A stretch of 64,000 nucleotides of DNA from Terriglobia bacterium (GTDB lineage: Bacteria > Acidobacteriota > Terriglobia > UBA7540): NCBI GenBank assembly GCA_020072655.1, contig JAIQGH010000030.1:31833-95832 (forward strand), written 5' to 3'. The notes under the pieces are model-generated. The model was given only the letters and a program-made list of their open reading frames with translations. It had not been told where the DNA came from and did not search any database. A program made the position numbers and the translations under genes. This document shows positions 1 through 64,000 of the stretch, in pieces (the first letter of the stretch is position 1; each line of letters opens with the position of its first letter).

Positions 1-113
1 CCTAGCACAACCTGCCAGAAAGTGGAACGGGCCGCGACAAAATTTGTTAGGGCTGTTAACTCGATGATTAACGGGGACTTAGCGCAGGTCGCAGAAGCCC
101 GAGGGCCGCAAGG

Positions 114-2927
114 ATGAGACCTCGAGGTTGCTTCCGACCGGTCGGTCGCGCGGGCGACCGTTTCCGGAGCGGCACGGGACTGTGGGCGCTCCTGCTTGGC
201 CTCCTATTCTTCATGGGCAGCATTCGGCCTGGACTGGCACAGGTCGCGCGCGCAGACGTGGTCGGCGTGGTCGTATCGCCATCCGGCGAGCGGCTGGCCG
301 GGGTCCAGGTGCGACTCGTCCGGGAGGGTTCGCAAGCGCTCATCTCCGCAACACCGACCGGCGTCAACGGCGGGTTCAGGTTCTTGGCGATTCCCCCCGG
401 CGTGTTCACCCTCGAGGCTACACGCCTGGGCTGGCGAGAGCTGCGCGAGGCGCACGTGGAGATCCGCTCGGGAAGCGCGCTCGACATCCGGATTATGTTG
501 TCGCCGCTTTCGGCGCCCTCTCGAGCCAGCGTGGCGGAGGTCCGCAATCGCGAGGTCGACTGGGGGACGATGTTTGAAGACTCTCGGCTGCGCCGTCTCC
601 CCAACTCCGGAAACCTCTGGTCGCTCGTCGAGAGTCAGGCGCCGACCACCGTCACCAACCGCATCGACGTGGGCGGCCTGGCGACCGGCGTCCCGGCGCT
701 TTTCGGCGCGCTTGGCGCCTCCTGGACGGAGAACCAGTATTCCCTCCACGGGTTCAACGTGACGGACCCTTACGTCCCCGGCCGACCCCTCATCGACCCC
801 GACCTGGACGCGGTCTCCGAACTCTTGGTAACAACAGGGGCGAAGCCCGCGCCGTTCGGGGCGAGTGGCGTGAACTTGACGCTCTCGACGCCACCGCCCG
901 GCGCCGCCTTTCACGGTTCCACCCGCTGGTTCTATTCCGACGGAAGCCTGCAGTCGCACTTCAGCGACGCCCGGCTCGCGCGGTTTCAATTCCCCGGCCC
1001 CGAGCGCTTCCGACATTTCGCGGACGGCAATGTTCAGTTGGGAGGCAAACTTCCGATCCCCTCCGCGTCGTGGCCCTTCTTTGCGTCGCTCTCCACACAG
1101 CAACTCTCAAAAACACTCGGCGGCTTCAATGCGCCGATGGACGTTCACGTGTATCGCGCGCTCACCGAGGTCACGCCGCTTTCGCGGGGCCGGAGCCGAT
1201 TGGACCTGCTCTATTCCGGGCAACACATTTTCAACTCCCATGAAGGAGCTGACCCGCGAATCGCCGCCGACTCGACGACCCGCGGGAACGACAACTACCA
1301 CCAAGTCCAAGCACGCGGCGAGCATCTCCTGAATCCCAATGCTTGGCTTGCCGCGGGCTTTGGCGTTGTACACGCCATTGTCTCCTCGGGCTTCGAGCCG
1401 GGGCTTGCCGAGCCGAGCGCGCTCGATTTGCCGCAGATGACTCGCACGGGAGCGGCGCCGCTTTCAACCGCCGGGACCCGCACCCGCTATGAAGCGCATG
1501 CCTTGATTCAAGCCGTGCGCGATGGCCCCGTCGGCAGCCACAACTTGACGCTGGGCGGGGAATGGGAGCGGAACTTCATTGCCAATCGCTGGGACGCGCT
1601 GGGCGGCCTGGAGCGGACGGAAGTCGCTGGCGTCGGTTCGGAAGTGACCCTCTGGAACACGCCCAGCGCGGCTCGCAGCCACACCCAGAACGTCGCCATC
1701 TTCGCGCACGACGCTTGGCGGCCGACGAGTTGGCTGAGCCTACCGCTCGGGCTGCGACTGGATAGTTCATCGGGGCGGGCAGCAGGTGTGGCCTCCGGAA
1801 TCCGCTGGACGACGCTTGAGCCGCGCGCGGGCCTCGTCCTCCCGCTCCGCCGCCGCGGGCCGACGCTGCGGGCGAGCTGGGCACGCTACGGGCACCTCCT
1901 CCAAGGCCGTTATCTCGATTTCGGAAACCCCGCGGCGCTCGGCGGCCAGGTGTTCAGGTGGGATGACGCGAACGCCGACCTCGCCTTCGAGGCGGGAGAG
2001 ATCTCGACGCTGCTTCGCCGTTTCGGCGGCCCTTACTCGGCCATTGATCCTGGGCTCGCGCGGCCGTTTACCGATGAGGTCAGCGTCGGCCTGGAACAGG
2101 AACTTGGCTCGGGCTTCCGCGCCGGCGTGCGCTTCTTCCGTCGCGATACGCACCGCCGCATCGCGGTCTCCAACGTCGGCGTTCCTTTTGCCGATTACAC
2201 GCCGGTGAATTATCTCGACCCCGGAAATGACGGAATCCCCGGAACGGCGGATGACCAAGTGCTCGCCCTCTACAACCGCAATCCCGGCTCGCTCGGGCAG
2301 GATTTCTTGCTGCTCACCAATCCGCCCGGCTTGCACGGAAGCTTCAAGGGCTTCGAGGTCCGTCTGGCGAAACCGTTGCGCCGCGTCTGGGAATTCGAGG
2401 CCAGCTTTACGGCGATGCGCACGCTGGCCGCAACCAGTCCGGGCAACTCGGTGTTCGAGAATGACCCGGGATTCGTCGGCGCACTGGGAACTGACCCGAA
2501 TACTTTTGTCTTGGATGCCAGCCGCACGTATTTCGATCGGGCGTTCATCGGCAAGGCGAGCGGCTATTACTTCGCGCCCAAGGGATTCCAGGTGGGATGC
2601 GTGGCCAAGTATTACGACGGCTTGCCGTTCGGCCGCTTGCTTTTCGTGGACGGATTCAACCAGGGGCCGTTCTTTGTGCGCGCCACGCCGCGCGCCCACC
2701 CCGGCGGGTTTCAAACCCAATTCAACCTCACGCTCGATACTCGCGTGGCCCGTGAGTTCCGTCTCCGCCGGGGCGTTCTCTCCGGCTACTTCGATGTCTT
2801 CAACGTACTGAACCTCGACAAGAACACGCTCGAGGCAGACTTGACCGGACCATCGTTCGCCTCGCGCGTTCCGCTCGCCATCCAGGCGCCGCGCGCCGCC
2901 CGGCTGGGGGTGGAGTGGAGGTTCTAG
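114..2927 (+). CDS. TonB-dependent receptor with carboxypeptidase-regulatory-like N-domain
   Basis: Outer-membrane receptor, probably for a large sugar, peptide or metal complex; the substrate cannot be read from the sequence. Residues 1-43 form a signal peptide (basic n-region, core LWALLLGLLFFMG, cleavage near GLAQ). Residues about 45-125 are a carboxypeptidase-regulatory-like beta-sandwich (GVVVSPSGERLAGVQV, then GGFRFLAIPPGVFTLEA). Plug and beta-barrel follow, with a YFDVFNVLN stretch near the end and a terminal aromatic residue (VEWRF) as in barrel proteins. This N-domain plus receptor layout is typical of the large Oar-like receptors of Acidobacteriota; 937 aa is on the short side for them. 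The ATG at 114 has AAGG directly before it; ATG 213 is possible but would destroy the signal peptide. No ExbB/TonB partner lies beside it. Confidence 0.85.
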   Translation: MRPRGCFRPVGRAGDRFRSGTGLWALLLGLLFFMGSIRPGLAQVARADVVGVVVSPSGERLAGVQVRLVREGSQALISATPTGVNGGFRFLAIPPGVFTLEATRLGWRELREAHVEIRSGSALDIRIMLSPLSAPSRASVAEVRNREVDWGTMFEDSRLRRLPNSGNLWSLVESQAPTTVTNRIDVGGLATGVPALFGALGASWTENQYSLHGFNVTDPYVPGRPLIDPDLDAVSELLVTTGAKPAPFGASGVNLTLSTPPPGAAFHGSTRWFYSDGSLQSHFSDARLARFQFPGPERFRHFADGNVQLGGKLPIPSASWPFFASLSTQQLSKTLGGFNAPMDVHVYRALTEVTPLSRGRSRLDLLYSGQHIFNSHEGADPRIAADSTTRGNDNYHQVQARGEHLLNPNAWLAAGFGVVHAIVSSGFEPGLAEPSALDLPQMTRTGAAPLSTAGTRTRYEAHALIQAVRDGPVGSHNLTLGGEWERNFIANRWDALGGLERTEVAGVGSEVTLWNTPSAARSHTQNVAIFAHDAWRPTSWLSLPLGLRLDSSSGRAAGVASGIRWTTLEPRAGLVLPLRRRGPTLRASWARYGHLLQGRYLDFGNPAALGGQVFRWDDANADLAFEAGEISTLLRRFGGPYSAIDPGLARPFTDEVSVGLEQELGSGFRAGVRFFRRDTHRRIAVSNVGVPFADYTPVNYLDPGNDGIPGTADDQVLALYNRNPGSLGQDFLLLTNPPGLHGSFKGFEVRLAKPLRRVWEFEASFTAMRTLAATSPGNSVFENDPGFVGALGTDPNTFVLDASRTYFDRAFIGKASGYYFAPKGFQVGCVAKYYDGLPFGRLLFVDGFNQGPFFVRATPRAHPGGFQTQFNLTLDTRVAREFRLRRGVLSGYFDVFNVLNLDKNTLEADLTGPSFASRVPLAIQAPRAARLGVEWRF

Positions 2928-3123
2928 GCAAGAGGTGGGCCACTGCCCCGCCCCTACGGGGGAATCGCAACATTGGTGCCCGGCGCGCCGTCCTCCGCCA
3001 GGGCACGCAACGGGCGCGACAATTCGGTGTCCACGGGAGTATCATAAAAGGAGGTAGCTTGTGCCCGGCACAAGGCAAGCATGAAGACCCCACAGCCCAA
3101 AGGCTCGGGAGGAAGAAGGAACC

Positions 3124-4572
3124 ATGGTCGAAGAACGGCTGAAACTCGCCGTCTTTGTTGATTTCGACAACATTCAGATCGGCATTAAGGACACCCTGCG
3201 GAAGGATTTCGACGTCTCTCTTGTGCTCGAGGCTTTGAAGGAGCGCGGCGAGGTCATGACCAAGATCGCGTACGGCGACTGGCCGAAGGCCGGCGAGTAC
3301 AGCCGGCAGATGAGCCAGCATGCCGTGCAGATGGTGCAGCGCAACGTCACGCCGCGCGGCGACAAGAACGGCGCGGACATCAACCTGGCCCTCGACGCGC
3401 TGGAGATGGCTTTCAACCGGCCTTACATCAATGCCTTCGTGATCGTCGGCGGGGACAGCGACTTCATCGCGCTGGTGGAAAAACTGAAGCAGTATGACAA
3501 GCGCGTTTTCGTCGTGGGAGGTCGAGCGTTCACCAGCAACATCTTGCAGCGCAACTGCCACGAGTTCATCAGCTACGAGAACTTGCTCAAGGCGGCGGAG
3601 ACCCCGCGCACCGCGCGCCCCTCGCGAGGCGCGGGACGGCCGGCTTCCGACACCCGCCCGCTCACGAGCGCGCTGCCCAACGTGCAGCGTGCCCTGAAGA
3701 TCCTGGAGGAGCGCGAAGTCTCGCCCCAGGTCGGCCTGCTCAAGAGCACCCTGCTGCAGCTCGACCCGACGTTCAGCGAGCGCGACTACGGCGCGAGCAC
3801 CTTCCTCGAATTCATGCAGAAAATGGAGCGCGCCCATCTGGTGCGCCTGCGACGCACCGACCGCAGTTATCTGGTCGAGCCAGCGAACGGGGAGACGGCA
3901 ACTACAACCCCGGAGCCGGCGGTGGCCCAGAGCGGGACTACCGAGGCTGCCGAGGCGCCGGTCCCGGCCGAGGCCGCGCTGGAGGCACCGCCCGTCGTCC
4001 CGCCGCCCGCGGTGGTCGCGACGAACGGCGAGCCGATGGGAATCCTCCGACAGCTCGTGACCGACGCCGGAGCGAAGGCGCCGCATCGTCCGCTGTATCT
4101 GCGGCAGATCAGCCAGGCACTGCGCGGGGCGGGGAATCAGTTCGATACCCGGCATCATGGCTTCCGCGGCATCCTCGACTTGCTCCACCAGGCGCAGCGC
4201 GAAGGCTGGCTCCGCTTGCACCGCGACCGCAAAGGCGTCTGGCGAGTCTTCCCGGTCGAAGAAGCGGCCCCAGCGGCCGAAGTAGCTCCTCCAACAACCG
4301 AGATTGTGGAGCAGACAGTCGGTGAGCCCGCGGCGGAATTCACGCCTGTCGAAGTGGATGTCGCCTGGGACGAGCCGGCGCTGGGAGGGGATGAGTCCAC
4401 GGAGGAAGCGCCGCCAGCCGAACCGGCGCCGGCGGTGCTTGAGCAGCCGGTTGCCGTCCAGGAGGCCCCGGAACGGAAGCCGCGCAAACCGCGCTCCCCA
4501 CGGGCTTCTGCCAAGGGCGGCACACGACGGTCCTCGTCTCGCCGAAAACCCAAAGAACCCAGCGGCGAGTGA
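3124..4572 (+). CDS. NYN-domain RNase with two OST-HTH/LOTUS domains
   Basis: Probable RNA-binding nuclease of the LabA/DUF88 type. Residues about 8-155 are a NYN (PIN-like) domain with the acidic residues expected of a metal-dependent nuclease: VFVDFDNIQ near the start, NGADINLALD in the middle, VGGDSDF further on. Two OST-HTH/LOTUS modules follow (about 185-255 and 300-378), a winged-helix fold that binds RNA. The tail from about 385 is low-complexity (Pro/Ala/Glu, then Lys/Arg/Ser) and may be a disordered RNA-contacting extension. The start has a good purine-rich site (GGGAGGAAGAAGG). A 7-bp hairpin with a 3-nt loop lies in the leader at 3058-3074. The gene is single and converges on the hydrogenase operon. 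NYN plus LOTUS is an established pairing; the cellular target is unknown. Confidence 0.85.
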   Translation: MVEERLKLAVFVDFDNIQIGIKDTLRKDFDVSLVLEALKERGEVMTKIAYGDWPKAGEYSRQMSQHAVQMVQRNVTPRGDKNGADINLALDALEMAFNRPYINAFVIVGGDSDFIALVEKLKQYDKRVFVVGGRAFTSNILQRNCHEFISYENLLKAAETPRTARPSRGAGRPASDTRPLTSALPNVQRALKILEEREVSPQVGLLKSTLLQLDPTFSERDYGASTFLEFMQKMERAHLVRLRRTDRSYLVEPANGETATTTPEPAVAQSGTTEAAEAPVPAEAALEAPPVVPPPAVVATNGEPMGILRQLVTDAGAKAPHRPLYLRQISQALRGAGNQFDTRHHGFRGILDLLHQAQREGWLRLHRDRKGVWRVFPVEEAAPAAEVAPPTTEIVEQTVGEPAAEFTPVEVDVAWDEPALGGDESTEEAPPAEPAPAVLEQPVAVQEAPERKPRKPRSPRASAKGGTRRSSSRRKPKEPSGE

Positions 4573-4639
4573 TCGGACGCGTGGGCCGCCGCAGGTTGCA
4601 TTGAGTTTCCATGTGCTTGGGGTGTGTCGGTTGCGGCCG

Positions 4640-5125
4640 CTAGTGAGCAGCGACAGGGAGCCACCCGTCGACAATGCGGCGGGCGCGGGCGGCGGCTTCG
4701 TCGACGAGCGCGGCGACGGCGGGAGTCATCTCGGTCGAGAAGGTCGTCGGGTCGGAGACGGGGATGGCCAGGATGCGCACCTCGCGGGGAAAGCCGAGGC
4801 CAAGCCTTCGCATGACCTCGCGCACTTCGCCCAGGCCGACGAAATGAGGAGAGACGCCGCAGCTTTCGCCGACCGAATCAAGGTTGCGCTCTTGAATCTC
4901 CGACCCGACAAACTCTTCCGGAACGTAACTGTCGATCACCAGCACTTTCTCGCGGCCCAGCAGCTCGTCCAGCAGTGACAGTCCGAAAAGCGAAGTCGAG
5001 CGGACCTCAACTTCCGGAGGAAAGGCGCTCGCGAGTTTTTCCGCGACACGAATCCCCACCGCGTCGTCTTTGAGCAGATCATTTCCCAGCCCGAGGACCA
5101 GCATCGAGGCGGTTCTTAAAGACAT
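4640..5125 (-). CDS. [NiFe] hydrogenase maturation endopeptidase (HyaD/HycI/FrxA type)
   Basis: Protease that trims the C-terminal peptide of the [NiFe] large subunit after the active site is inserted. It opens with the family motif LVLGLGNDLLKDDAVGIRVAE, including the Ni-sensing acidic residue in GND and the second acidic position in DDAVG; a third region is VLVIDSYVPEEFVG. At 161 aa it has the usual length. It is the last gene of the 17.1-4.6 kb minus-strand operon, directly downstream of its expected substrate at 5259-6722, whose C-terminus carries a cleavable 25-residue tail. No hypA-F genes are in the window, so the other maturation steps must be encoded elsewhere. Confidence 0.9.
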   Translation of the reverse strand: MSLRTASMLVLGLGNDLLKDDAVGIRVAEKLASAFPPEVEVRSTSLFGLSLLDELLGREKVLVIDSYVPEEFVGSEIQERNLDSVGESCGVSPHFVGLGEVREVMRRLGLGFPREVRILAIPVSDPTTFSTEMTPAVAALVDEAAARARRIVDGWLPVAAH

Positions 5126-5143
5126 TTCACCACCAAGTCACAG

Positions 5144-5245
5144 AGACACAAAGGCGGGCACTCGTTGAGGGTCCAGGGGCGAAAGCCACTGCCTGGGCCA
5201 GCGAGCAGTAGGACGTCGATGCTTTTCTTAGTGCCTTTGTGTCTC
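5144..5245. repeat. 13-bp inverted repeat bracketing ~75 bp
   Basis: GAGACACAAAGGC at 5144-5156 is exactly complementary to GCCTTTGTGTCTC at 5233-5245, in the spacer between the hydrogenase large subunit and its protease gene. Flanks are also alike (CACCACCAAG... against a reverse-strand CCACG). It has the look of a dispersed intergenic repeat rather than a terminator, since no T-run follows. Confidence 0.6.
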
Positions 5246-5258
5246 CGTGGTCCAAATT

Positions 5259-6722
5259 TCACCGCCGGATTTCCCGCAGCAAATTGCCCGCCGCGTCGCG
5301 CACACAGACCTTGAGCGGCATCGAGCCGGGGAGCGAATGCGTGCCGCAGCCGTGGCAAGGGTCGTAGGCGCGGAAGGCCATCTCCACCATGTTGAGCAGG
5401 CCGTCGTCATTGGCCGTGGAGGCGTTGATGAGCGCGCGCGCGACCTTGTCCACGGAGAGGGCGATGCGCGCGGCGTTGTTCTGCGTGGCGACGATGAGGT
5501 TGGCGCGGGTGATGACACCCGCCTCGTCCGTCTCGTAATGGTGGAAGAGCGTGCCGCGCGGCGCTTCGACCACGCTCATCCCCACCTTGGGGATTTCCGT
5601 GGGCAGCGTGCGCACCTTCGGATCAACGATCTCCGGATCGTTCGCCAGTTCCGCGAAGCGCTCCGCGGCGTAAATCATCTCGATGACCCGCGCCCAATGA
5701 TTCGCCAGGGTGTGATGGACGGGTTTGCCGGCCAGCGTGGCGAAAAGCTGCTCATAAGCCTCCTGGGCGCGCGGCGTCGCCATGCCGTCCGAAGCGTTCA
5801 AGCGCGCCAGCGGCGCCACGCTGTAAACGCCCGAATCCGCGCCGTCCACAAACCCCTTCCATCCAACCTTCTTGAGATAGGGGAACTTGATGTAGCTCCA
5901 GGGCTCGACGTGCTCAGCGATGGCGTCCAGATACTCGCGCGCGGTGAACACGCCGAATTCCTTGCCCTGCGGGTCCACAACGCGAATGCGGCCGTCATAG
6001 AAATTTCCTCGGTTCTTCCCGTCCACCATTCCCATCGAGTAAGTGCGGTGGGTGTACATCTCCGAGGTGATGGCATCCACGTACTGCTGGTTTTTCAGGA
6101 CAATCGCCTCAAAGGTTGCGAGCGTGAACAAAGCAAAATCCACACCGCGCTTCGCCGCCTCGATAAACCTCGGCTGATCGGCGGGCGCCATGGGCTTCGA
6201 GACGCCGCCCGGCAGGCCAAACACCGGGTGAATCACTTTGCCGCCCAGCAAGGCGATCAGGTCGCGCAGCTCTTTGCGCATCCCGATCACCTGCTTGCCC
6301 ACTTCCACGCCGACTTTGCCGATTACGCCCAGGACGTTGCGCTCGGCCTTCGGGGCTTTGGGGCCGACGACGAAGTCCGGGCCGCCCAGGAAATAGAAGT
6401 GCAGCGCGTGATCCTCCAGCATGAAGATGCTGTAGATCAGCTCGCGCAGCTTCTTCGCGGCGGGCGGCGGGTCAACCTGGTAGAGATCGTCGAGCGCCTT
6501 GGTCGCCGCCATGTGGTGGGCCGTGGGACAGACGCCGCAGATGCGCGAGGTGATTTGCGGCATCTCCTCGGCGGGGCGTCCCACGACGAATTGCTCGAAG
6601 CCGCGCAGCTCCGGCACCTGGAAGTAGGCGCGGCTGACATTGCCGGCGTCGTCGAGAAAGATCTCGATCTTGCCGTGGCCCTCCAGCCGCGTGATGGGAT
6701 CAATCGTTATTCTTTGCGCCAT
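5259..6722 (-). CDS. mvhA: [NiFe] hydrogenase large subunit, group 3 (MvhA-like)
   Basis: Catalytic subunit for H2 oxidation or evolution. The two Cys pairs that hold the Ni-Fe centre are present: ICGVCP (C62, C65) and DPCHGCGTH (C456, C459). The latter is followed by 25 residues, the tail removed after His462 by the neighbouring protease. Length (487 aa) and the ITIDPITRLEGHGKI start fit group 3 soluble hydrogenases. Gene order HdrA-MvhD-MvhG-MvhA points to a 3c-type F420-non-reducing enzyme that feeds HdrA. Only 9 bp separate it from the small subunit. Assignment to 3c rests on neighbours, since group calling by eye from this protein alone is not safe. Confidence 0.93.
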   Translation of the reverse strand: MAQRITIDPITRLEGHGKIEIFLDDAGNVSRAYFQVPELRGFEQFVVGRPAEEMPQITSRICGVCPTAHHMAATKALDDLYQVDPPPAAKKLRELIYSIFMLEDHALHFYFLGGPDFVVGPKAPKAERNVLGVIGKVGVEVGKQVIGMRKELRDLIALLGGKVIHPVFGLPGGVSKPMAPADQPRFIEAAKRGVDFALFTLATFEAIVLKNQQYVDAITSEMYTHRTYSMGMVDGKNRGNFYDGRIRVVDPQGKEFGVFTAREYLDAIAEHVEPWSYIKFPYLKKVGWKGFVDGADSGVYSVAPLARLNASDGMATPRAQEAYEQLFATLAGKPVHHTLANHWARVIEMIYAAERFAELANDPEIVDPKVRTLPTEIPKVGMSVVEAPRGTLFHHYETDEAGVITRANLIVATQNNAARIALSVDKVARALINASTANDDGLLNMVEMAFRAYDPCHGCGTHSLPGSMPLKVCVRDAAGNLLREIRR

Positions 6723-6731
6723 GACTCACCT

Positions 6732-7700
6732 CTATGCGGCTTTGCGTTTTCCGGCCAGCAACGAAGCCGGCACGCTGTACCGGTAAAACGTCCCCGCCGG
6801 ATCGGGGAGCGCTTCGAAGACCTTGGCGACGACCTTCTCGTCGGTGGAATCCACGATGGAGGCAATCGCCGAAAGTGCTTTGCCTCCGTAATCGCGCACG
6901 CGCCCGAGCGGCCCGAAGCATCCGGTGCACGGCATCCCGCCCTTGACACACTGCGCCTCGCAGCCGCCGCGCGTGACCGGGCCCAGGCAGAGAATGCCCT
7001 GAGCGAGCAGGCATTTCTCGCGGTCGATGATCACCTGGTGCGGCCGCTTCAAGTCCGTGACCAGGAGCTTTTCGGGCTTCGTGGAGTTCAGGTCGCACTC
7101 GTAGCAGAGCGCGCGGTCGCCCGCGAGCACGGCGCCCTTTTCCGGCAATTTCCCGCTGAGGATGGCTTCAATCGCCTGGAAAGTGATCTTCGCCGTGGGC
7201 GGGCAGCCGGGCAGGTAGTAATCAACGTCGATGACCTGATCGAGAGTTTTGACGGCCTCGTAGAACTCCGGCAGCTCCAAATCGCCTTCCGGCACCTTGA
7301 GGTGCGGCTGGGGGCGCGTGCCATTGCCATTGCTGGTCGAAGGAGATTGCTGGTAGACGTACTGGAGGATCGCTTCCTTATCCGTCAGGTTGGCGAGGCC
7401 GGGGATGCCGCCCTGATACGCGCAGGCGCCGTAAGCAATGACGAGTCCCGCTTTCTTGCGCAGCAGCTTGGCCATTGCTTCCTGTTCGCTATTGCGGATG
7501 GCCCCGTTGATGAAGGCCACAGCGATTTCGCCGTCCGCCATCGCCTCGACATCCGAGCGCTTGAAGTCGAGCGCGACCGGCCAGAAGACGATATCCACCG
7601 CCTCGACGACCTTCAGCACGCCTTCGGCCAGATCGACGACCGATTCCTCGCAGCCCCCGCATCTCGCGCACCAGTAAAATGCGACTTTGGGTTTGGCCAT
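6732..7700 (-). CDS. mvhG: [NiFe] hydrogenase small subunit (MvhG-like)
   Basis: Iron-sulfur subunit passing electrons between the Ni-Fe site and MvhD/HdrA. The N-terminus (VAFYWCARCGGCEESVVDL) carries the proximal-cluster cysteines. Further Cys sets occur in YYLPGCPPT, in CLAQGILCLGPVTRGGCEAQC and in GMPCTGCFGP, giving three [4Fe-4S] clusters as in MvhG. No Tat signal is present, so the enzyme is cytoplasmic. The start at 7700 (MAKPKVAF) is preferred because AAGGAG sits at correct spacing; an upstream in-frame start at 7739 would add 13 unrelated residues. The gene lies between mvhD and mvhA. Confidence 0.92.
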   Translation of the reverse strand: MAKPKVAFYWCARCGGCEESVVDLAEGVLKVVEAVDIVFWPVALDFKRSDVEAMADGEIAVAFINGAIRNSEQEAMAKLLRKKAGLVIAYGACAYQGGIPGLANLTDKEAILQYVYQQSPSTSNGNGTRPQPHLKVPEGDLELPEFYEAVKTLDQVIDVDYYLPGCPPTAKITFQAIEAILSGKLPEKGAVLAGDRALCYECDLNSTKPEKLLVTDLKRPHQVIIDREKCLLAQGILCLGPVTRGGCEAQCVKGGMPCTGCFGPLGRVRDYGGKALSAIASIVDSTDEKVVAKVFEALPDPAGTFYRYSVPASLLAGKRKAA

Positions 7701-7756
7701 GATATTCGGCTCCTTCCCGCTTTCTGTAACGGCGGTCAATGACCGCCGGCTCCTCT

Positions 7757-7875
7757 GTCACCCTGAGCGCCGCGAAGGGTCTATGCATTGCTTCGCGCTG
7801 GCCAAATGCAGGCTTGCTTCGCGGAGTTTACCCTGAGCAATAACTGCAGATCCTTCGCTCCGCTCAGGATGACAG
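7757..7875. repeat. Dispersed repeat, two facing copies
   Basis: The spacer between mvhG and mvhD holds a motif beginning GTCACCCTGAGCGCCGCGAA at 7757 (to 7787) and an inverted relative at 7844-7875. On the minus strand the second copy starts with CTGTCATCCTGAGCGGAGCG and ends in CTGCAG. A third copy is at 10418-10447. The facing copies could fold into a long hairpin in the operon mRNA. Confidence 0.6.
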
Positions 7876-7913
7876 CGAAGGGCTCAGCATGACTTCCGCG
7901 ACAGGTTTCGCTC

Positions 7914-8354
7914 CTACGCCGCCACCGCCATCTGGGGCGCCGCCTGTTTCTTGTGCAGCGGCCCGAGGTGGCGGATCTCGGCCGTGAACTCATTCACCAC
8001 ATCGCGCAGGCGCTCGCCCTCTGAGGCGGAAATCCATTCCAGGCGCAGACGCTCCGGCTCGATGCCGAATTGCGGCAGCATCTTGCGCAGCAGCTTCGAG
8101 CGGCGCAGCGCTTTGTAATTGCCCTCCTGATAGTGGCAATCGCCGGGATGGCAGCCGCCGATCAGCACGCCGTCGGCGCCGTGGCGAAAGGCCCACAGGA
8201 TCATCTGCGGATCGACGCGGCCCGAACACATGGTGCGCACCACGCGCACGTTGGGCGCGTACTTCATCCGCGACGTTCCCGCGAGATCCGCCGCCAGATA
8301 CGTGCACCAGTTGCAGAAGAATCCCACGATGGAGGGATTGAAATTGTTGCTCAT
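7914..8354 (-). CDS. mvhD: Hydrogenase iron-sulfur (delta) subunit MvhD
   Basis: Small [2Fe-2S] protein that docks the hydrogenase onto HdrA. It shows the family cysteine pattern: FFCNWC (C14, C17), MCSGR (C43) and GGCHPGDCHY (C68, C73), and the usual length (146 aa). The tail after about residue 125 is short and Ala/Gln-rich. Its start codon overlaps the hdrA stop (ATGA-type overlap at 8351-8354), so the two are translationally coupled, as expected for stoichiometric partners. Confidence 0.93.
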   Translation of the reverse strand: MSNNFNPSIVGFFCNWCTYLAADLAGTSRMKYAPNVRVVRTMCSGRVDPQMILWAFRHGADGVLIGGCHPGDCHYQEGNYKALRRSKLLRKMLPQFGIEPERLRLEWISASEGERLRDVVNEFTAEIRHLGPLHKKQAAPQMAVAA

Positions 8355-10342
8355 ACGAGGACTCCTTCCACTTCGGCGAAGAGCTGCTCATCCCTGAAAA
8401 GATTCTGTTGCGCCGAGCCGGAGGGACATGCCGCCACGCAGCTCCCGCAGCCTTTGCACAGGGCTTCGTTCAAAACCGCGACTTTCTTTTCTGTATCGAA
8501 ATGGATCGCGCTGTAGGGACACATGCCGATACAGACGTGACAACCGGAGCAAAGTTCCTCATCGATCCAGGCGGTGTTGGGCTCCATTTCGACGAATCCC
8601 TTGTCGATGTGCGCCATGCACTGTGCGGCGGCGGCGCCCGCCTGGGCGACGGTGTCGGGAATATCTTTGGGGCCCTGGTTGCATCCCGCGAGGAAGATGC
8701 CGTCCGTGAACGTGTCGACCGGGGCCAGCTTCGGATGGCGCTCGAGGAACCAACCCTCCGCCGAGCAACCGAGGTTGAAAAGGCGCCGCACTTCCTGCTG
8801 GTCCGCCTGCGGTTCGAGGCCCGTCGAGAGCACAACCATGTCCACGGGGATGCGCCGAATGATGCCGAGCAGCGTATCTTCCACGCGCAGGATCATCTTG
8901 CCTTCCTCGGCGGGCGATTGTGCCCAGCCGCTTACTTCCGCCACCTTGCCGCGGATAAAGCTGACGCCTTCGTCCAGAACGCGCTTGTAGAATTCCTCGA
9001 AGCCTTTGCCCGGCGTGCGCATGTCGATATAGAAGTTGTAAAGGTGTGCGCCGGTCTTCTCCTTGAGCAGGTGGGCGAGCTTGAGCGAGTACATGCAGCA
9101 GACGCGCGAGCAGTACTTGTTGGTGTTCTCATCGCGCGAGCCGATGCAGTGCAGAATGCCGATGGACTCCGGGCGCCGGCCGTCGCGCAGAATGACCTGC
9201 CCGAGCGTCGGCCCGGAGGCATTCACCAGGCGCTCGATCTCCAGGCTGGTGTAAACGTTGGGGAATTTGCCGTAGCCGTACTGCGGCAGGCGGCGCGGAT
9301 CGAAGGTCTTGAAGCCCGTGGCCATGATGATCGTGCCCACCTCGAGCTCGACCTCCTCCACCTTCTGAGTGAAATCGATGGCGTTGCGATCGCCGCACTT
9401 CTCGACGCAACCCTTCGGGCACTTGTGCGACTTGAACTCGATGCAGGTGGCGGAATCGATCAGCGGGATGGAAGGCACGGCCTGCGGGAAAGACATGTAG
9501 ATGGGCTTGCGCTTCCCCAGACCCAGGTCAAACTCGTTCGGGTACTTGCCCTCCTTATAGACGCATTCCTCGATGCACTCCCCGCAGCCCACGCACTTGG
9601 CTTCGTCGATGTAGCGGGGGTACTTCTTCACCTTGACTTTGAAGTTCCCCACGAACCCGCTCACCTCGCTGACCTCCGAGAGGCTGTAGAGGTGAATGTT
9701 GGAGCTCTGCTTTACCGCCGTCATCTTGGGCGTGAGGATGCAGGCCGCACAGTCGAGCGTCGGAAACGTCTTGTCGAACTGCGCCATGTGGCCGCCGATG
9801 GAGGGCTCGCGCTCGACCAGGTAGACCTGCTTGCCGGCGCTCGCCAGCGTCAGCGCCGCATGGATGCCGGCGATGCCGCCCCCCACAATCAGCACGTTGG
9901 GGTTGACCGGGAAGCGGCGCGGCTCGAGTTCCTCGTGCCAGACCGCCCGCAGCACGGCCGCCTTCACCAGCGCCTTGGACTTCTCCGTGGCGGCAATCGG
10001 GTCTTCGCTCACCCAGGACACGTGCTCGCGCAGGTTGACCATGTGGAAGAGATAGGGATTCTGCCCGGCATTCGCCGTGGTCTTGCGGAAGGTCAGCTCG
10101 TGCAGGTGCGGCGAGCACGACGCCACCACGACGCGGTTCAGCTTGAGATCTTTGACGTCCTTGACGATCAGCTCCTGGCCGGGGTCCGAGCACATATACT
10201 TGTACTCGCGCGAGACGATAACCCCCGGAAGTTTGCCGGCATACTCCGCCAAGGCGTTTACATCTACCTTGCCGGCGATGTTCGTGCCGCAATGGCAGAC
10301 GTAGACTCCGATCCTTGCGTTGTGGTTTCCGTTGCCCTTCAT
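8351..10342 (-). CDS. hdrA: Heterodisulfide-reductase-like subunit A (FAD, multi-Fe-S)
   Basis: Flavin-based electron-bifurcating hub of Hdr/Mvh-type complexes. Domains: N-terminal part with GVYVCHCGTNI and CSPHLHE (residues about 10-90); FAD-binding Rossmann motif VLIVGGGIAGIHAALTL near residue 150, followed by the HdrA cysteine motif DCAACILTPKM; an inserted ferredoxin-type cluster (CVGCGECIEEC) near 250; a second NAD/FAD-like half; and two C-terminal [4Fe-4S] motifs (CSGCHVCIGMC, CKGCGSCVAAC). At 663 aa it is full length. In such systems HdrA splits H2 electrons between a low-potential carrier and a higher-potential acceptor on HdrB. The physiological acceptor here is unlikely to be CoM-CoB and is not known. 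Confidence 0.93.
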   Translation of the reverse strand: MKGNGNHNARIGVYVCHCGTNIAGKVDVNALAEYAGKLPGVIVSREYKYMCSDPGQELIVKDVKDLKLNRVVVASCSPHLHELTFRKTTANAGQNPYLFHMVNLREHVSWVSEDPIAATEKSKALVKAAVLRAVWHEELEPRRFPVNPNVLIVGGGIAGIHAALTLASAGKQVYLVEREPSIGGHMAQFDKTFPTLDCAACILTPKMTAVKQSSNIHLYSLSEVSEVSGFVGNFKVKVKKYPRYIDEAKCVGCGECIEECVYKEGKYPNEFDLGLGKRKPIYMSFPQAVPSIPLIDSATCIEFKSHKCPKGCVEKCGDRNAIDFTQKVEEVELEVGTIIMATGFKTFDPRRLPQYGYGKFPNVYTSLEIERLVNASGPTLGQVILRDGRRPESIGILHCIGSRDENTNKYCSRVCCMYSLKLAHLLKEKTGAHLYNFYIDMRTPGKGFEEFYKRVLDEGVSFIRGKVAEVSGWAQSPAEEGKMILRVEDTLLGIIRRIPVDMVVLSTGLEPQADQQEVRRLFNLGCSAEGWFLERHPKLAPVDTFTDGIFLAGCNQGPKDIPDTVAQAGAAAAQCMAHIDKGFVEMEPNTAWIDEELCSGCHVCIGMCPYSAIHFDTEKKVAVLNEALCKGCGSCVAACPSGSAQQNLFRDEQLFAEVEGVLV

Positions 10343-10417
10343 GGCTGTGTCCTTTCCACGTTCAGTTAGCTCGCGCTGGGTTTCCCGTTCTTCATGGTCA
10401 TTCTGAGCCCTTCGCTT

Positions 10418-10447
10418 GTCATGCTGAGCAGAGCGAAGAATCTGCAG
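10418..10447 (+). repeat. Dispersed repeat copy between hdrA and the EMO-like gene
   Basis: It starts GTCATGCTGAGCAGAGCGAA and ends in CTGCAG, a diverged relative of the copies at 7757-7787 and 7844-7875. A partial inverted copy (CCGCTCAGGGTGA) follows at about 10451. The whole hdrA to EMO spacer (10343-10468) is made of this repeat material. Confidence 0.6.
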
Positions 10448-10468
10448 ATTCCGCTCAGGGTGAGAAGC

Positions 10469-12514
10469 TCACGCAGCCCTCTTCTGGACGACTTCCGCTG
10501 CCTCCCCAATAACGGCTTCTGCCACCAGGTCGGTCAAATCCTTGACGATGATCCGGCCTTCCAGCCCGGTCGTCTTCAATGCATCCGTGAACATCACAAA
10601 GTCTTTCGGGCAGGCAACGACGAGCATCTCGACGCCCGCGAGTGCCGCCGCTTCGCGGACTCTGCTCTCGCTGGGGCGCGACTGGGCTTCGCCGATCTCT
10701 TCCATCCACACACGCCCGCCGCCCCCGCCACAGCAGAAGCTGTCGCGGCGCGAGCGCGGCATCTCTCGCAAATCCACGCCCAGCGCTTTCAGCACCTTGC
10801 GGGGCGCTTCGTAGACCCCGTTATACCGGCCTAGATAGCACGGGTCGTGATAGGTCACGCGGTGGGAAAGTTTGCGCGCGACCTTTAGCCGTCCGCGCTC
10901 GAGCAAGTCGGCCAGCAGCTCCGTGTGATGGCGGATCGGATGCCTACCGTGGTTGAGCTCCGGATACTCGTTCTTGAACGTGTTGTAGACGTGCGGGTCC
11001 GTCGAAAAGATGTTGTTGAACTTGGCCTTCTCGAGGGCAGCCATATTCTTCTCGCGAAGCAGCTCAAACAGACCCTCTTCGCCAGCCCGGCGGGCATCGT
11101 TGCCGGTATTGCGCTCCGCCTCGTAGAGAATGCCGTAATCTACCTCCGCGACCCGCAACACGCGCGCTAACGATCGGGTCGTCTCCTGCAGCGCCGGGTG
11201 GTAGCAGGCATACTCGCCCAAAAACCACAGCCACTCGACGGGCTCCTTGCGGGCATCTTTGGGCTTGAAGTCAAGACCCTGAGTCCACACCGCGCGCTTG
11301 CGCTCCGACTGGCCGAAGGAGTTGCCGTAGCGCTGAAGGTTACTGAACGCTTCCTGAAGACGCGCGTCCACTTCCCCGCGCTCCACCAACCGTCGTCGCA
11401 GGTCCACCATGATGGAGAGATGTTCGTTTAGGACCGGACAGTGCTCGACGCAGGAGAGGCAGGTCGTACAGGACCAAAGTTCCGCAGGCGCGATCAGGCC
11501 GCCGAGCAGCGCTGGCTCGCCACCGTCGGTCGCCGCCCGGGCCTTTTTGAGTAACGCGGGGCCGTACTGGAGCAATTGCACCTTCAGGTTGTGAACCAAC
11601 TGGCGCGGCGAGCACGGTTCACCCACTTGGAAACTCGGGCAGGCGCGTTCGCAGCGCCCGCACTCCGCGCAGGCGAAGGCAGAGAGCAGTTCGCGCCACG
11701 TAAACTCCTCCAACCGTTCAGCACCGAGTCGTTGACCTTCCGGGGCGGGAGCGGGCAAACGACCCGGCGGATCAAGCCGGCTGAAGAAGGCGCCGAATGG
11801 CGAAGCCAGCAGGTGCAGGTGCTTCGAGTAAGGCAGGTAGGCAAGGAAGAAAAGAACAATCAGCACGTGCGCCCACCAAAAAACGTGAGAGAGCGCTTGA
11901 GCATTCGTTCGCAGGGTTTCTGACCGCGCGAACCAATCCGCCAAACCCCATGCAAACGGCAACCAGACCTTGCTCTCGGCGGGCGACGCGACAATGCGGA
12001 AGCTCGACGCTCCCAAGTAGGTCACCATCAACGCTGCAATCAGGATGTTCACCAGCGTCGCATCCCAGGTCAATTGGAGCCCCGCCGGACGAAGCACGAA
12101 ACGCCGGAAGGAAGTAACGGCCAGCGCGATCAACACGAGCGCCGCGAAGACATCGATCACCGGCGCGACGTAGCGGTTTACTTCCAAGCTGGGCACATGG
12201 ATGCCCGGCAAGAGGCCCTGAAGCAGCATGCTGCTGGTGGCCAGCAGGAAAACGAGAAAGCCGTAGAAAATCAGCACGTGCGGGATACCCACCAGCGGCT
12301 CATCGAGCAGGCGTCGCTGGCCCAGCACGTGTACCAAAACCTGCTTGATCCTCTCGGGGATCCGGTCCCAGCGTTTTTCCGACCGGCCCAGCCTGAGCAA
12401 GCGAATGAGGAACGTCACCCGCCACGCAAACAAGCCCACAGCGGTCAGAAATACCACCCAGAGGATTGCCCAGCCGGGCACCGGACCGAGTTGAGCGCTT
12501 GTAGGAACCATCAA
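10469..12514 (-). CDS. Membrane Fe-S oxidoreductase, EMO/HdrE-D type
   Basis: Predicted electron-transfer-flavoprotein:(menaquin)one oxidoreductase. The N-terminal third has about five membrane helices (WAILWVVFLTAVGLFAW; VLIFYGFLVFLLATSSMLL; IDVFAALVLIALAV; LVNILIAALMVTYLG; VFWWAHVLIVLFFLAYL), like the haem-b NarI/HdrE domain. Then come two [4Fe-4S] motifs (CAECGRCERACP, CTTCLSCVEHCP) and two CCG domains (YHDPCYLGRY, FCCGGGGG). This layout is that of the DUF224/EMO family, which passes electrons from EtfAB to menaquinone. Its start overlaps the etfA stop by 4 bp, which supports EtfAB as its partner. Electrons could run either way, depending on conditions. Confidence 0.85.
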   Translation of the reverse strand: MMVPTSAQLGPVPGWAILWVVFLTAVGLFAWRVTFLIRLLRLGRSEKRWDRIPERIKQVLVHVLGQRRLLDEPLVGIPHVLIFYGFLVFLLATSSMLLQGLLPGIHVPSLEVNRYVAPVIDVFAALVLIALAVTSFRRFVLRPAGLQLTWDATLVNILIAALMVTYLGASSFRIVASPAESKVWLPFAWGLADWFARSETLRTNAQALSHVFWWAHVLIVLFFLAYLPYSKHLHLLASPFGAFFSRLDPPGRLPAPAPEGQRLGAERLEEFTWRELLSAFACAECGRCERACPSFQVGEPCSPRQLVHNLKVQLLQYGPALLKKARAATDGGEPALLGGLIAPAELWSCTTCLSCVEHCPVLNEHLSIMVDLRRRLVERGEVDARLQEAFSNLQRYGNSFGQSERKRAVWTQGLDFKPKDARKEPVEWLWFLGEYACYHPALQETTRSLARVLRVAEVDYGILYEAERNTGNDARRAGEEGLFELLREKNMAALEKAKFNNIFSTDPHVYNTFKNEYPELNHGRHPIRHHTELLADLLERGRLKVARKLSHRVTYHDPCYLGRYNGVYEAPRKVLKALGVDLREMPRSRRDSFCCGGGGGRVWMEEIGEAQSRPSESRVREAAALAGVEMLVVACPKDFVMFTDALKTTGLEGRIIVKDLTDLVAEAVIGEAAEVVQKRAA

Positions 12515-13500
12515 CTTGCTTTCTTCAAACCTTGCTTGCGAGCTTCTTCCGTCAGCATTGGGATCAATTCAACCACGTCCGTGACCGCGCCATAATGGGC
12601 AGCCCCGAAGATAGGAGCCTTCGGGTCGGTGTTGACAGCGACGATCAATTCCGACTGCTTCATGCCTTCCAGGTGCTCAGGCGCCCCGCTGATACCCAAC
12701 GCCAGGTACAGTTTCGGCTTCACGGTCATTCCGGACTTGCCGACCTGTCGCGTAAGGGGCAGCCACCCCTGGTCAATCACCGGCCGCGACGCACAGACCG
12801 CGCCGCCGAGCGCTTCCGCAAGCTCTCCCGCGAGAGGAAGATTGTCGGCGTTCTGGATTCCCCGTCCCACCGCCACCAGGATAGGCACCTTGGTGATGTC
12901 CACATCGCCGGAGGGAGGCTCGATCAGCCTGTGGAAGGTGATGCGCGATACGGGAAGGTCTGCCGGCAAAGTAAGTTCGCGGACCTCGGGGCGTCCCGAC
13001 GGCTGGTCTGCAGGTTTGGCGAAGGAACCCGGCACGACGGCTACCAGCGTCGTGGCTGAAGAGAGGGCCACTTCCACAAAAAGCTTGCCGCCGTAAATCT
13101 GGCAGGTGGCCAGGAGTTGGCTCGCGCGCAGATCGAGGCGCGTGCAGCTATCGAGGCAGGCGAATCCCGTGCGCGCCGACAGGACGCTCAGCAGGTCCAG
13201 GCCCACCGACGTGCTGCCCATGAGCACGAGCCGGGGTGGCGCTTCCTTCAGCGCGGCCTCGATCGCCCCGCCATAAGCCTCGGGCGTGAACTCCCGGAAC
13301 TCCGGACGCCGCGCCAGCAAGATGAGGTCGGCGGCGGCGAGGGAATTGATTTGGTTCCTCTCGTCATCGGTTAGGAGCAAGGCCACCAGCTTGCCGCCCG
13401 TTGCGTGCGCCAACTCGCGCCCCTTGCCGACGGTTTCTAGCGTGCTCTCACTCAATTGCCCGCGCGCGTGTTCAGCGACGACCCAGACATCGTTGCTCAT
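12511..13500 (-). CDS. etfA: Electron transfer flavoprotein alpha subunit
   Basis: FAD-carrying subunit of EtfAB. The N-terminal half is the alpha/beta domain (VWVVAEHARGQLSESTLETV). The C-terminal half contains the FAD-binding signature RQVGKSGMTVKPKLYLALG, then ISGAPEHLEGMK, and the closing KAPIF-GAAHYGAVTDVVELIP stretch. Length is normal at 329 aa. It lies between etfB (3 bp gap) and the EMO-like gene (4-bp overlap). Whether this EtfAB bifurcates cannot be judged by eye; it needs alignment against bifurcating and non-bifurcating groups. No acyl-CoA dehydrogenase is in the operon. Confidence 0.93.
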   Translation of the reverse strand: MSNDVWVVAEHARGQLSESTLETVGKGRELAHATGGKLVALLLTDDERNQINSLAAADLILLARRPEFREFTPEAYGGAIEAALKEAPPRLVLMGSTSVGLDLLSVLSARTGFACLDSCTRLDLRASQLLATCQIYGGKLFVEVALSSATTLVAVVPGSFAKPADQPSGRPEVRELTLPADLPVSRITFHRLIEPPSGDVDITKVPILVAVGRGIQNADNLPLAGELAEALGGAVCASRPVIDQGWLPLTRQVGKSGMTVKPKLYLALGISGAPEHLEGMKQSELIVAVNTDPKAPIFGAAHYGAVTDVVELIPMLTEEARKQGLKKAS

Positions 13501-13503
13501 ATC

Positions 13504-14268
13504 TCACCTTGTCACGCGACGTTCCGACAGCAGGTTGACGATCTGGCGCGCGATTTCCTCCGCGCTTCCGGAAAGCATTGCCGCTCCCGCCCCCTCTTCC
13601 GGCTTGTACATGCGCTCGACACTTACAGGCTCTTCCGACGCCGGCTCGGCTTCCTGCTCTTCGACCTGGGCTGTTTTCATCACCTGGCGAAGGCGGGTCA
13701 CCGGCACGTAACGAGGCGGCTGCTCAGCAGCTTGGATGCCCAAGACCGCAGGCAGCTTCACACCCAACTCCGCAGCAAAGCCGCCGGGGTACTCTTTCTC
13801 GACCGTCGCGGCACCGTCTACGAGTTCTACTTTGCGGACCAGACCGACGTACGGCAGGCCGAGATATCCCGCCAGCAGTCCTCCGACCGAGCCGTCGAGG
13901 TCGTCAATCGCCCGCACACCGGTGAGAATCAAATCGAACGGCAAGCCCTTCAGGACCGAAGCGAACATTCTCGCCGCAGCGTGGTTGCTGGGCGGCGTCT
14001 CCTGCCCCGCAAGGATCATGACAACGCGGTCGGCCCCCTTAGCGAGAGCCGTACACAGGCCGTCCCGGACTTCCCCCGTCTCCAAAGAAAAGACTTCAAC
14101 ATGCGCCTGGCTGCGCTCCTTGAGGAGCAGGGCCTCTTCCAGCGCGTGATCATCGGATTCGCTCAGGATGTAGCGGATCGAATCGCGGTCGACCGCCCTG
14201 CCGCTCGCGTCGATTTCGATGCCTTCCACTAGGTCCGCCACTTGCTTCGTCAGAACCGCAATATTCAT
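13504..14268 (-). CDS. etfB: Electron transfer flavoprotein beta subunit
   Basis: Partner of EtfA holding AMP or a second flavin. Family features: NIAVLTKQV start, the KGADRVVMI segment, GVRAIDDLDGSVGGLLAGYLG (equivalent of the conserved DGDTGQVGP region) and a C-terminal arm. That arm is longer and more acidic than usual (VEEQEAEPASEEPVSVE). Length 254 aa. The gene follows the CCG Fe-S gene by 14 bp and precedes etfA by 3 bp. Confidence 0.92.
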   Translation of the reverse strand: MNIAVLTKQVADLVEGIEIDASGRAVDRDSIRYILSESDDHALEEALLLKERSQAHVEVFSLETGEVRDGLCTALAKGADRVVMILAGQETPPSNHAAARMFASVLKGLPFDLILTGVRAIDDLDGSVGGLLAGYLGLPYVGLVRKVELVDGAATVEKEYPGGFAAELGVKLPAVLGIQAAEQPPRYVPVTRLRQVMKTAQVEEQEAEPASEEPVSVERMYKPEEGAGAAMLSGSAEEIARQIVNLLSERRVTR

Positions 14269-14282
14269 GGCCCCGTCCTCCT

Positions 14283-15488
14283 CTACTGGACTTCCATGGA
14301 CTCGGCCAACAATTCGATGATGTCTCGGACGACGAGCTTCTCTTCGTTCCCCGTCAGCTTGACGGCGTCTTCGAAGCGCGCCGGTTCAAACGGGCAAGCC
14401 ACGGCCAGGATTCCCGCGCCCGTCGCCGCTGCCTGCATCACCCGCCGGTCGGCCAGGCGATCCTTCATGCGCTCCTGAATAAAGCGATCGAGATAGATCG
14501 TGCTGGCCCCGCCCCCACAGCACAAGCTCGATTCGCGGTTCTGGACCATCTCCACCATCTTCAGGCCAGGAATCGCCCGGAGCAGCAGGCGCGGCTCCTC
14601 ATAATGATTGGTCTTCCGCCCCAGGCAGCAGGAGTCGTGATAGGTCGCGGTGGTGTTGAGCTTCTTTTTCAACCGGGGCTTCAACTGATCGAGCCGCTCC
14701 GCCAGGAACTGTACGACCGGCTTTACCTTGTAGCGCCCGCCCAGAGCGGGATAGATGTTGAGCAGCGTGCGGTAAGAGTGCGGGTCGGTCATGATGATTT
14801 CACGGAACTTGTACTTCCCCAGAATTTCGATGTTGCGCTCGATGAGCATCTCGAACAGTCCACGCTCGCCGGCCAACCACTCGCAGTCCCCGAGGCAGCG
14901 TTCCTCATGACCCAGGATGGCGAAGTCCACGCCCAGCGCGTTCAGGATGCGCGCCAGCAGCTTCGAAATCTCCTGCCCACGGGGCTCGAAGGACGGATAG
15001 CATTCCACAATCCAGAGCACATCCACGGGCCGGCGCAGCTGCGAGATAATCGGCACCGGAACGCCGGCTGTTTTCGCCCAGTCGGCGCGCTTCTTGGGGG
15101 AGATCCCCATGGGGTTGCCATAGAGGTAGGTGTTCTGAAGGGCCTTCTGGAGATCCTGATCGAGCGCCTTGCCCTCGGCCATCACCGCGGCTCGAAGTGC
15201 CGGGAATAGCCCGTCGGAGATAGCCAACTGGCTGGGGCAGCGCACCGCACAGGTGTGGCACGATACGCACAGCCAGGGCGTGTTGCTCTCGACGACTTCG
15301 TTAAACCGGCCTTCCAGCAGCATCTTCACCGCTTTGCGAGGTGCGTAGTCCATGGCCTCGCCCATGGGGCAGGACCCGCTACACACCCCGCACTGAATGC
15401 ATTTGCGGAACTTCTCCTCGGCACTGGCTAATTCGGGAAACAGAGGGCCCGGGGTCTCAGGAATGGAGGGGACCTGAGCGACGCCCAT
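14283..15488 (-). CDS. HdrD/HdrCB-like Fe-S protein with CCG domain
   Basis: Soluble Fe-S oxidoreductase that fuses an HdrC-like ferredoxin part to an HdrB-like CCG part. Two [4Fe-4S] motifs lie near the N-terminus (CIQCGVCSGSCP, CVSCHTCAVRCP). CCG motifs follow: YHDSCCLGRK and SSLCCGGGAS, with the CPFEPARF loop. No membrane helix is seen, unlike the EMO-like protein. The start at 15488 (MGVAQVP) has GGGAGG at good spacing; the upstream in-frame start at 15593 adds a 35-residue Arg-rich stretch and is rejected. It lies between hdrB and etfB and may be the wire between the Hdr and Etf halves of the complex; that is inference. Confidence 0.85.
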   Translation of the reverse strand: MGVAQVPSIPETPGPLFPELASAEEKFRKCIQCGVCSGSCPMGEAMDYAPRKAVKMLLEGRFNEVVESNTPWLCVSCHTCAVRCPSQLAISDGLFPALRAAVMAEGKALDQDLQKALQNTYLYGNPMGISPKKRADWAKTAGVPVPIISQLRRPVDVLWIVECYPSFEPRGQEISKLLARILNALGVDFAILGHEERCLGDCEWLAGERGLFEMLIERNIEILGKYKFREIIMTDPHSYRTLLNIYPALGGRYKVKPVVQFLAERLDQLKPRLKKKLNTTATYHDSCCLGRKTNHYEEPRLLLRAIPGLKMVEMVQNRESSLCCGGGASTIYLDRFIQERMKDRLADRRVMQAAATGAGILAVACPFEPARFEDAVKLTGNEEKLVVRDIIELLAESMEVQ

Positions 15489-15528
15489 GGTAAACCTCCC
15501 AGTTCGTCTGCGCGTTGCCCCGGCGGTC

Positions 15529-16400
15529 TCACGCGGCCGCTGGTTCAGGGGCGGCAAAAGCCTTTTCACCCACCTCCCACCGGAGCGGAACAAGCAGCTT
15601 GTCGAGCCCCAGGGCCTTCCCCGGGAGTCCGAGGGCCATCCCGATCAACTGTGTGAAATAAGGAATCGGGACCGTGACGTCCTCGCCGTATTGACGCTTA
15701 ATCTTGCCTTGGTGCGCTTCCAAATTGAGCTGACAGAGCGGGCAGACGGTGACCAGTGCATGGGCATTGGCGAGCTTGGCCTGATGGAGAAGGATGTAAA
15801 CCAGCCGATGTCCCACATCCTCGATCGTGCCGGGGAGGGAGCCTCCACAGCAGTGAGCTTTCAACTCAAAGTCCACCAAGTTGGCGCCCAGGGCGGGGAT
15901 GAAGGCATCGAAAGCTTCCAGCGAGAACCCCTCACTCAGCGCGTAGGGCCGCGCGATCAGGCAGCCGTAATAAGGCGCCACGTTCCAGCCGCGCAGGGGC
16001 TTCCTTTCACGCCGACATCGCGGAGCAGGACCTCCAAAGGGTGGAGGATACGGATCTTGCCTTCGTAGCGTAGTCCCGCGGTGGCCAGCGCCGCGTCAAT
16101 CTTTGATCGCATGTCGCTGTAGCGGCCCAAGTAGTCCTGGGTTTTCTTCAGGATCATGTAACAGGCGGTGCAGGGCGCGACAATCTCCGGGCCGATTTGC
16201 TCGGCCATGGCCAGGTTGCGCGCGCCCAGCGCGAAGGCCTGGTATTCGTCAACCGCAATGTAGGTGGTGGCCCCGCAGCAGTTCCAGTCCGGCAGCTCGC
16301 GGAGTTCCAGGCCGAGGGCGGCAAAGACCGCATAAAGAGAGTCTTGGCAATGCCGCGCAAAGCCGTGCATGCAGCAGCCGGGAAAATAGGTGTATGCCAT
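15529..16400 (-). pseudogene. hdrB: Heterodisulfide-reductase-like subunit B, frameshifted
   Basis: Two adjoining reading frames together make one normal HdrB of about 290 aa. The 5' part (15957-16400) has the first CCG domain: YFPGCCMHGFA, WNCCGAT and PCTACYM. The 3' part (15529 to about 16005) has the second: APYYGCLIARPY, HCCGGSLP and CPLCQ. The frames meet near 16000-16010. One extra A in the GTGAAAGGAAG stretch (read on the minus strand) would give VKRKPLRGWNVAPYYGC without interruption. No canonical slippery heptamer is visible in the zero frame, so a sequencing/assembly indel or a real mutation is likelier than programmed frameshifting. All cluster-binding Cys are kept, so the gene was functional until very recently, if it is broken at all. 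Confidence 0.85.
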
Positions 16401-16425
16401 GGTTGGGACCCTCTCTCCTCGTCCT

Positions 16426-17103
16426 TCAGGCGGCCTTGGCCGGGGAACAGCAGACTGCCTGCTGCTCGTCGGCGGTGGACAATGGCGCCACAGTCGCCGG
16501 TTTTCGCACCGCGGAGCCGCTCGATTCTATGGAATCCAGAATGCGCAACAAGTCCTCGTTGGCAGCTCGCGGAATTCGGCTGGCAGCAAGGCACAGGCGG
16601 CCGCGCCGCCACAGGCGCAGTCCGAGCGGCCACGACGTGAGCAACTTCAGGGGCGCGGTTCTCAGTAGCACCTTCAGGACGAGCCAGAATTCGTTGTTGC
16701 GCCCGGTTCCCTTCAGCATGTGGATGAATTCCTTCGCCAGGACCGGCACCGGAAATCGCCGCGGGTAGATACCTTCCCGGATGGCGATCCGCTTCAGCGC
16801 GTACATCACGTCCGTCACCTTGATGCCAGCGGGACACTTGACCGTACACTCATAGCACGACGCGCACAGCCAGATGGCGAAACTGGTGACCACTTCCTCC
16901 TTGAAGCCCTCGCGCACCATCCCGATCAGGCGCCGCGGCGTGTAGTCCATATAGACGGAGACCGGGCACGCGCTGCCGCAGGTCCCGCACTGCAGGCAGG
17001 AGAAGATTTTCTCCCCGCCTGGTGTGGCGACGACTTCGGCGGCGAGATCTCTCTTCAGGTCTTTCTCATATTTGACCTTGCGGAAAAAGGTGGGCTGCGC
17101 CAT
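16426..17103 (-). CDS. hdrC: Heterodisulfide-reductase-like subunit C
   Basis: Ferredoxin-like subunit linking HdrA and HdrB. Two [4Fe-4S] motifs are visible: CLQCGTCGSACPVS and CASCYECTVKCPAG. These are followed by the HdrC helical segment (DVMYALKRIAIREGIYP). The C-terminal 50 residues are Ala/Arg-rich and end in CCSPAKAA. First gene of the redox operon. Start at 17103 (MAQPTFF) is chosen over 17121 because GGGAGG precedes it at proper distance. It is 25 bp ahead of hdrB. Confidence 0.9.
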   Translation of the reverse strand: MAQPTFFRKVKYEKDLKRDLAAEVVATPGGEKIFSCLQCGTCGSACPVSVYMDYTPRRLIGMVREGFKEEVVTSFAIWLCASCYECTVKCPAGIKVTDVMYALKRIAIREGIYPRRFPVPVLAKEFIHMLKGTGRNNEFWLVLKVLLRTAPLKLLTSWPLGLRLWRRGRLCLAASRIPRAANEDLLRILDSIESSGSAVRKPATVAPLSTADEQQAVCCSPAKAA

Positions 17104-17586
17104 CCCCTTGCCTCCCCTCATCCTGCGGCATTGTCAGGAATGACGATCACTATCAGCTGCTGCCAGAGCCATCCGAGGCACGAGATGAATCAGACATCTT
17201 GACCCGTGCCCCAGGACACTTCCTCAGGCCGCGAAGAAAGCACGCTGCGGGCCATCACGAGTGCCCGAAGCCTCTGCAGCCGCCAAAATGTCCTTCCAGA
17301 AATTGCGTCCGCTGGCGAGAGGGTTCAGACTTGCCGTCTGGGCATTTTTGTACCTGTCCCTGCCCGAATATGTTGAACACTGCGACACAGTTCTCTCCGC
17401 CTTGCTGATTTCTGCGACGGCTGGGTTCCAAGCTGCTGTATGGTTGAATAGGCGGGCCGGTCTGGTCAAGGCCCAACTGAGCGGCAGGTCGGGTTTTCGC
17501 GCTGCGCTAAAAGACTCCCACCGACTCAGCCAAGCCGGAGTGGCCGATTTAGTGGCGGGCTCGAGGCACCCCATCTGAGGCTGACC
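17104..17586. other. Gap without recognised gene, upstream of the redox operon
   Basis: This stretch must hold the promoter of the minus-strand hdrC...hyaD operon and the end of the convergent or adjacent block, but no clear -35/-10 pair was found. Open frames on both strands (for example 17261-17578 +) show no family resemblance, signal peptide or credible RBS. Nothing else was recognised. Confidence 0.4.
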
Positions 17587-18603
17587 CTACTTCCCACTAA
17601 CGTAGCGGCTATAGGCCTCGGCGACCTTTGCTTCGGTAGTGTCGCCCTCGTGTATCAGGACGCGGTACCGGAAAGTCAGCGATCCACCCGGTGGGATGGT
17701 GAGACTGCCATCGCGCTTGGGGTCGTTGTAGAAATCGCGCTCGCCAAAAGGATTCACCGCGAACAGCCCGTAGCCTCGCGCGTGCCAGTAGGTAGGATGC
17801 TTGGGGTTCGAGGGGTTATCGAAAATGGCGAGGCCAAGTTTCTTGCCCTCGACGGTGCCGGAGTAATCAACCCAGTTGGCGCGCTTCCCCCAGATTTCTT
17901 TCTCGCCCACACGCCCCGCCGAGTCGGTCATCTTCATCCCGGAAGATTCCTCCAGCGCTTTGACGACGCGGATGGCGAAGGTTCCTTCCTTCGTGTCGCC
18001 CATCTTCACTGGCGTGCCAAGCGCACGAAGGATGAACTCGCAGTCGATCGTACGCGTCGCGGCGTCGCCCCGAAAGGTGTAAGCTTGAGTTTCCTCAGCG
18101 ATGACCTTGCCGTCCGGGCCGGCCAGGTTGAAGTCCGCGCGCAATGATCCCGCATCTCGACCGCTCTTGACTTCTTCCAGTTTTGTGAAGACCGTGCGCC
18201 CGTGCGGCAGATGCTCTGACGCCTGATACGTCCGCGATCCAACCTGCACCGGCGCATTTTCCTCAAACTCCGCTTCCGTCCAGAAGTCGATTCCGTTCAC
18301 ATCCCCGTGGGCGAAGTACATGCCGCGGTGGTGAGGATGGTCGGTGCTTTCGCCGGGAATGTCTTTGCGCATGGGGAAGCCCCGCGTGACCACAATCCCC
18401 TCCGCGCTGCGCAGGGGATGCAGGTAGGGCTTCGGAACCTTCGGATCAAAATAGAAGGTCGTGAAAGGCTTCCCCCCGATCAGAACATCAATCTGGTGAT
18501 CGCTGCGCTTCAAGTCCACGGACTCACCGGCACAAATCGACGAGCTCAAGACAAGAAGCACGGGGAAAACAAGGGTTGATGCAGCAAGCGTGGTTCGAGC
18601 CAT
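17587..18603 (-). CDS. DUF6807 (PmoA-like) secreted protein
   Basis: Exported protein of the DUF6807 family, often labelled 'PmoA' without evidence for a methane-related role. Signal peptide: MARTTLAASTLVFPVLLVLSSSICAG. The mature protein shows family landmarks: FDPKVPKPYLHPL, the STDHPHHRGMYF His-rich motif, DFWTE, and NPKHPTYWHARGYGLFAVNPFG near the C-terminus. Such proteins usually sit in saccharide-utilisation neighbourhoods of soil Bacteroidota, Planctomycetota and Acidobacteriota. Here a GH2 enzyme is 77 bp upstream on the same strand, so a role in carbohydrate processing is likely. The reaction is not known. Confidence 0.85.
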   Translation of the reverse strand: MARTTLAASTLVFPVLLVLSSSICAGESVDLKRSDHQIDVLIGGKPFTTFYFDPKVPKPYLHPLRSAEGIVVTRGFPMRKDIPGESTDHPHHRGMYFAHGDVNGIDFWTEAEFEENAPVQVGSRTYQASEHLPHGRTVFTKLEEVKSGRDAGSLRADFNLAGPDGKVIAEETQAYTFRGDAATRTIDCEFILRALGTPVKMGDTKEGTFAIRVVKALEESSGMKMTDSAGRVGEKEIWGKRANWVDYSGTVEGKKLGLAIFDNPSNPKHPTYWHARGYGLFAVNPFGERDFYNDPKRDGSLTIPPGGSLTFRYRVLIHEGDTTEAKVAEAYSRYVSGK

Positions 18604-18680
18604 GAATCATTCACCTTGTGTGGGATTGACATCGCCTCGAAATGCTATCACGCTCGAATGACCAGCACGATGTCCGGGCC

Positions 18681-20798
18681 TCAGGGCTTCCACCAAACCG
18701 TCGCCGCCGAAATGCCCGTCGGCCGGAGCAAGTCCACCCGGATGCGCCTGGGAGCTTTCTCCTCGAACGCCACCTCCTGGATCACGCCCTCGCCTGGCGC
18801 CATTTTCGGCAACGGAACAAAATACTGCTCCACCGGCAGATCGCCATAGCCATAAACAATCGCGCGCAGGCTGTAGCCCTCCACAGTGTAGGCGGGCAAG
18901 GTCTGCTGAACCAACAGGGAAGTCGTGATCCACCGACCGTCGATCGAAACCCGGAATTCCGAAAAGGGGCTGACCTCCTCACGCAGCGCATCGAACGAGG
19001 GTTTCCGGTTTCCCAGGAGGTCCACGACTCCGTGCACGCGTTGTTGCAGCGCGTTCGCGCCTTTGTCGCCGAGGTGGGTCCGGTAGTCGTTGTAATCGAA
19101 GAAGATCGCACCGGCGACGCGGTCGAAGTCGCGGAAGACCTTGGTGTGCTCGCGCAAGATCTCGATCCGCCGCGCGTCGCCTCCTGTGCGGTCCGGCGTA
19201 CACTCACAGTAGCCAAATTCGGAAATCACGATCGGCTTGGAAGGAAAAGCCTGCTGAATCGCCTGAAGGTTCCCCCGCACGGAGTCGGCATCACCCTTCC
19301 GCCAGCTCCCGTAATACTCGTTCCAGGAGATGAAATCCAGCTCGCCGGCGACATCGCGTTCGGGGGCGTCGTATAGCGAGTGCGAGGCGTAAGTCAGCGG
19401 CCGGGTCGGGTCGAGTTTTCGCGCCTCCTCCGCCATGCGCCGGATGAACTTTTGCGCTACAGGGTTCTGGCCGTTGACCTCGTTGCATAAGCCCCAGGCA
19501 ACGACGCTGGGATGATTGCGGTCGCGCTCGATCATCTCGCGCAACTGTTCGAGCCCGTTCTGCATGATTTCCGGTGAAGGCTCCTCTTTCATCCCTTGGA
19601 ACGTGCCCGGCCCCCAGGCGGGAACTTCCTCCTGAAACAGAATCCCGTGCCGGTCGCAGAAATCGAGCACCCGCTTGTCCTGCGGCCAGTGGGCGCGCGT
19701 GAACACACAGTCGAGTTCCTTCAGATCGTTATGGTCATGCTCGATCCAGGAGGATGGCTCAGCCATGCCATAGTCCGGGTTGCTGCCCGCCATGCGCTCG
19801 ACGCCCATCAATCGCACGCGCTCGCCGTTCAGGTGGAACCCGCCGTCTCTAACTTCAAACTTGCGGACGCCGAAGGTCTCTGTGGAACTATGAATCGGCT
19901 TGCCGCCTTGTTCGATATCGACAACTAGCTGATAGAGCGTCGGCCGGTCGAAGTGCCAGAGCTGCAAATCGAGAGGCGGCGAGGTGAGAAGAATGGTCTC
20001 CGTCGCGCCGGGCTTCAGGGTCATGGTTGAAGGTCCGGAGAATGCCGCAACCGGCCGACCGGAGTCGTCTTCCAGCACGCGGCAGCTAACTCGAAGCGCG
20101 GCGGCGTCCTGCCTTGCGTTGCGGAGCGTGACGTTGGTCCTCACCTCGGTCCGCTTGGTTTCGAGGTTGGGTTGCGCGTCGATCCCGATGCGTTCAATGA
20201 AGATCCGCGGTGTGACCAGCAGGTTGACAGGCCGGACGATCCCACCATCGAGTGTCCAGTCGAAGGATTTGCCTCGCGGAAGCATATCCTCGTAGAAAGA
20301 ATTATCGACTCTGACGACGAGCGTGTTATCACGGCCCGCACGCAGCGCCGGCGTAGCATCGAGTGTGAACGCCGTGTAGCCCTTGCGAAGGTGCTCGCCG
20401 AGGCGCGCGCCATTCAGCCAGACGTTGACGCTGTGGGAGACGGCTTCGAACTCCACGCGGACGAATCGCGCGGCCCAGTCCTCGGGCGCTTTGAAGGTGC
20501 GTCGGTACCAAGCGTTTCCTTGGTAGGCGCTCCACTCCTCAGAAGTTTGCCAGGTGTGCGGAACGGTGACGGCTGTCCATCCATCGGCGCCGGCAGCAAC
20601 GCGATGCCAGCCTTGCGACTCCCCCGCGCTATTTCGGTCAATCCGAAACATCCAGGGGCCGTTCAATGGGACAAGGCCACACGGCTCAAGCAGGTTCTGC
20701 GCCGGGTCCGGAGTGGAACCGACACGCGGTGCAGCCGCTAGCGCTGCGCCGAATGCAGCCAGATTCTGCAACAGTCTGCGGCGGGGGAATTCTCCCAT
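18681..20798 (-). CDS. Glycoside hydrolase family 2 (beta-galactosidase/glucuronidase-like), exported
   Basis: Retaining exo-glycosidase. N-terminus FPRRRLLQNLAAFG looks like a Tat signal (RRRLLQ). Then sugar-binding jelly-roll (about 45-195), Ig-like domain (about 200-310) and TIM barrel (about 312-610). The acid/base is in GLCNEVNG (E440) and the nucleophile in VISEFGY (E527), as in GH2. A C-terminal beta domain follows. Length 705 aa. Substrate is undetermined. It forms a minus-strand block with the DUF6807 gene and the alcohol dehydrogenase (20 bp gap to the latter). Confidence 0.9.
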   Translation of the reverse strand: MGEFPRRRLLQNLAAFGAALAAAPRVGSTPDPAQNLLEPCGLVPLNGPWMFRIDRNSAGESQGWHRVAAGADGWTAVTVPHTWQTSEEWSAYQGNAWYRRTFKAPEDWAARFVRVEFEAVSHSVNVWLNGARLGEHLRKGYTAFTLDATPALRAGRDNTLVVRVDNSFYEDMLPRGKSFDWTLDGGIVRPVNLLVTPRIFIERIGIDAQPNLETKRTEVRTNVTLRNARQDAAALRVSCRVLEDDSGRPVAAFSGPSTMTLKPGATETILLTSPPLDLQLWHFDRPTLYQLVVDIEQGGKPIHSSTETFGVRKFEVRDGGFHLNGERVRLMGVERMAGSNPDYGMAEPSSWIEHDHNDLKELDCVFTRAHWPQDKRVLDFCDRHGILFQEEVPAWGPGTFQGMKEEPSPEIMQNGLEQLREMIERDRNHPSVVAWGLCNEVNGQNPVAQKFIRRMAEEARKLDPTRPLTYASHSLYDAPERDVAGELDFISWNEYYGSWRKGDADSVRGNLQAIQQAFPSKPIVISEFGYCECTPDRTGGDARRIEILREHTKVFRDFDRVAGAIFFDYNDYRTHLGDKGANALQQRVHGVVDLLGNRKPSFDALREEVSPFSEFRVSIDGRWITTSLLVQQTLPAYTVEGYSLRAIVYGYGDLPVEQYFVPLPKMAPGEGVIQEVAFEEKAPRRIRVDLLRPTGISAATVWWKP

Positions 20799-20818
20799 GG
20801 CGATTCTCGCAACGAAGG

Positions 20819-21877
20819 CTAGAGCGCAACCTGGAGGACACCGGCACCGCGGATCCGGCTGTGTTTGAGGGCCTGGAGAGCGCGATTGGCATCTTCCAAG
20901 GCAAAGGTCTCAACTTCGGTCCGGATCGGGATGGCGGCGGCGAGGCGCAGGAAGTCTCGGGCATCCTCCCGCGTGGCGTTGGCGACGCTGCGCAAGATGC
21001 GCTCGTGGTAGAGCAGGCGGTCGTAGTCGATGGCGGGAATCGGGCTCATGGTGATGTCGGCAAGAGAGACCGTTCCACCCTTGCGAAGCACGCGCAACGC
21101 GTCGAGGACCAGTGAGCCCACAGGCGCAAAGATCACCGCCGCGTCCAGTTTCTCGGGCGGCGTCTCCTCTGCCCCGCCAACCCACGCGGCGCCCATCTCG
21201 CGAGCCAATTGCCGGTGGCGCTCGGCGCGGGTGAATACGTAGACCTCGCAGCCGAGATGCCGAGCCGCCTGCAGGATGATGTGCGCTGAGGCCCCGAAAC
21301 CGTAAAGACCGACGCGCTCGCCCGGCTGCGTGTTGCTCAAGCGGAACGACCGGTAGCCGACGACCCCTGCACAGAGAAGGGGCGCTGCCTGGAAATCTGG
21401 GAAGGTGGGCGGGAGCTTATACGCAAACGACTCGGGGGCGACCGCAAACTCAGCGTAGCCCCCGTCCACATCCCAGCCCGTGAAGCGGGCAAGGTCGCAG
21501 AGGTTCTCCAACCCTTTTCGGCAGTAGGCGCACTTGCCGCAGGTCGAATACACCCAGGCCACACCGACACGGTCGCCTTCGCGGAGGCTTCTCGCGCCGT
21601 TTCCCAGAGCCTCCACGACACCCACAATTTGGTGACCGGGAATGACCGGCGATTTCCTGAGCTTCAGATCGCCTTCCGCGGCGTGTAGGTCCGTGCGGCA
21701 GAGCCCGCACGCACGCACGCGAATGCGGATCTCCCCAGCGCCTGGAAAGGGCGTCGGCACATCGCGCAATTCGAGGGGATTCTCTTCCGCCGGCCGGGGA
21801 TGTTCGAGCACCATCGCGCGCACGGACTCTACTTTAATGGACCGCTCGGCAACTGACAAGCGCCGTCCCTGTCTCAT
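20819..21877 (-). CDS. Zinc-dependent alcohol dehydrogenase (MDR family, AdhA-like)
   Basis: NAD(P)-dependent oxidoreductase. Catalytic-zinc ligands are in ACGLCRTDLHAAEG and PGHQIVGVV; the structural zinc is held by four Cys in CGKCAYCRKGLENLC. The Rossmann region has VGLYGFGASAHI, a variant of the GxGxxG loop. The C-terminal part ends normally (NRALQALKHSRIRGAGVLQV). Start: ATG 21877 is taken because GGAG lies 10 nt before; ATG 21814 (MVLEHPRP) is possible and nearer to the usual family N-terminus. It is read with GH2 and DUF6807, perhaps oxidising a sugar-derived alcohol. Confidence 0.85.
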   Translation of the reverse strand: MRQGRRLSVAERSIKVESVRAMVLEHPRPAEENPLELRDVPTPFPGAGEIRIRVRACGLCRTDLHAAEGDLKLRKSPVIPGHQIVGVVEALGNGARSLREGDRVGVAWVYSTCGKCAYCRKGLENLCDLARFTGWDVDGGYAEFAVAPESFAYKLPPTFPDFQAAPLLCAGVVGYRSFRLSNTQPGERVGLYGFGASAHIILQAARHLGCEVYVFTRAERHRQLAREMGAAWVGGAEETPPEKLDAAVIFAPVGSLVLDALRVLRKGGTVSLADITMSPIPAIDYDRLLYHERILRSVANATREDARDFLRLAAAIPIRTEVETFALEDANRALQALKHSRIRGAGVLQVAL

Positions 21878-22127
21878 TGTGACGTAGCTCCGGCCTTTGC
21901 GCCGGCATTTTGAAGAGCTTGGCGGGCTGCCCCTCGACATGCTCGGGGCGGTGAGCAACGCCGACCGAAGCCCGGCGCTACAGACGCGAGTTGCTGGGGA
22001 GCCCGCAATACTTCCAGGAGCGGCGGTAGGGAACGGAAACGGCTGGTACTGGTGGAAGCCCGCGAGCACAACGATCGGACGGCGACATGGCAGAAGAGGC
22101 GAGGGACAAGGGGTCTGTTTTTTTCTC

Positions 22128-22156
22128 TTGGCAGAGATATAGTGTACTAGTACACT
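22128..22156 (+). promoter_or_regulatory. Promoter with embedded 16-bp operator for gntR-SPFH operon
   Basis: -35 TTGGCA at 22128-22133, 17-bp spacer, -10 TACACT at 22151-22156. A perfect palindrome AGTGTACTAGTACACT (22141-22156) covers the spacer end and the whole -10, so a bound dimer would block RNA polymerase. Transcription should begin about 22163, only a few bases before the ATG at 22167, giving a nearly leaderless mRNA. The obvious ligand-free binder is the GntR-family protein encoded directly downstream. Confidence 0.75.
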
Positions 22157-22166
22157 GTCACTTTAT

Positions 22167-22586
22167 ATGAGCGAATCGACCCCAGTTTTTCGGCTGCCGT
22201 TCCAGTTCCGGCTGGATCTCCAAAGCGGCGTTCCGGTGTACCGCCAGCTCATCGATCAAGTGCAGGCCGGGATTGCCACGGGCGTGTTGCAGCCCGGCCA
22301 CCAGCTCCCCACTGTCCGCCAGGTCGCCGTCGACCTGGCAATCAATCCCAATACCGTGCTGCGTGCCTACCGGGAACTGGAGATTCGGGGTGTGCTGGAA
22401 ACGCAGCAAGGCACGGGCACCTTTATTTCGCATCGCGAGGTCCGACCGGACCACGCGGAGCGCCAGCGGCAACTGGAACAACTGGTGAATGAGTTTGAGG
22501 CCCGCGCCGGAGCCGCCGGCTTCACCATTCAGGACGTCGCGGAAGTGTTGCTTGACCGCCACCCCGACTTGGGTAGGAGGAAATGA
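22167..22586 (+). CDS. GntR-family regulator, YtrA type
   Basis: Short repressor-type regulator (139 aa). Residues about 15-85 form the GntR winged helix: GVPVYRQLIDQVQAGIATG, LPTVRQVAVDLAINPNTVLRAYRELE, then the wing GVLETQQGTGTFIS. Only a short helical C-terminal tail follows, with no effector domain, as in the YtrA subfamily, which commonly controls adjacent transporter or membrane genes and itself. It is coupled to the SPFH gene by an ATGA overlap at 22583-22586. The palindrome over its promoter suggests autoregulation. No Shine-Dalgarno sequence precedes the start, consistent with leaderless translation. Confidence 0.9.
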   Translation: MSESTPVFRLPFQFRLDLQSGVPVYRQLIDQVQAGIATGVLQPGHQLPTVRQVAVDLAINPNTVLRAYRELEIRGVLETQQGTGTFISHREVRPDHAERQRQLEQLVNEFEARAGAAGFTIQDVAEVLLDRHPDLGRRK

Positions 22587-23455
22587 CCATGTACCAGAGA
22601 CTGCAGCAGCAGGTCAGTAGTGTGGGCGTCACGGTCTTCGTGGTGTGCGTGATCGCGGGCGGGGTTGGAACCCGGCTCTTGGGGCATCCTGCGCCCGCCG
22701 TCGTGGGGGCGCTCGTGGGCCTCTACTTCATGTTCGCGATCAAGGTGGTCCGCCAATGGGAGAAGGTGGCGTTGCTGCGCTTCGGTCGCTACGTCGGCCT
22801 GCGGGGCCCTGGGATGTTCACGATTATTCCCATCGTGGACAGCCTAAGCCGCTACGTGGACCAGCGCGTGCGGGTCACTAAGGTCACGGCCGAATCGGCC
22901 CTGACGCGCGACACGGTGCCGGTGAACGTCGATGCCATCGTCTTCTGGGTAGTATGGAACGCCGAAAAGTCGATTCTGGAAGTGGAGAGCTTCACCGACG
23001 CCATCATCATGAGCGCCCAGACTGCCTTGCGCGAATCCATTGTGCGTCACGAACTGGCGCAGATGATCACCGCGCGCGAGACGCTCGGCCACGAACTGCA
23101 GCGCATCCTGGACGAGAAGACCAATCCCTGGGGCATCACCGTGCAGTCGGTGGAGATCCGCGACGTCCGCATTCCCCAGGCGCTCGAAGACGCCATGTCG
23201 CGGCAAGCCCAGGCCGAGCGCGAGCGCCAGGCCCGCATCATCTTGGGGCAGGCCGAAACCGAGATCGCGTCCAAATTCGAGCAGGCCGCTCAAGTCTACG
23301 CCGACAAGCCTGTGGCCTTGCACCTACGCGCCATGAACATGCTGTACGAGGCGCTCAAGGAACGCGGCTCGATGGTGGTGGTTCCCTCCTCAGCAATTGA
23401 AACCATGGGCCTCGGCGGGTTGCTGGGCACGACCGCCCTGGCCAAAGAGCAATGA
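22583..23455 (+). CDS. SPFH/stomatin-like (slipin) membrane protein
   Basis: Membrane-anchored band-7 protein that forms large oligomers and organises membrane microdomains. N-terminal hydrophobic hairpin region (VTVFVVCVIAGGVGTRLLG; VVGALVGLYFMFAIKVV), then the SPFH domain (about 45-200: EKVALLRFGRYVGLRGPGMFTIIP; NVDAIVFWVV; ALRESIVRHELAQM) and a coiled-coil arm rich in QAERERQARI. Bacterial slipins commonly pair with NfeD; no nfeD is seen here. Instead an ExbD-like exported protein follows. Good RBS (AGGAGG) within the end of gntR. Confidence 0.92.
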   Translation: MTMYQRLQQQVSSVGVTVFVVCVIAGGVGTRLLGHPAPAVVGALVGLYFMFAIKVVRQWEKVALLRFGRYVGLRGPGMFTIIPIVDSLSRYVDQRVRVTKVTAESALTRDTVPVNVDAIVFWVVWNAEKSILEVESFTDAIIMSAQTALRESIVRHELAQMITARETLGHELQRILDEKTNPWGITVQSVEIRDVRIPQALEDAMSRQAQAERERQARIILGQAETEIASKFEQAAQVYADKPVALHLRAMNMLYEALKERGSMVVVPSSAIETMGLGGLLGTTALAKEQ

Positions 23456-23532
23456 GTATCAGCCCGGAGGTGGAAATAGCCATGGGAAAACATCTCAGTT
23501 TCGCAACCATGGCCGCGAAAGGAGAAAAAGGT

Positions 23533-24264
23533 ATGAGTTGGCCTGCAAGATATCCTCAGGGAAAACCGTGGCGCCCGGTCGGGAGCGTCACGTTCGTGGC
23601 CTTTGTAACCATGCTGTTTGCTCCCCTTAGGTGCACCGCCCAGGCGCTGAAAAAGGGAATCAGCGTAGAGTTAGCGGTCACCAGTAATGCGGTAGCAATG
23701 CCCGATGCGGACAAAGAAGACTCCTTGATCGTGGCTGTTACCCACAAGGGCAGCGTGTACTTCGGAATCGATCCGATCACTCCCGCTGCCTTGGCGGAAA
23801 AGGTCAAGGGTGGCCTGTCCACCCGCACAGAGAAGAAGCTTTACATAAAAGCAGACGCTCGTACTCCGTATGCCAACGTGATGAAGGTTCTAGACGCCGT
23901 GCGTAAGGCAGGCGTCACAGCGCCAATCCTGCTGACCGCCCAACGTGAGACGCCGGAACCCGGGAAACTAGTGCCCCCGAAAGGTTTGGAAGTGCTGGTT
24001 GGGCCGTCGTCGCCTTCTGGCGCAGAATCAACCGTCGTGCAACTGCTCAACTCGGGGGAGCGATGGCCCGTACTGAAGATCAGCAACGAGGACATTCCCT
24101 GGGCTAGTCTCGAAAGCAGGCTAAGGCAGCGCTTCACGAGCCGAAGTGAGAAAGTGGTTCTCGTGAAAGCAGACGGGCTGTTGCCATTTGCGCGTGTGGT
24201 GCACGTGATCGACGTGTGCCGTTCGACGGGAGCTCAAGTCTTTCTGGTCACGCCAGCAACGTAA
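23533..24264 (+). CDS. Exported protein with two tandem ExbD/TolR-like domains
   Basis: Signal peptide in place of the usual ExbD membrane anchor: basic n-region, core VTFVAFVTMLFAPL, cleavage near TAQA. Two related periplasmic ExbD-type folds follow. The first has SLIVAVTHKGSVYFGID and KLYIKADARTPYANVMKVLDAVRKAG; the second, starting near GLEVLVG, has WPVLKISNEDIPW and VVLVKADGLLPFARVVHVIDVCRSTG. The matched blocks (KADxxxPxxxVxxVxDxxR) argue for internal duplication. Start at 23533 has AAAGGAGAAAAAGG upstream and gives a normal signal peptide; 23452 and 23482 are alternatives (the latter also with GGAGG). No ExbB is nearby. Confidence 0.65.
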   Translation: MSWPARYPQGKPWRPVGSVTFVAFVTMLFAPLRCTAQALKKGISVELAVTSNAVAMPDADKEDSLIVAVTHKGSVYFGIDPITPAALAEKVKGGLSTRTEKKLYIKADARTPYANVMKVLDAVRKAGVTAPILLTAQRETPEPGKLVPPKGLEVLVGPSSPSGAESTVVQLLNSGERWPVLKISNEDIPWASLESRLRQRFTSRSEKVVLVKADGLLPFARVVHVIDVCRSTGAQVFLVTPAT

Positions 24265-24573
24265 TGCGGACGCCGCACTTGCGTCCGCGGCTTGTCCCCT
24301 CTGGAAGGCCTTTTCTCGATTATCTTGGAAGCAAGTCGCGGTCAGCGGTTAGCAGGTAGGGTTAGCGCAGCGGCAGTAAGACGGGAGATTATTCCAACGG
24401 GAAACGTGCATGTAGCCGCCCATGCGCCAATGACCCACCAGTCTCGCCGCCTTCTTCACCGGGCTCGATCAACTCCCCGATAGTCGTGACTTTTCTCACG
24501 GATGCCCGCGGCCCCTGCCCGCAGGTTTGCAGCGCCGCGTCCAACAGGGTAGACTGTCCCTCTGGAGGTCAAA
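24265..24573. other. Gap with no recognised gene
   Basis: Between the ExbD-like gene and the pirin remnant. No convincing ORF, hairpin with T-run or promoter was recognised; only the RBS of the pirin gene (GGAGGTC, ending four bases before its ATG) is clear. Confidence 0.35.
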
Positions 24574-25307
24574 ATGTCACTTCGACCCATCAAGCGGCTC
24601 ATCAAAGCAAAGCCCACGCTCGAAGGCGCGGGCGTGCACCTGCGCCGGGCGTTTGGCTTCGGCAGCACGTCCGACTTCGATCCGTTCCTCCTCCTGGACG
24701 ACTTCCGTAACGAGCGGCCGGAGGATTATCTGGCAGGTTTCCCCTCCAGTTGTGGGGGAACCTTCCGTCATCGCTCAAGATGACCTCACCTCGTTACCAG
24801 GAGGTGAAGGCGGCTGAAATCCCCGCCATCACAGATGACGATGGGACGCAGGTTCGCGTCGTTTGCGGAGACTTCTGGGGGAAGAGCGGCCCTGTGGATG
24901 GGGTCGCCGCCGATCCGATCTACATCGATGTGTCCGTCCCGCCAGGCAGGAGGAAGACCCTCCCGGTCGAGACCACTCGCAATGCTTTCGCGTACGTGTT
25001 TGCCGGGGCGGGAAAGTTCTGCAACGCGTCTGGCCCCCTTGCAGTGCCAACGGAACCGGTCGGATGGGCCGACACAAAGCCTCCCACGGAGGCGGATAAC
25101 CGCTCCCTCGTCCTCTTTGACCGCGGCGACGAGCTCACCGTGCAGGCCGGGGACGAAGGGATCCGTTTCCTCCTAGTCTCGGGAAAGCCGCTCCAGGAGC
25201 CGGTGGCGTGGTACGGCCCCATCGTAATGAACACGCAGGAGGAACTTCGGCAGGCGTTCCAGGAACTCGAACGCGGGACGTTCCTGAAGCATCAGACACC
25301 GAGGTAG
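24574..25307 (+). pseudogene. Pirin-family protein with internal deletion and frameshift
   Basis: The 5' frame (24574 to about 24745) encodes a normal pirin start (VHLRRAFGF, DPFLLLDDF, PEDYLAGFP). The next residues should be the metal-binding HPHRG motif, but they are absent. The sequence instead jumps to LQLWGNLPSSLKM in another frame and continues as the normal second half to 25307 (SPRYQEVKAAEIP, YGPIVMNTQEEL). About 70 codons are missing, including all expected iron ligands of the first cupin barrel. The join lies within about 24738-24746. The product cannot be a working pirin. Either a real deletion or an assembly join error. Confidence 0.85.
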
Positions 25308-25450
25308 GAGAAAGCCCGCGGGAAGGGCCCAAAGCCTCCGGGAGGGCAGTCACGTTTCGCCTGCCTCTCATCAGCTAGGTGGGGGCTCTGACTAACATCG
25401 CAACGTTGAACTGGCTCTTCAGCGGCACGACGTCGTGCCCATCGTTAATT

Positions 25451-26386
25451 ATGGACAAGCCTTCGTTTGACCCCGGCTTCACGGAAAAATACCGCGGCGA
25501 CTTACATCGAATCATCAACCCCAACGGGGAATTCAATGTTCGTCGGCGCGGTGCCACCTGGCGGGACGTCCACCCCTATCTCTTCATGATCAACACCTCG
25601 TGGCCCGTTTTTGTGGGCTTGATTTTCGCTGCGTATGTGATTGCCAACCTGGTGTTTGCCTTCGTTTACCTGGGGATCGGTATCGAACACCTGCGCGGCG
25701 CTGAGGACGGCGCGGCGTTCGCCCGCTTTCAGAGCGCCTTCTTCTTCAGCGCTCAGACGTTTACCACCCTGGGATACGGTCGGATCTCTCCTGACGGCCT
25801 TCTGGCCAATCTGGTGGCGGCTTCACAAGCCCTCCTCGGACTGATGGCGTTTGCCATTGTCACCGGTCTGGTCTTCGGACGATTCTCCCGGCCCGCGGCG
25901 CGGCTCGCCTTCAGCCGGCAGATGGTCGTGGCGCCCTATCAGACCGGCAACAGCCTGCAATTCCGCGTCGCGAATCGGCGCAGCAACAACTTAATGGAGA
26001 TTGAAGCGCGGGTGCTCCTGATGACCGTGGAACCCTCGGACCGCGGGCTGGTGCGCAAGTACAAGCCCCTTACGCTCGAACGCGCCTCTGTCCTGTTCCT
26101 GCCGCTCACCTGGACGATCGTTCACCCTATCGAGGAGGCCAGCCCGCTCTGGGGCCAGACAGCCGAAGACCTCGCCCGGCAGCAGGCCGAGTTTCTGATT
26201 CTGATAAAGGCTTTCGACGATACATTCTTCCAGACCGTCCACGTCCGCCATTCCTATCGTCACGAACAAGTAATCTGGGGAGCCCGCTTCGTCCCCGCTT
26301 TTGAGGCGGACGCAGGGGGCGAAATGGTGCTCGACCTCAAGCGGCTCAGTGAGACCACTCCCGCCCAGAACCTGGGCGCTCCGTGA
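25451..26386 (+). CDS. Inward-rectifier-type potassium channel (KirBac)
   Basis: K+ channel with the Kir layout. Slide helix (RRRGATWRDVHPYLFM), outer helix (WPVFVGLIFAAYVIANLVFAFVYL), pore helix and selectivity filter (SAQTFTTLGYGRISPDG), inner helix (LLGLMAFAIVTGLVFGRFSRP). The cytoplasmic immunoglobulin-like domain follows (MVVAPYQTGNSLQFRVANRRSNNLMEIEARVLL, then TWTIVHPIEEASPLWG). Length fits KirBac (about 310 aa). Start: ATG 25451 (MDKPSFDPG) is chosen over a GTG at 25379 whose extra residues are unlike the family; neither has a strong RBS. Single gene. Confidence 0.92.
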   Translation: MDKPSFDPGFTEKYRGDLHRIINPNGEFNVRRRGATWRDVHPYLFMINTSWPVFVGLIFAAYVIANLVFAFVYLGIGIEHLRGAEDGAAFARFQSAFFFSAQTFTTLGYGRISPDGLLANLVAASQALLGLMAFAIVTGLVFGRFSRPAARLAFSRQMVVAPYQTGNSLQFRVANRRSNNLMEIEARVLLMTVEPSDRGLVRKYKPLTLERASVLFLPLTWTIVHPIEEASPLWGQTAEDLARQQAEFLILIKAFDDTFFQTVHVRHSYRHEQVIWGARFVPAFEADAGGEMVLDLKRLSETTPAQNLGAP

Positions 26387-26664
26387 ACAGTGGGGAGTTG
26401 GAGGGCTGGGACTGATTCTCTGGCTGCGTCCCAGGAAGCATCGGGCAATTCTTATCCCATCCCCGGCTTACGATCGCAGGCCCGGTTGCTTCTCCAAAGT
26501 TTCGCGGCGGGGCCGCCCAACCGGGCGGTCAATGAGACAAATAGTCGGTATTCCTGGAGACTGACCCCAGGCGGACTTTGGAACATGAATGCCGGGGCGG
26601 CGGAGGCATCACAATCTGCTTCCACGGCCGCCGCTCGCCAGGTCCTAACGAGCGGAATCCGGGC

Positions 26665-27411
26665 TTAATTCCGGTAGGAGAGATCGGGTGGGAGGAACTC
26701 GACGCCCCGCTCATCGTTCAGCTTCTCAGTCGCCTTGAGGTCGAGGTCGGCGAGGGCGATTCGCCTGGTTGCCTGGCCCGCAAAGACCCAAAGCGTTTGT
26801 CCAAGGATAGCGTAATTCTGTACCTCCGCCCGGCGGCCGTCGCGATATACCAGGGCTAGAGGGACAAACTCTTGCTGAGCGGCCGCCCGCGGCGCGACGG
26901 CGGACGCTTGTGCAGGCTCACGGGCGGCTCGCTCTTCCTGCAGCGATTCGACTGCCTGGGTGAGCTTCTCGATCTGGCCAGCAAGCATCTCGGTTTGGTC
27001 TGGCTGCGGCGCCGACGGTTCCTCGACCGGCTGGTAATCAGAGGGCGAGTACCCGATGTAGTAAGGAACGATCAAGGGTGCGTTGAAAGCCGATTGCTGG
27101 CCGGGGTAGTGCGACCGGCAGGTAATGCCGCCCATGTTGTACGGATCGGCGAGGCAAAGGGTCTGAGGAATGTTGCTAAGGAACGAAGGGTTCCCGGAAG
27201 TAGCGCGGCCTGGCCGGCGGCTGGCGGAAGGCGCAGGCCTCATCGCCGTCGGCCTCATAGGACTGAATGTGGGCCGAACCGACGCGGGGCGCATGGCCAC
27301 TCTGGGCGGGCCTGAGGCCATCGGTCTCGCCGCCCAACCGCGTTGTGCCTCGAGCGGCAGGGGGAGAGTCAAACCCGCCACGAGAACCGAAACGGCAAGC
27401 AGTCGCCTCAT
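26665..27411 (-). CDS. Secreted proline-rich protein of unknown function
   Basis: Signal peptide (MRRLLAVSVLVAGLTLPLPLEAQ) followed by a low-complexity Arg/Pro/Met region (about 28-75), a middle part with two Cys (TLCLADPYNMGGITCRSHY), a short coiled segment (EKLTQAVESLQEERAA) and a compact C-terminal module. The module reads VPLALVYRDGRRAEVQNYAILGQTLWVF and RRIALADLDLKATEKLNDERG, and looks like a small beta-rich domain for protein or wall contact. I have the impression that this module recurs in acidobacterial exported proteins but cannot verify it here. No operon partner. Confidence 0.65.
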   Translation of the reverse strand: MRRLLAVSVLVAGLTLPLPLEAQRGWAARPMASGPPRVAMRPASVRPTFSPMRPTAMRPAPSASRRPGRATSGNPSFLSNIPQTLCLADPYNMGGITCRSHYPGQQSAFNAPLIVPYYIGYSPSDYQPVEEPSAPQPDQTEMLAGQIEKLTQAVESLQEERAAREPAQASAVAPRAAAQQEFVPLALVYRDGRRAEVQNYAILGQTLWVFAGQATRRIALADLDLKATEKLNDERGVEFLPPDLSYRN

Positions 27412-27583
27412 GAGCGTATTTTACCGAAGTCCAAGGCTCCAGACATCCACACGGGAGGTCCAGCCGCGCTCCCTCTGCTGAGGTATGGCGCCATCTCAAC
27501 ACTCCGGACACCGCCGAGCAACGAGGGTTCCGGTAGATGAGATGCCTGCCCCCTGACAGACGTTGCCGACAGGTCGTGTCTCC

Positions 27584-28189
27584 TCAACGGAGCAGATATG
27601 CACCCAGGACTGCGCGACAAAGGTCACGGTAGGTTTCTACCGGGGTGGTGGGCGGTCCCATCAGCCACTGCCAGCAATATCCATCCACCAAGGCCCGGAT
27701 CGTTGCCGCGGCGTCTTCAGGCCGCACACGGCGGAACAGCTGCTGCCGGATCCCCTCTTCGACGATGGCGATGTCCCGGCGGCGGCAGACCGCGAAGAAG
27801 TCGGCAAAAAGCGCCTTAAAGTTCTCCCTCCGCGCGCCCAAGGCGGCAAAGTCAAAAAGCACCAAATAAAGCTTGCGGTTGACGTCTGCGCTGTGGAATA
27901 GAACCTCCAGCTCTGCCGCCAGCCGAGCCCGTGGCGACTCGCCGCTTCGAGCGATTTCGTCCAACGTGTGGTTGAGCTGAGCGAAAAGCCAGCGCAGAAC
28001 GGCGTGCAGGAGCTCATCCTTCTTGCGGAAGTAGTAGAGCGCTCCCCCCTTGCTCGAACCCGCCCGCGCCACGACGGACTCCAGGGTGAAATCGCTGATG
28101 CCCTTCTCAAGGATTTCTGCATACCCAGCCTTGACCAGTGCTTCGCGGCGGCGGTCAGCGAGTTGGGGGTCGGCTCTTCTTGGACTCAT
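27584..28189 (-). CDS. TetR/AcrR-family transcriptional regulator
   Basis: N-terminal TetR helix-turn-helix (ALVKAGYAEILEKGISDFTLESVVARAGSSKGGALYYFRKKDELL), then a ligand-binding helical domain of normal length. Start ATG 28189 has GAGG at 6-nt spacing; a GTG at 28201 in frame is less likely. A near-consensus promoter lies just upstream. It is divergent from rlmN, with 148 bp between starts, but rlmN is a housekeeping gene, so the regulated target is unclear. Confidence 0.9.
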   Translation of the reverse strand: MSPRRADPQLADRRREALVKAGYAEILEKGISDFTLESVVARAGSSKGGALYYFRKKDELLHAVLRWLFAQLNHTLDEIARSGESPRARLAAELEVLFHSADVNRKLYLVLFDFAALGARRENFKALFADFFAVCRRRDIAIVEEGIRQQLFRRVRPEDAAATIRALVDGYCWQWLMGPPTTPVETYRDLCRAVLGAYLLR

Positions 28190-28222
28190 GATCGACCTCA
28201 CATGGAAAAGCAGTCTGGACGG

Positions 28223-28250
28223 ATTATAAACTACTATGCTTGTTTGTCAA
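28223..28250 (-). promoter_or_regulatory. Near-consensus sigma-70 promoter of the tetR gene
   Basis: On the minus strand: TTGACA (28250-28245), 16-bp spacer, TATAAT (28228-28223), both hexamers perfect. Start of transcription is expected near 28216, about 27 nt ahead of the ATG at 28189. Confidence 0.75.
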
Positions 28251-28337
28251 TGTGTTGTAAACGCTTCGATCTCGTTATGCCAAAATGTTCAGCACGGCCC
28301 AAGCGCCCGCCAGGCGCATTGATGGGCCACTGAAGCC

Positions 28338-29408
28338 ATGCTACTATCGCAGCCGTCAAATAGCATGACCGAGCGCCACAGCAGGAATATCTTAGGGCTC
28401 AGCCTGGCCGAGCTTGAGCAACTCGCCATCGCTCTTGGCCAGTCACGCTATCGCGGAAAGCAACTCTATCGGGCAATCTACGCCCGCCGCGTGCAATCCT
28501 TAGAGAGCCTGACTGACCTGAAGCGCGAATTCCGCGGCGCCCTCGCCAGCCAGTACCACATCGCCTATCCCGAAATCCAGGGCGAATTCGCCTCCCGAGA
28601 CGGAGCGGTCCGGTCCGTGTTGCGTCTCGGAGATGGGAACACTGTCGAGTCCGTCTACATGCCGGAAGAGGACCGAACCACGCTCTGCCTCTCGAGCCAA
28701 GTTGGCTGTGGGCTGGACTGCAAGTTCTGTTTTACCGGTCTGCTGGGAATGAGGCGGAATCTCACTCCGGGTGAGATTATCGGCCAGGTTCTGGCCATCG
28801 CCAAGGCTCGGAGCATCCCCCGACGGGCGCGGCTCAACATTGTCTTCATGGGCATGGGCGAGCCGCTGCTAAACCTCCCGGCGGTGATGCAGTCAGCGAG
28901 GGTTCTCGCCGACACCGACGGCCTGGGTATCCCGTTACGGCGTATCACAATTTCGACTGCCGGTGTCGTGCCGAAAATCCACGAGCTGGGCCGCGAGCCG
29001 GCGCGGCCCAAGCTGGCGGTGTCTCTCAACGCCTCCCATGACGAGCAGCGGACGGCGCTGATGCCACTGAACCGCAAGTACCCCCTGCGACAACTCCTCG
29101 ATGCCTGCCGCGTTTTTCCCCTCCACCCGCGCGAGCGATTGACGTTCGAATACGTCATGCTGGATGGCATCAACGACTCCAACGCCGACGCCGAGCGCGT
29201 CGCCGCTCTTGTGAGGGGTATCCGCTCCAAAATCAATCTCATCCCGTATAACTCCGGGGCCGAATTGCCCTACCGGCCCTCGCCGCTCAAACGTGTCATG
29301 GAGTTCCAGGAAATCCTCACGGCCCGGAATGTCCCTGCGTTTATCCGTATTTCCCGCGGGCAAGACGTGCGCGCCGCCTGCGGCCAGTTAAGCCTGGCAG
29401 GAGCCTAG
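28338..29408 (+). CDS. rlmN: 23S rRNA (adenine-2503)-C2-methyltransferase RlmN
   Basis: Radical-SAM enzyme methylating A2503 of 23S rRNA and A37 of some tRNAs. N-terminal helical domain (about 10-85), then the radical-SAM core with CGLDCKFCFTG, the SAM motif GMGEPLLN, and the conserved IRISRGQDVRAACGQL C-terminus. The catalytic Cys pair is in VGCGLDC... and AACGQL. Start may be 28338 or 28365 (MTERHSRN); neither has a strong RBS. Its stop overlaps by 4 bp the convergent pgeF stop. Confidence 0.95.
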   Translation: MLLSQPSNSMTERHSRNILGLSLAELEQLAIALGQSRYRGKQLYRAIYARRVQSLESLTDLKREFRGALASQYHIAYPEIQGEFASRDGAVRSVLRLGDGNTVESVYMPEEDRTTLCLSSQVGCGLDCKFCFTGLLGMRRNLTPGEIIGQVLAIAKARSIPRRARLNIVFMGMGEPLLNLPAVMQSARVLADTDGLGIPLRRITISTAGVVPKIHELGREPARPKLAVSLNASHDEQRTALMPLNRKYPLRQLLDACRVFPLHPRERLTFEYVMLDGINDSNADAERVAALVRGIRSKINLIPYNSGAELPYRPSPLKRVMEFQEILTARNVPAFIRISRGQDVRAACGQLSLAGA

Positions 29409-30343
29409 GGTCGGATCCCAATCACGGCCAACATCCGTCCGGTGCCGCCGCCCTCCTTGCGGTGGGAGAAGAAGAGGTCAGCCCGGCAGGCGGTACAGAG
29501 GCCGCTCACGGCGATGTTTCGCGCGGAAAGGCCTGCCGCCCGAAGTTGTGCGACGACGACCGCCGCAAGGTCCAGGCGGGCCGCCGGGCCGGTAGCCAGC
29601 GACCGCCCCGGTGGATGCTGAGAGAGTGAGACTGCCGGCGAGCGGCTGGTCGCGGCCTCGGAAGGCTTGCTCGGCAACACTGGGCAAAAGAACCGTTCGC
29701 TGTCGGTGAAGCGCCCAGAGTAAGCTGCCACCACTTCTTCACCCACCTCGTAACAGCAAGGTTGGATTCCTGGCCCTACGGCCGCGAGCATTTGCCGCGG
29801 GTCCGAGCCGAAGGTGGCTCGCATCAGGCCGACGGTCTTTTCCACAATACGCGCCAAACCGCCCCGCCAACCCGCATGCACCGCCGCCACGGCGCGCCTC
29901 CGCGGGTCAACAAGCAGGATCGGGACGCAGTCGGCTGTCCGAACGGACAGCAGAATTCCCGCCTCTTCGGTCAGTAGAGCGTCTCCTACCGGGGGATTAC
30001 CGTCGGAACGATGGGGCAGAGGGCTGCCCGCCGCGAGGTACGCAAGCTTGCCGGCCTTGTCTCGCGTCACCTGGTAGATGTGCGTCGAGTGGATTTGCCG
30101 CAAGGTCGCGAGGGAAAAGCCCTGCGCGCCGAGAGCCGCAAGAAAGCGCCGGCGATTCTCCTCAACGTTCCGGCGGCGATCCGCGCCGACAAAACCGAGA
30201 TTGAGTCCCGACACCGTGCCGCGGCTCACTCCGCCGCGGCGTGTACTGAAGGCGTGGATTAGCCACGGAAACCGGGCCAGCGCAGCGCACTCGAGCCAGC
30301 TCAGCCCCGCGCGCACAACGATTCCGAAGCGCTGCCGGGCCAT
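29405..30343 (-). CDS. pgeF: Peptidoglycan editing factor PgeF (YfiH/DUF152)
   Basis: Metal-dependent 'laccase-fold' enzyme that removes wrongly incorporated serine from peptidoglycan precursors. Family motifs: HAFSTRRGGVS, LRQIHSTHIYQV, the catalytic RTADCVPILL, AVHAGWRGGLARI, and AVGPGIQPCCYEVGEEV. An unusual low-complexity segment of about 35 residues (Ser/Pro-rich, around position 225-260) enlarges the protein to 312 aa against about 250 usually. The final metal/active region (LCTACRADLFFSHRKEGGGTGRM) is intact. Confidence 0.93.
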   Translation of the reverse strand: MARQRFGIVVRAGLSWLECAALARFPWLIHAFSTRRGGVSRGTVSGLNLGFVGADRRRNVEENRRRFLAALGAQGFSLATLRQIHSTHIYQVTRDKAGKLAYLAAGSPLPHRSDGNPPVGDALLTEEAGILLSVRTADCVPILLVDPRRRAVAAVHAGWRGGLARIVEKTVGLMRATFGSDPRQMLAAVGPGIQPCCYEVGEEVVAAYSGRFTDSERFFCPVLPSKPSEAATSRSPAVSLSQHPPGRSLATGPAARLDLAAVVVAQLRAAGLSARNIAVSGLCTACRADLFFSHRKEGGGTGRMLAVIGIRP

Positions 30344-30439
30344 CGAGCCAATATAGCACGGCGCTTTAGTGACGAAAGGCAGACCGTATAGACTCTGCCC
30401 TGCCGACTTGATAATATTCTGTGTATTCAGGGTTTATCC

Positions 30440-31576
30440 ATGCTGCTTGGCGACGATAGGGTCTACGCTTATTCCGCCTTGGGGTTCGGCATCGGAATCC
30501 TTCTCTTCTTCAAAGGCTTCCGCAAGTTTCGTAAGTATCGGGTCCTAGCCGACACACCTGAGGTTCCCATCCGGAGCGTCCCGATGGGGCTCGTGGAGAT
30601 TCACGGCACGGCCCTTGGTGACGACAAGCTGGCAAGCCCCGTCAGCCATACCCCTTGCTATCTCTACAAGGTCCAAATCGATCGGTGGAAGGAGGACTCG
30701 AAAGGCCGGGGCGGCTGGGTTCACCACCGCACAGACATCGAAAGGGTGAAATTTTACCTCCAGGACAAAACCGGGAAGGTGCTCGTAGACCCTGGCGACG
30801 CGGAGCTGGATCTGCCTGAATACGCCCAGCGGAAAATCGGAGAGGGACGCACTTCTTCGGGCGGGCGGGGAGCCACTGAAAGCGAGCTGCGCAATTACGT
30901 CACCCAAGCCGACGTGCACCGGCTCTCGGGTTTTGTCGAACGCGCACTGGAACACGTCGGCCCGCGTAGCGACCCCAAGCAGGAGGAGACCCGACAGAGC
31001 CTTGTCGAAGCCTTCCAGCACACGCCCGGCTTCCCGGACTTCCAGCAGCGCATCGCGGGCCTCATGGCGTCGAAGCTCCAGCAGCGCCTCCAGGAGATAG
31101 GCCCGCAGCCTGATCCCCAAAAGGAACAGGCGAGGCTTGCGGCGCTCGAGGCATTCAAACACCCGCGCGGGAGCCCCGAGTATGGGGAACAGATGCGGCG
31201 CGCCGTGGTCTTTGCCCCTTCCTGGGGGCAACAGGAATTCCTGGAGGCGATGGGGGTGGCAACGTCAAATGCGCCAGCTACGCTCCTGAACTTCCCCCAG
31301 GCGTCGGGCCGCTATCGCTTCACAGAATATTGCATCGTGCCCGGCCGATCCTACGACATCACCGGCACGTGTACCGAGAATCCCAACCCCCGGGACGAGG
31401 ACGATCGGAACATGATCGTCAAGGGCCAGAACGAACCGACTTTCCTGATCTCCTCGAAAACTGAGAAGCAACTGGAATCCGACCTGCGTTCTCGTGCGCA
31501 GTTGATGATCGTGGGCGGCGCGATCCTTTCCATTGTTTGCCTGGCGATCTTCCTCGCCAAGCTTGGCCTTTTCTAG
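30440..31576 (+). CDS. GIDE-domain membrane protein (E3-ligase-like family)
   Basis: Begins with a membrane helix (SALGFGIGILLFFKGF) and ends with another (AQLMIVGGAILSIVCLAIFLAKLG). The first half is the GIDE domain known from the mitochondrial E3 ligase MULAN and its bacterial homologues: VPMGLVEIHGTAL, VSHTPCYLYKVQIDRW, VKFYLQDKTGKVLVDPGDAELDLP. There is no RING finger, so 'ubiquitin ligase' labels in databases do not describe an activity here. A middle insertion (about 150-260) has two similar helical units (FVERALEHVGPRSDPKQEETRQ and LQEIGPQPDPQKEQARLAALEAFKH), apparently a duplication. Two LemA genes follow on the same strand, a recurrent partnership. Confidence 0.85.
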   Translation: MLLGDDRVYAYSALGFGIGILLFFKGFRKFRKYRVLADTPEVPIRSVPMGLVEIHGTALGDDKLASPVSHTPCYLYKVQIDRWKEDSKGRGGWVHHRTDIERVKFYLQDKTGKVLVDPGDAELDLPEYAQRKIGEGRTSSGGRGATESELRNYVTQADVHRLSGFVERALEHVGPRSDPKQEETRQSLVEAFQHTPGFPDFQQRIAGLMASKLQQRLQEIGPQPDPQKEQARLAALEAFKHPRGSPEYGEQMRRAVVFAPSWGQQEFLEAMGVATSNAPATLLNFPQASGRYRFTEYCIVPGRSYDITGTCTENPNPRDEDDRNMIVKGQNEPTFLISSKTEKQLESDLRSRAQLMIVGGAILSIVCLAIFLAKLGLF

Positions 31577-31869
31577 ACGGGTGCGGGCGGGGCACCGCGG
31601 TAGGGTCCCCATTCGAAGGTAGCGCCCCGATTCATCTTCATCGGGGCAAATGCCGGGCTCCTGACACCGTCGGGCCAACTTCTGCCCGGCGCTACATCCC
31701 AAATCAGGACACTGCCGTTGCCGCCCATCGGTGGACTTCCAGAGGCAATTCGAGTACGATTTCGCCGCACCAGGGCCGGGGCACGGGCCCGACCGCAACG
31801 GCCCTGGCCCCGATGACCTGCATCGGCGCGGCGGCTTCGGTTCCTGTGACCTGAGGTGGAGGGTATTCC
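31577..31869. repeat. Hairpin-rich spacer between GIDE and lemA genes
   Basis: A 75-bp element is bounded by TAGCGCC (31620-31626) and its complement GGCGCTA (31688-31694). Inside it is a perfect 8-bp stem GCCCCGAT/ATCGGGGC (31624-31647, 8-nt loop). A second hairpin, GCCCCGATG/CATCGGCGC with one mismatch, is at 31808-31830. Related hairpins recur at 33.15, 33.39 and 36.87-36.92 kb. No T-run follows either hairpin. No gene is recognised in this spacer. Confidence 0.65.
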
Positions 31870-32445
31870 ATGATCGGCCTGACGATCTTGATCGGGCTCG
31901 TGGTAATTCTGTTCGTGGTAGGGATCATCATCTACTTCATCACCATCTATAACAGTCTGGTCCGGCTGCGAAACGACATCGACAAAGCCTGGGCCAACAT
32001 TGACGTCTTGCTCAAGCAGCGACACGACGAACTGCCCAAGCTCATCGAGACCTGCAAGGGCTACATGCAGTACGAGCAGAAAACCTTTCTGCTCGTTACC
32101 GAAGCCCGCACGGCTTTCCTGCGGGCGACCTCGGTGTCGGAGAAGGCGCAGGCGGATAACCTCATCAGCGGCGCCCTCAAAACGCTCTTCGCCGTGGCGG
32201 AGAAGTATCCGGACCTGAAGGCGAACAACAACTTCATGCAGCTTCAGCACCGCATTTCGGAGCTGGAAGAACGCATCGCTGACCGGCGCGAGTTCTTTAA
32301 CGATGACGTGAACACTTACAACATCCGCATCCAGCAGCTTCCGGATGTGTTTGTCGCCAGGATGCTGAGCCTCCAGCGCCGCGATCTGTTCAAAGTTGCG
32401 GAAGAGGACCGCCGCGACGTGGAAGTGCAACTCGCCGGCGCCTGA
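31870..32445 (+). CDS. lemA: LemA family protein, copy 1
   Basis: Membrane protein with one N-terminal helix (LTILIGLVVILFVVGIIIYFITIYN) and a long helical-bundle domain. It carries the family landmarks NDIDKAWANIDVLLKQRHDELPKLIE, GYMQYEQKT and FMQLQHRISELEERIADRREFFNDDVNTYN. Only the short N-terminus would face outside. Function is not established beyond membrane or stress links. RBS GGAGGG at good spacing. It is about 70 percent similar by eye to copy 2, 33 bp downstream, so the pair is a tandem duplication. Confidence 0.93.
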   Translation: MIGLTILIGLVVILFVVGIIIYFITIYNSLVRLRNDIDKAWANIDVLLKQRHDELPKLIETCKGYMQYEQKTFLLVTEARTAFLRATSVSEKAQADNLISGALKTLFAVAEKYPDLKANNNFMQLQHRISELEERIADRREFFNDDVNTYNIRIQQLPDVFVARMLSLQRRDLFKVAEEDRRDVEVQLAGA

Positions 32446-32478
32446 CGCGCAAAAGCAGCGCTGCGAAAGGAGTGAAGT

Positions 32479-33072
32479 ATGTTACCCGCAATGTGGATCG
32501 TGGGAACGATCGTGGTGCTCGGGGTGCTCCTTGTCCTCGGCCTGATCGTCGTGGGAATCATCCTGTACCTCGTGGGCATCTACAACAGCCTGGTCACACT
32601 CAAGAACGATATCGACCGCTCGTTTGCCAATATCGACGTCCTGCTCAAGCAGCGGCACGACGAGCTGCCCAAGTTGATTGACACCTGCAAGGGTTACATG
32701 CAATACGAGCAGAAAACGCTGCTGGCCGTCACCGAGGCGCGCAGCGCCTACGCTCGCGCCACTACGCCCGCCGAGAAAGCCCAGGCCGACAACATGATCA
32801 CGGGCGCGCTCAAGACCCTCTTTGCCGTCGCCGAGAATTATCCTGAGCTCAAGGCCAACACGAATTTCATGCAGCTCCAGGGACGGATCAGCGAGCTGGA
32901 AACAAAGATCGCGGGGCAGCGCACGTCTTACAACGAAGACGTGAACGTTTACAACATCCGCATCGCGCAGATTCCGGCGAATTTCGTGGCGGGAATGATG
33001 GGCCTGCGCCCCCATGCCCTGTTCGAAGTCGCCACCACCGACCGCGAAGATGTGCAGGTGAAGTTCGCATAA
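32479..33072 (+). CDS. lemA: LemA family protein, copy 2
   Basis: Same build as copy 1: N-terminal membrane helix (VGTIVVLGVLLVLGLIVVGIILYLV), then NDIDRSFANIDVLLKQRHDELPKLID, GYMQYEQKTLLAVTEARSAY and YNEDVNVYNIRIAQIP. RBS AAAGGAG. Differences from copy 1 are mainly in the TM helix and the C-terminal 20 residues, where the two may bind different partners. It is the last gene of the GIDE-LemA-LemA set and converges on the lysine-rich microgenes. Confidence 0.93.
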   Translation: MLPAMWIVGTIVVLGVLLVLGLIVVGIILYLVGIYNSLVTLKNDIDRSFANIDVLLKQRHDELPKLIDTCKGYMQYEQKTLLAVTEARSAYARATTPAEKAQADNMITGALKTLFAVAENYPELKANTNFMQLQGRISELETKIAGQRTSYNEDVNVYNIRIAQIPANFVAGMMGLRPHALFEVATTDREDVQVKFA

Positions 33073-33153
33073 GGGGGCCGTAGGGAAGCGTTCCGCGCTT
33101 CCGATGACAGAGCGGAGCCTCCGGCGACGCTCGATCCAAAGGCGAAACCGAAA

Positions 33154-33193
33154 GGGCCCGTGGCGCCGACTAAGTGCATCGGCGCAGGGGCCC
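33154..33193 (-). terminator. Hairpin terminator of microgene B
   Basis: On the minus strand, 33 nt after the stop of the microgene at 33226-33261. Two-tier stem: GCGCCGA/TCGGCGC (33063-offset arms at 33163-33169 and 33179-33185) within GGGCCC/GGGCCC (33154-33159, 33188-33193). The T-tract after it is weak (TTTCGGTTT), so termination may be partial. Confidence 0.55.
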
Positions 33194-33225
33194 TTCTGGC
33201 CTTACGATGACAGGAGTACGACCGC

Positions 33226-33261
33226 TTATCTCTTCTTCTTCGGCTTAGTTTTGCACGCCAT
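33226..33261 (-). CDS. 11-aa basic microprotein MACKTKPKKKR (copy B)
   Basis: Minute gene: ATG, ten codons, TAA, encoding MACKTKPKKKR. RBS GGAG lies 7 nt before the ATG. A TTGACA (-35-like) is at 33349-33344 with a poor -10 (AGAAAT, 18-bp spacer), and a hairpin follows. It has exactly the length of the peptides at 33451-33486 and 61098-61133 and the same Lys-rich, K-K-K-(K/R) end, but a different middle (Cys3, Thr5, Pro7). No known family is recognised. Candidates are a nucleic-acid-binding peptide, a ribosome-associated peptide, or a leader peptide on a small RNA. Confidence 0.5.
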   Translation of the reverse strand: MACKTKPKKKR

Positions 33262-33384
33262 CCGTGTTCTCCTTCGAGCGAAATTGCGCAGGCCTGCTGT
33301 CGATTGCTCGACGGAGTGCATTTCTGGTTCGGAAGCGGTCTGCTGTCAAGCGCCGCGCGAGCGGGCTGGGCGTTGTCGAATCAC

Positions 33385-33416
33385 AAAAAAGGGCCCCGAT
33401 GGAGTGCATCGGGGCC
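33385..33416 (-). terminator. Rho-independent terminator of microgene A
   Basis: Perfect 10-bp stem GGCCCCGATG/CATCGGGGCC (33392-33401 and 33407-33416), 5-nt loop, followed on the minus strand by T6 (33390-33385). It stands 34 nt after the stop of the microgene at 33451-33486. Confidence 0.85.
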
Positions 33417-33450
33417 TGGGGAAAGGAGGAAACCTGGGAATGGAATAAAG

Positions 33451-33486
33451 CTACTTCTTCTTCTTGGCCTTTTTCTTCGCTGCCAT
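33451..33486 (-). CDS. 11-aa lysine-rich microprotein MAAKKKAKKKK (copy A)
   Basis: ATG GCA GCG, three Lys codons, GCC, four Lys codons, TAG. RBS GGAGGG is 10 nt before the ATG. A promoter (TTGACA, 17 bp, TACATA) is 79 nt upstream and a perfect stem plus T6 terminator is downstream, so this is a complete transcription unit of about 170 nt. The peptide differs from the 61.1-kb copy only at the last residue (K/R), while three other differences are silent or in the stop codon, which points to selection on the peptide. Function unknown; a poly-basic peptide of this kind could bind RNA, DNA or the ribosome. Confidence 0.65.
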   Translation of the reverse strand: MAAKKKAKKKK

Positions 33487-33564
33487 AACTGAATTACCCT
33501 CCGTTGAAGGATTGAGAATCGCGCGATGGCCAAGATATTGAGGGCCGGCGCGTCCGTGGCCCTA

Positions 33565-33593
33565 TATGTAGTAGTATTCCTGCGAATTGTCAA
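33565..33593 (-). promoter_or_regulatory. Promoter of microgene A
   Basis: Minus strand: perfect -35 TTGACA (33593-33588), 17-bp spacer, -10-like TACATA (33570-33565). Predicted start about 33558, giving an RNA of roughly 170 nt to the terminator at 33385. Confidence 0.6.
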
Positions 33594-33790
33594 GACAAAT
33601 TTCACGTTGACCGCCAGAACTGGGGGGCCGAGCCCTCCCGTGTTTTGGAAAGGTGGCGGGCGGGTAGGGAGGTTGGGTTGGTTGCTTGTCCGAGACCACA
33701 TGAGACGTGGGATGTTGGCGGTTTGACCGCTGGCGGCGAGATTTGCTAACGTAGGGTTTTGTATTCCGAGGGTTGAAGAGCACTGTAGGA

Positions 33791-35728
33791 ATGCCGAGCG
33801 TTCAGATTACCTTCCCCGACGGGACCTCTCGAGAGTTTCCGCAGGGCGTCACCGCGCTGGAAGTTGCCAAGTCGATTGGGCCGCGGCTGGCCGCCGAGGC
33901 GCTGGCCGCCAAGGTGGACGGCCGCCTGGTCGATCTCACCCACCGGATCGAGTCGGACGCGCCCATCCAGTTCATCACGCCCGCCGCTCCGGAAGGGCTG
34001 GAGATCTACCGGCACTCGGCGGCGCATTTGCTCGCCGCGGCGGTGACCGACCTTTTCCCGGACGCCCATCCCGGCGTCGGCCCCCCCACCGACACCGGCT
34101 TCTTCTACGACTTCTACCGCGAGAAGCCGTTCACCGAGGACGATCTCGCCAAGATCGAGAGCAAGATGCGCGAGATCGTCAAGGCCGACTTGCCCAACGA
34201 GCGCCTCTACTTCCCGAAGGAGGAAGGCAAGAAGCTCTTTGATCAGATGGGCGAATTCCTGAAGTGCGAACTGGTCGAGGAGAAAGCGGAGCCGGTCTTC
34301 TCCGCCTACCGCACGGGCAAGTTTCTGGATTTCTGCCGCGGGCCACACATCCCTTCCACCGGGCGCATCAAGGCCTTCAAGCTGCTGAGCGTCGCCGGCG
34401 CCTACTGGAAAGGCGACGAGCATTCCTACCCGCTGCAGCGCATCTACGGAACGGCGTTCTTTACTGCCCGAGAACTCGACGAGTTCCTCGCCAAAATCGA
34501 GGAAGCCAAGAAGCGCGACCATCGGCGGTTGGGCAAGGAGCTGGAACTTTTCAGCATCCAGGACGACGCTGGCCCCGGGCTGATCTTCTGGCACCCCAAG
34601 GGCGGCATCGTGCGCAAGGTCATCGAGGACTGGCTGCGCGACGAATTGCTCAAGCGCGGCTACGAGCTGGTCTTTACCCCCCACGTCATGCGCCTGCACT
34701 TGTGGGAAACCAGCGGCCATACCAACTTCTATCGCGAGAACATGTTCGGCGCGATGGACGTTGAAAACGACCGCTACCAGCTCAAGCCCATGAACTGCCC
34801 CGGCCACATCCTGATATACAAATCGCGCCGGCGCAGCTACCGCGAATTGCCCGTGCGCATGGCCGAGCTCGGCACGGTCTATCGCTACGAGCGCTCCGGG
34901 GTGCTCCACGGCTTGATGCGCGTGCGCGGCTTCACCCAGGACGACGCGCACATCTTCTGTGCGCCCGAGCAACTCGAAGACGAGGTCCAGGCCTGCGTCG
35001 AGTTCGCCTTTGCGGTGCTCAGCGCCTTTGGCTTTGATCGGTATGAAGTGGAACTCTCCACCCGCGATCCCGCCCATCCGGAGCATTACGCCGGGACCAT
35101 TGAGGAGTGGGAGCGGGCGGAAGTGGCGCTCCGCTCGACCCTCGACCGCATGAAAGTCCCGTTCAAGCCCATGCCGGGCGAAGCCGTGTTCTACGGGCCG
35201 AAGATTGATGTGAAGCTGGTGGACGCCATCGGCCGTCCCTGGCAGCTCACCACGGTGCAGTTCGACTTCAACCTGCCCAGCCGCTTCGAGCTGGAATACG
35301 TGGGGGCGGACGGCCGCCCCCACACGCCCGTCATGGTGCATCGCGCGCTGTTGGGCTCGATCGAGCGATTCTTCGGCGTCTTGATCGAACATTACACCGG
35401 AGCGTTTCCCGCATGGCTCTCGCCGGTGCAGGCCCTGGTTTTGCCCATCAGCGAGAAGCAAGCGGCCTATGCCCGTGAGGTTGTCGAGAAACTCCGCGGT
35501 GCGGGCATCCGCACCGAGCTCGACGACCGCAATGAGAAGCTCAACGCTCGCATCCGGGACGCGCAATTGCAGAAGGTCCCGTTCATGCTTGTCGTCGGCG
35601 ACCGCGAAGCCCAGGCCCAAGGAGTGGCGGTGCGCCGGCGCGACACGGGCGACGCGGGTTTCCGGCCTGTTGCCGAGTTCATCCCCTGGCTGCGACAGCT
35701 TATCGACACGCGGGCCGTGAAATGGTAA
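33791..35728 (+). CDS. thrS: Threonyl-tRNA synthetase
   Basis: Charges tRNA-Thr. Domains in order: TGS (about 1-62), editing domain with HSAAHLLAAAV and the His/Cys pair in FCRGPHIPSTG, class II catalytic core (about 240-530) with motif 2 GTVYRYERSGVLHGLMRVRGFTQDDAH and motif 3 region, zinc-binding Cys in MNCPGH, and the C-terminal anticodon domain (QALVLPISEKQAAYAREV). Length 645 aa is normal. ATG 33791 is taken over a TTG at 33773. First gene of the thrS-infC-rpmI-rplT-pheST cluster, a classical bacterial order. No T-box leader was seen. Confidence 0.96.
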   Translation: MPSVQITFPDGTSREFPQGVTALEVAKSIGPRLAAEALAAKVDGRLVDLTHRIESDAPIQFITPAAPEGLEIYRHSAAHLLAAAVTDLFPDAHPGVGPPTDTGFFYDFYREKPFTEDDLAKIESKMREIVKADLPNERLYFPKEEGKKLFDQMGEFLKCELVEEKAEPVFSAYRTGKFLDFCRGPHIPSTGRIKAFKLLSVAGAYWKGDEHSYPLQRIYGTAFFTARELDEFLAKIEEAKKRDHRRLGKELELFSIQDDAGPGLIFWHPKGGIVRKVIEDWLRDELLKRGYELVFTPHVMRLHLWETSGHTNFYRENMFGAMDVENDRYQLKPMNCPGHILIYKSRRRSYRELPVRMAELGTVYRYERSGVLHGLMRVRGFTQDDAHIFCAPEQLEDEVQACVEFAFAVLSAFGFDRYEVELSTRDPAHPEHYAGTIEEWERAEVALRSTLDRMKVPFKPMPGEAVFYGPKIDVKLVDAIGRPWQLTTVQFDFNLPSRFELEYVGADGRPHTPVMVHRALLGSIERFFGVLIEHYTGAFPAWLSPVQALVLPISEKQAAYAREVVEKLRGAGIRTELDDRNEKLNARIRDAQLQKVPFMLVVGDREAQAQGVAVRRRDTGDAGFRPVAEFIPWLRQLIDTRAVKW

Positions 35729-35791
35729 GCTGGGACCAGTTAGAAACCCTATGAAGTTCGCTCTCCACACGGAGGAAGTGACTTCGTCTTC

Positions 35792-35811
35792 GGCCCTGAA
35801 GGGCCAGGAGG
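35792..35811 (+). promoter_or_regulatory. infC leader hairpin next to a consensus Shine-Dalgarno
   Basis: GGCCC/GGGCC stem (35792-35796, 35801-35805; loop TGAA) directly abuts AGGAGG (35806-35811). The SD is 8 nt before an ATC codon in frame with infC and 29 nt before the first conventional in-frame codon, GTG 35841. This places initiation at the ATC and may help IF3 control its own synthesis. Confidence 0.6.
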
Positions 35812-35819
35812 GATGATTT

Positions 35820-36479
35820 ATCGCTGACCGATATGTTCGCGTGAACGAGCGGATCCGGGCCCGGGAAGTCCGGGTGATCGACGAAGAGGGCAAGCAGCTC
35901 GGTATTATGGCGCCTTTCGAGGCGCTGAAGATGGCACGCACCCAGGGGTTGGACTTGGTGGAGGTCGCCCCGGCGGCCAATCCGCCGGTTTGCCGCATCA
36001 TCAACTACGGGAAGTATCTCTACCAGCTCAGCAAGCGGCAGCACGAGGCGCGGAAGCATCAGAAATCCATCGAACTGAAGGAAGTCAAGTTTCGCCCGCG
36101 GACGTCGGAACACGATTTCCAGTTCAAGAAAGACCATATCATGGAGTTTCTGAGGGGGGGAAACAAGGTCAAGGCGACCATTCAGTTCCGCGGGCGCGAG
36201 ATGGCTCACCGCGACCTCGGCATGCGAATGATGGAGCGCTTGTTTCAGGAGATCGCCGAGGTCGGTCAGGTCGAAGCCCGGCCGCGCCAGGAAGGGCCGT
36301 TCCTGACCGCGATTCTGGCGCCCAACAAGAAGGTCGTAGCGAAAGGGTCGGTTGCCAAGCCGCGCGCGGCCAGCGACTCCGCGACTGCGCCAGCGCAAGC
36401 GAAGCTCCCGCCGCGACCGCAGCCAGAATCGGCAAAGGCCGCTGTCACCCCTGAAACCCCGGAATCCGCGGGAGGCTAG
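35820..36479 (+). CDS. infC: Translation initiation factor IF-3, probable AUC start
   Basis: Binds the 30S subunit and rejects wrong start codons. N-domain: [59 protein letters not shown]-domain: [43 protein letters not shown] 45-residue Ala/Pro-rich tail is extra to the compact E. coli protein. The frame is open from 35817, and the only codon at correct distance (8 nt) from the AGGAGG is ATC at 35820, which adds IADRYVR, typical of IF-3 N-termini. Non-AUG starts on infC are established (AUU in E. coli; AUC in Myxococcus xanthus) and make IF-3 autoregulated. GTG 35841 is the fallback start. Confidence 0.93.
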
Positions 36480-36481
36480 TG

Positions 36482-36694
36482 TTGGCAAAAGTAAAACTGA
36501 AGCTCAAGACCCACAAAGGCGCTGCCAAGCGCTTCAAGCTGACGGCGGGAGGGAAGATCCTGCGCGGGCATGCCTTCGCGCGTCACATCTTGACCTCCAA
36601 GCCGAGCAAACGGAAACGCAAGCTGGATCAAGTAACGGCAGTTGCGAGCTCGGACCTTCACCACGTCCGGGCGATGCTGCCCTACGGGCGTTAA
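36482..36694 (+). CDS. rpmI: 50S ribosomal protein L35
   Basis: Small basic ribosomal protein with the family pattern [22 protein letters not shown] and [13 protein letters not shown] 36482 is the likely start: GGAGG (36471-36475) lies 6 nt upstream and it yields MAKVKLK; GTG 36479 is only 3 nt from the SD. The gene begins directly after the infC stop. L35 and L20 are co-expressed and the pair is usually under L20 control. Confidence 0.93.
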
Positions 36695-36956
36695 GCGCGG
36701 CTCGGGGGGCGCGCTGCAGCGGACCGGGGATTAGAGACCAGGCGCATTTGACGAATCCCGAGTCTCCGATCTCAGGAGTCCGATGGACTCCATCGGAGTC
36801 CTCAAATCGGACCCGAGTGGCGAACCCCGATCCCACAGGCGCAGGAAGGCCAATGGCTGGGTGCCTTCGCCCCGATGTTCTTCGTCGGGGCCTTCGCCCC
36901 GATGTTTTTCGTCGGGGCCTTTGCTGCCCTGAAACCTTCATGAAAGGAGCAAACCC
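36695..36956 (+). repeat. Long rpmI-rplT spacer with three hairpins, two in tandem
   Basis: This spacer is unusually long for rpmI-rplT (262 bp). It has a CCGATGG/CCATCGG hairpin with 3-nt loop at about 36779-36795. It then has two direct copies of a 27-bp unit (36864-36890 and 36891-36917), each forming a GCCCCGA/TCGGGGC stem with a 9-nt loop. The units differ at one base (TTCTTCG/TTTTTCG). No T-run follows, so they are not standard terminators; they may act as mRNA-stabilising or attenuating elements between the two genes. Confidence 0.65.
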
Positions 36957-37316
36957 ATGCCTCGAGTGAAGCGCGGCACTGTGCGCCGCGCCGGTCGGAA
37001 AAAGCTCAGCAAGCTCACCAAGGGCTATTTCCTCAACAAAAGCAAGCTCTACAAATTCATGAAGGAGGCCGCGGACCGCGCGGGCCGCTTCGCCTACCGC
37101 GACCGGCGGCGTCGCAAGCGCGACTTCCGGCGGCTGTGGATCATCCGTATCGGCGCAGGCGCGCGCCTCCACGATCTCACTTACAGCCAGTTCATCCACG
37201 GATTGAAGAAGCTTGGAGTGGCGCTCGATCGCAAAGTGCTGGCCGAGATGGCCGTGCGCGACGCAGCGGCGTTTGGCGAATTGGCCGGCAAGGTGAAAAC
37301 GGCACTGCAAACGTAG
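36957..37316 (+). CDS. rplT: 50S ribosomal protein L20
   Basis: Ribosome assembly protein and usual translational repressor of the rpmI-rplT mRNA. Family pattern: [69 protein letters not shown]. 119 aa, full length. RBS AAAGGAG at 7 nt. Confidence 0.96.
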
Positions 37317-37356
37317 GGGAGGGCTTCGCCCTCCCGCGGGCGGCCAGGGGCCGCCC
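37317..37356. repeat. Double GC-rich hairpin repeat upstream of pheS
   Basis: Two perfect 8-bp stems in a row: GGGAGGGC/GCCCTCCC (37317-37335, loop TTC) and GGGCGGCC/GGCCGCCC (37338-37356, loop AGG). Outer ends GTAGGG and CCCTAC are complementary too. The element occupies nearly the whole rplT-pheS gap, leaving no room for a normal pheS RBS. Confidence 0.65.
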
Positions 37357-37365
37357 CTACATGCC

Positions 37366-38562
37366 ATGACCATCGAAGAAAAAATCGGAAAGACGCTTGC
37401 CGAACTCGGCGCGACCGACGCGCCGGCGGTTGAGGCGCTCTTCGCCGAAGTCCGCGCGGCGATGGAAGCGGAGCGCCATGACCTGATCTCGCGCGGCGCC
37501 GCCGATGATCGCGAGCGCGATAGGCTTTGCAGGGAACTCCGCGACCGCTGGCTGGCGCGCAAGCACGGGTTGGTGTCCCTCATCGACGAGAATTGGCTCA
37601 AGAAAGCGCCGAAAGAGTTGAAGCCTGTTGTTGGTCGCGCTTTCAACCAACTTCGCGAAACCGCGGCGTGCATGGAAGCCGCAGAGCTAGTCAGGATAGT
37701 GCCTCTGCTGTCGTCGGTCGGCTTCATGGCTGGGAAAACACAGGTAGTTTCGGCGAAAGGAATCGCGAGTGAGGGAGCACTCGGCACCTCAACACTCACT
37801 CCGGGTGGCGCCACGCCAACCGACCTCACCCTCCCCGGCTACCGCCGCCCGCTCGGCTCGATTCACCCCGTCACGCGCGTGCTGCGCGAGATCGAGGACA
37901 TTTTCCTGGGGCTGGGATTCAGCATCGAGACCGGGCCGGAAGTGGAATCGGTCTACTACAACTTCGACGCGCTCAATATTCCGGACAGTCATCCCGCCCG
38001 CGACGACTGGGACACGCTCTACATCGATTCCAAGACGGTGTTGCGCACACACACTTCCCCCGTGCAGATTCGCGCCCTGGAAAAGTACGGCGCGCCGCTT
38101 TACATCATCGCGCCCGGCAAGGTTTACCGGCACGACAATCCTGACGCCAGTCACTCGACGATGTTCCACCAGATCGAGGGATTGGCGGTGGACCGGGACA
38201 TCACCTTCGCGGACCTCAAGGGAACGCTCGATTTCTTCGCCAAGAAATTCTTCGGCGAGAAGATTCGCACCAATTTCTTCCCGAGCTTTTTCCCCTTCAC
38301 CGAGCCGAGTGGCGACGTGGCGATCAGTTGCACGATTTGCGGCGGGAAGGGCTGCCGCACCTGCAAGGAAAGCGGCTGGCTGGAAATGATGGGTTGCGGC
38401 ATGGTGCACCCGGAAGTCCTCCGCTACGGCGGGATCGATCCCGAACAGTTCACGGGCTGGGCGTTCGGCCTGGGCGTCGACCGCTACGCGATGATGAAGT
38501 ACGGCATCAACGATGTTCAGCTCTTTTTCCAAAGTGATGTGCGGTTCCTTGAACAATTCTGA
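37366..38562 (+). CDS. pheS: Phenylalanyl-tRNA synthetase alpha subunit
   Basis: Catalytic alpha subunit of the alpha2-beta2 enzyme. N-terminal coiled-coil arm (about 1-105), class II core from LTLPGYRRPLGSIHPVTRV with motif 2 (HTSPVQIRAL, GKVYRHDNPDASHSTMFHQIEGL) and motif 3 (GWAFGLGVDRYAMMKYGI). CTICGGKGCRTCK is a Cys-rich loop found in part of the family. At 398 aa it is longer than the common 340-350, because about 25-30 extra residues lie between the arm and LTLPG (ELVRIVPLLSSVGFMAGKTQ and following). This segment has no resemblance to PheS and could be inserted DNA that stays in frame. No clear RBS, since a hairpin repeat abuts the start. Confidence 0.93.
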   Translation: MTIEEKIGKTLAELGATDAPAVEALFAEVRAAMEAERHDLISRGAADDRERDRLCRELRDRWLARKHGLVSLIDENWLKKAPKELKPVVGRAFNQLRETAACMEAAELVRIVPLLSSVGFMAGKTQVVSAKGIASEGALGTSTLTPGGATPTDLTLPGYRRPLGSIHPVTRVLREIEDIFLGLGFSIETGPEVESVYYNFDALNIPDSHPARDDWDTLYIDSKTVLRTHTSPVQIRALEKYGAPLYIIAPGKVYRHDNPDASHSTMFHQIEGLAVDRDITFADLKGTLDFFAKKFFGEKIRTNFFPSFFPFTEPSGDVAISCTICGGKGCRTCKESGWLEMMGCGMVHPEVLRYGGIDPEQFTGWAFGLGVDRYAMMKYGINDVQLFFQSDVRFLEQF

Positions 38563-38669
38563 ATGCTGAAGGATGAATAACAAGCGCATGCCAGCAGTGG
38601 CTTTGAAGAGCATTCTTCTTTCACGATTCAGAATTCCTAATTAAGAATTTCCTCGTTCCGGCAGCATCT

Positions 38670-40527
38670 ATGAAGGTTTCATTAAACTGGCTCAAGGAGT
38701 TCGTTGACGTTCCTGTCGAGCCGCGCCAGCTTCGGGCAGACCTGACCATGCTGGGGCTGAACGTGGAATCACTCGCCGCGGCGGGCGGCGATTGGGTTCT
38801 CGACGCTGAGATCACCACGAACCGGCCCGACTGCCTCAGCCATTACGGCGTGGCGCGCGAAGCGGCGACGTTCTACCGCCGGCCCCTGAAGCGGCTGGAG
38901 TTTCCGGTCAAAGAATCGGCCGCGCCGACCTCGAGCGAGATTTCCATCGAGATCGCCGACCCTGATCTCTGCTGGCGATACTGCGGCCGCGTGGTCCGGA
39001 ACGTTCAAGTGGGACCTTCGCCCGAGTGGCTCCAGAAGCGCCTGGAGGCGGTGGGCCAGCGGCCCATCAACAATGTCGCCGACGTCACGAACTACGTTTT
39101 GATGGAGCTTGGCCACCCATTGCACGCTTTTGATCTCTCGCGCCTCCGCCAGCGCAAGATCATCGTGCGGCGCGCCAAAGCGGGCGAGCACTTGAAGACG
39201 CTCGACGGCATCGACCGCACATTGACGCCCGACCAGCTCGTGATTGCCGATGCGCAGCGGGCGGTGGCGCTGGCGGGAGTGATGGGCGGCGAAGAGTCGG
39301 AGATTTCCTCCTCGACGCGGGGCGTGCTGCTCGAGAGCGCGTGGTTTGAGCCAACCTCCATTCGCCGTACCTCCAAGGCCCATGGGATGCACACCGAGGC
39401 TTCGCACCGCTTCGAACGTGGAGCGGACATTCAAATGGCGCCGCTCGCTCTCGACCGCGCGGCAACGCTCATTGCCGAGCTCGCCGGCGGAGAAATCCTG
39501 CGCGGCATGGTGGACGTCCATCCCCATCCCCAGCTTCGTGAGGCCTTGATTCTGCGGCGAGCCACCATTTTGCGCGTTCTGGGAGCGGAGATCTCCTGGG
39601 AGGAGGTCGAACGCATCCTGCGGGGTTTGGGCTTCCAGACCGAACGGCGAGCAATGGAAGGCTGGAGCGTGGCGCCGCCCTCGTTTCGCCCGGACGTCTC
39701 GCGGGAAGTGGACCTCGTGGAAGAAGTGGCCCGGCACTATGGCTACGACAAGCTTCCGGCGCGCTTGCGGACGGTCCCGCCGCGCGTGGAAAAGGACCTG
39801 GTCCGCGAAAAGGAACTCGCCATCTCCGCCCGGCTGGTGGCGCTCGGATACCGCGAGATCATTCCCTCTTCCATGGTCGACCCGGCCGAGAACGAGCGCT
39901 TTACGGACCGGCCGTCGATCAAGCTGGCCAATCCGCTCAGCCAAGAAGCTTCCGCGCTGCGTTCCAGCGCCATGCCCAGCATGTTGCGCGCGCTGCGGTG
40001 GAACTTGGACCGCGGCCAGAGCGATCTTCGGTTCTTCGAGGTGGGGAGAACTTATAGTCCCCGCGCTGAAGGCCTGGCGGATGAGCGACGGGTGTTGGCG
40101 CTCGGCCTAACCGGAAACCGTCGCGGCGTTTCTGTGCACGACGGCGAGCGGGCGCTGGACTTCTTCGATCTGAAAGGCGACCTGGAAGCGCTGTTCGATG
40201 CTTTCGGAATGAACGGACTGCGTTTCGAAGCGACGGGATGCAACTACTTCGAAGCCGCCCGCAGTGGCCGCTTCATGCTGGGCCAAGAAACGCTGCGAGA
40301 TCGAGGAGGCGGTGCGCGGGCTGGACGTTGAAACGTTGCAGGGCGTGACCCCCGTGGACCGCGCAGACCGATCGAAGGTGCCCGCACTTCCGGCAGGGCA
40401 TTACAGCCTCCTCCTGCGTGCCGTATTCCAGAGCAGCGATCACACCCTGACCAGCGAGGAAGTCGCGGAGGCAAGCCGGCGCGTGCTCGCCGCCCTTGAG
40501 CCGCTGGGAATTCGCCTGCGGGGCTAG
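38670..40527 (+). pseudogene. pheT: Phenylalanyl-tRNA synthetase beta subunit with internal deletion
   Basis: The first frame (38670-40331) gives a normal PheT of the short type lacking the EMAP-like tRNA-binding domain: KVSLNWLKEFVDVP, AEITTNRPDCLSHYG, B3/B4 core (FERGADIQMAPLALDRAATLIAEL), B5 and the start of the catalytic-like module (ALRWNLDRGQSDLRFFEVGR). After SGRFMLGQETL near 40300 it runs out of frame and stops. A second frame resumes at EIEEAVRGLDVETLQGVTPVD and ends with the proper anticodon-binding C-terminus (SSDHTLTSEEVAEASRRVLAAL, GIRLRG) at 40527. About 65-75 residues between these points are missing. Loss of this gene should be lethal, so an assembly error or another pheT must be considered. 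Confidence 0.85.
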
Positions 40528-40581
40528 GGCTGAGCGAGACGGGAGGCTTTTGCTCATCATGGCCAGACAGGACGGACGACC

Positions 40582-40848
40582 GTGACGGACTTCTACGATT
40601 CTTTTCAGGCCCTCGAAGAAAAGCTGGTCAAGGCCACGGAGATTTTCAAGCGCAGCCAGGAGGAGAAGCGAAAGCTCCTCAAGGAACTCGCCGAGCTGCG
40701 CACGGAGTCAAAGGAGCGCGCCCAGCGGCTGGAGGCGCTCGAACGCGAAGTGCAGGTCTTGCGGCGCGAGCGGGAGGACGTGCGCGGCCGCGTCGAGAAG
40801 ATTCTCCAACAGATCGATGTGTTGACAAAGGCCGACGCGGGCGGATAA
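40582..40848 (+). CDS. Small coiled-coil protein, ZapB-like
   Basis: An 88-aa protein that is almost entirely heptad-like and charged (ALEEKLVKATEIFKRSQEEKRKLLKEL, QRLEALEREVQVLRREREDV, EKILQQIDVL). GTG start. Directly ahead of zapA, the same place and size as the ZapB-type coiled-coil partners that bind ZapA at the Z-ring. Sequence alone does not prove the family. Confidence 0.75.
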   Translation: MTDFYDSFQALEEKLVKATEIFKRSQEEKRKLLKELAELRTESKERAQRLEALEREVQVLRREREDVRGRVEKILQQIDVLTKADAGG

Positions 40849-40893
40849 TAGCCGCCGGGGACCAGTTCGCCGGCCCAACGCGCGCGGCCGGGG

Positions 40894-41205
40894 ATGAGGC
40901 AGACCGTGACTAAAGCGCCCGACGGCATCCGCGTGGAGATTTACGATCAGGAATACTTCATGCGGGGGGAACTTGACTCGGAGTACATCCGCAAACTTGC
41001 CCAGTACCTGGATACCAAGATGCGGTCGATCGCCGAGCGCACACAGACGGTGGATTCGCTGCGCGTGGCCGTGCTGGCGGCGTTGAATATCGCGGACGAG
41101 TATCATCAGATGAAAGGCAAGTACGAGGCGGCAACCCAGCGGCTCGGGCAGAAAGTGGAAGAATGCCACGAGGTCCTGGACCGGTTCCTGAAAGAAGCCA
41201 GCTAG
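40894..41205 (+). CDS. zapA: Cell division protein ZapA
   Basis: FtsZ-bundling protein. N-terminal beta-hairpin domain (VRVEIYDQEYFMRGELDSEYIRKLAQYLDTKM) followed by the long helix (LRVAVLAALNIADEYHQMKGKYEAA). 103 aa is standard. It follows the ZapB-like gene, and the pair closes the translation/division cluster. Confidence 0.92.
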   Translation: MRQTVTKAPDGIRVEIYDQEYFMRGELDSEYIRKLAQYLDTKMRSIAERTQTVDSLRVAVLAALNIADEYHQMKGKYEAATQRLGQKVEECHEVLDRFLKEAS

Positions 41206-41376
41206 ACTTTCCGGCGCCTGCTTCCAATCGGAAATCCGAGCCTTACGATTCCCGCGTGAAGGGCCTTCCGGCTCGTGCCAGCTTGCCCGGAGGAGCTTGG
41301 GGAGGCCGGTTCTTCGTGCTGCTCCGCATGGGGATTGGCTTGCGGTTCGACAGCGGATTGAAGTCAAGGGAACGTT
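41206..41376 (+). ncRNA. Possible structured RNA (6S-like position) downstream of zapA
   Basis: A 171-bp gap without ORF between zapA and ymdB. CCAATC (about 41223-41228) can pair with GATTGG (about 41334-41339), and inner GC-rich arms (CCGG...CCGG) could form a long irregular rod. In many bacteria ssrS (6S RNA) sits directly after zapA, which is the main reason for the suggestion. The span between the closing arms is shorter than typical 6S RNA, and I could not confirm a central bubble. The usual rny gene (RNase Y), often between zapA and ymdB, is absent. Confidence 0.2.
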
Positions 41377-42171
41377 GTGAGCGCGACGGCAAAGATCCTG
41401 TTTATCGGCGACATCTGCGGGCATCCCGGACGGCGGGCGGTGAAGGAGCTTCTGCCCGGGCTGGTGGCGGAGTTTGCGCCCGACCTGGTCCTCGCCAATG
41501 CCGAGAACGCGGCGGGGGGATTTGGCATCACGCCGCCGCTGGTCGAGGAACTGCTCGATCTGGGAATCGCGGTGCTGACGTCCGGGAATCACGTCTGGGA
41601 TAAGAGGGAGATCCTTCCTTACCTGACCGACCATGCCGATGGCCGGTTATTGCGGCCCGCGAACTATCCCGGCGCGGCTCCGGGGCAAGGGATCTACGTC
41701 GGAAAAACCCAGGCCGGCCTGGACTACGCGGTGTTGAACCTGCAGGGCCGCGTCTTCATGCCGGCCATCGACTGCCCCTTCCGCACCGCCGATGCCTTGT
41801 TCGGGAACATCCCCTCAGAGGTCAAAGTCCGCATCGTGGACGTGCACGCTGAAGCGACCTCGGAGAAGCGTGCCCTGGGCTGGTACCTGGATGGACGCGC
41901 GACCGCGGTCGTCGGCACGCACACGCACATTCCGACCGCCGACGAATGCGTCCAGCCCGGCGGGACGGCCTACATCACGGACGTCGGGATGACCGGGCCC
42001 TACGATTCGGTCATCGGCATCCAAAAGGACACAGTCATCCGCAAGTTCCTCGAACAGATTCCGGCGCGGTTCGATGTGGCGAAAGGCGACGTCCGGCTGA
42101 GCGGCGTCCTCATCGCCGCCGACCGCGAATCCGGCCGCGCCCTCTCCATCGAACGCATCCTCCGCAAGTAG
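41377..42171 (+). CDS. ymdB: YmdB-family metallophosphoesterase
   Basis: TIGR00282-type phosphodiesterase acting on 2',3'-cyclic nucleotides. Metal ligands: ILFIGDICGHPGRRAV (Asp), NAENAAGG (Asn/Glu), TSGNHVWD (His), VVGTHTHIPTADE (His). Full length (264 aa). GTG start at 41377. Normally paired with RNase Y in bacteria; RNase Y is missing at this locus. Confidence 0.93.
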   Translation: MSATAKILFIGDICGHPGRRAVKELLPGLVAEFAPDLVLANAENAAGGFGITPPLVEELLDLGIAVLTSGNHVWDKREILPYLTDHADGRLLRPANYPGAAPGQGIYVGKTQAGLDYAVLNLQGRVFMPAIDCPFRTADALFGNIPSEVKVRIVDVHAEATSEKRALGWYLDGRATAVVGTHTHIPTADECVQPGGTAYITDVGMTGPYDSVIGIQKDTVIRKFLEQIPARFDVAKGDVRLSGVLIAADRESGRALSIERILRK

Positions 42172-42504
42172 AGACTCCCGCGGCGTCGCCGATGGTAGCT
42201 CTCCATCATCGACGGGACACTGTCCAGCGCATTTCCGACACTTTGTCCCTTATTCGGTATTTTTGTCATTTTATTGATTCTAAAGGACATCGTGGGTTCG
42301 TTTCCTCGATCTCGGTTTTCGTCTCCGGCCCCTGGCCCCCTCAGCCCCACGCCCCTGGCCACGCCCGCCGCGCTCGCCGGCCTGGGTATGTCTAGCCTAA
42401 CATAGTCGGCTATCGATAGCAAGCAGCAAGGCGCTGCGGCGGGGGCCAGGAGGTTGCCGGGACGCAAGACCAACCGCTCGTGCCAGGTTGCGACAGGAAG
42501 TGCC
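42172..42504. other. Gap with an imperfect inverted repeat
   Basis: GGGACACTGTC (42214-42224) and GACACTTTGTCCC (42237-42249) are complementary apart from a 2-nt bulge. The AT-rich tract that follows (TATTTTTGTCATTTTATTG) stands out from the GC-rich context. It could be a terminator for ymdB on the plus strand or the end of a lost mobile element. No gene recognised. Confidence 0.45.
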
Positions 42505-42533
42505 TTGACAGAGACGGGTGATTTCCGTACCGT
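42505..42533 (+). promoter_or_regulatory. Candidate promoter of the arabinose block
   Basis: TTGACA at 42505-42510, 17-bp spacer, TACCGT at 42528-42533 (TAnnnT only). The first kinase codons lie about 100 bp downstream. No operator was recognised nearby. Confidence 0.45.
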
Positions 42534-42674
42534 AATCGCTTCGCTCGGGAGGATCTTCCAGCGCCCAGACGAGGGAGTCGCCGCGCGCCGGGGGGATTCG
42601 AGCATGCCTGGGTCGGGAACCTAATCCCGGCCCGCGAGCCGGTCGCACTTGACGACGGCACCGAATCCGGCCGT

Positions 42675-44294
42675 GTGGTGGTGACGCGCGTCCGGGACGG
42701 CAAGGAGATGGCCTCCACCGTCATCGCTTATCCCGATGGCGTGATCGATGAAAGGCTGCCCGGCGGCCCGAAGCTCGAGCCGGACTGGGCACTGCAGAAT
42801 CCGCGGGATTACCTCGTGGTCCTCGAAAAGGGCGTGCCCAAAGCGCTCAAGGAGGCGAAGGTCAAAGCCGAAGATGTGGTCGGCATTGGCACGGACTTCA
42901 CGGCCTCCTCGCCTCTGCCCACGAGGCGCGACGGCACCCCCCTCTGCTTTCTCAAGGAGTATCGCAAGCAGCCGCATGCTTGGGTCAAGCTCTGGAAGCA
43001 TCACGCCGCGCAGCCGGAAGCCAACCGCATCAACGAGGTCGGCCGCGAGCGCAACGAAGATTTTATCCGCATCTACGGCGGCAAGTATTCCTCTGAGTGG
43101 TTCTTGTCCAAGCTCCTGCAGGTGCTCGACGAAGCTCCGGCAATCTACGACGCCATGGACCGCTTCATCGAATCCGCGGATTGGATTGTCTGGCAGCTCA
43201 CCGGAGAGGAGAAGCGCAACACCTGCACCGCCGGCTACAAGGCCATGTGGGTGAAGGGCCGCGGGTTTCCTTCGCGCGAGTTCTTCGGCGCTCTCCACCC
43301 GCGCCTGGAGAACGTCGTGGAAGAGAAGCTTGGCGCGACGTATTACGCCCTCGGGGATCGGGCGGGCGGGCTGACCCCTTTCTGGGCGCAAAAGACGGGG
43401 TTGCGGGAAGGCACGCCCGTCTCGATCGGCAACGTAGACGCGCACGTCGCGGTCCCGGCCTGCACGGTGGTCGAACCCGGCTCACTGGTGATGATCATGG
43501 GCACTTCCATCTGCCACATGTTGCTCGGCACCGAGCGGCAGATGGTGGAGGGCATGTGCGGGACCGTGGAGGACGGCATCGTGCCGGGCTTCTGGGGTTA
43601 TGAAGCAGGCCAGTCGGCGGTGGGGGACATCTTCGCGTGGTTCTTCGAGCACGGCGTGCCGGATTACATTCATCGCCAGGCCCGCCAAGAGAAGAAGCCC
43701 TTCGTGAGCGTGCTGGAGAAACGCGCGGCAGCGCTCAAGCCGGGCGAGTCCGGCCTGGTGGCGCTCGACTGGTGGAACGGCAACCGCTCGATCCTGGTGG
43801 ACGTGGATCTGACCGGCCTCCTCCTCGGCATGACGCTTGCCACGCGCGCCGAGGAGATCTACCGCGCGCTCATCGAGGCCACGGCCTTCGGCACGCGCAC
43901 CATCGTGGACGCTTTCGATTCCAAGGGCATTAAGGTTGAGCACTTGGTGGCTTGTGGCGGCTTGCCGGAAAAGAGCCCGCTCCTCATGCAGATTTACGCC
44001 GACGTGACGGGCCGCGACATCAAGCTGGCCGATCCGCTTCAGACCTGCTCGGCCGTGGGCTCGGCCATGCACGGCGCGGTGGCGGCGGGCCAAGCAGGGG
44101 GCGGGTACGACACCATTTACGAGGCTGCCAAGCATATGGCGAAAGTGCAGAAGCTCACCTATAAACCGCGGCAGACCGCCCACGAGATCTACGACGGGCT
44201 CTTCAAGGAATATCGGGCGCTCCACGACTACTTTGGCCGGGGCGCGAACGACGTGATGAAGCGCCTGAAGGCGATGAGGAGGAACGCTCAGTAA
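42675..44294 (+). CDS. araB: Ribulokinase (FGGY family), 5' end disturbed
   Basis: Phosphorylates L-ribulose in arabinose breakdown. FGGY features: IGTDFTASSPLP, ESADWIVWQLTGEEKR, GNVDAHVAVPA, MIMGTSICHM, ALDWWNGNRSILVD, ACGGLPEKSPLLMQIYADVTGRDI. The annotated start GTG 42675 is the first start codon available, but the essential phosphate-loop (D-G-T-E-S-G-R) is encoded just before it, at 42651-42674. The frame is open back to a TGA at 42519 without ATG, GTG or TTG. So either the start codon has been lost, a frameshift cut off a short 5' exon, or a rare codon (ATC 42624) is used. It is followed by araD. Confidence 0.85.
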   Translation: MVVTRVRDGKEMASTVIAYPDGVIDERLPGGPKLEPDWALQNPRDYLVVLEKGVPKALKEAKVKAEDVVGIGTDFTASSPLPTRRDGTPLCFLKEYRKQPHAWVKLWKHHAAQPEANRINEVGRERNEDFIRIYGGKYSSEWFLSKLLQVLDEAPAIYDAMDRFIESADWIVWQLTGEEKRNTCTAGYKAMWVKGRGFPSREFFGALHPRLENVVEEKLGATYYALGDRAGGLTPFWAQKTGLREGTPVSIGNVDAHVAVPACTVVEPGSLVMIMGTSICHMLLGTERQMVEGMCGTVEDGIVPGFWGYEAGQSAVGDIFAWFFEHGVPDYIHRQARQEKKPFVSVLEKRAAALKPGESGLVALDWWNGNRSILVDVDLTGLLLGMTLATRAEEIYRALIEATAFGTRTIVDAFDSKGIKVEHLVACGGLPEKSPLLMQIYADVTGRDIKLADPLQTCSAVGSAMHGAVAAGQAGGGYDTIYEAAKHMAKVQKLTYKPRQTAHEIYDGLFKEYRALHDYFGRGANDVMKRLKAMRRNAQ

Positions 44295-44367
44295 TCAGTG
44301 GTCAGCGATCAGCAAGATAGGCGTGGCACTGTGCGTGCTGATGACTGACGGCTAAGGGTATTGGAGG

Positions 44368-45021
44368 ATGACTCCACTCGACAATCTTCGTCGTCAAGTC
44401 TGGGAAGCCAACCTGGGGATCTATCGCGGCGGGTTGGTTACCGAGCACGCCGGCAATGCCAGCGGCATCGATCGCCGGCGCGGGCTGGTCGTAATCAAGC
44501 CGAGCGGCGTGGACTATCTGAAGATGCGGCCCGCCGACATGGTCGTCACCGATCTCGAAGGCCGCAAGCTCAAAGGCAAGTGGAAGCCGTCCGTCGATTT
44601 GCCGCACCACCTCTATCTCTACAAGCACTGTCCCGAAATCGGCGGCGTCATTCACACGCATTCGAACTACGCCACGAGCTTTGCGCTGCTGGGCAAACCC
44701 ATTCCCGTCTGCCTTACGGCGATTGCCGACGAGTTCGGCGAGGATATCCCCTGCATGCCTTATGTGGACAACCTCGGCGACCACATCGGTGAAACCATCC
44801 TGAAGTACAAAACGCGCGCGCCGGGAATCCTGCTGGGCCAGCATGGCACCTTTTCGTGGGGGCCGACGCCGCGCGAGGCGCTCAAAGCGGCCGTGATGCT
44901 CGAGGACGTGGCCAAGACCGTTCACCTGGCAATGCTGCTGGGCGGCGAACCCAAGCGCCTTCCGCCCGAGGAAGTGAAGAAGTGGTGGGACCGCTACCAC
45001 ACCACCTACGGACAGCGGTAA
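44368..45021 (+). CDS. araD: L-ribulose-5-phosphate 4-epimerase (class II aldolase family)
   Basis: Converts L-ribulose-5-P to D-xylulose-5-P. AraD marks: NLGIYRGGLVTEHAGNASG, VIKPSGVDYLKM, the zinc motif GGVIHTHSNYATSFA, ADEFGEDIPC and LLGQHGTFSWGPTPREAL with the third zinc His region. Length 217 aa, slightly short. Preceded by GGAGG touching the ATG and AAGGG at 8 nt. Together with araB and the symporter it forms a sugar-use unit; araA (isomerase) is not in the window. Confidence 0.93.
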   Translation: MTPLDNLRRQVWEANLGIYRGGLVTEHAGNASGIDRRRGLVVIKPSGVDYLKMRPADMVVTDLEGRKLKGKWKPSVDLPHHLYLYKHCPEIGGVIHTHSNYATSFALLGKPIPVCLTAIADEFGEDIPCMPYVDNLGDHIGETILKYKTRAPGILLGQHGTFSWGPTPREALKAAVMLEDVAKTVHLAMLLGGEPKRLPPEEVKKWWDRYHTTYGQR

Positions 45022-45074
45022 GACTGCCGCAGTGTGAAAGTGGCTGCGAGACTTCGCGATCTTGAGGGCGTGTT

Positions 45075-46814
45075 ATGAATTCTCTGATGTTCCCTATAGG
45101 CCTTTGGTTGTTCGCCTCGCCTGATCCCGCTGGCCTCGGTCAGAAACTCATTTCGCTGAACCCGGTCGACTACGCCATCATCGCCATCTACTTCGCGATG
45201 GTGCTGGGGATCGGATTCTACTTGAAGCGCTTCGCCAAGAGCGGCGAGGGCTTCTTCCTTGCGGGACGCGAGATTACGGCATGGGTGGCAGGCCTGAGCT
45301 TCATCTCCGCCAACCTGGGGGCCCTGGAGCTGATGGGCTGGGCCGCCGCCAGCTACCAGTACGGCATCCTGGCCGCCCACTGGTACTGGATCGGCGCCAT
45401 CCCCGCCATTGTTTTCCTGGGCCTGGTGATGATGCCCTTCTACTACATCTCCAAAACCCACTCGGTGCCGGGTTATCTGCAATTGCGCTATGGCGAATCC
45501 GCGCGCGGGCTCGCCGCCGTGATGTTCACCCTCATGACCCTCTTGATGGCGGGCATCGACATGTACGCGATGGCCCTGGTGATGAAGTTGGTCCTGGGTT
45601 GGGACATGAACTTCAGCATCTGGGTCTCCGCCATGACGGTGGCGGTTTATGTGGCGTTGGGCGGATTGTTTTCCGCCATCTTCAATGAGGTCTTGCAGTT
45701 CTTCCTCATCTGGCTGGGGGCGCTGCTGATTCCCATTCTGGGCTTGATGGAAACGGGCGGCTGGAGCGGCCTCGTGGCACGCATCCATCAGAACTTTCCG
45801 GGCGGGGATTACACCCACATGTGGCGGAGCATGGGAAGCTTTGCCGACAATCCCATGGGAATCCACTGGACCGGCATCGTTTTCGGACTGGGCTGGGTCA
45901 TCTCCACCGGCTATTGGACCACGGACTTCCTCGTGGTGCAGCGCATCATCGCGGCCAAAGACATCCGCGCTGCAAAGCTGGCGCCCATCATCGGCTCCTA
46001 CTTCAAAATGGCGGTGCCGTTCATTGTGATCCTGCCAGGGTTACTCGCCTTGGCGGTGCTCCCCTTCCATCTGGTTCCCGCCAACCAGGTTGGTCCCGGC
46101 CAGCATGGCTACAACGAAGTTCTGCCCCTGATGCTGGCGCGCTACTGCGGACCAGGCTTGTTGGGGCTGGGGATCACCGCCTTAATCGCCGGGTTCATGT
46201 CAGGCATGGCGGGTAACGTCAGCGCCTTCGCCACCGTCTGGACCTACGACGTCTACCGCCCGTTCATCCGCAAGGCGGCTGCCGACGCCCACTACGTCAA
46301 GATGGGCCGGTGGTGCATCATCGTGGGCGTCCTGATTTCCATCGGCGCCGCGTACTTCGCGATGCAGTTCCGGAGCATCATGGACTGGGTGCAGGCGCTC
46401 TTCAGCATATTCATCGCACCGCTCTTTGGAACCGTCCTGCTGGGGATGTTGTGGAAGCGCGTGACCCCGGCGGCCGGCTTCTGGGGATTGCTGGCAGGAA
46501 CGGTATCCTCGATGACCATGTTTACACTCGTCAAGGTCAACCACAACATGCTGGCCTATATCGCGCTCTCATCGAACGCCAAGGATATGGCGGAAAACAT
46601 GTACCGCGCCCTGTGGTCGTGGCTGATCTGCGTCATCGTGACGGCCGCGGTAACGGCCTTCACGAAGCCCAAGCCCATCGAAGAGCTGACGGGCCTGGTC
46701 TACGGGTGCACGGAGTTGCCCAGCGAGGGCCATCTGCCGCTGTGGAAACGGCCCGTCTTCTGGGGCATAGTTTCTTTGGTGCTGTTCGTGGTTTTGCAGA
46801 TTATTTTCTGGTAG
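45075..46814 (+). CDS. Sodium:solute symporter (SSS family)
   Basis: Membrane transporter with about 13-14 helices of the SSS/LeuT-like fold. The N-terminal part has NPVDYAIIAIYFAMVLGIGFYL and the family signature around FFLAGREITAWVAGLSFISANLGALELMG. Further landmarks are the GYLQLRYGE loop, VSAMTVAVYVALGGLFSAIFNEVLQF and GFMSGMAGNVSAFATVWTYDVYRPF. Located after araB-araD, so L-arabinose or a related sugar is the likely substrate (inference). Confidence 0.92.
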   Translation: MNSLMFPIGLWLFASPDPAGLGQKLISLNPVDYAIIAIYFAMVLGIGFYLKRFAKSGEGFFLAGREITAWVAGLSFISANLGALELMGWAAASYQYGILAAHWYWIGAIPAIVFLGLVMMPFYYISKTHSVPGYLQLRYGESARGLAAVMFTLMTLLMAGIDMYAMALVMKLVLGWDMNFSIWVSAMTVAVYVALGGLFSAIFNEVLQFFLIWLGALLIPILGLMETGGWSGLVARIHQNFPGGDYTHMWRSMGSFADNPMGIHWTGIVFGLGWVISTGYWTTDFLVVQRIIAAKDIRAAKLAPIIGSYFKMAVPFIVILPGLLALAVLPFHLVPANQVGPGQHGYNEVLPLMLARYCGPGLLGLGITALIAGFMSGMAGNVSAFATVWTYDVYRPFIRKAAADAHYVKMGRWCIIVGVLISIGAAYFAMQFRSIMDWVQALFSIFIAPLFGTVLLGMLWKRVTPAAGFWGLLAGTVSSMTMFTLVKVNHNMLAYIALSSNAKDMAENMYRALWSWLICVIVTAAVTAFTKPKPIEELTGLVYGCTELPSEGHLPLWKRPVFWGIVSLVLFVVLQIIFW

Positions 46815-46931
46815 CACCGTCGCTGTAGCGCCGGTGGGAGCCTGGCCCAACTCCGTCGGGGACCGGCGTCGTTCGGGATTGGCGATTTCACCGCTCAGCG
46901 AGCGGCGCAACTGCAACTGAAGGAGGAGGCG

Positions 46932-47144
46932 ATGCCTGAAGATCATCACATCATTCCGGTCTGGTTCTTCGTGGGGGTCATCCTGCTGATCTACGGCGTC
47001 CTGATTCTCGTCACCGGCATCCAGGAGCTGTCGAGCCCGCCTCCGACCGTTCTCAGCAGACTCCACCCGGCCCTCTGGTGGGGGGCGCTGCTCGTGATCA
47101 TCGGCGCGATTTACGTTTACCTGTTTCGGCCCAGCAAGTCCTGA
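46932..47144 (+). CDS. Small two-helix membrane protein
   Basis: 70 aa with two membrane helices (VWFFVGVILLIYGVLILVTGI and LWWGALLVIIGAIYVYLF) joined by a Pro-rich loop. Strong RBS AGGAGGAGG. Follows the symporter by 117 bp, perhaps in the same transcript. Family not recognised. Confidence 0.75.
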   Translation: MPEDHHIIPVWFFVGVILLIYGVLILVTGIQELSSPPPTVLSRLHPALWWGALLVIIGAIYVYLFRPSKS

Positions 47145-47159
47145 CCCCGTTGAAGAGTG

Positions 47160-48659
47160 TTATTGGCCAGCTCGTTCTTGGGAACAAGTCATCTGCCGCA
47201 GGTTTGTGGCATTCTGTTGGACTGCCATGACTGCCCTGGTCCGAGAGTAGTTCCACGTGCGCCAATCGGGTTCGCCTGCTGGTGACCAGGACCTGAGAAG
47301 CTCGCCCGCAGCAATGCATTGATCAGACGGCGCGAGGCGCGGGAGAACGGCGATCAGATCCGGAACGGCATCCGCGCTCAGCCTTGACACATAATGCGCA
47401 TCAAACCGGTGTCCCTGCCCTGCATGCGCTGCGTTCGCGCGAACGATGAGGGCATCGGGATTGAGGACGTGCAACGTCGCTACCAGCACGAAGCCAGCCA
47501 TCATCGCGCCGAAGGCAAAGCGCTCGCGATGCCCACGCAGGACCGTTAAGGCGAACCAGACGAAGACAACCGCCAGCCAGGCCATGAAGGCCGTCGGGTA
47601 TAGGCGTTGCTCGGTCAGCCCGTATTCGCGCTGGTAGAGCCGCATGCGTTGGATGGCGGAGACCATAATGACCGCCAGCAGCAGGAGTTGCCCGCCGGCA
47701 AGAAACTGGAAGACCAAGTCCGCGCGTGGATCGTCCTTGCGCAGCAGCCAGTGCGCGAAGAGGAGCAACGGAAGAGCCAGTGCAGTGACCGTCACCAACT
47801 CGAAGAATCCTCGCCGCGCATATTCGGCATAGGTGAGCTTCATCGTCGCTTGCACGAGCGCCGCCCCACCGAAGAAATACCGCAACTGCACAAGAACGAA
47901 GGCGAAGAAAAGCAAATCCAGCAGCGCGAGAACGGTTCCGATCTCGATGATGCCGAGCGTCGGGCGCGCCGGCGCCTGCCGCGCGGCGAAGTCGCGATCC
48001 TTTCCGAGCAGGGCGCCTCGCAGGTACCCCGCGGCGATCCACGCGCAAAAGCCGGTTACGCAGGCATGGAGGATCAGCCTGTCAAAGTTGATTCGCAGGA
48101 TGTCGGTGACGATCACCTTGAAGACGGCATCGGCAGCTACCAGCAATCCGCCGAAGATCAATAGTAGCGGGAGTGAGAGCAGAACGCCCCGCCCCACGGC
48201 GAAGGTGCGTCGCGACAGTCGGTCGGATTGGACTTCCTTCCATTGGATATCGCCCAAAAGCAGAAAGAACGGAGCGAAGGCGGCGTTGATTCCGGCAATC
48301 ACACCCCCCAGCGCATACTCCGTCAGCCCCGCAACCTTTACGCGTCCGCCTTGCGCGTGGAAGAGGATCAGTGAGAAGGCAACGAGCAGCGCCAGAATGT
48401 TCAGCAATTTCAGTGTGAGGGAATCCCGCCAGAGGAAGGCAGCGGCGAAGGCGAAAAGCGGCAGCAGCAGCCAGCGTCCGCTCCCCGCGAGCGATTCTGG
48501 CCGCCAACTCGAAAGCTCGTAAACCACCACCGTGAGGGCGGCCACCCAAAGGAAAAAGTTTAAGCCCCAAGGTATCTCGCGCAGCAGGGCGTCACCCAGC
48601 GCGCCCAGGACAAGCGCCACCGCAACAATGCGCAACGCCACTTTGGTCCGCTCGCTCAT
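47160..48659 (-). CDS. DUF4173 multi-pass membrane protein
   Basis: 499 aa with about ten to twelve membrane helices. Matches the DUF4173 pattern: LREIPWGLNFFLWVAALTVVVY at the start, FAVGRGVLLSLPLLLIFGGLLVAADAVF in the middle, IGTVLALLDLLFFAFVLVQLRYFFGG and TYAEYARRGFFELVTVTALALPLLL. A short soluble C-terminal part with WRTWNYSRTRA. Function unknown; these proteins often neighbour small membrane regulators. Confidence 0.85.
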   Translation of the reverse strand: MSERTKVALRIVAVALVLGALGDALLREIPWGLNFFLWVAALTVVVYELSSWRPESLAGSGRWLLLPLFAFAAAFLWRDSLTLKLLNILALLVAFSLILFHAQGGRVKVAGLTEYALGGVIAGINAAFAPFFLLLGDIQWKEVQSDRLSRRTFAVGRGVLLSLPLLLIFGGLLVAADAVFKVIVTDILRINFDRLILHACVTGFCAWIAAGYLRGALLGKDRDFAARQAPARPTLGIIEIGTVLALLDLLFFAFVLVQLRYFFGGAALVQATMKLTYAEYARRGFFELVTVTALALPLLLFAHWLLRKDDPRADLVFQFLAGGQLLLLAVIMVSAIQRMRLYQREYGLTEQRLYPTAFMAWLAVVFVWFALTVLRGHRERFAFGAMMAGFVLVATLHVLNPDALIVRANAAHAGQGHRFDAHYVSRLSADAVPDLIAVLPRLAPSDQCIAAGELLRSWSPAGEPDWRTWNYSRTRAVMAVQQNATNLRQMTCSQERAGQ

Positions 48660-48719
48660 CGGTCATCACCCGTTTCGTTTTGAGTCCTCTGGAACGATAT
48701 TCGCGAGGCGATAGTCAGG

Positions 48720-49451
48720 TCAGCCCGCGGCCGCTTCCACGATCCGCCCAAAGCGGCGTTCGCGGCCGTGGAACTCCCGCATCGCCCCCTCGAGTTGGGT
48801 AGCATCGAAGTCCGGCCAGAGGCAAGGCGTGAAGACCATCTCCGCGTACGCGCATTCCCAGAGCATGAAGTCGCTCAGGCGCTGTTCGCCGCCCGTGCGA
48901 ATCAGCAAGTCGATGTCCGGGACTGGCTCTCCGGCGTTGATCGCCTCGGCGAGCGCCTCTCGAAAGGCTTCCGGGCTGGGCGGCCGGCCGTTGCGCAGTC
49001 GGTGCGAGGCTCGCAGAATGGCCTCGCGCCCCGAGTAGTCGAGTGCGATGCGGAGCTGCAAGGCTTGGCCGGCTCGCGTCGCTCGCTCCGCGGCCTCAAT
49101 GGACTCGAGCAGCGGCGGGCTGAGGCGGTCACGCCGGCCGATGACATTCAGGCGAACTCCACGCCCGGGATAGTCAGCGGCGACTGCGTGGAAGTAGTCC
49201 TCGAAGACGCGCAGCAGGTTGCCGACCTCGCGGGCGGGGCGATGCCAGTTATCGCCGGAGAAGGCAAAGAGGGTCAGGGTGTTGATGCCCAGTCGAAGGG
49301 CGGCCTCGACCGTTCTCTCGGCCGCCGCGCGCCCCGCGCAGTGGCCGGCTTCGCGCGCGAGGCCGCGCTCGGTGGCCCATCGCCCGCTGCCGTCCATGAT
49401 GATGGCGACATGGAGGAGGCCGTGTTTCTCCGTCCGCGAAGTACTTTGCAT
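48720..49451 (-). CDS. uppS: Isoprenyl (undecaprenyl) diphosphate synthase
   Basis: Makes the C55 lipid carrier for cell-wall synthesis. UPP-synthase motifs: HVAIIMDGSGRWA (the usual MDGNGRWA with Ser for Asn), GHCAGRAAAERTVEAALRLGI, TLFAFSGDNWHRP, LNVIGRRDRL, IRTGGEQRLSDFMLWECAYAEM and WPDFD. The Asn-to-Ser change beside the catalytic Asp is unusual and may affect kinetics or mark a subfamily. Start ATG 49451; no clear RBS. Full length (243 aa). Confidence 0.93.
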   Translation of the reverse strand: MQSTSRTEKHGLLHVAIIMDGSGRWATERGLAREAGHCAGRAAAERTVEAALRLGINTLTLFAFSGDNWHRPAREVGNLLRVFEDYFHAVAADYPGRGVRLNVIGRRDRLSPPLLESIEAAERATRAGQALQLRIALDYSGREAILRASHRLRNGRPPSPEAFREALAEAINAGEPVPDIDLLIRTGGEQRLSDFMLWECAYAEMVFTPCLWPDFDATQLEGAMREFHGRERRFGRIVEAAAG

Positions 49452-49485
49452 TGTAAAGGTCAAGGCCACAAAAAAAGACGGCGCC

Positions 49486-49881
49486 TCAGGGTGACCCCGC
49501 GCGAGCCGCGCGGATGAGTGTTTCCATTTCGTTCAGATAGCGCTCCAGCGCCCGCCGTCCGGCCGCCGTCAGCCGGAATTCGGTCTTGGGCATTCGCCCT
49601 GCGAAGCTCTTCGTGCAGGCGATGTAGCCGGCTTCCTCGAGCTTTCGCGCGTGGACGCTCAAGTTCCCGTCGGTCGTGTCGAGCAACCGCTTGAGGTCGA
49701 GGAAGGTCAGCGACTCGTTCACGGCGAGCGCGCTCACAATTCCCAGCCGCACGCGCTCGTGGACCAGGCGGTCGAGGTGCGTGGCCGACTCCGGCCCCCG
49801 CCGGGTCGCCACCGCTTGCCCACGTGTCCTGGTCGAAACGCGCGATTCCTGTCGCTGCAAGCTGACTTCGACCTTAGCCAC
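49486..49881 (-). CDS. Winged-helix DNA-binding regulator (HTH_34/PadR-MarR-like)
   Basis: 131 aa. After a basic N-tail the winged helix runs from about 38 to 118: [53 protein letters not shown], wing [18 protein letters not shown]. This class typically represses or activates the membrane gene it is coupled to. Its start overlaps the stop of the upstream membrane-protein gene by 8 bp. Confidence 0.88.
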
Positions 49882-50488
49882 CGTGCCTCCTTGCGATCAG
49901 TATCCCGAAGACAATCTGGACTCCGCCAAATCCCAGCGCCAAAAGGGCGTTCCCCCAGGCGGGCGGCGCGAAGAGCGCCGCGGCGCCGAGGGCCATGAAG
50001 CAAACACCCATCGTCGGCACCGCACGCACGGAAAATGCGCCGGCCGTGACCACGCCCACTCCGAACAGCAGCAGCCAAACGCCCGGCAGCAGGCCCACCA
50101 ATCCCAGGCGGTAGAGGGCGACGGTCAGGAACGCTCCGGCGAAGAGCGGCGGGGAGAGGTTCAAGGCAAATTTCCGGCCCGCGCCGGAAAACAGTGGAAG
50201 GTTGGCGGCTCGCGCCTTCAGGCTTACGGCCAACGCGCCGATGGCGAGCGCCACCAGCGCCTCCAGCCCCCAGGTGGCGAGCCACATTTCCGGGGTCGTG
50301 GTGCGCGCCGCGAGGCCCGCCGCCACCAGCGCCGAAACTCCCATGGCCACGCCGCCCTTGCCCGGCACGGCGGTGAAGGACGTGGAGCGCTCCATCGTCT
50401 CACGGATGAAGCGCAGATTCTCGACGGCTTGCTCGTCGAGCGGCTCAGACCGCCGCCAGGATCTGCGGGCGGGGCGACAGGGATTCAT
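49874..50488 (-). CDS. Membrane protein coupled to a winged-helix regulator
   Basis: 204 aa. Short soluble N-terminus with [27 protein letters not shown], then five to six helices ([75 protein letters not shown]). The [18 protein letters not shown] stretch looks like the conserved entry of the uncharacterised membrane proteins that travel with HTH_34 regulators. Its promoter lies immediately upstream, so the mRNA is probably leaderless. Confidence 0.8.
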
Positions 50489-50495
50489 GGGGGGC

Positions 50496-50525
50496 AGGAT
50501 ACTGGATGAGTCTTGCGTGTGTCAA
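50496..50525 (-). promoter_or_regulatory. Promoter of the membrane protein/wHTH pair (leaderless)
   Basis: Minus strand: TTGACA (50525-50520), 18-bp spacer, TATCCT (50501-50496). Expected transcription start about 50489, next to the ATG at 50488. Confidence 0.6.
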
Positions 50526-50586
50526 GTACTTTATAGAACAAAGGACATGGCTCATACATACCGCTCGACTGGACCCAGATTTAGAT

Positions 50587-50913
50587 TCACAGGCGACTCC
50601 CCACGTGGGCCACTTCGCCAGGCTGAATGGACTTCAGCGCCGAGAGGATTTGTGGCAGGAGAGGTCGGATATCGTCGAGCCGGTTGCTTATCGCGTGGAC
50701 GATAAGGATAGCAGTTCGCAGTCCCGTTTCGGGCTGCTGAAAATCCAGACTCTTGTCGATGGAAAGAAACACATCGTGCTTCCCCTGCATCAGTGATAAA
50801 AGCTCACCGTTACTCTTCCCGCTCCATCCTGCGTCGGGGACAGTCGTGACCCGATGGCCGAGAAGTTCCCTCGCCAAGCCGCGGGGCAGGCATTCATCCA
50901 GAAGGATTTTCAC
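50587..50913 (-). CDS. DUF5615 PIN-like toxin
   Basis: 108 aa, PIN-like fold of the DUF5615 type: MKILLDECLPRGLARELLGH, TVPDAGWSGKSNGELLSLM, HDVFLSIDKSLDFQQ. Acidic residues at the N-terminus and after FLS fit a metal-dependent RNase. It follows the DUF433 gene with no gap, the usual order of this toxin-antitoxin type. Confidence 0.85.
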   Translation of the reverse strand: MKILLDECLPRGLARELLGHRVTTVPDAGWSGKSNGELLSLMQGKHDVFLSIDKSLDFQQPETGLRTAILIVHAISNRLDDIRPLLPQILSALKSIQPGEVAHVGSRL

Positions 50914-51126
50914 TTAAGCGTGTGTGGATAGAAGTTGCGCCTTGGCTTTTTCCAAAACGCCGATGATTTGTTTCCGAGAAACCGTCGGGAAGTCCTGCAT
51001 GAAATCCTCGATTGAGTCTCCCGCCTCGAGATAGTCGATCAGCGTTTGGACAGGAACCCTGGTTCCCGAGAAGACCGGAGTCCCTCCCAGGACACCGCTC
51101 GAGGACTCGATGAGTTTCTTTTCCAT
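50914..51126 (-). CDS. DUF433 antitoxin
   Basis: About 70 aa with the DUF433 helix-turn-helix: LGGTPVFSGTRVPVQTLIDYLEAGDSIEDFMQDFPTVSRKQI. Start ATG 51126 (MEKKLIESS) is closest to the family N-terminus; ATG 51135 is possible. Antitoxin of the adjoining PIN-like protein; likely autorepressor. Confidence 0.85.
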   Translation of the reverse strand: MEKKLIESSSGVLGGTPVFSGTRVPVQTLIDYLEAGDSIEDFMQDFPTVSRKQIIGVLEKAKAQLLSTHA

Positions 51127-51180
51127 ATGACGCATTATCGCGCAACCTTGGGCGTAAGCCAAACCGCTATGCTGCAGCAA

Positions 51181-52110
51181 TCAGATCTCGGGGATCCCCA
51201 GATCCTTGCTGCCGAGCGGTGACATCTTGGCTTCGGGGGCATATTGGGCCAGAATTTCGAGGGCGCAGCGCGCGCGGTGGATGCGCTCGCGGCCCATGTT
51301 AACGGCCAGGTCTTCAATGTGCCGGCCGCAGGGGTAGATGTCCGGCGAGTTGCGCAGGCCGAACTTGAGGTAGAGCGGCGCGGCCACGCGCACGAGCTGC
51401 ATCATCTCGTAATACCGCACGAACCCGCCGAAGTTGTCCGGGACCTCGATATAGATATCGATGGGAATGTCCACCGCTTGACGCAGCGCGCCGACCTGGG
51501 CGGGCGTCAAATCGGTCGGGATATTCAAGGTACTGACTCCGGCGCGCTCAAAGAGCTTGGCGGTGGCGGGATTGGCGGCGGGCAGCGTCACCGAGCTCTT
51601 GATGATCAGGTTTTTGGGGAGCTCACCCTTCCGCTTCATCTCGTTGAGCACCCAGATCAGGCCGAGGTCGGCGGGCAGCACGCTGCGGATGCCCAAGTCG
51701 CAGGCGCGCTTCACATCTTCGATGGCGTAAACCAACTGGTCGGCGCCGCGATGCTGCAAGCCAATCACTTTGCCGGCCGTCGAGGCGGTCTGCGCTCCCG
51801 TCTCCCAGGCCGCGCGCGGGCCGATGAAGAGACACACTTCGATCCGCTGGTCGTGCCCGATGCGCGCCATCTCGGAGATCTCCTTCCGCGTGAGCAGCAT
51901 GATCCCGCTGCCCTGGCTGACGCGGTGCACGGGCACCTGCAAATCCTTCGCGGCGGCCAGCACCTCGCGGAAAACGCGCGGCCCCTCGACGCTCGGAATC
52001 TCGAATCGCCACTGCCCGCCGTCAGGAAAGCGCTTGCCGCTCGGCTTGAGTGCATGGTTGTCTTCGCCGGGCAAACCGAGCTTCGAAAGCAACTGCTGCG
52101 TCTTCTTCAT
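51181..52110 (-). CDS. TIM-barrel-like protein, distantly U32-peptidase-like
   Basis: 309 aa without signal peptide. Pattern of alternating strands and helices: VHRVSQGSGIMLLTRKEISEMARIG, IEVCLFIGPRAAW, LRSVLPADLGLIWVLNEMK (similar), LIIKSSVTLPAANPATAKLFERAGVSTLNIPTDLTPAQVGALR, IDIYIEVPDNFGGFVRYYEMM, and a Cys near the end (SPDIYPCGRHIE). The barrel-like pattern recalls U32/collagenase-like proteins, but no catalytic signature is certain. It precedes the broken aldehyde dehydrogenase on the same strand in transcription order reversed, so they may share an operon. Function unassigned. Confidence 0.7.
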   Translation of the reverse strand: MKKTQQLLSKLGLPGEDNHALKPSGKRFPDGGQWRFEIPSVEGPRVFREVLAAAKDLQVPVHRVSQGSGIMLLTRKEISEMARIGHDQRIEVCLFIGPRAAWETGAQTASTAGKVIGLQHRGADQLVYAIEDVKRACDLGIRSVLPADLGLIWVLNEMKRKGELPKNLIIKSSVTLPAANPATAKLFERAGVSTLNIPTDLTPAQVGALRQAVDIPIDIYIEVPDNFGGFVRYYEMMQLVRVAAPLYLKFGLRNSPDIYPCGRHIEDLAVNMGRERIHRARCALEILAQYAPEAKMSPLGSKDLGIPEI

Positions 52111-52147
52111 TGTCTGCTCCGCTCAGCTTGGTCGCAGAGAAAAAGCC

Positions 52148-52170
52148 GCAGAGTTGAAGAACAACTCTGC
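52148..52170. repeat. Perfect hairpin GCAGAGTTG/CAACTCTGC
   Basis: 9-bp stem with 5-nt loop in the gap between the TIM-barrel gene and the aldehyde dehydrogenase remnant. A related hairpin (CGCAGAGC/GCTCTGCG, 3-nt loop) is at 57325-57343. Likely a small dispersed element. Confidence 0.5.
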
Positions 52171-52223
52171 GCTACCTCTACCGCCACCTTTATTCTGAAT
52201 TCTGACTTCTGACTCCTGTTCAC

Positions 52224-53430
52224 CTACTGCGTGTACTTCAGATAGACCGTGCGCGTCTCGGTGTAAAAGTCGAGCGCCAACGGGCCCTGCTCGCGCATGC
52301 CGAAGCTCGATTCCTTGGTGCCGCCGAAGGGCAGTTGATATTCGACTCCCGCCGTCGGCAGATTCACGGTAATCAATCCCGCCTGAATCTGATTGGTGAA
52401 CTGGTGGACGCGCGTCACGTCGCGCGTGACAATCGAGGCCGAAAGCCCGAAGCGCACGCAGTTGGCGAGCCGCATGGCATCGTCAAAATCGTTGGCCACC
52501 ATCACCGCCAGGACCGGCCCAAAGACTTCCTCCTGCGCGATGCGCATCTCCGGCGTCACGTCGGCAAAGATCGTGGGCTCCACGAAGTAGCCTTTGTCGT
52601 AAATGCCGCCCGTCAGGCGATTGCCACCACAGAGCAGCTTGGCGCCTTGACCACGGCGCGGCTACAGGCCGTGCACTTCTGGCCGGTGGAGAAGAACGCG
52701 CCGTTGACGAGAACGTCCGCGGCATAGTTGAGGTCGGAATCCTTCAGAACGATCGTCGGGTTCTTTCCGCCCATCTCCAGTTGCACGCGGATACGCCGCC
52801 TGGTTACGCGGTCGTAGAGCGCGCCGCCGACTTCGCAGGAGCCTGTGAAGGACACCGCGCGGATGGCGGGATGGTCCACCAATGTATTGCCCACCGCGCC
52901 GCCGCTCCCGGTAATGTAGTTGATGGCGCCCGCCGGAATCCCCGCTTCGTGGAGCACTTCTACGAGGCGATAAGCGGACAGCGGCGCGAGCGACGCCGGC
53001 TTGATCACGACGGTGTTCCCCGCCACCAGCGCCGGCGCCATCTTCCAGGCGGGAATGGCACTCGGGAAATTCCACGGGGTGATGAGGCCCGCCACACCTA
53101 GCGGCTTGCGCATCGTGTAGCAGAAGACATTCTCGCGCTCGGAGGGAATCTGATAGCTGAATTGCCGCGAGCCTTCGCCGCCGAAGTAGCGGAAGATGTT
53201 GATGGCGCGCTTCACTTCGCCCTTGGCTTCGGGAAGCGTCTTGCCCTCTTCGCGGGTCATGTCTTCGCCCAACTTGACGAGGCGGCTTTCCAAAATCTCC
53301 GCCGCCTTGAGGACGCCTGAAAGTGACCCACGATTTCGTCCGTGTCGGCCGGGTTGATGTTGGGAAACGTCTTCTTCGACCGGCATTCTACCCATTGGCC
53401 GCCGACGTAATTGCGAAAAACTTCTGGCAT
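52224..53430 (-). pseudogene. Aldehyde dehydrogenase with two internal deletions
   Basis: Three reading frames together give most of one ALDH. Frame 1 (from 53430, RBS AGGAGG): FRNYVGGQWVECRSKKTF, NPADTDEIVGHFQAS. After a loss of about 30 codons near 53320, frame 2 continues from GVLKAAEILESRLVKLGEDM through the NAD-binding region ([22 protein letters not shown]), Glu region (VQLEMGGKNPTIV) and nucleophile (FFSTGQKCTACSRAVV). After a second loss of about 45 codons near 52640, frame 3 resumes at AKLLCGGNRLTGGIYDKGYF and runs to the normal C-terminus (LPFGGTKESSFGMREQG, DFYTETRTVYLKY). GGCGTCC can be read at both sides of the first join. The catalytic parts are kept but the product cannot be made as one chain. 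Confidence 0.87.
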
Positions 53431-53676
53431 AGAACCTCCTTTGCGCGAGAAGGGCCGGGCAACTTGTGCCGCTCCGAGAGGAAACCATTGTCGCCGCCGC
53501 CTTCGTGGAGTGTCAAGGCTGTTTCCAAGCGCCGCCTCCAGGTCCGCGCAGTGCATGCATGGTTTTCCGGCGGCCACCTGCCTCCCACGGCCAAAACTCC
53601 GCAACGGCCGGCGGACTCTTGCTATAATTCTTGATGTCCCGCCAGGACGGGGACACCCCAATTGCAGGAGGTCGTC

Positions 53677-54294
53677 ATGTTCCCCCGGAACCGCAGATTA
53701 GTTTTCGCAGCCGCGCTGGGATTATTCCTAGCTTGGAGCGCATGCACAGCCGGCGATCTGCCGATGGCCAAGATCAAGATCGGCGAGAAGATGGCGGACT
53801 TCACGCTGCCGGAGGCCGGCAGTGGAAAATCGCGCTCGCTTTACGATATCCAGGGTAAGAAGGCCGTGGCGGTGATCTTCCTGGCAACCCAGTGTCCCTA
53901 TTCGAACGCCTTCAACCATGTGATGGCAGACGTGGCACGCGAATACGCTGGCCGCGGCGTTGCGGTGATCGGCATCAACGCCAACAAAACGGAACCTGCC
54001 GCGCAGGTCGCTGAGCACGCCCGCGAGCACAACCTGGGCTTCCCGGTCCTCAAAGACGAAGGCAACATCATCGCCAACCGGCTGGGCGCCTCCGTCACCC
54101 CCGAGGTTTTCCTCCTCGACAGCAACTGGATTCTGCGCTACCACGGCGCGCTGGGGAATAGTGCCCAGCCGACGACCAACCCTGAGAAAGCGAGCGATGA
54201 CGAGGTTCGCCCAGCCCTCGAGGCTGTCCTGGCGGGCCAGACGGTGGCGCGGGCGGAGACCAAAGCCTTCGGCTGCACCATCAAACGCCAGTAG
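53677..54294 (+). CDS. Exported redoxin-domain (thioredoxin-fold) protein
   Basis: Signal peptide (RRLVFAAALGLFLAWSACTAG) and an AhpC/TSA-type fold: GEKMADFTLPEAGSGKSRSLYDI, VAVIFLATQCPYSNAFNHVMADV, GINANKTEPAAQVAEHA, VTPEVFLLDSNW. Only one Cys (QCPYSN) at the active site, so a peroxiredoxin-like or non-disulfide role is likelier than a CXXC oxidoreductase. AGGAGG before ATG 53677. Next to a TlpA-like lipoprotein gene 9 bp on, which may form its redox partner. Confidence 0.88.
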   Translation: MFPRNRRLVFAAALGLFLAWSACTAGDLPMAKIKIGEKMADFTLPEAGSGKSRSLYDIQGKKAVAVIFLATQCPYSNAFNHVMADVAREYAGRGVAVIGINANKTEPAAQVAEHAREHNLGFPVLKDEGNIIANRLGASVTPEVFLLDSNWILRYHGALGNSAQPTTNPEKASDDEVRPALEAVLAGQTVARAETKAFGCTIKRQ

Positions 54295-54303
54295 CCGCCC
54301 CGA

Positions 54304-54822
54304 GTGTTCCCGGTGAGTTCCAGAAGCCCGCGATTCCTGTTGATCCTCCTGGCGCTGACCGCTTCGTGCTCGACGCTGCCGCCTGAGCCTCCCCCGCCCG
54401 CCGCCATCACCAATGTGAACGAGGAGGGCTGGCGAGCCATCCGCGAGCAACAGCGCGGCCGCGTCCTGCTGGTGAATTTTTGGGCCACGTGGTGTGACCC
54501 CTGCCGCGAGGAATTTCCGGCGCTCGTCCGACTGCACAAGACCTACCGCTCGCGTGGACTCTCGCTGGTCGCCATCTCCATGGACGAACCCGAGTCAGTG
54601 CCCGCCATCGAGAAATTCTTGCAGGAGCAGGGCGCGCAGTTCGGCAGTTACCGGCAGAATTGTCGCGACTTCGGCGCGTTTGTGGATACCGTCAATCCCC
54701 GTTGGGGCGGCGGCATCCCGGCCACCCTCCTGTTCGACCGCAATGGGAAGCTGGTTGAGAGCTGGCAGGGCGCGACCAAGTTCGAAGAGTTCGAGCGCAC
54801 CGTCAAGCCGCTGCTTCCTTAG
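54304..54822 (+). CDS. TlpA-like thiol-disulfide oxidoreductase, lipoprotein
   Basis: Signal peptide with lipobox LTASC (Cys22), Pro-rich linker, then thioredoxin fold with WCDPC in VNFWATWCDPCREEFPALVRLH and the cis-Pro loop GGGIPATLLFD. GTG start. Membrane-tethered reductase of periplasmic disulfides, probably for cytochrome c maturation or the neighbouring redoxin. Confidence 0.9.
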   Translation: MFPVSSRSPRFLLILLALTASCSTLPPEPPPPAAITNVNEEGWRAIREQQRGRVLLVNFWATWCDPCREEFPALVRLHKTYRSRGLSLVAISMDEPESVPAIEKFLQEQGAQFGSYRQNCRDFGAFVDTVNPRWGGGIPATLLFDRNGKLVESWQGATKFEEFERTVKPLLP

Positions 54823-54959
54823 AGTTCTTGTGAAGCCTGCGAACCGCCCGCGCAAGAGCAGGCTTGCTTGCGGCCTCGCTGGAAAGCCGATATCCTAATG
54901 CTGCCAAGCGCCCCGATACTCTGTGGCAATTCTCCACACGCTTCGCATCGGCTCCGTCC

Positions 54960-56249
54960 ATGAACCGCGTCTTAATCCTCCATTATCACGAGATCTGGCT
55001 CAAGGGTGGCAACAAGAACTACTTCCTCAGCCGTCTCATTGTAGCGGTCAAGCACGCGCTGGCTGACCTGCCGGTGGCGGGCCCGCAATTCACCAGTGAG
55101 CGACTGCTTCTTCGGCCGCAGATGGAAGAGGCGATGCCCAAAATCCTCGAGCGCCTGCGTCGCGTCTTCGGGCTGGCCTATGTGGCCGTGGCGCGGGAAG
55201 TCCCGAGCGATCCGACGGCAATTGAGGCTGCGGCCTGTGAAATGATGGCGGAGAAGAACCCGCGGACCTTCGCCGTGCGCGCCAAGATCGCCGACCCCCG
55301 GTTCCCGATGAACTCCATGGAGCTAGAGCGCGCCCTGGGCCGGCAAATCCTCGACCACCTTCGGGCGCGGGCGAGCGGAGTACAGGTGAAGCTCAAGGAG
55401 CCCGAGGTGACCTGCTGGGTGGAGATGATCCCCGGCAGAACGTTCCTTTACGCGGACCGGGTGGAAGGCGCGGGCGGACTCCCGCCGGTGACGAGCGGGC
55501 GCCTCGTCGCCTTGCTGTCGGGCGGATTCGATTCGGCCGTCGCGGCCTACAAGATGATGCGGCGCGGCGCGCACGTGGTGTTCGCGCACTTCTACGGTCC
55601 GCCCTCGATCTCGCGCGGCTCGTCGCGGCCCGTCGCGGAAGAGATTGCGCGCACCCTCACGCCCTACCAGTTCACGACGCGCCTCTACCTGGTTCCCTTT
55701 GACGAGGTGCAGCGTCAGATCGTGGCCGCAACGCACGAGAGCTTCCGCGTGCTGCTTTACCGCCGCATGATGGCGCGCATCGCCCGCCAGATTGCGCGCG
55801 CCGAGCGGGCTCTGGGCCTAGTGACCGGCGACAGCGTCTCACAGGTGGCCTCCCAGACGCTGCATAACCTCGCGGCGCTCGACCGCGGGATCGACCTGCC
55901 GATCTACCGGCCGCTGGCGGGAGACGACAAGACCGAAATCCTGAAGCTCGCCCGCGCCATCGGCACCTACAAGATCTCCTGCGAACCTTTCGAGGACTGC
56001 TGTCCGCGCTTCATGCCGCGCTCGCCCGCCATCTTCGCCCGTCCCGAACAACTCGAGCGCGCCGAAGCGGCGCTCGACATCGAGGCGCTGGTGACGCTAG
56101 GACTGGAAGGGGCGACCGTCCGAGACTTCAAATTCGAAAATGGTGAAGTGGCATTGCGAGAAGCGCAGCCGCGACGTTTGCAGAAACTCCTCGATTTGCG
56201 GAAGGGCATTCCCAGGGCGAGCGGCGCGCGGCCGACGACCGGCGAATGA
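54960..56249 (+). CDS. thiI: tRNA 4-thiouridine synthase ThiI
   Basis: Makes s4U8 in tRNA and donates sulfur for thiamine. Ferredoxin-like start (MNRVLILHYHEIWLKGGNKNYF), THUMP domain, then the PP-loop LLSGGFDSAVAAYKMMRRG and TGDSVSQVASQTLHNL. CEPFEDCCPRFMP is near the C-terminus. No rhodanese domain, so the sulfur route differs from the E. coli protein. Start at 54960 rather than 54864, where the extra 32 residues are not family-like. Confidence 0.93.
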   Translation: MNRVLILHYHEIWLKGGNKNYFLSRLIVAVKHALADLPVAGPQFTSERLLLRPQMEEAMPKILERLRRVFGLAYVAVAREVPSDPTAIEAAACEMMAEKNPRTFAVRAKIADPRFPMNSMELERALGRQILDHLRARASGVQVKLKEPEVTCWVEMIPGRTFLYADRVEGAGGLPPVTSGRLVALLSGGFDSAVAAYKMMRRGAHVVFAHFYGPPSISRGSSRPVAEEIARTLTPYQFTTRLYLVPFDEVQRQIVAATHESFRVLLYRRMMARIARQIARAERALGLVTGDSVSQVASQTLHNLAALDRGIDLPIYRPLAGDDKTEILKLARAIGTYKISCEPFEDCCPRFMPRSPAIFARPEQLERAEAALDIEALVTLGLEGATVRDFKFENGEVALREAQPRRLQKLLDLRKGIPRASGARPTTGE

Positions 56250-56275
56250 AACCTCGTCCCCGCCTTCGACCTTCC

Positions 56276-56304
56276 TTGACGAAGCCCAGAGCGGTTTCTA
56301 TACT
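56276..56304 (+). promoter_or_regulatory. Promoter of the first VWFA gene
   Basis: TTGACG at 56276-56281, 17-bp spacer, TATACT at 56299-56304; each hexamer differs from consensus at one position. Start of transcription about 56311, 15 nt before the ATG at 56326, with GGGAGAAGGGG as RBS. Confidence 0.7.
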
Positions 56305-56325
56305 TCACCTGGGAGAAGGGGAAAG

Positions 56326-57285
56326 ATGATTGGAAAGAAAGTTGTCCTCACAGTATTGCTCATCGTCGTCGTGGCGGGCGGGCTGTGCGGCCAGGATACG
56401 GCCGCCACGAAGGCTTCGTCCAATACGCAGGCGCCCCCGCCCACGGATAGCAAGACCATCAAGGTGCGGGTTGAGCTGGTCAACGTGCTCTTCACGGTGA
56501 CCGACAAGAAGAACCGTTTGGTGCTGGACCTGACCAAAGACGATCTCCACGTCCTCGAGGACAACAAGCCGCAAGCCATTCGCTTCTTCAGCCGCGAGTC
56601 GGACCTGCCGCTCCGCATCGCCATCCTCATCGACACGAGCAACAGCGTCCGCGACCGGTTGCGGTTCGAGCAGGAAGCCGCCGTCGATTTTCTGAACGCA
56701 ACCTTGCGGCCGGGCAAGGACCTGGCCTTCGTCGTGGCCTTCGACGTCGAGCCGCAGATCTTTCAGGATTACACCGACAGCATGGAGAAGCTGGCCAAGG
56801 CGATTCGGGGATTGGCGGCGGGCGGCGGCACGAGCCTTTACGACGCCATCTATACCTCGGCGAAAGAAAAGATGCTGATCTTCCCCCCTCCCGAGCCCTA
56901 TTTGCGTCGCGTGATGATCGTGGTCAGCGACGGGCTCGACAATCAGAGCGAGCACACGCGCGAAGAAGCCCTCGCCATGGCGCAGCGGGGCGAGGTGACG
57001 ATCTTTGCCATCAGCACCAACCGCACGGGAATGTCGCAGCGCGGCGATAAGGTGCTGAAGTACCTCGCGGAGGAGACCGGCGGCCGCGCCTTCTTCCCCT
57101 TCTCGGCAACCGACCTCGCCAGCGATTTCGACGCGATCTCCCACGAACTGCGCAGCCAGTATAGTTTGGCGTACGTCTCCTCCAACACGACCCACGACGG
57201 AACCTTCCGCGCCATTACCATCCAGGCGAAGGACAAGGGCATGCGCGTGCGCGCCAAGAGCGGCTACTTCGCCCCCGCCCAATAG
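56326..57285 (+). CDS. Secreted VWFA-related protein (acidobacterial type), copy 1
   Basis: Signal peptide (VVLTVLLIVVVAGGLCGQ), then an N-terminal beta domain (KVRVELVNVLFTVTDKKNRLVLDLTKDDLHVLEDNKPQ) and a von Willebrand A domain with the MIDAS residues DTSNS, GGTSLYD and VVSDGLDNQSEH. The C-terminal module is ELRSQYSLAYVSSNTTHDGTFRAITIQ. This domain order is the acidobacterial 'VWFA-related' family (TIGR03436 type). 319 aa. It probably binds surface proteins in a metal-dependent way. Confidence 0.9.
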   Translation: MIGKKVVLTVLLIVVVAGGLCGQDTAATKASSNTQAPPPTDSKTIKVRVELVNVLFTVTDKKNRLVLDLTKDDLHVLEDNKPQAIRFFSRESDLPLRIAILIDTSNSVRDRLRFEQEAAVDFLNATLRPGKDLAFVVAFDVEPQIFQDYTDSMEKLAKAIRGLAAGGGTSLYDAIYTSAKEKMLIFPPPEPYLRRVMIVVSDGLDNQSEHTREEALAMAQRGEVTIFAISTNRTGMSQRGDKVLKYLAEETGGRAFFPFSATDLASDFDAISHELRSQYSLAYVSSNTTHDGTFRAITIQAKDKGMRVRAKSGYFAPAQ

Positions 57286-57845
57286 CCGGTGTCAGGTTTC
57301 AGGTTAGAAAGATGCCTGTCAAACCGCAGAGCTGCGCTCTGCGCCAGCCCCGGCTTGTCATCGCCCAGGACCACGGGCCGCAGAGTTACGGACCAACTGT
57401 GCCCTACCCCGCTATCTGCTCTTGCCCGGCAATCCCATCCCATATCACCGTTCGAAGGCGAGTCACGGACCTGCCATCCTTTCCGCATCCGTTGGTCGCC
57501 GCGCGAGCACGAGCCGCGGACCTCAACACCGGAGGTCCGCGCTACTTGCTTGCTTTGCCACGAAGGCAGACAAGACCCTTCCCCATGCGAACACGAGAGG
57601 GCACGTTGCACGCTTCTTACCCAGCGCTGGCGAAATGCGGACGTGCAGGGCACATAGCTGCGGCGGATTCTTTCATGCCTTACCGACAAAAAGTGCTTGA
57701 CTAATTACTTAACTTAGGAATATACCTGGACCAGCTTCAACGGCAATTCTACCTTCTCGTGGGCCCCGGGCTGGACTGGGTAGCCCGAGTGCCGTTTCCA
57801 TCGTTGCGTTTCCGTTACGTATATTGGGGTTAACGGGGGTTGAAC
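57286..57845. other. 560-bp gap without recognised gene
   Basis: Follows the first VWFA gene. It contains a CGCAGAGC/GCTCTGCG hairpin (57325-57343) and lower-GC, low-complexity sequence. Three overlapping plus-strand frames (57289-57704) are rich in rare codons and show no family or RBS, so they are not called. AT-rich DNA just before 57846 (TTACGTATATT) may hold the promoter of the next gene. Confidence 0.4.
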
Positions 57846-58229
57846 ATGAAGATGCTGCTGCTCTTGGGTTCCCTTCTGGCACAGGCTCAACCAGGAGGCG
57901 CCGCTCCACAGTGGTTTGACAAAGACACACTCTTCACTGCGGCCGGTGCAACCGCGGCAGTGATCGCCGTAACGTCGGTTCTGCAACGGCTATGGGCAAA
58001 GCTTCCTGCCCGCTGGTTCGCTCTGGTTTTCTCACTGGCACTTACCTTGCTTGCCATTAGCGTGCGCCAGCAAGGATGGACAGGGATCAACATTTTCTTG
58101 GCCTTAGTAAATGGCCTCATGACTTACGCCGCGGCTGTGGGTGTCAACACAGTTGTGACGGCCCCACCGGGCGGAGCCGCACCGCCTACGGCGCAAGCGG
58201 GTGTCCGGAGTTACAGGTGGTGGCATTAG
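57846..58229 (+). CDS. Small membrane protein (holin-like build)
   Basis: 127 aa: signal-like N-terminus (MLLLLGSLLAQAQ), then three helices (LFTAAGATAAVIAVTSVL; WFALVFSLALTLLAISV; IFLALVNGLMTYAAAVGVNTVV) and an Ala/Pro/Gly tail. The build resembles phage holins, but no lysis gene is near, so this is only a shape-based note. Base composition is visibly less GC-rich than the genes around it. Family not recognised. Confidence 0.55.
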   Translation: MKMLLLLGSLLAQAQPGGAAPQWFDKDTLFTAAGATAAVIAVTSVLQRLWAKLPARWFALVFSLALTLLAISVRQQGWTGINIFLALVNGLMTYAAAVGVNTVVTAPPGGAAPPTAQAGVRSYRWWH

Positions 58230-58322
58230 TGTCAGCGGATCGCAGAGACCATCGGGGGCGACGGGGCTGGAATCATTGACTTGCCCTAGATATTGATCCA
58301 GCTACCGTATGCAGAGAGAGGT

Positions 58323-59645
58323 ATGGCCATGAGGATTGAGGATAAACGTGTCTTGAGGCCTTGGATGCTTGGCACTCTGATATGTCTGGCCAACACCGCA
58401 GCGCTGGCTCAACAAGACGAAGTGCAAATCGACTGGCCGAGCAGATCGCTCACTTACTCGCCGCCCACCATTAATGAGATAACGAAAGTAAGAGTCACCG
58501 TCCGGAATGTTAACGACCTTCTGTACAGTTACAAGGCAAGAGTCGCCGCCACGCCGCGTGCAACAGATTTATTCAGCCCAGAGGTAATCCAAACTCTGAG
58601 TCAACGGGTCACTTCGCCAGCGGGCAAATCGTGCGACTCATCCTGGGATCCGTTCTCACAGATCTTCTCCAAGATCCAGGCAAATCTGATCACCAACCGA
58701 GAGTTGAACCCTATTGTACCTAAGGACCCCAACAATCCGATACCCAAGCCCAGGGATGGTGAACCTCGCAGTGTAGCGCTTCTTGACAGCGTGCAAACGT
58801 GGAACACCTTTATCCAACCAGATGCGAATCAGGCGCAGGCACTTACGCCAGCGGTGAAGAGGGATTGTGCCAATGACGCAACCAAAATGAACGCTGTACG
58901 GGATTTTGAATTCGTCACAAATAAGTGGTCGACAATGATCAACTCGCCTCATGATTTCATCTTCGGGACCACTTTGGCCCCTGACAACGACTACTGTGTC
59001 TACATTGCGGAGCTTTTCCAAGATGTGAAGACCTCGATCGGTGAGCAAAAATTCTGCTTCAGCCCCTCATCCACTCTTATCTCACTCTCCGGCGGGTATC
59101 TCTATACGGAACTGGCTGGCAGAACCTATGACCGCCAAAGCGTACCTGAACAAACAGACGCTCAACTGGTAGTCAATCAGTCCGGCCCAGTGAGGCCAGT
59201 ATTCACGTCTCTGGTCAACGTTGAGATCCCGTTTTTGAACGATTTCGGCTTCGCCAAGCGCGGAAAGCTGGGTTTTGCCATTTCAATCGGACCAGTGCTG
59301 CAGACAGGAACAGGCTCAGAGAATGCGTCGAAGATTGGGCTGTTCGGAGGCTTCTCGATACATTTCGGTCATCGCTTTTACCTGACGCCGGGAGTCCATG
59401 TTGGAGAATTTGCGGATTTTCCTCCAGGTTTCCCTTATAGCGGGAAAAGCATCCCGTCCACTTTCACGGGGCCGTTGACTCCTGTAAAGCGCAACACCGC
59501 GAGATTCGGCCTTGCTGTAACCTTCAAGGGATTCGACCTCAAGAAAAGCCAGTCGAAGCCCACCAGCGGCAGCTCGAGCCAGTCGAAGACCACCAGCGGC
59601 AGCTCGAGCCAGCCGAAGACCAGCGACAGCGGGGCAGGTCGGTGA
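58323..59645 (+). CDS. Orphan outer-membrane-like protein with repeat tail
   Basis: About 440 aa. Signal peptide (PWMLGTLICLANTAALAQ), a soluble N-half with several Cys, and a C-half of alternating aromatic/hydrophobic strands (LISLSGGYLYTEL; LVNVEIPFLNDFGFAKRGKLGFAISIGPVL; GLFGGFSIHFGHRFYLTPGVHVGEF; FGLAVTFKGFDL) that looks like a beta-barrel. The C-terminus has a Ser/Lys-rich repeat of three units (SQSKPTSGSS, SQSKTTSGSS, SQPKTSDSG) encoded by a 30-bp DNA repeat near 59554-59640. Codon and base use are less GC-rich than the neighbours, suggesting horizontal gain. Start 58323 has GAGAGAGG before it. Confidence 0.65.
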   Translation: MAMRIEDKRVLRPWMLGTLICLANTAALAQQDEVQIDWPSRSLTYSPPTINEITKVRVTVRNVNDLLYSYKARVAATPRATDLFSPEVIQTLSQRVTSPAGKSCDSSWDPFSQIFSKIQANLITNRELNPIVPKDPNNPIPKPRDGEPRSVALLDSVQTWNTFIQPDANQAQALTPAVKRDCANDATKMNAVRDFEFVTNKWSTMINSPHDFIFGTTLAPDNDYCVYIAELFQDVKTSIGEQKFCFSPSSTLISLSGGYLYTELAGRTYDRQSVPEQTDAQLVVNQSGPVRPVFTSLVNVEIPFLNDFGFAKRGKLGFAISIGPVLQTGTGSENASKIGLFGGFSIHFGHRFYLTPGVHVGEFADFPPGFPYSGKSIPSTFTGPLTPVKRNTARFGLAVTFKGFDLKKSQSKPTSGSSSQSKTTSGSSSQPKTSDSGAGR

Positions 59646-59765
59646 GCTCTTGTAATTCGGGCGTTTGGAGAGAGGCCCACGGTCAGAATCCGCCGTGCGG
59701 TGGATTGACCCTGGCTGCCCCTCTCGGCATTTCACCGGCACCTGACGCTTGACACCTGACACCTG

Positions 59766-60773
59766 TCAGTCAGCGGGCGCGTAGTATCCCCGGCGGGCCT
59801 GGACTTTGTAGTCGTGGCCGCGCACCTTGACGCGGATCTTGCGGAAGGACCCGTCGTGGCGGGTATTCTTCGGCGTATAGCCGAGCAGGTACTGAGTGCG
59901 CAGTTCGTCGGCGATGTCCTGGAAGGCCTGAGCGGTGTCCTTGGCGCGGCTGACCTCGATCACCCGCCCCCCCGTCTCCTCCGAATACTTCTTCAAGATG
60001 GAGTCGCCCTGGAACCCCATCATGTGCCCCCAATAGAAGGAGCGGTCGGTGATGGCGATAGTGTAGATGATGACGTCGGATTTCTGCGCGGCCTCGAGCG
60101 CGTCATCGAGCTTGATCCGGCTTCCCTGGTCCTCACCGTCCGTGAGCATGATGAGGACCTTGCGGCCGACCTCGCCCTTCAACAAATCCCGTGAGGCCAG
60201 GTAGACGGCGTCGTGGAGGTGCGTTCCCCCCACACTCGTCCCCGGGAAGGGTCCGGGCATGACGCCTTGCCCGCCACCGTTGATCTGGGTCGAGTCGATG
60301 GCGCGCGCGAGCAGGCGGTGGTCGCTGGTGAAGTCTTGCAGCAGCTCCACCTCCAGATCGAAGTGCAGAATGAAGGTCAGATCCTTCGGCCGCACCACCT
60401 GGTTGATGAAAGTTTTCGCCTCCTCCTGCTCGACGCCGAGCACGCGCTGCTGGCTCGGACTGGTATCCACAAGAATGCCCATCGTCAGCGGCGTATCCGT
60501 CTCCCGCGAGAAATAACGGATGTCCTGGGGAGCGCCGTCTTCGGTGAGCTCGAAGTCGTCGCGGGTCAGGTCCGGCACCGGACGCTTCTTATCCCGCACC
60601 ACCGCGTACACGTTGACCACGCTCGTCGTCACGCGCAGCGTCTGGTCAGAGGCGGGAGGATTCTCCTGGCTCGACCAGGCGGCGGGCAGGCCCCACGCGA
60701 GACAAGACGCCAACGCCAGCCAGAACATGGCCATCCCTCGCGCCTTCCCCGGCGATTCAACACCCTGTGCCAT
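59766..60773 (-). CDS. Secreted VWFA-related protein (acidobacterial type), copy 2
   Basis: Same architecture as copy 1: signal peptide (MFWLALASCLAWGLPAAWSSQ), beta domain (VTTSVVNVYAVVRDKKRPVPDLTRDDFELTEDG), VWA with DTSPS, GGTHLHD and MLTDGEDQGS, and the C-terminal QYLLGYTPKNTRHDGSFRKIRVKVRG followed by RRGYYAP. It is convergent in orientation with copy 1 and the two flank the accessory pocket of 57.3-59.7 kb. Confidence 0.9.
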   Translation of the reverse strand: MAQGVESPGKARGMAMFWLALASCLAWGLPAAWSSQENPPASDQTLRVTTSVVNVYAVVRDKKRPVPDLTRDDFELTEDGAPQDIRYFSRETDTPLTMGILVDTSPSQQRVLGVEQEEAKTFINQVVRPKDLTFILHFDLEVELLQDFTSDHRLLARAIDSTQINGGGQGVMPGPFPGTSVGGTHLHDAVYLASRDLLKGEVGRKVLIMLTDGEDQGSRIKLDDALEAAQKSDVIIYTIAITDRSFYWGHMMGFQGDSILKKYSEETGGRVIEVSRAKDTAQAFQDIADELRTQYLLGYTPKNTRHDGSFRKIRVKVRGHDYKVQARRGYYAPAD

Positions 60774-61001
60774 TCATCCTCTCCGCTCGTTCCGCTGCCC
60801 ACTTAGATGCAGTCCGAACGTTTTGCGGCGGGCGCTTCACCGACCCCGATGCCGCCGATCGTGCCGGCGGACCGGACAAAACACTGCTCATCGCCGCCTC
60901 ACCAGCGCCGATGGAGCCCGGCGACACCCGGCGCGCGCCGCGAGGCGTTTCAATCCGAAGATGGCTCCTTCGTTTTTCTCGCGCGAACAATCACTTTCCT
61001 C

Positions 61002-61030
61002 TTGACAAGCATGCGGCCAATCCTTATACA
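61002..61030 (+). promoter_or_regulatory. Promoter of microgene C
   Basis: Perfect TTGACA at 61002-61007, 17-bp spacer, TATACA at 61025-61030. Expected RNA start about 61037; the transcript to the T-run at 61193 would be about 155 nt. Confidence 0.75.
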
Positions 61031-61097
61031 TGGAGACTGAATACGCGCTCCGCCAGCCTGGCTGGCGTGAAATTCAAAGAAGCGAGAGGAGAATAGA

Positions 61098-61133
61098 ATG
61101 GCAGCGAAGAAGAAAGCCAAGAAGAAGAGATAA
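61098..61133 (+). CDS. 11-aa lysine-rich microprotein MAAKKKAKKKR (copy C)
   Basis: Complete unit: strong promoter, RBS AGGAGA 5-6 nt before ATG, 11 sense codons, TAA, and a terminator 28 nt later. Compared with copy A (33451-33486, other strand, 28 kb away) codons 5 and 6 exchange AAA and AAG silently, codon 11 is AGA for AAG, and the stop is TAA for TAG. Flanks, promoter spacer and terminator are different, so the conserved part is the coding sequence. No function can be assigned. Confidence 0.7.
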   Translation: MAAKKKAKKKR

Positions 61134-61160
61134 GGCTCTTCTCAAACAGATCGGAACACT

Positions 61161-61193
61161 CGGGGATGCAGCGATGCATCCCCGAAGTTTTTT
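61161..61193 (+). terminator. Rho-independent terminator of microgene C
   Basis: Perfect 9-bp stem CGGGGATGC/GCATCCCCG (61161-61169, 61176-61184), loop AGCGAT, then T6 at 61188-61193. Confidence 0.88.
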
Positions 61194-61306
61194 GGGCCAC
61201 TTCCCTCCGCCCCATCCGCCTCGACGAAGCTGATCGTTGACCGCTTCCCCATCCCGAAAAGCAGTCGTCCGCGCCGCGCTGCGTTGCCGCCTGTGCCCCC
61301 GGTGAA

Positions 61307-62674
61307 TCATTCCGCATCGGGGTCGGGCGCGGGAGGCAGGCCGCGCGTCGTCCGCTCAACTTGGCCTAACACAGGGATCTCTTCGGCGGTCGTCGCCTTC
61401 AATTCGCGAAATCTGCGCACGCTCGGCAGCACTTGGTGCTCGAGCGATCCGACCACGCGGTTCCAGGTATCAACGGCCTTGTCGATCGCCGCGCGCAGAG
61501 CATCCAGGTGCTCCCACATCGTGCTGACCCGCTTGTAGAGCTGCTTCCCAAGCTCGCTGATCGCCTGCGCGTTCTTGGCGATCTCCTCTTGCCGCCAACC
61601 GTGGTAGACCGCCAGCAGGAGCGCGATCAGAGTATTCGGGGTGGCGATGACCACCCGCTGGGCCATCCCGTCCTCGATCAGCGTGGGATCCCGCTCGACC
61701 GCCGCCCCGAGGAAAGGATCCCCCGGCAGGAAGAGGACCACGAACTCCGGCGTCTTGGGGAGCCGGTCCCAATACGCTTTCGACCCCAGTTGCTCCATGT
61801 GCCGCCGCACTTGACTGGCATGGCGGATGAGATGCTGTTGCCTTTGCTCTTCGGTGGAAGACTCGATGGCATCCAGGTAGGCGTCCAGGGCGACCTTCGA
61901 GTCCACAATCACCGCGCGGTCGTCCGGGAGGTGAACGATCATGTCGGGGCGCACCAGGCGCTCTTCGGCAGCCACCGAGGGCTGCTCGAAGAAATCGCAA
62001 CGGTCAACCATGCCCGCGAGTTCCGCGAGGCGGCGCAGCGTAATCTCGCCCCAGCGGCCACGGACCTGGGGTTTTCTCAGGGCGGTAACCAGATTTGCCG
62101 TTTCACGCTGGAGCTGGGACTGCGTTTCACCAAGCTGCGACAAGTGCTGTTTGAGTGACCCGTAGGCTTCCTGCCGGCTGAGCTCGATCTGCCGGATCTC
62201 GCTTTCATATTTTTCCACCGCTTCCCGGAGCGGTTTGACGAGGTTCGCAATCGCGTCCTGGCGGCGTTCGAGGTCGCCGTCGGATTCCGCGCGGAGCTTG
62301 TCGAAGCTCTGCGCAGCAAGCTGGAGAAACGCCTGGCTCTGATCGCCCAGGACATCTCGCGAAAGCGCCTTGAACACATCGCTGAGCTTGGATTCCGCCT
62401 CGCGGAGCAAGGCGCGCTGGTCTTCCAGGTTCTTGCGCTCGGCTTCGAGGGAAGCTTCGGAGGCGGCCTTGGCTTTTTGCTCATTCTCGAGCCTCTGCCG
62501 GAGCCCCGAGACTTCCCCCTCAAGCTTTTGCTGCTGCTCTCGCAAGCTGGTGGCCGTCACTTCAGCGGCGATCGCGCGGTTATCGCATGTCCGCATCCTC
62601 CCGCTCAAGATCAACCAGGCGCCCAGAGCGCCCAGCAACAGGCCTACGACCAGAATCGCAGCGTAAGTAATCAT
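61307..62674 (-). CDS. rmuC: DNA recombination protein RmuC
   Basis: Limits inversions at short inverted repeats; nuclease-like. One N-terminal membrane helix (ITYAAILVVGLLLGALGAWLILSG), long coiled coil (about 30-190), then the RmuC core: RGRWGEITLRRLAELAGM, DMIVHLPDDRAVIVDSKVALDAYLDAIES, FVVLFLPGDPFLGAAVERDPTL, VIATPNTLIALLLAVYHGWRQEEIA. Start 62674 has GGAAAGGTGCGGA upstream; an in-frame earlier start at 62725 would pass through a hairpin and is rejected. Confidence 0.94.
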   Translation of the reverse strand: MITYAAILVVGLLLGALGAWLILSGRMRTCDNRAIAAEVTATSLREQQQKLEGEVSGLRQRLENEQKAKAASEASLEAERKNLEDQRALLREAESKLSDVFKALSRDVLGDQSQAFLQLAAQSFDKLRAESDGDLERRQDAIANLVKPLREAVEKYESEIRQIELSRQEAYGSLKQHLSQLGETQSQLQRETANLVTALRKPQVRGRWGEITLRRLAELAGMVDRCDFFEQPSVAAEERLVRPDMIVHLPDDRAVIVDSKVALDAYLDAIESSTEEQRQQHLIRHASQVRRHMEQLGSKAYWDRLPKTPEFVVLFLPGDPFLGAAVERDPTLIEDGMAQRVVIATPNTLIALLLAVYHGWRQEEIAKNAQAISELGKQLYKRVSTMWEHLDALRAAIDKAVDTWNRVVGSLEHQVLPSVRRFRELKATTAEEIPVLGQVERTTRGLPPAPDPDAE

Positions 62675-62696
62675 TCCGCACCTTTCCTGGTTGGCA

Positions 62697-62718
62697 GGGG
62701 CACGCCTGGGCGTGCCCC
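62697..62718. repeat. Perfect hairpin GGGGCACGC/GCGTGCCCC upstream of rmuC
   Basis: 9-bp stem, 4-nt loop, between the helicase-nuclease end and rmuC. No T-run on the minus strand side, so a terminator role is uncertain. Confidence 0.5.
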
Positions 62719-62739
62719 GACGCACTCGTTTACCTCAAG

Positions 62740-64000
62740 TCACAGAACTTCTTCGTGCGCGGGACAGACCGGCTGATAGTCACACCACTTGCACACGAAT
62801 CCGGGCGTGGGATGAAAAATCATCTGACGGATCTGCTCCGCCACTTCGCGGATTTCCTCGACCGCCTTAGCGAGATCTCGCGGCGTGCGCGCCGTGTAGA
62901 CCGGTTCATTGTCGCCGAGATTGTAGAAAGCCAGCCGAACGGGCTTCATCTTCATCCCGTCGCGCGCAGCCAGCGCGTAAACCGAGAGCTGGAGGCTTGA
63001 GTCCGCCTCCTTCTGAGAGCGCGGGCGGCCCGTCTTATAGTCGAGGAGCTCGACCGCGTTCTCGCCGCCGAAGGGATTGATCTGGTCGATTCTCCCTTCG
63101 AGGACCAGATCGCCGAGGTCGAGCGAGAAGTGCGTTTCCATGTCGAGCGGGAGCGTCGTCGAGCCTTCGTGCTGGCGCGCGAACTCGCGGAGTTGCTCGA
63201 GCCCCGCCTGCTTGTACGCCTGGAATCTTGAGAAAGTGGCCGAACTTGAATTTCAGCGGACAGTCCTCGTATTCCTCGACCGCCGAGGCGCTGAGGCGGA
63301 GCTTCTCGCCGGAGGCGACCTCGGGGGGACGGCCCGCCCAGGAAGCAATATTCGGAAAGAGCGCACCGCTCAGTTCCTCACCGCCAAACAGCGTGGCTTG
63401 GACTCTTTTGTGCTCCGGGGGTTGCGGCGCGGTCGCAGGCGGCGGAAAGGCGGCTGCGGCATCAACCGTGGGAACCTGAATCCGCTCGACATCGCCAGCC
63501 GCCACTGCCGCATTCGAGAGCAGATCGTCGATGAACTTCGAAGACCTCTTGCCGGGCTTCGTCACGCTGGAAATGTAAAGCCTGTCCATGGCGCGGGTCA
63601 TCGCCACGAAGAACAGCCGCCGCTCCTCCTGCGTGTGAATGTTTTCAGGTGGCGCCGGCGCCTTGCGCAGTTCGTCTGGAAACTCGATGACGGGCTTGCG
63701 TTCGGTGGTCGGGAATCGTCGCGGGGCCACACTGGCCACAAAAACGACGGGAAATTCCAGCCCCTTGGCGGCGTGGACCGTCATCATCTGGACGACGCCG
63801 GAGGCGCTCTCGGGTTCGGGCGTTTCGATCTTCCCTCCGGCGTCGAGAAAATAGCGGAAGTACTCCATGAACGCGCGCAGGTTCTTCGCGCCGGGTGCGG
63901 GCAGGTCTTCGGCCGCCCGGCCAACCAGTTGCGGCGTGCGCCCGATCTTTTGTTCCCACTCCACAAGGAAAGCGCGGAAGGCGTCCAGGTGCGCCTGCTC
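62740..64000 (-). pseudogene. AddA/UvrD-like helicase-nuclease, 3' part, internal deletion, cut by window edge
   Basis: The gene enters at 64000 already in frame. The first frame carries UvrD-family motifs V and VI (QMMTVHAAKGLEFPVVFVAS; EERRLFFVAMTRAMDRLYIS) and the start of a PD-(D/E)XK nuclease module (LRLSASAVEEYEDCPLKFKFGHFLKIP). It then leaves frame near 63225. The correct frame resumes at QAYKQAGLEQLREF and runs through DLVLEGRIDQI, VELLDYKTG to the Cys-rich end (CKWCDYQPVCP) at 62740. The nuclease core DYKTG and the four Fe-S-type Cys (CPLK, CKWC, VCP) are present, but the region with the conserved nuclease His and about 80-100 residues is missing. Similar to AddB/RecB C-termini. The 5' part is outside the window. 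Confidence 0.85.

Follow-up and report, generated by a model that had tools for sequence, protein, structure and literature searches.

It is fairly probable that two 11-codon genes in the 64,000-nt stretch of Terriglobia bacterium DNA analysed here (the window), ORF1 and a copy at position 61098, are conserved micro-genes with their own promoter, ribosome-binding site (RBS) and terminator, and that they are likely translated into polycations predicted to bind polyanions by charge. At these loci orthology, gene neighbourhood and promoter are conserved, and purifying selection acts on the composition of the peptide and not on its sequence or length. The selected composition consists of at least seven positive charges, a Lys/Ala make-up, and arginine only as the last residue; the conserved property of the gene is small, disordered-looking positive charge. 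By the RNA around the micro-ORF the genes divide into type A, represented by ORF1, and type B, represented by 61098.

The interval between lemA (32479-33072) and thrS (33773-35728) contains ORF1 (MAAKKKAKKKK, 33451..33486) and a second ORF of the same length, ORF2 (MACKTKPKKKR, 33226..33261), both on the minus strand. The original prediction had described these two as a pair of lysine-rich genes, and their coordinates, ends and RBSs agree with the sequence, as do the TTGACA/17/TACATA promoter, the hairpin and the T6 ascribed to ORF1; both ORFs of the pair are confirmed as described, but the third copy at 61098, which is the better conserved, had been overlooked. The ORF1 unit (all on the minus strand) begins with a -35 element, TTGACA (33588..33593), that is perfect in all 23 type A orthologues, followed at a distance of 17 nt by a -10-like TACATA (33565..33570) that reads TA[CG]ATA at the same spacing in 17 of 17 aligned members. 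A Shine-Dalgarno (SD) sequence, GGAGGG (33497..33502), precedes the ORF, and an intrinsic terminator (33385..33416) composed of a hairpin at 33416-33392 and a T6 tract at 33390-33385 closes the unit. The resulting RNA is predicted to be about 174 nt long, slightly more than the 160-170 nt first claimed, and its fold stability is unremarkable (z -1.20; 27 of 200 shuffles as stable). The terminator was called by the automatic scan; the promoter was not called by the same generic sigma-70 scan, because this demands T as the last base of the -10 element, and it is accepted here because it is conserved in the orthologues. A sigma-70-like promoter of this kind would drive transcription and, to judge by its form, strong expression. 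Three ORFs of 8-25 codons in the window follow an SD and have Lys and Arg as at least half of their residues (ORF1, ORF2 and 61098); when the window was simulated 40 times under a first-order Markov model, such ORFs numbered 0.1 on average and 2 at most.

The copy at 61098 emerged as a within-window match during the DNA search of relatives. This type B micro-gene (MAAKKKAKKKR, 61098..61133, plus strand; 35 orthologous ORFs) sits between a TIGR03436-type VWA gene (59766-60773, minus strand) and rmuC (61307-62725, minus strand). Its signals, all on the plus strand, comprise a -35 TTGACA (61002..61007) that is perfect in 34 of 35 orthologues, the remaining one being cut by a contig end, a -10-like TATACA (61025..61030) at a 17-nt spacing, a leader hairpin CGCCAG..CTGGCG (61051..61067) seen in sequence and alignment, an SD core GGAG within GAGAGGAG (61088..61091), and a terminator with a GCGA tetraloop (GNRA) and T6 (61161..61193), likewise seen in sequence and alignment. 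The type B leader also keeps CGCGCTCCGCCAG almost unchanged, its CTCC differing in one of 20 aligned members, and this segment could pair with the SD.

Peptides of 11 residues are too short for profile libraries (minimum 20 residues) and for protein database search, so homology between the loci rests on DNA. An exact ten-codon pattern has matches in 23 of 101 genomes, all 23 of them within the 39 genomes of the same family, and the reversed-pattern control has none across the 101. Covariance models were built for type A (R2, from 17 sequences) and type B (R1, from 20) and run over 250 genomes of the class; the underlying alignments exclude duplicates, one copy truncated by the end of its contig (L015) and four ORFs with neither 3' signature. 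Of the 39 family genomes, R1 finds the type B gene in 35 (E<=2.9e-13) and R2 the type A gene, confirmed by its ORF, in 23; weak matches (E above 1e-7) in G023, G004 and G020 may mark further type A genes and stand outside the count of 23. With R1, the weak match in G033 and G037 is the type A locus, and G011 and G032 give no match; type B was thus undetected in four and type A in 16 of the 39 family genomes, some of which are incomplete drafts. Each of the 58 orthologous loci holds exactly one such micro-ORF. The neighbourhood is kept as well: a VWA gene or rmuC lies close to 34 of 35 type B genes, and thrS or lemA close to 19 of 23 type A genes, the other four being elsewhere. In G003, two matches to Acido-Lenti-1 (RF01687, above cut-off) were observed not far from the type A gene (L243:772-818, minus strand, and 963-1010, plus strand).

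The expression signals are shared across both types. All orthologous loci but one carry an unaltered TTGACA (57 of 58), and that one is cut by a contig end; of the 37 aligned members, 36 have the -10-like element 17 nt further on and one has it at 18 nt. In type B the leader stem and terminator show pairing in 97.6% of alignment cells, and 14 cells are changed on both sides versus 5.2 in shuffles; the number of pairs with two-sided changes, three, is not above shuffles (92/500). The type A structure taken as a whole is not clearly above shuffles. ORF1 is borne out as a separately promoted and terminated basic micro-gene, conserved beyond its contig in the acidobacterial genomes that were searched.

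ORF2 fared otherwise, and its standing as an equal partner of ORF1 could not be upheld: among 100 other genomes it has no counterpart with up to two mismatches allowed, and among 40 relatives no full-length DNA match, so that as a conserved gene, present in one of 101 genomes, it is rejected. The layout of TTGACA, SD, 11 codons and hairpin repeats the scheme of the other units, with a weak -10 and terminator. On the minus strand, an SD AAGGAG (33269..33274) and a large hairpin (33154..33193) are present as predicted; as a terminator this hairpin is weak, for a clean T-run is absent, the hairpin (33193-33154) being followed by TTTCGGTTT, and the terminator scan makes no call. A TTGACA (33344..33349, minus strand) with a poor -10, CAGAAA at 33326-33321, is also present and had been missing from the prediction. 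The fold stability of the ORF2 RNA is modest (z -2.10, equalled by 4 of 200 shuffles). The simplest view of ORF2 is that of a derived extra copy of recent origin, and it may be decaying. A recurrent hairpin, CGATGCACTnnrTCGG, occurs in the window at 33166-33181 and 33396-33411 (minus strand), at 36781-36796 (plus strand) and elsewhere, with nine matches at no more than two mismatches versus 1.6 expected, and near-identical copies of 20-23 nt are found at six other places of this genome, which suggests a recurrent terminator or repeat element.

Selection on the micro-ORFs acts on the peptide. Counted against the commonest base of each column, changes at codon positions 1, 2 and 3 number 8, 6 and 49 in type A (17 aligned) and 5, 4 and 29 in type B (20 aligned), so that most of the variation falls on third positions. 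In both alignments the micro-ORF varies less than either flank, with 0.64 (type A) and 0.44 (type B) extra alleles per column versus 1.10-2.13 in the flanks. Peptide length ranges in type B from 9 residues (MPKKKKKKR) through 11-13 to 25 (MAAKKKAKPKAKAKATPKAKAKKKR) and in type A from 11 to 15, and all length changes among the 58 orthologues are in frame. The third-position excess together with the in-frame length changes indicates purifying selection on the codons of a small protein, and the codons of ORF1 are more constrained than its UTRs, the reverse of the freely changing codons within a kept RNA structure that would have spoken against a gene. From this codon-level selection, the micro-ORF would be translated into an 11-residue polycation. 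Every one of the 58 peptides carries 7-13 Lys and Arg residues, with one acidic residue in total; given lengths of 9-25 residues, it is therefore charge, composition and end that are fixed, and not sequence and length. All 49 Arg codons (mostly AGA/AGG) in the 58 ORFs are the last codon, perhaps because of a need at termination or at the C-terminus.

The chance that the ORFs are a non-coding purine tract or arose by accident is negligible. Lysine codons consist of purines only and the tract is of low complexity, but the 58 ORFs contain 409 Lys codons (294 AAG, 115 AAA) and a single Glu codon, so that A and G exchange freely at position 3 and not at position 1, which is not a purine-tract effect. 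Arginine confined to the last codon, in-frame length changes, and Pro, Ser and Thr codons that interrupt the tract with charge retained also stand against this reading, as does the absence of reversed-pattern matches in 101 genomes; a chance ORF or purine tract is accordingly rejected by the simulations, the reversed-pattern control and the codon data.

The type A and type B peptides of one genome resemble each other more closely than those of different genomes do. Their summed edit distance across 21 genomes is 67 versus a permutation mean of 89.9 (0/10000), and with one genome per genus it is 30 versus 46.0 (10 genomes; 3/10000), the relatedness of genera being uncorrected. In G009 both peptides carry an otherwise unseen KKKGKKKK, and the ORF DNA is nearly identical.

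Type A transcripts possess a further feature in the 3' UTR, where the anti-SD sequence CCTCCTTTC (33421..33429, minus strand, in ORF1) is identical to a nine-base stretch in the 16S rRNA tail of G010, a member of the family; the 16S rRNA gene is absent from this draft genome and was found in one of seven other genomes. Among the 3' UTRs, 18 of the 23 from type A and none of the 35 from type B contain the core motif CTCCTTT, but 17 of the 18 motif-bearing type A members were chosen by a filter that included the motif, so its frequency in these first 17 is not independent. Anti-SD motifs are also carried by CcsR RNAs. At the CcaF1-CcsR locus (CIN1) of Rhodobacter sphaeroides, CcsR RNAs are described as sharing a transcript with a small RNA-binding protein (PMC10253847), and type A likewise unites an anti-SD-like 3' region with a small basic ORF; CcaF1, however, is a 71-aa DUF1127 protein accompanied by four separate CcsR RNAs, and no sequence relation to the micro-genes was found. 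Pfam and NCBIfam yielded no family for four relatives of greater length (23-26 aa). The MmgR/alpha-r8 and AbcR RNAs (RF00519, suhB-like) provide a second comparison, in which an anti-SD motif is described within a short terminated RNA (PMC7143759, PMC12559287). Type A shares both traits and gives weak matches to the model, but its scores lie below the family cut-off wherever it is matched (27.3-32.1 bits versus a gathering cut-off of 41, in 5 of 14 stretches), and its RNA carries a conserved ORF. For the other nine of the 14 stretches no RF00519 match is among those listed at the thresholds used, and Rfam at gathering score finds no RNA family in the window; assignment to this known RNA family is rejected, as all matches fall under the 41-bit cut-off.

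These likenesses raise the alternative that the ORF1-type transcript is mainly an anti-SD regulatory RNA of the MmgR/AbcR kind in which the ORF is a passenger or one half of a dual function. The motif in 18 of 23 orthologues, the identity of CCTCCTTTC to the 16S tail and the sub-threshold RF00519 matches in 5 of 14 stretches favour such a role, and the SD/anti-SD pairing is predicted in many single folds of type A RNA. It is nevertheless quite improbable as the main function, for five of the 23 type A orthologues lack the motif and retain the peptide, and all 35 type B orthologues keep the peptide without it; moreover, the first 17 members were picked by the filter, the pairing shows no two-sided changes in the alignment, and the type A structure does not clearly exceed shuffles. 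The earlier suggestion that the ORF is a regulatory leader of a small RNA is thus set aside as the main role, because the peptide outlasts the anti-SD motif and sits in a second, unrelated RNA. By prediction, the type A 3' UTR would pair with its own SD sequence and damp translation; the anti-SD part would then be an added control, perhaps self-repression, and not the reason for the gene. An extra RNA role of the ORF1 transcript may exist.

Among readings that keep a translated peptide, an attenuation leader for lysine could be imagined from seven lysine codons followed by a terminator. It is extremely unlikely: ORF1 points at convergent lemA and 61098 at convergent rmuC, these neighbours recur in relatives, and the terminator is a strong, conserved end of the unit. 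A lysine attenuator is therefore rejected on gene order, a co-directional amino-acid gene downstream being absent in the window. That the peptide is exported, as an antimicrobial or surface-binding agent, is very doubtful; it is short and cationic, but a signal sequence is impossible in 9-12 residues of such make-up, the peptide is not amphipathic, and an exporter or immunity gene is never a constant neighbour at the loci examined.

Action at the ribosome is unlikely though less so; the peptide would then be either a minute free component bound to ribosomes or a lysine-rich nascent chain that acts in cis, its own translation being the function. Extreme charge, a very short ORF, lysine runs and the keeping of composition and not sequence agree with it, and one group of the f10 genes adjoins an rsmE-like 16S rRNA methyltransferase. 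The neighbours at most loci are non-ribosomal, however, a length range of 9-25 residues is hard to reconcile with a defined ribosomal site, and behind the units in the window there is no co-directional gene for a stall to control. Conservation of composition alone does weigh against the free polycation that we favour, as a spacer-like or cis-acting nascent chain could show it too.

For the favoured polycation, electrostatic binding of polyanions is the simplest mechanism, by analogy with the Lys/Ala/Pro tails of AlgP/PhaF-type proteins, which are described as binding DNA (PMC9239181). The micropeptides share with these H1-like tails an abundance of Lys, Ala and Pro with some Ser/Thr, and the keeping of charge rather than sequence; like H1-like polycations they are Lys/Ala/Pro-rich and non-acidic, with one acidic residue in 58 peptides. 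The two differ in that the AlgP/PhaF tail is a long repeat tail on a folded domain (in AlgP, 195 aa following a 124-aa N-terminal domain; PMC9239181), whereas the micro-genes have 9-25 codons with nothing attached, and such a tail on a folded domain is not present in ORFs of 9-25 aa. The micropeptide would work like an excised histone-H1/AlgP-type tail, and would bind DNA, RNA, the ribosome or polyphosphate electrostatically; the originally predicted binding to nucleic acid or ribosome is plausible. No description of such a micro-gene was found in titles and abstract starts of the open-licence PMC literature, and the string AAKKKAKKK is absent from its searchable texts; this is no proof of novelty, because only open-licence PMC papers were covered.

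Similar ORFs extend beyond the family. Of 39 further loci fetched from the class for model matches, 37 carry a very short K-rich ORF (10-26 aa) preceded by an SD, and two gave no ORF under the filter; at these 39 loci 11 upstream neighbours group with VWA, and the downstream neighbours include ten UvrD-like helicases and four RmuC. Across the phylum, 15 of 199 genomes match R1 at E<=0.01 (class members included), and five of eight loci fetched from other classes hold such an ORF, the other three having none under the filter. For 80 of at least 119 stretches from named genomes, the ORF that carries the pattern is at most 14 aa in 14, 15-25 aa in 25, 26-50 aa in five, 51-120 aa in 14 and more than 120 aa in 18, and four ORFs ran off the locus. 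A single-contig genome from a different class (G363) carries two K/A-rich micro-ORFs in tandem that differ from each other (L297:1190 and 1515, plus strand).

In other phyla, including Beta- and Alphaproteobacteria, Nitrospirae and others, ORFs of 10-29 codons like MAAKKKAKKKTAKKK have an SD and terminator-like ends. Their neighbours differ from those of the acidobacterial micro-genes, and any common descent is conjectural. Five betaproteobacterial loci (L071, L088, L090, L098, L116) hold 15-20-codon ORFs of the form MAAKKKAKKKxAKKK... behind a homologous upstream gene, of which one tested start matches lysA (TIGR01048); these are possibly an independent micro-gene family. Two alphaproteobacterial loci (L107, L132) hold K/A ORFs of 16-17 codons beside a shared gene that is FtsY-like by eye and whose first 70 residues match no NCBIfam family. 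As a tentative generalization, which may well prove too broad, free-standing, strongly promoted genes of 9-25 codons in Acidobacteriota and, in parallel, in other phyla could specify a genetically encoded polyamine or mini-histone, selected for nothing but at least seven positive charges and an Arg end, with paralogues that evolve in concert.

If translated, these would be stand-alone genes of 9-13 codons kept across a bacterial class, and among the smallest conserved genes in bacteria. They lie far under the size accepted by the gene finders and protein databases used, and are invisible to annotation. That one peptide is specified by two unrelated transcripts implies that the function of the peptide is separable from that of the RNA. 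Translation would further mean that a gene can be preserved by natural selection for nothing but net charge, and that the micro-genes offer a minimal natural model of how bacterial polycations act on polyphosphate, ribosomes or nucleic acids.
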